DNA from: Planctomycetota bacterium
GTDB lineage: Bacteria > Planctomycetota > MHYJ01 > JACPRB01
Length of the DNA stretch: 7,276 nt
Assembly (NCBI GenBank): GCA_016200125.1
Contig: JACQFK010000072.1
Location: forward strand, 1 to 7,276
Direction: 5' to 3'
Shown here: piece after piece, positions 1 to 7,276 of the stretch
How positions within the stretch are numbered: the first letter of the stretch is position 1
Layout: each line of letters starts with the position of its first letter
The notes under the pieces: generated by a model
What the model saw: the letters and a program-made list of their open reading frames with translations, nothing else
The model's database searches: none
Told to the model about the DNA's origin: nothing
Program-made: the position numbers and the translations under genes

Positions 1-545
1 CGGATGCGGAAGAGGCCGTCCCAGGTGATGCGGCGGTCGCTCGACCCGACGGCCCATTCGCCCGTGATGTCGAAGTAGAGCTGCAGCGCATGGGGCTTGT
101 CCGCGGAGACCTCGGCCCGCAGGAGGCCGACGGGCAGCGAGAGCAGCCGCAGGTCGCGGGGATCCAGGGGCGAGAGGAACTCGAGGCGGAGATGAACGTC
201 GTCGTGCGAGAACTCGAACAGCGTCCGGGTGGGGAGGATGCGGACGGAGTCCTGGCGGAGCGCGGGAAGGGGCGAGGTCGGCAGGCCCATGAAGCGGAAG
301 GTCTTGCCGTCGATCTTCAGCATGCCGACCATGCCCTTGATCTGGCCGTTCCAGAGCTTCGGGGCTTCGTCGGCCAGCCGGTCGCCGCAGAGCCAGGTGT
401 TCAGGTAGGGGGTCTGTACGAAGAGGGGGAGGGCCGGGGCGCGGAAAGGGGGCAGGTCGATGCCCGGGCCCGGGGGGGCCGGCGGCGGGGAGGCGCAGCC
501 GGCGAGCATCGCGATCACGAGGCAGAGCGCGCGGGGACGAAGCAT
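1..545 (-). CDS. Glutaminase A-like (DUF4964/DUF5127) lipoprotein, N-terminal part
   Basis: The minus strand is open from an ATG at 545 to the left edge, giving 181 codons without a stop; the 3' end lies outside the window. The protein begins with a short lipoprotein signal: basic residues R3 and R5, a hydrophobic stretch, and lipobox LAGC with the lipidated Cys at 17. A Pro/Ala-rich linker (about 19-40) follows. The rest resembles the N-terminus of fungal and bacterial glutaminase A proteins as I recall them: TPYLNTWL (45-52), WNGQIKGMVG (65-74), a short FMG motif (85-87), FLSPLDPRDL (123-132) and LYFDITGEWAVG (156-167). The family holds extracytoplasmic enzymes reported to hydrolyse glutamine, but many members are uncharacterised and the catalytic part is not visible here. 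No good Shine-Dalgarno precedes the ATG; a weak TTGCCT-18 bp-TACATT pair (582-577 and 558-553) would give almost no leader. The family call is fairly sure, the substrate is not. Confidence 0.78.
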   Translation of the reverse strand, partial: MLRPRALCLVIAMLAGCASPPPAPPGPGIDLPPFRAPALPLFVQTPYLNTWLCGDRLADEAPKLWNGQIKGMVGMLKIDGKTFRFMGLPTSPLPALRQDSVRILPTRTLFEFSHDDVHLRLEFLSPLDPRDLRLLSLPVGLLRAEVSADKPHALQLYFDITGEWAVGSSDRRITWDGLFRI

Positions 546-598
546 GCGTAGGAATGTACGAGACGGCGGGGGCGTTAGGCAATGGGCAACACATCCCC

Positions 599-627
599 TT
601 GCGGCGGCCTCCCTTCATCGGGATAAT
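599..627 (+). promoter_or_regulatory. Predicted sigma70-type promoter of the synthase-rhodanese gene
   Basis: TTGCGG at 599-604 and GATAAT at 622-627 are separated by 17 bp. The -10 matches the consensus at five of six positions; the -35 matches only in TTG. Transcription would start near 634, ahead of the AGGAG at 644-648. The same TTGCGG-17 bp arrangement occurs before the third oxidoreductase gene. Prediction from sequence only. Confidence 0.5.
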
Positions 628-656
628 GCGCCTGGACCCTGATAGGAGCGCGTTCC

Positions 657-1958
657 ATGCCCGATCATTCCAAGCGGGTGTACGAGTCGATCCTCGACCT
701 GCTGTCGAACGTGGACAACCCCACGCCCATCGTGCGCCTGAACCGCGTCGTCCCCTTCAAGCACACGAAGATCTACGCGAAGCTCGAATGGTACAACCCC
801 TTCGGCGCGGTGAAGGACCGCGTGGCCGCGAACCTCGTGCGCGACGCGGAGGAGAAGGGGATCAACATCCAGAATCTCGTCGAGCCCACGTCGGGAAACA
901 CGGGCATGGGCCTGGCGATGATCTCCAACGCGAGGAAGGTCAACTTCACCGCCACGCTCTCGCTGGCGATCCCGGCGGAGAAGCGGGCCTCGCTGCGGGC
1001 CTTCGGGGCGAAGCTCGTGGAGCTCGCCGACGATCTCTGCCCGCTGCCCGGCGCGCCCGAAGGCGCCATGCAGAAGGCCAGCGATCTGGCGAAGCAGCCC
1101 GGATGGCACCAGCTCAACCAGTACAAGAACCCGGCCAATCCGGACGCCCATTTCCGGACCACCGGGCCCGAGGTCTGGCGGCAGACCGACGGTAAAATCA
1201 CCCACTTCGTTGCCGGCCTGGGCACCTGCGGGACGATCACCGGGACCGGACGCTTCCTGAAGTCGAAGAATCCGGGCGTCAAGGTGCTGGGGGTGCATCC
1301 CAGCGAAGGCCATGACATCCCGGGCGTCCGCAGCCTCAAGGCGCTCAAGCTGACCGACTTCTTCCTCCCGAAGGAGTACGACGGCGTCACCGAGATCAGC
1401 AACGAGGAGGCCTACCGCCTGTGCAAGCGGCTCAACCAGGAGGAGAGCATCATCGCCGGGCCGAGCTCCGGCATGGCGCTCGCGGGCGCCTTCAAGCTCG
1501 TTCCCGACGAGCCGGGCGCGATCTGCGTGGTGATGTTTCCCGACAACGCCTTCAAGTACTCGTCGTCCTTCCGGAAGCATCTGCCGGAGCTGTTCCCGCC
1601 CGAGCCGGGACAGGCGCCGCCGCCTCCGCCGCCGTCGGCGTCGGACCTGATCGAGCCCGCCGAGGCCGCGCGGCTCGTGCGGGAGGGCGCTCTGCTGCTG
1701 GACGTGCGGACGCCCGGCGAGTTCGAGGGCGGCCACATCGCGGAGGCCGTCAACATCCCGCTGCAGGCCATCCAGGCGGGGCCCGTCCAGGGTCTTCCCG
1801 CCGACAAGTCGACGCCGATCGTCACCATCTGCGCGTCGGGCAAGCGGTCGATGGCGGCGCTGCAGCTGCTCAAGGCGCAGGGCTACGCGCGGGTGAGCAA
1901 CAGCCGCGGCGGCATGCAGGCCTGGATGATGGAGCGGCAGCCTCTGAAGATCCGCTAG
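657..1958 (+). CDS. CysM-like cysteine synthase fused to a C-terminal rhodanese domain
   Basis: This 433-residue protein is a fold-type II PLP enzyme (about 15-310) joined by a proline-rich linker (314-326) to a rhodanese domain (about 330-427). Family enzymes make cysteine by replacing the leaving group of an activated serine with sulfide. Visible motifs are NPFGAVKDR with the predicted PLP Schiff-base lysine K53, the substrate loop TSGNTG (78-83), the phosphate-binding loop GTCGT (189-193, Cys where glycine is usual) and GPSSG (268-272). QYKNPANPDAH and HFVAGLGT resemble mycobacterial CysM, so O-phosphoserine is a possible donor. R225 of GVRS may match the CysM substrate arginine, which I cannot confirm. 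The rhodanese part has DVRTPGEFEGGH (349-360) and active-site loop CASGKRS with C392. The start is supported by AGGAG at 644-648, eight bases upstream. It converges on selD, with stop codons overlapping. The enzyme class is sure; CysM versus CysK or CBS is less so. Confidence 0.9.
   Translation: MPDHSKRVYESILDLLSNVDNPTPIVRLNRVVPFKHTKIYAKLEWYNPFGAVKDRVAANLVRDAEEKGINIQNLVEPTSGNTGMGLAMISNARKVNFTATLSLAIPAEKRASLRAFGAKLVELADDLCPLPGAPEGAMQKASDLAKQPGWHQLNQYKNPANPDAHFRTTGPEVWRQTDGKITHFVAGLGTCGTITGTGRFLKSKNPGVKVLGVHPSEGHDIPGVRSLKALKLTDFFLPKEYDGVTEISNEEAYRLCKRLNQEESIIAGPSSGMALAGAFKLVPDEPGAICVVMFPDNAFKYSSSFRKHLPELFPPEPGQAPPPPPPSASDLIEPAEAARLVREGALLLDVRTPGEFEGGHIAEAVNIPLQAIQAGPVQGLPADKSTPIVTICASGKRSMAALQLLKAQGYARVSNSRGGMQAWMMERQPLKIR
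1955..1958. other. CTAG holding both stop codons of convergent genes
   Basis: The palindrome CTAG contains the TAG stop of the synthase-rhodanese gene (plus, 1956-1958) and the TAG stop of selD (minus, 1957-1955). The two coding regions therefore overlap by four bases. There is no space between them for an intrinsic terminator, so each transcript must run into the antisense strand of the other gene. Confidence 0.95.
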
Positions 1959-2572
1959 GATCGCACGACCTCGAGGCCGGGCTTGTCGGTCTTGAAGGCC
2001 TCGGCGACGATCCGCGCGTCGGCGACGCCCCGTTCGTGCAGCTTCTTCAGGCAGGCGTCGACGTCCTTCTTCCGGATCCCGAAGAACAGGCCGCCCGAAG
2101 TCTGCGGATCCCACATCAGCGCCTGCTCGGTGGGGGAGAAGCTGCCCTTGAACTCCAGCGAGCCTTCGAGGAGCTTCTTGTTCGCCCCGGTGAGGCCGGT
2201 GGTCCCGCCGGCGTCGATGAGGGCCAGGCTGCGAGGGAAGCGGGGGATCGCGTCGTAGACGAAGCGGAGGCCGAGCTTCGAGGCCTTCGCCAGGCCGAGC
2301 GCGTGGCCGCCGAGGCCGAAGCCGGTGATGTCGGTCGCGCCCCGGGCGTCGAACTCCATCATCGTCTCGCAGGCGACCTTGTTCAGCTCGGCCATCTTGC
2401 GGGCGACGGGCAGAAACTCCTCGGCGGAGACCGTCTGATTGCGGTTGCCCCAGATGTACACGCCGCTTCCGACGGGCTTGGTCAGGATGAAGACGTCGTC
2501 CGGGCGGGCGCCGGAGTTGGGGGTGTAGTGCCGGGGGTCGACGAGGCCGTTCACCGAGAGGCCGTACTTCAT
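1955..2572 (-). CDS. selD: selD, C-terminal segment (AIRS C-terminal domain)
   Basis: This 205-residue frame carries the C-terminal domain of selenophosphate synthetase. It starts inside what is normally continuous SelD sequence: KYGLSVNGLVDP, then GARPDDVFILTKPVGSG, the metal-binding region ATDITGFGLGGHA, and DPQTSGGLFFGI near the C-terminus, all SelD signatures. The codons just before its ATG (IRDDE in this frame, 2587-2573) also fit SelD, so the ATG at 2572 is probably not an original start. It overlaps the TGA ending the N-terminal segment as ATGA, so translational coupling is conceivable. About 38 residues found in complete SelD proteins are missing between the two segments. I read this as the 3' part of a gene broken by deletion or by an assembly error. 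A two-subunit enzyme is a less likely alternative. Confidence 0.85.
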   Translation of the reverse strand: MKYGLSVNGLVDPRHYTPNSGARPDDVFILTKPVGSGVYIWGNRNQTVSAEEFLPVARKMAELNKVACETMMEFDARGATDITGFGLGGHALGLAKASKLGLRFVYDAIPRFPRSLALIDAGGTTGLTGANKKLLEGSLEFKGSFSPTEQALMWDPQTSGGLFFGIRKKDVDACLKKLHERGVADARIVAEAFKTDKPGLEVVRS

Positions 2573-2895
2573 CTCGTCGTCCCTGATTTGAGGACGGTGA
2601 GGGGCCGGCCTCCCATCGCGTACACGTCGCTGATGGAGTTGGCCGCGGCGATCTGCCCGAAGAGGTAGGGGTCCTCCGTGGGCGGGGTGATGAAATCGGC
2701 CGTGACGACCAGGGCCGTGTCCTCGCTCAGTTTGTAGACCGCGGCATCGTCCCCGGTCTCGATGCCCACGAGGAGCTCGGGACTGCGGCGCAGCTGCAGC
2801 TTGCTGAACAGGCCCTGTAAGTCCACCGGACTCAGCTTCCCGGTTCAGCCGCCGGTTTTCGAGAATCCGCGAAGATCGACGTTGCAGGACGACAT
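2569..2895 (-). CDS. selD: selD, N-terminal segment with selenocysteine at residue 17
   Basis: SelD makes selenophosphate from selenide and ATP, the selenium donor for selenocysteine tRNA and selenouridine. The true start is ATG at 2895, with AAGGAG (2907-2902) six bases upstream. An in-frame TGA at 2847-2845 falls exactly at the active-site position: the context is FSKTGG-TGA-TGKLSP, where the family has Cys or Sec followed three residues later by an essential Lys (here K20). Reading TGA as Sec gives continuous SelD: ELLVGIETGDDAAVY (metal ligand D50), TADF (D67) and SISDVYAMGG (D90), matching E. coli D51, D68 and D91. The match ends at RPLTVL. The frame then runs through KSGTTR to TGA at 2571-2569, while the expected continuation lies in another frame. 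A caller ignoring Sec would start at GTG 2826 and lose the catalytic residue. Identity is near certain; activity is doubtful because of the downstream lesion. Confidence 0.88.
2573..2592 (-). other. selD: Deletion/frameshift junction inside selD
   Basis: On the minus strand, the codons for ...PLTVL end with CTC at 2592-2590. Two bases AA follow (2589-2588), and then ATC AGG GAC GAC GAG (2587-2573) restores SelD-like sequence, IRDDE, in a different frame. Against E. coli SelD from memory, 38 residues between MGGKPIMAI and IDAPEP have no counterpart, including the GGHS motif. The missing DNA is then about 112 nt, which is not a multiple of three and explains the frame change. No slippery heptamer is evident, so programmed frameshifting is unlikely, and it could not restore the lost residues. 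Confidence 0.8.
2818..2834 (-). promoter_or_regulatory. Candidate bacterial SECIS hairpin of selD
   Basis: On the minus-strand RNA, a seven-pair stem (UGAGUCC with GGACUUA, one G-U pair) closes a GGU loop. The loop lies 18-20 nt after the UGA. As I recall, this is close to the position of the SelB-binding loop of E. coli fdhF, which also contains GGU. The G-U pair becomes an A-C mismatch on the plus strand, so the fold favours the selD sense RNA. It lies within coding sequence, as bacterial SECIS elements do. A second hairpin (ACAG-GGC-CUGU, 2818-2808) overlaps it by one base and could compete. Confidence 0.65.
2845..2847 (-). other. selD: In-frame TGA read as selenocysteine (Sec17 of SelD)
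   Basis: The TGA replaces the catalytic Cys codon of SelD. It is preceded by a well-placed start with a ribosome binding site and conserved SKTGG, and followed in the same frame by TGK-LSP and the ATP-binding domain. Sec at this position is known in SelD proteins of several bacteria and archaea. Sec use would require selA, selB and selC elsewhere in the genome. Confidence 0.85.
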
Positions 2896-2917
2896 GACCG
2901 GCTCCTTCCGTACACCC

Positions 2918-2946
2918 ACTCTAACGTCCGGGGACTCCGTTGTCAT
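2918..2946 (-). promoter_or_regulatory. Predicted selD promoter
   Basis: Read on the minus strand, ATGACA (2946-2941, five of six to consensus) and TAGAGT (2923-2918, four of six) are 17 bp apart. The start point would be near 2911, leaving a leader of about 15 nt that contains AAGGAG. Its -35 overlaps the -35 of the divergent zinc-ribbon promoter. Confidence 0.5.
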
Positions 2947-2968
2947 TCTTCGGCCGGAGTGATAGAAT
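2940..2968 (+). promoter_or_regulatory. Predicted promoter of the zinc-ribbon/parvulin pair
   Basis: TTGTCA at 2940-2945 and TAGAAT at 2963-2968 each match consensus at five of six positions, with a 17-bp spacer. The predicted start near 2975 is only two or three bases before the ATG at 2978. With no Shine-Dalgarno at a useful distance, this suggests a leaderless or nearly leaderless mRNA. Confidence 0.6.
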
Positions 2969-2977
2969 CTCCGCACC

Positions 2978-3403
2978 ATGAGCGTCGCGCGTTTCCGGTG
3001 CATGTGCGGCAGCACCCACACGGTCCCCCTTGAGCGGGCGATGGATGCGGTGGGCGTGGCCCACTGGCGCTGCACGGACTGCAAGCGGCGCTTCGTCCTG
3101 GCCTATCAGCCTCCCGACGTGATCACGCCCATCTACCTCGATCCCGGGGTGCGCTCCGTGGAGCCGAGGGAAACCGGCGCCTCCCATCCGGGGGGCACGG
3201 TGAACACGACACCCGTGCCGCCGCCGGCGATCGAATTCAAGTGCCGCTGCGGCGAGAAGATCACGGCCCATTCGTGGATGTACGGCGGGACCGCCGTCTG
3301 CGGCGGCTGCCGCTCGACGCTCTACCTGGCGCTGAAGTACAGCATGAAGCGGAAGATCCACGTCATCGTCCCCGAATACCCCCATACGACGACATCCGCA
3401 TGA
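2978..3403 (+). CDS. Small protein with two zinc-ribbon-like cysteine clusters
   Basis: I do not recognise a named family for this 141-residue protein. It has two similar halves. Each has a C-x-C-G motif (C8/C10 and C89/C91) followed about 20 residues later by a C-x2-C motif (C32/C35 and C108/C111), which is typical of zinc ribbons. The halves are joined by a Pro/Gly/Thr-rich linker (about 54-85). The C-terminal half ends in a basic, hydrophobic segment (YSMKRKIHVIV). There is no signal peptide or membrane segment, so it is probably cytoplasmic. The cysteine pairs could bind one zinc per half; a nucleic-acid or protein-binding role would be a guess. The start at 2978 fits the promoter, with a near-leaderless mRNA. 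Its TGA overlaps the ATG of the parvulin gene (ATGA, 3400-3403), so the two are probably co-transcribed and translationally coupled. Confidence 0.75.
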   Translation: MSVARFRCMCGSTHTVPLERAMDAVGVAHWRCTDCKRRFVLAYQPPDVITPIYLDPGVRSVEPRETGASHPGGTVNTTPVPPPAIEFKCRCGEKITAHSWMYGGTAVCGGCRSTLYLALKYSMKRKIHVIVPEYPHTTTSA

Positions 3404-3888
3404 AACACCTGATCGCGCCCGCCGCCGCCCTGCTGGTCCTCGTCGCCTGCGGGAAGAACGACCCCGTTCCGCCCCCGCCCACGGGCGGCGGATCCTCCGG
3501 CGCCCGGCCCGAGAAGCTGCCCAACGGCGAGCCCTCGGTGATCACGGTGAAGCACGTGCTCATCGCCTTCGAGGGCGCCGAGCGGTCGGATCAAAAGCGC
3601 AGCAAGGCGGAGGCGCAGAAGCTCGCCTACGAGCTCCTCAACCGCGCCAAGTCGGGCGAGGACTTCGACAAGCTCATGAAGGAGTCGAATGATCCGGGCG
3701 AGGGGACGTACACGCTGGTGAATCACGGCCTGAAGGCGGACGAATCGGGGAAGGAATACGACCGGAGCGGCATGGTTCCCGCCTTCGGCGACGTCGGCTT
3801 CCGGATCCTCGTGGGCGAAGTGGGCCTGGCCGAGCACGATCCGAAAACCAGCCCCTTCGGCTACCACGTCATCAAGCGCGTCAAATAA
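3400..3888 (+). CDS. Parvulin-type peptidyl-prolyl isomerase lipoprotein
   Basis: The 162-residue product has a lipoprotein signal with the lipidated Cys at 17 (VLVAC), a Pro/Gly-rich linker (20-46) and one parvulin domain (about 48-162). Parvulins catalyse cis-trans isomerisation of peptidyl-proline; lipid-anchored forms such as PrsA act on exported proteins. Visible signatures are KHVLIAF with H52, the helix segment GEDFDKLMKESNDPGEG (86-102), MVPAFGDVGF (125-134), and SPFGYHVIKR at the end with H156, the two histidines typical of the fold. There is only this one domain, with no SurA-like chaperone arms, so it is shorter than SurA or PrsA. The frame is open back to 3241, but that part is antisense-like shadow of the upstream gene. 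The lipoprotein signal and the ATGA overlap fix the start at 3400. No Shine-Dalgarno is seen, consistent with coupling to the zinc-ribbon gene. Confidence 0.88.
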   Translation: MKHLIAPAAALLVLVACGKNDPVPPPPTGGGSSGARPEKLPNGEPSVITVKHVLIAFEGAERSDQKRSKAEAQKLAYELLNRAKSGEDFDKLMKESNDPGEGTYTLVNHGLKADESGKEYDRSGMVPAFGDVGFRILVGEVGLAEHDPKTSPFGYHVIKRVK

Positions 3889-3934
3889 GCTTCTCCAAAT
3901 CGCCGCGAATTCTCCTCGCACCGGGATCTGTGTC

Positions 3935-3944
3935 GTTATATAGT
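3935..3944 (+). promoter_or_regulatory. Possible -10 region of the first oxidoreductase gene
   Basis: GTTATATAGT is an AT-rich island in GC-rich intergenic DNA; TATAGT (3939-3944) fits a -10 at five of six positions. No convincing -35 lies 16-18 bp upstream. The bases just before it (TGTCGT) also precede the -10 of the third oxidoreductase gene. A leader of about 45 nt would follow. Confidence 0.35.
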
Positions 3945-3994
3945 GAGCCGACCCAGCGGCTAAGGTTCGATTGCACATAAGAGGAGAGACCCGG

Positions 3995-5245
3995 ATGAGC
4001 AACAAGATCTCGAGGCGCGAGTTCGTCAAGGCGGGCTCCGGCACGGCGGCGCTGCTGGCGAGCACCCCGCTGGTGTATGCTGGAGGGCAGGAGCAGACCA
4101 TCTCCGTGGGCCTCATCGGCTGCGGCGGCCGCGGCACCGGCGCCGCCGAGAACTGCCTCGAGTCGTCGCAGAACGTCAAGATCGTCGCCATGGGCGACAT
4201 GTTCAAGGACCGCATCGACGGCAGCCGCCGCAACCTGTCGAAGCGAGACGGCTACAAAGTTTCCGACGACAACGTGTTCGTCGGCTTCGACGCCTACAAG
4301 AGGGTCCTCGACAGCGGCGTCGACATGGTGATCCTGGCGACGCCCCCCGGCTTCCGGCCGATTCATTTCGCCGCGGCCGTCGACGCGGGCAAGCACATCT
4401 TCTTCGAGAAACCGGTCGGCGTGGACCCGACGGGCATCCGCAAGGTCATCGAAGCCGGGAAGAAGGCGAAGGAGAAGAAGCTGGCCGTCGTCACCGGCAC
4501 GCAGCGCCGCCACCAGAAGAACTACCTCGAGACCATCGGCAAGATCCACGAGGGCGCCATCGGCGACATCGTCGCGGCTCGCTGCTACTGGAACGGCGAC
4601 ACGCCCTGGGTCAACAAGCGCCGGCCGGAGTGGAACGACATGGAGTACCAGCTCCGCAACTGGTACCACTATACCTGGCTCTGCGGCGACCACATCGTCG
4701 AACAGCACGTCCACAACCTGGACGTGATGAACTGGGTGCTGAAGTCCCATCCCCTCAGCGCGGTCGCGGTCGGCGGCAAGCAGGTGCGGACGCAGCCCGA
4801 GTACGGCTGCGGCTGGGACCACTTCGGCGTCGACTTCACGTATCCGAACGACGTGCACGTCCTCAGCATGTGCCGCCACTGGCCCAAGAGCCCCGGGAAC
4901 GTCAGCGAGGCGGTCGTGGGGACGAAGGGCAAGAGCGACTGCGCGGGCAACATCACGTTCTACAACGGCGATCCGGCCTGGAAGCCCGCGGGCGGCGGCA
5001 TTAACCCCTACGTGCAGGAGCACAAGGACCTGATCGCCAGCATCCGCAGCGGCAACCTGCTCAACGAGGCCGAGCAGGTCGCCCACAGCACGCTGACGGC
5101 GATCATGGGCCGCGAGGCCGCCTACACGGGCCAGGTCATCAAGTGGGACGAGTTCCTGGCGTCGAACCTCGACCTGACCCCGCCCAAGTACGAGTTCGGC
5201 CCGCTGCCCGAGCCGCCGATCGCGGTTCCCGGCAAGAAGGGCTAG
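3995..5245 (+). CDS. Gfo/Idh/MocA oxidoreductase 1, intact Tat signal
   Basis: This 416-residue protein is an NAD(P)-dependent oxidoreductase of the Gfo/Idh/MocA family, typically acting on sugars or cyclitols; some relatives are NAD-dependent glycosidases. The N-terminus is a Tat signal: SRREFVK with R7-R8, a hydrophobic stretch, and likely cleavage after VYA (A29), so export to the periplasm with bound cofactor is predicted. The Rossmann motif GCGGRG is at 42-47, EKP at 138-140, GTQRRH at 168-173, and the probable catalytic region GDHIVEQHVHNLD at 231-243. The C-terminal part is the usual alpha/beta substrate domain, ending in EFGPLPEPP. The start at 3995 is chosen because GAGGAG (3981-3986) lies eight bases upstream and the Tat motif follows at once; a TTG at 3971 in the same frame would add eight residues before it. 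A strong terminator follows at 5278-5311. The substrate cannot be named from sequence. Confidence 0.9.
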   Translation: MSNKISRREFVKAGSGTAALLASTPLVYAGGQEQTISVGLIGCGGRGTGAAENCLESSQNVKIVAMGDMFKDRIDGSRRNLSKRDGYKVSDDNVFVGFDAYKRVLDSGVDMVILATPPGFRPIHFAAAVDAGKHIFFEKPVGVDPTGIRKVIEAGKKAKEKKLAVVTGTQRRHQKNYLETIGKIHEGAIGDIVAARCYWNGDTPWVNKRRPEWNDMEYQLRNWYHYTWLCGDHIVEQHVHNLDVMNWVLKSHPLSAVAVGGKQVRTQPEYGCGWDHFGVDFTYPNDVHVLSMCRHWPKSPGNVSEAVVGTKGKSDCAGNITFYNGDPAWKPAGGGINPYVQEHKDLIASIRSGNLLNEAEQVAHSTLTAIMGREAAYTGQVIKWDEFLASNLDLTPPKYEFGPLPEPPIAVPGKKG

Positions 5246-5277
5246 TCCCGGGCGCAGTAAAGAGAAACACGGAGCGG

Positions 5278-5311
5278 GGCGTCGGGAGCGATCCCGGCGC
5301 CTCCTTTTTTT
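5278..5311 (+). terminator. Intrinsic terminator after oxidoreductase 1
   Basis: A ten-pair GC-rich stem (5278-5287 with 5292-5301, one G-U pair) is closed by the GNRA tetraloop GCGA. The stem can extend by two further pairs. Three bases after it comes a run of seven T (5305-5311). This is a textbook Rho-independent terminator, 32 bases after the stop codon. Confidence 0.92.
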
Positions 5312-5362
5312 GTCCGGCCACGGTGAAGGGGCGCCGGCTTTGACGTGCGGGAGGACGAAGCG

Positions 5363-6586
5363 ATGAACATCCCGATGGTCTACGCGGGCGGTCAGGAACA
5401 GACCCTCAAAGTCGGCCTCGTCGGCTGCGGCGGCCGCGGCACGGGCGCGGCGGACAACGTGCTGGACTCCTCCGAGAACGTCCAGATCATCGCGCTCGCC
5501 GACATGTTCCCCGACAAGATCGAGAAGACCCGGAAGGTGCTGAAGGCGAAGGAGCACCCCGGCGTCAAGATCCAGGACGACTTCTGCTTTACCGGCTTCG
5601 ACGCCTACAAGAAGATCCTCGACAGCGGCATCGACTACGTCATGCTCGCCCAGCCCCCCGGCTTCCGGCCCCTGCACTTCACGGCCGCGATCGAGGCGGG
5701 CAAGCACGTGTTCTTCGAGAAGCCCGTCGCCGTCGACCCCGTCGGCGTCCGCAAGATCATCGAGATGGGCGAGAAGGCCAAGGAGAAGAAGCTCGGCGTG
5801 ATCCCGGGCACCCAGAGCCGCCACACGCCCCGCATCAAGGAGACCGTCCAGCGCATCCACGACGGCCAGATCGGCGAGATCGTCTCCGGCCGCATCATGT
5901 TCAACACCGGGTACCTCTGGGAGTACCCGCGCAAGGAGGGCATGAGCGACATGGAGTGGCAGATCCGAAACTGGTACTACTTCGACTGGCTCTCGGGCGA
6001 CCACATCGTGGAGCAGCACGTCCACCAGCACGACGCGACCGACTGGGTGATGCAGTCCCATCCGGTGCAGGCGGCGGCGGTGGGCGGGCGCCAGATGCGC
6101 ACCGAGGAGCTCTACGGCAACATCTTCGACCATTTCTGCGTGGACTACGAATACCCGAAGGGCGTCCACGTGATGTCCATGTGCCGGCAGTGGAAGGGCG
6201 TGCCCGGCGAGGTCTGCGCCATCTTCAGCGGGACCAAGGGGACGGCCTACATCCACGGGCCGAAGTCGGGCACGATCACGGGCGAGAAGCCCTGGGAGTT
6301 CAAGCCCGGCCCCAAGGACGTGGGCCCCAACGGCAAGGAGATCAACGGCCAGATCCTGGAGCACCGCGACCTCATCGCGTCGATCCGCGCGGGGACGCCG
6401 CTGAACGAGGCGCGCCGCATCGCCGAGACCTCGCTGACGTCGATCCTCGGCCGCGAGGCCGCCTACACGGGGAAGGTCGTCAAGTACGCGGACCTGATGA
6501 AGTCCACGCTGGACCTCAGCCCCAAGAAATACGAATTCGGCCCCAACGAGGTGATGCCGGTGCGCCGGCCGGGGATCAATTCGTAA
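5363..6586 (+). CDS. Gfo/Idh/MocA oxidoreductase 2, no Tat signal
   Basis: This 407-residue paralogue of the flanking genes is clearly more than half identical to the first copy by eye. It has GCGGRG (21-26), EKP (119-121), GTQSRH (149-154) and GDHIVEQHVHQHD (212-224). It begins MNIPMVYAGGQEQT: the last residues of its neighbours' Tat signals (compare TPLVYAGGQEQT in copy 1) are kept, but the twin-arginine and hydrophobic parts are absent. A stop (TGA, 5324-5326) lies in frame upstream, so no signal is encoded there. ATG 5363 is chosen over GTG 5345 because GGAGG (5350-5354) is eight bases upstream. It is therefore predicted to be cytoplasmic. Only 51 bp separate the terminator from the start, and no convincing promoter is seen. 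It differs from copy 1 in the segment after IGEIVSG and in HQHDATDW versus HNLDVMNW, which suggests another substrate. Confidence 0.88.
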   Translation: MNIPMVYAGGQEQTLKVGLVGCGGRGTGAADNVLDSSENVQIIALADMFPDKIEKTRKVLKAKEHPGVKIQDDFCFTGFDAYKKILDSGIDYVMLAQPPGFRPLHFTAAIEAGKHVFFEKPVAVDPVGVRKIIEMGEKAKEKKLGVIPGTQSRHTPRIKETVQRIHDGQIGEIVSGRIMFNTGYLWEYPRKEGMSDMEWQIRNWYYFDWLSGDHIVEQHVHQHDATDWVMQSHPVQAAAVGGRQMRTEELYGNIFDHFCVDYEYPKGVHVMSMCRQWKGVPGEVCAIFSGTKGTAYIHGPKSGTITGEKPWEFKPGPKDVGPNGKEINGQILEHRDLIASIRAGTPLNEARRIAETSLTSILGREAAYTGKVVKYADLMKSTLDLSPKKYEFGPNEVMPVRRPGINS

Positions 6587-6591
6587 GAGAT

Positions 6592-6620
6592 TTGCGGCGC
6601 CGCGGACGCTGTCGTATACT
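6592..6620 (+). promoter_or_regulatory. Predicted promoter of oxidoreductase 3
   Basis: TTGCGG (6592-6597) and TATACT (6615-6620, five of six to consensus) are 17 bp apart. A start near 6627 leaves about 20 nt of leader containing GAAGGAG (6632-6638), eight bases before the ATG. A perfect 10-bp palindrome, GCGGCGCCGC (6594-6603), overlaps the -35 and spacer and could be an operator. Confidence 0.6.
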
Positions 6621-6646
6621 CTCGGGCGATCGAAGGAGAATCATCC

Positions 6647-7276
6647 ATGTCCCAGCGCATCACGCGACTGAACTTCGTGAAGTCGGGCGGCGCGGCGACG
6701 GCCGCCCTGGCGGCCGGCTCCTGTACGGGCGCCGACGCCTTCCCCCTCGTCCACGCGAAGGGGCAGGAGCAGACCATCAAGATCGGCCTCGTCGGCTGCG
6801 GCGGCCGGGGGACCGGCGCGGCGGAGAACTGCCTGAGCTCCTCTCCGAACGTCCAGCTGATCGCGCTGGGCGACATGTTCCCCGACCGGATCAAGGGGTC
6901 CCAGCGGACGCTGAGCAAGCTCGAGGGCTACAAGGTCGGCCCGAACGACGTCTACACCGGCTGGGACGCCTATAAGAAGGTCGTCGACAGCCCCGTCGAC
7001 CTCGTCCTCTTCGCGACCCCGCCGGGCTTCCGCCCGATCCACATGGCCTACGCGATCGAGCAGGGCAAGAACGTCTTCCTCGAGAAGCCGGTGGCGGTCG
7101 ATCCCGTCGGCGTCCGCAAGGTCCTGGAGATCGGGAAGAAGGCGGCGGCCAAGAAGCTCGCCGTCGTGGCGGGCACGCAGTACCGCCACCAGACCAGCTT
7201 CATGGAGACCATCAAGCGGATCCACGACGGCCAGATCGGCGAGGTCATGGGCGGCCGCGCCTACTACAACGCCGGC
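6647..7276 (+). CDS. Gfo/Idh/MocA oxidoreductase 3, partial, degenerate Tat motif
   Basis: The first 210 codons of a third paralogue run in frame to the right edge. The Rossmann motif GCGGRG is at 50-55, EKP at 146-148 and GTQYRH at 176-181; the catalytic histidine region is outside the window. The N-terminus resembles a Tat signal in layout (polar start, FVK, Ala-rich stretch, possible cleavage after VHA at 37), but TRLNFVK replaces SRREFVK, so the second arginine of the pair is Leu8. Such a change usually abolishes or strongly reduces Tat export, so location is uncertain. GAAGGAG at 6632-6638, eight bases upstream, supports the start. It has its own promoter. It looks closer to copy 1 than to copy 2 in the Q-RHQ and YYN segments. 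An outer Cys26 lies in AAGSC, a poor lipobox, so lipidation is unlikely. Confidence 0.88.
   Translation, partial: MSQRITRLNFVKSGGAATAALAAGSCTGADAFPLVHAKGQEQTIKIGLVGCGGRGTGAAENCLSSSPNVQLIALGDMFPDRIKGSQRTLSKLEGYKVGPNDVYTGWDAYKKVVDSPVDLVLFATPPGFRPIHMAYAIEQGKNVFLEKPVAVDPVGVRKVLEIGKKAAAKKLAVVAGTQYRHQTSFMETIKRIHDGQIGEVMGGRAYYNAG

Follow-up and report, generated by a model that had tools for sequence, protein, structure and literature searches.

The window, by which we mean the whole 7,276-nucleotide stretch of a Planctomycetota contig that was analysed, encodes on its minus strand a SelD with a TGA in frame at its active site. The reading that we prefer, with a probability of about 0.9, is that the gene is an orthologue of the selenocysteine (Sec)-containing SelD of planctomycetes, that UGA codon 17 specifies Sec, and that the copy on this contig has a frame-shifting loss of 109 nt, being either freshly inactivated or mis-assembled. 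The comparative evidence that the TGA at 2847-2845 is the Sec codon is strong, and the assignment is very probably correct. The arrangement of a Sec-SelD as found here is itself ordinary and well known.

The minus-strand reading around the TGA is MSSCNVDLRGFSKTGG-TGA-TGKLSPVDLQGLF, in which FSKTGG-TGA-TGKLSP forms the catalytic Cys/Sec column of SelD (Table 1). The alignment to the NCBIfam selD profile (TIGR00476) begins at residue 9 and crosses the TGA uninterrupted; residues 9-103 match profile positions 3-100, and the C-terminal part matches positions 141-309. The UxxK motif of Sec-containing SelD is present as GG-TGA-TGK when the window is set against TGA- and Cys-containing homologues. 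An open stretch of 16 codons alone means little, but homology makes it more than chance. An earlier note, made from the letters of the window, had described a TGA at the catalytic position of SelD with an ATG 16 codons upstream and a ribosome binding site, and all of these were located (TGA 2847-2845, ATG at 2895, AAGGAG).

Table 1. Features of the selD region in the window.
Feature	Coordinates	Strand	Basis and remarks
Shine-Dalgarno-like AAGGAG	2902..2907	(-)	six bases 5' of the ATG; sequence
Start codon and remainder of the 16 codons preceding the Sec codon (MSSCNVDLRGFSKTGG)	2848..2895	(-)	ATG 2895-2893; similar peptide in L001, L064 and L066
TGA in frame at codon 17 of selD, presumably Sec	2845..2847	(-)	sequence; relatives with TGA at the same codon
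Stretch tested as SECIS	2803..2847	(-)	7-bp hairpin UGAGUCC-GGU-GGACUUA at 2834-2818; energy not unusual
SelD N-terminal part 3' of the Sec codon, with short out-of-frame tail	2569..2844	(-)	tail ends at TGA 2571-2569; TIGR00476
Junction of the deletion (109 nt shorter than in homologues, with a change of frame)	2587..2588	(-)	alignment to L001 and spacer count; placement within a few nt
SelD C-terminal part in shifted frame (DEMKYG...EVVRS), 207 residues, stop TAG	1955..2578	(-)	frame reading; TIGR00476

A scan of genome contigs yielded four relatives, the closest of which is L001 from a Planctomycetota MAG, with 73% identity in the C-terminal part. The three closest relatives with DNA are L001 (genome G001), L064 (G002) and L066 (G005), which are 79, 75 and 73% identical to the window in the N-terminal part and 73, 74 and 63% in the C-terminal part, respectively. 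P0004 is a metagenomic protein closely related to that of the window; with it as query, the best matches among the 23 genomes of the class of G001 were in G001 (74%), G002 (75%) and G005 (65%). Aligning SelD homologues at the catalytic column had been suggested in the earlier note as a check. All of the three close relatives share the TGA codon with the window, reading GG-TGA-A[GA]K[LM]SPLDLQGLF, and Cys occupies the column in more distant homologues. A Cys motif (e.g., KSGGCAAKLSP) was found there in 17 of the 120 homologues listed out of 1769 matched.

Among 59 relative genomes, G001 included, 48 SelD matches were over the cut-off, 38 of them with one TGA (in 37 genomes) and 10 with none. 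The DNA sequence puts the TGA at the column in 25 relative genes and also in L044 and L056, and Cys is at the column in L043 and L058. Seven loci were re-examined at the column and no SelD reading was obtained for two of them (L061 and L062); L048 consists solely of a segment downstream of the column, and these three, together with L003, stand outside the column readings. Several genomes hold two SelD copies. G002 encodes a Sec-SelD (L064, 75% to P0004) alongside a Cys-SelD (L077, 58%), and G012, G019, G036, G041 and G057 each give two SelD matches above the cut-off, of which one contains a TGA and the other lacks it; in G012 and G041 the TGA-less copy was read as Cys. The orthologue in G005 (L066/L108, contig C225) also contains an in-frame TAG in its N-terminal region, in place of a Gln codon of the window and L001; this is either an error in the sequence or a second copy in decay.

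The neighbourhood of selD is partly shared with these relatives. A homologue of the small protein encoded at 2978-3403 is divergent to selD in L001 and G002, and a homologue of the DUF5127-type protein encoded at 3-545 is located beyond selD in G002 (translations compared by eye). Positions 657-1958 of the window encode a cysteine-synthase-like protein with a C-terminal rhodanese domain, which lies tail to tail with selD and overlaps its end by four bases; this fusion is absent from the corresponding place beyond selD in G002. On the other side, positions 3995-7276 hold three successive genes for GFO/IDH/MocA-family oxidoreductases, apparent tandem paralogues with the common stretch GL[IV]GCGGRGTGAA[ED]N. 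A Tat-like start (SRREFVK) is seen in the first, and the third begins in a similar way but lacks the twin Arg.

The genes for Sec insertion were searched in the relatives. SelB was over the cut-off in 38 of the 59 genomes; SelA was so in 18 of 23, and tRNA-Sec was over the Rfam cut-off (RF01852) in 15 of 23. ARAGORN identified 11 of 12 loci, from 11 genomes that include G002 and G005, as tRNA-SeC(TCA) and the other one as tRNA-Cys. Of the three genomes G001, G002 and G005, only G002 has all Sec genes together, encoding selA, selB and tRNA-Sec(TCA), with a SelB match that covers profile positions 1-373 of 581. G005 has SelA and tRNA-Sec and no SelB over the cut-off. G001 encodes SelB and only a fragment of SelA below the cut-off. 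Its best RF01852 match (49 bits, over the cut-off) was rejected as a tRNA-Ser(TGA) according to ARAGORN, and the alignment of a second one (43 bits, below the cut-off) lacks, on our reading, the TCA anticodon loop; a direct pattern search in G001 found no tRNA-Sec either, with Rfam scoring covering 150 of 1027 or 117 of 1027 first-look candidates. These ARAGORN calls of tRNA-Ser for L027 (49 bits) and of tRNA-Cys for L091 (53.2 bits) mean that the Rfam gathering cut-off overcounts tRNA-Sec in the class of G001, and matches near the cut-off were distrusted; those of G007 (49.5 bits) and G021 (49 bits) are over it and fall outside the ARAGORN set.

G002 (L110, contig C60) and G001 (L111, contig C596) each have an FdhA-like (formate-dehydrogenase-like) gene that reads RI-TGA-HGP with the TGA in frame. 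Both score below the cut-off of TIGR01591, which no gene in the three genomes exceeded, and they are probably further selenoproteins of the planctomycete group. Overall the comparison supports the use of selenocysteine in this group. The reading of the TGA as Sec against a Sec-decoding background, as the earlier note had it, is thus backed by the orthologues and by selA, selB and tRNA-Sec in relatives, from which the organism of the window would be expected to possess the Sec machinery as well.

For a SECIS element, the minimum free energy of the UGA plus 42 nt was compared with that of 400 synonymous recodings (window codon usage) in 28 sequences, namely the 25 relative genes, the window, L002 (a Bacteroidota record) and L004 (a Marinimicrobia record). 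No general folding signal was found in this set (mean z -0.31; window z -1.04). The hairpin in the window lies 13-29 bases after the U of the UGA, and its 7-bp helix pairs fully in seven of the 28 sequences (the window, L064, L066 and four others) and not in full in L001. At this fixed offset 123 of 196 cells pair; when the helix is shifted by as many as 6 bases, the count never exceeds 103 of 196. For a second helix, located further on, the figure is 63 of 112 cells, and two of its shifted versions score higher (81 and 71). Neither count amounts to proof of a SECIS, and the hairpin in the window is a plausible SECIS but a statistically insecure one.

An ordinary stop would explain the TGA if SelD started downstream of it, for example at GTG 2826, and did without the active-site residue. 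Many relatives are treated in this way by public gene calls: 54 of 120 listed homologues (P0003-P0122; 1769 matched) start exactly at [MVL]DLQGLF, just 3' of the Sec motif. One of the database proteins, P0041, follows the frame of L001 letter for letter from MSPLDLQ, and the L001 DNA has the TGA just upstream. Starts of this kind imply that the active site has probably been cut off in many database entries, with DNA checked for P0041/L001, so that public gene calls in the planctomycete group often begin SelD after the active site; the earlier claim that gene callers would start downstream and drop the catalytic residue holds in kind. Against an ordinary stop stand the relatives with TGA at the same codon, its position in exactly the Cys/Sec column, the good ribosome site upstream and the Sec machinery in relatives, which together make it very improbable. 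A genome-wide reassignment of TGA to another amino acid is more remote still and was rejected, as no evidence for it was found and the gene at 2978-3403 uses TGA as its normal stop, giving a protein of 141 amino acids against 140 (L001) and 142 (G002) in its homologues.

Decoding as Sec is the reading that we retain. UGA codon 17 would be decoded by SelA, SelB and tRNA-Sec in the planctomycete lineage. Judging from the family, the Sec would sit in a flexible N-terminal loop of SelD and handle selenide, and the rest of the protein would use ATP to form selenophosphate, which serves as donor in the synthesis of further Sec. On this contig, the copy would have suffered its 109-nt frame-shifting loss within the N-terminal AIRS domain. 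The earlier note saw in this an enzyme that depends on its own product, which is indeed the known situation for Sec-SelD and is not new: the presence of Sec in SelD, and hence the self-dependence, has long been known (e.g., PMC1794560, 2006).

The earlier reader overlooked that the frame is broken about 260 bases 3' of the TGA. Frame 1 of SelD runs to MGGRPLTVL and then into the out-of-frame tail, and the remainder of the protein follows in another frame. Alignment with L001 leaves a 109-column gap on the window side. The spacer from GGRP to KYG is 32 nt in the window against 141 nt (47 codons) as the commonest length in homologues, which also gives 109 nt missing. This spacer could be measured in 106 of the 120 C-part homologues listed (1769 matched), with 47 residues in 78 and 48 residues in 28; the remaining 14 did not show both flanking motifs to the search expression and are outside the count. 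The loss corresponds to 36 codons plus one base and includes the GGHT-bearing loop, which helps ATP binding. In an alignment to a Cys homologue, 2yye and 2zau, two SelD sequences of solved structure, retain the GGHT motif. With 109 nt gone, the frame shifted and TIGR00476 positions 101-140 unmatched, the window does not have the architecture of a full-length SelD in one frame.

The missing piece did not turn up elsewhere in the window: tblastn with the P0004 segment gave one weak match of 16 residues (E 0.052) in an oxidoreductase gene, and this single weak match gives no sign that the segment moved within the window. Rough NG86 estimates of dN/dS against L001, L064 and L066, on GC-rich DNA, are about 0.22-0.35 for the N-terminal part and about 0.23-0.60 for the C-terminal part, so that both halves look constrained. 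No further lesion was found across about 290 codons of the window's SelD. Given the constrained halves and the lack of other lesions, the deletion must be recent if it is real. Lacking 36 codons and one base, and with its frame shifted, the gene as written yields no working enzyme; judged from its sequence, this selD copy cannot make one, and with its broken frame it may be under no present selection. The working Sec-SelD that the earlier note implied does therefore not hold for the sequence as given.

If the Sec-SelD reading is correct, the loss is either a real, recent inactivating deletion in a strain that is losing its Sec-SelD, to which we give slightly better than even odds, or an error of metagenome assembly or sequencing that hides an intact Sec-SelD, which we put a little below even; the two are about equally likely. 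In L001 and L066 there is no long repeat at both break points (the longest word common to the two points is 9 nt in L001 and 5 nt in L066), which favours a real event, as there is nothing of this kind to explain a mis-assembly, and a clean internal loss of 109 nt is atypical of base-calling errors. The second, Cys-type SelD in G002 could render a Sec copy dispensable, and the extra in-frame TAG in the G005 orthologue also points towards a real loss. On the other hand, the evidence comes from a single contig of apparently 7276 bases, and both halves are otherwise open and constrained over those 290 or so codons. The allele is unseen elsewhere, as all of the 106 measurable homologues among the 120 listed (1769 matched) retain a spacer of 47-48 residues. 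Nor was a second exact match to the truncated N part found: among the 120 matches listed of 1294, the only one at 100% identity is the window's own P0123, which is on a contig of 7276 bases and so suggests that the window is an entire contig, and the next homologue listed, P0124, continues through the missing stretch (P0124 and P0125 were read out of the other 119). A wider scenario, in which a Sec-decoding planctomycete lineage is in the course of losing its Sec-SelD, with a Cys-SelD paralogue like that of G002 perhaps taking over and the TAG in G005 as a second independent step, seems to us rather unlikely. A broken copy, if real, would bear on how the use of Sec gets lost, and this is the only fresh question raised here.

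Sec-SelD ranks among the most widespread bacterial selenoproteins, and the sources on prior knowledge include PMC4561486 (2015) and PMC13188914 (a 2026 review). The earlier note also remarked that Sec-SelD is known in some lineages, and in 37 of the 59 relatives a SelD match is interrupted by a TGA. In organisms without FdhA, Sec-SelD could help to maintain Sec decoding as a trait, according to PMC1794560 (2006). Full sets of Sec-insertion genes were reported for the planctomycetes P1, P2, G. obscuriglobus and I. pallida in PMC4807772; these are other organisms, and the passages concerned do not describe the gene of the window. Cys-containing SelD (P0097, which matches the solved structures 2yye and 3u0o) has the family and the catalytic column in common with the window, but there Cys replaces Sec and recoding is unnecessary. 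Compared with Sec-containing SelD, the window copy differs in its shifted frame and in an N-terminal AIRS domain that is shorter by 36 codons and one base. Still, it has the same Sec codon column, the UxxK motif and the order of both AIRS domains in common with Sec-containing SelD (TIGR00476), and with the Sec-containing SelD of its planctomycete relatives it also shares neighbouring genes.
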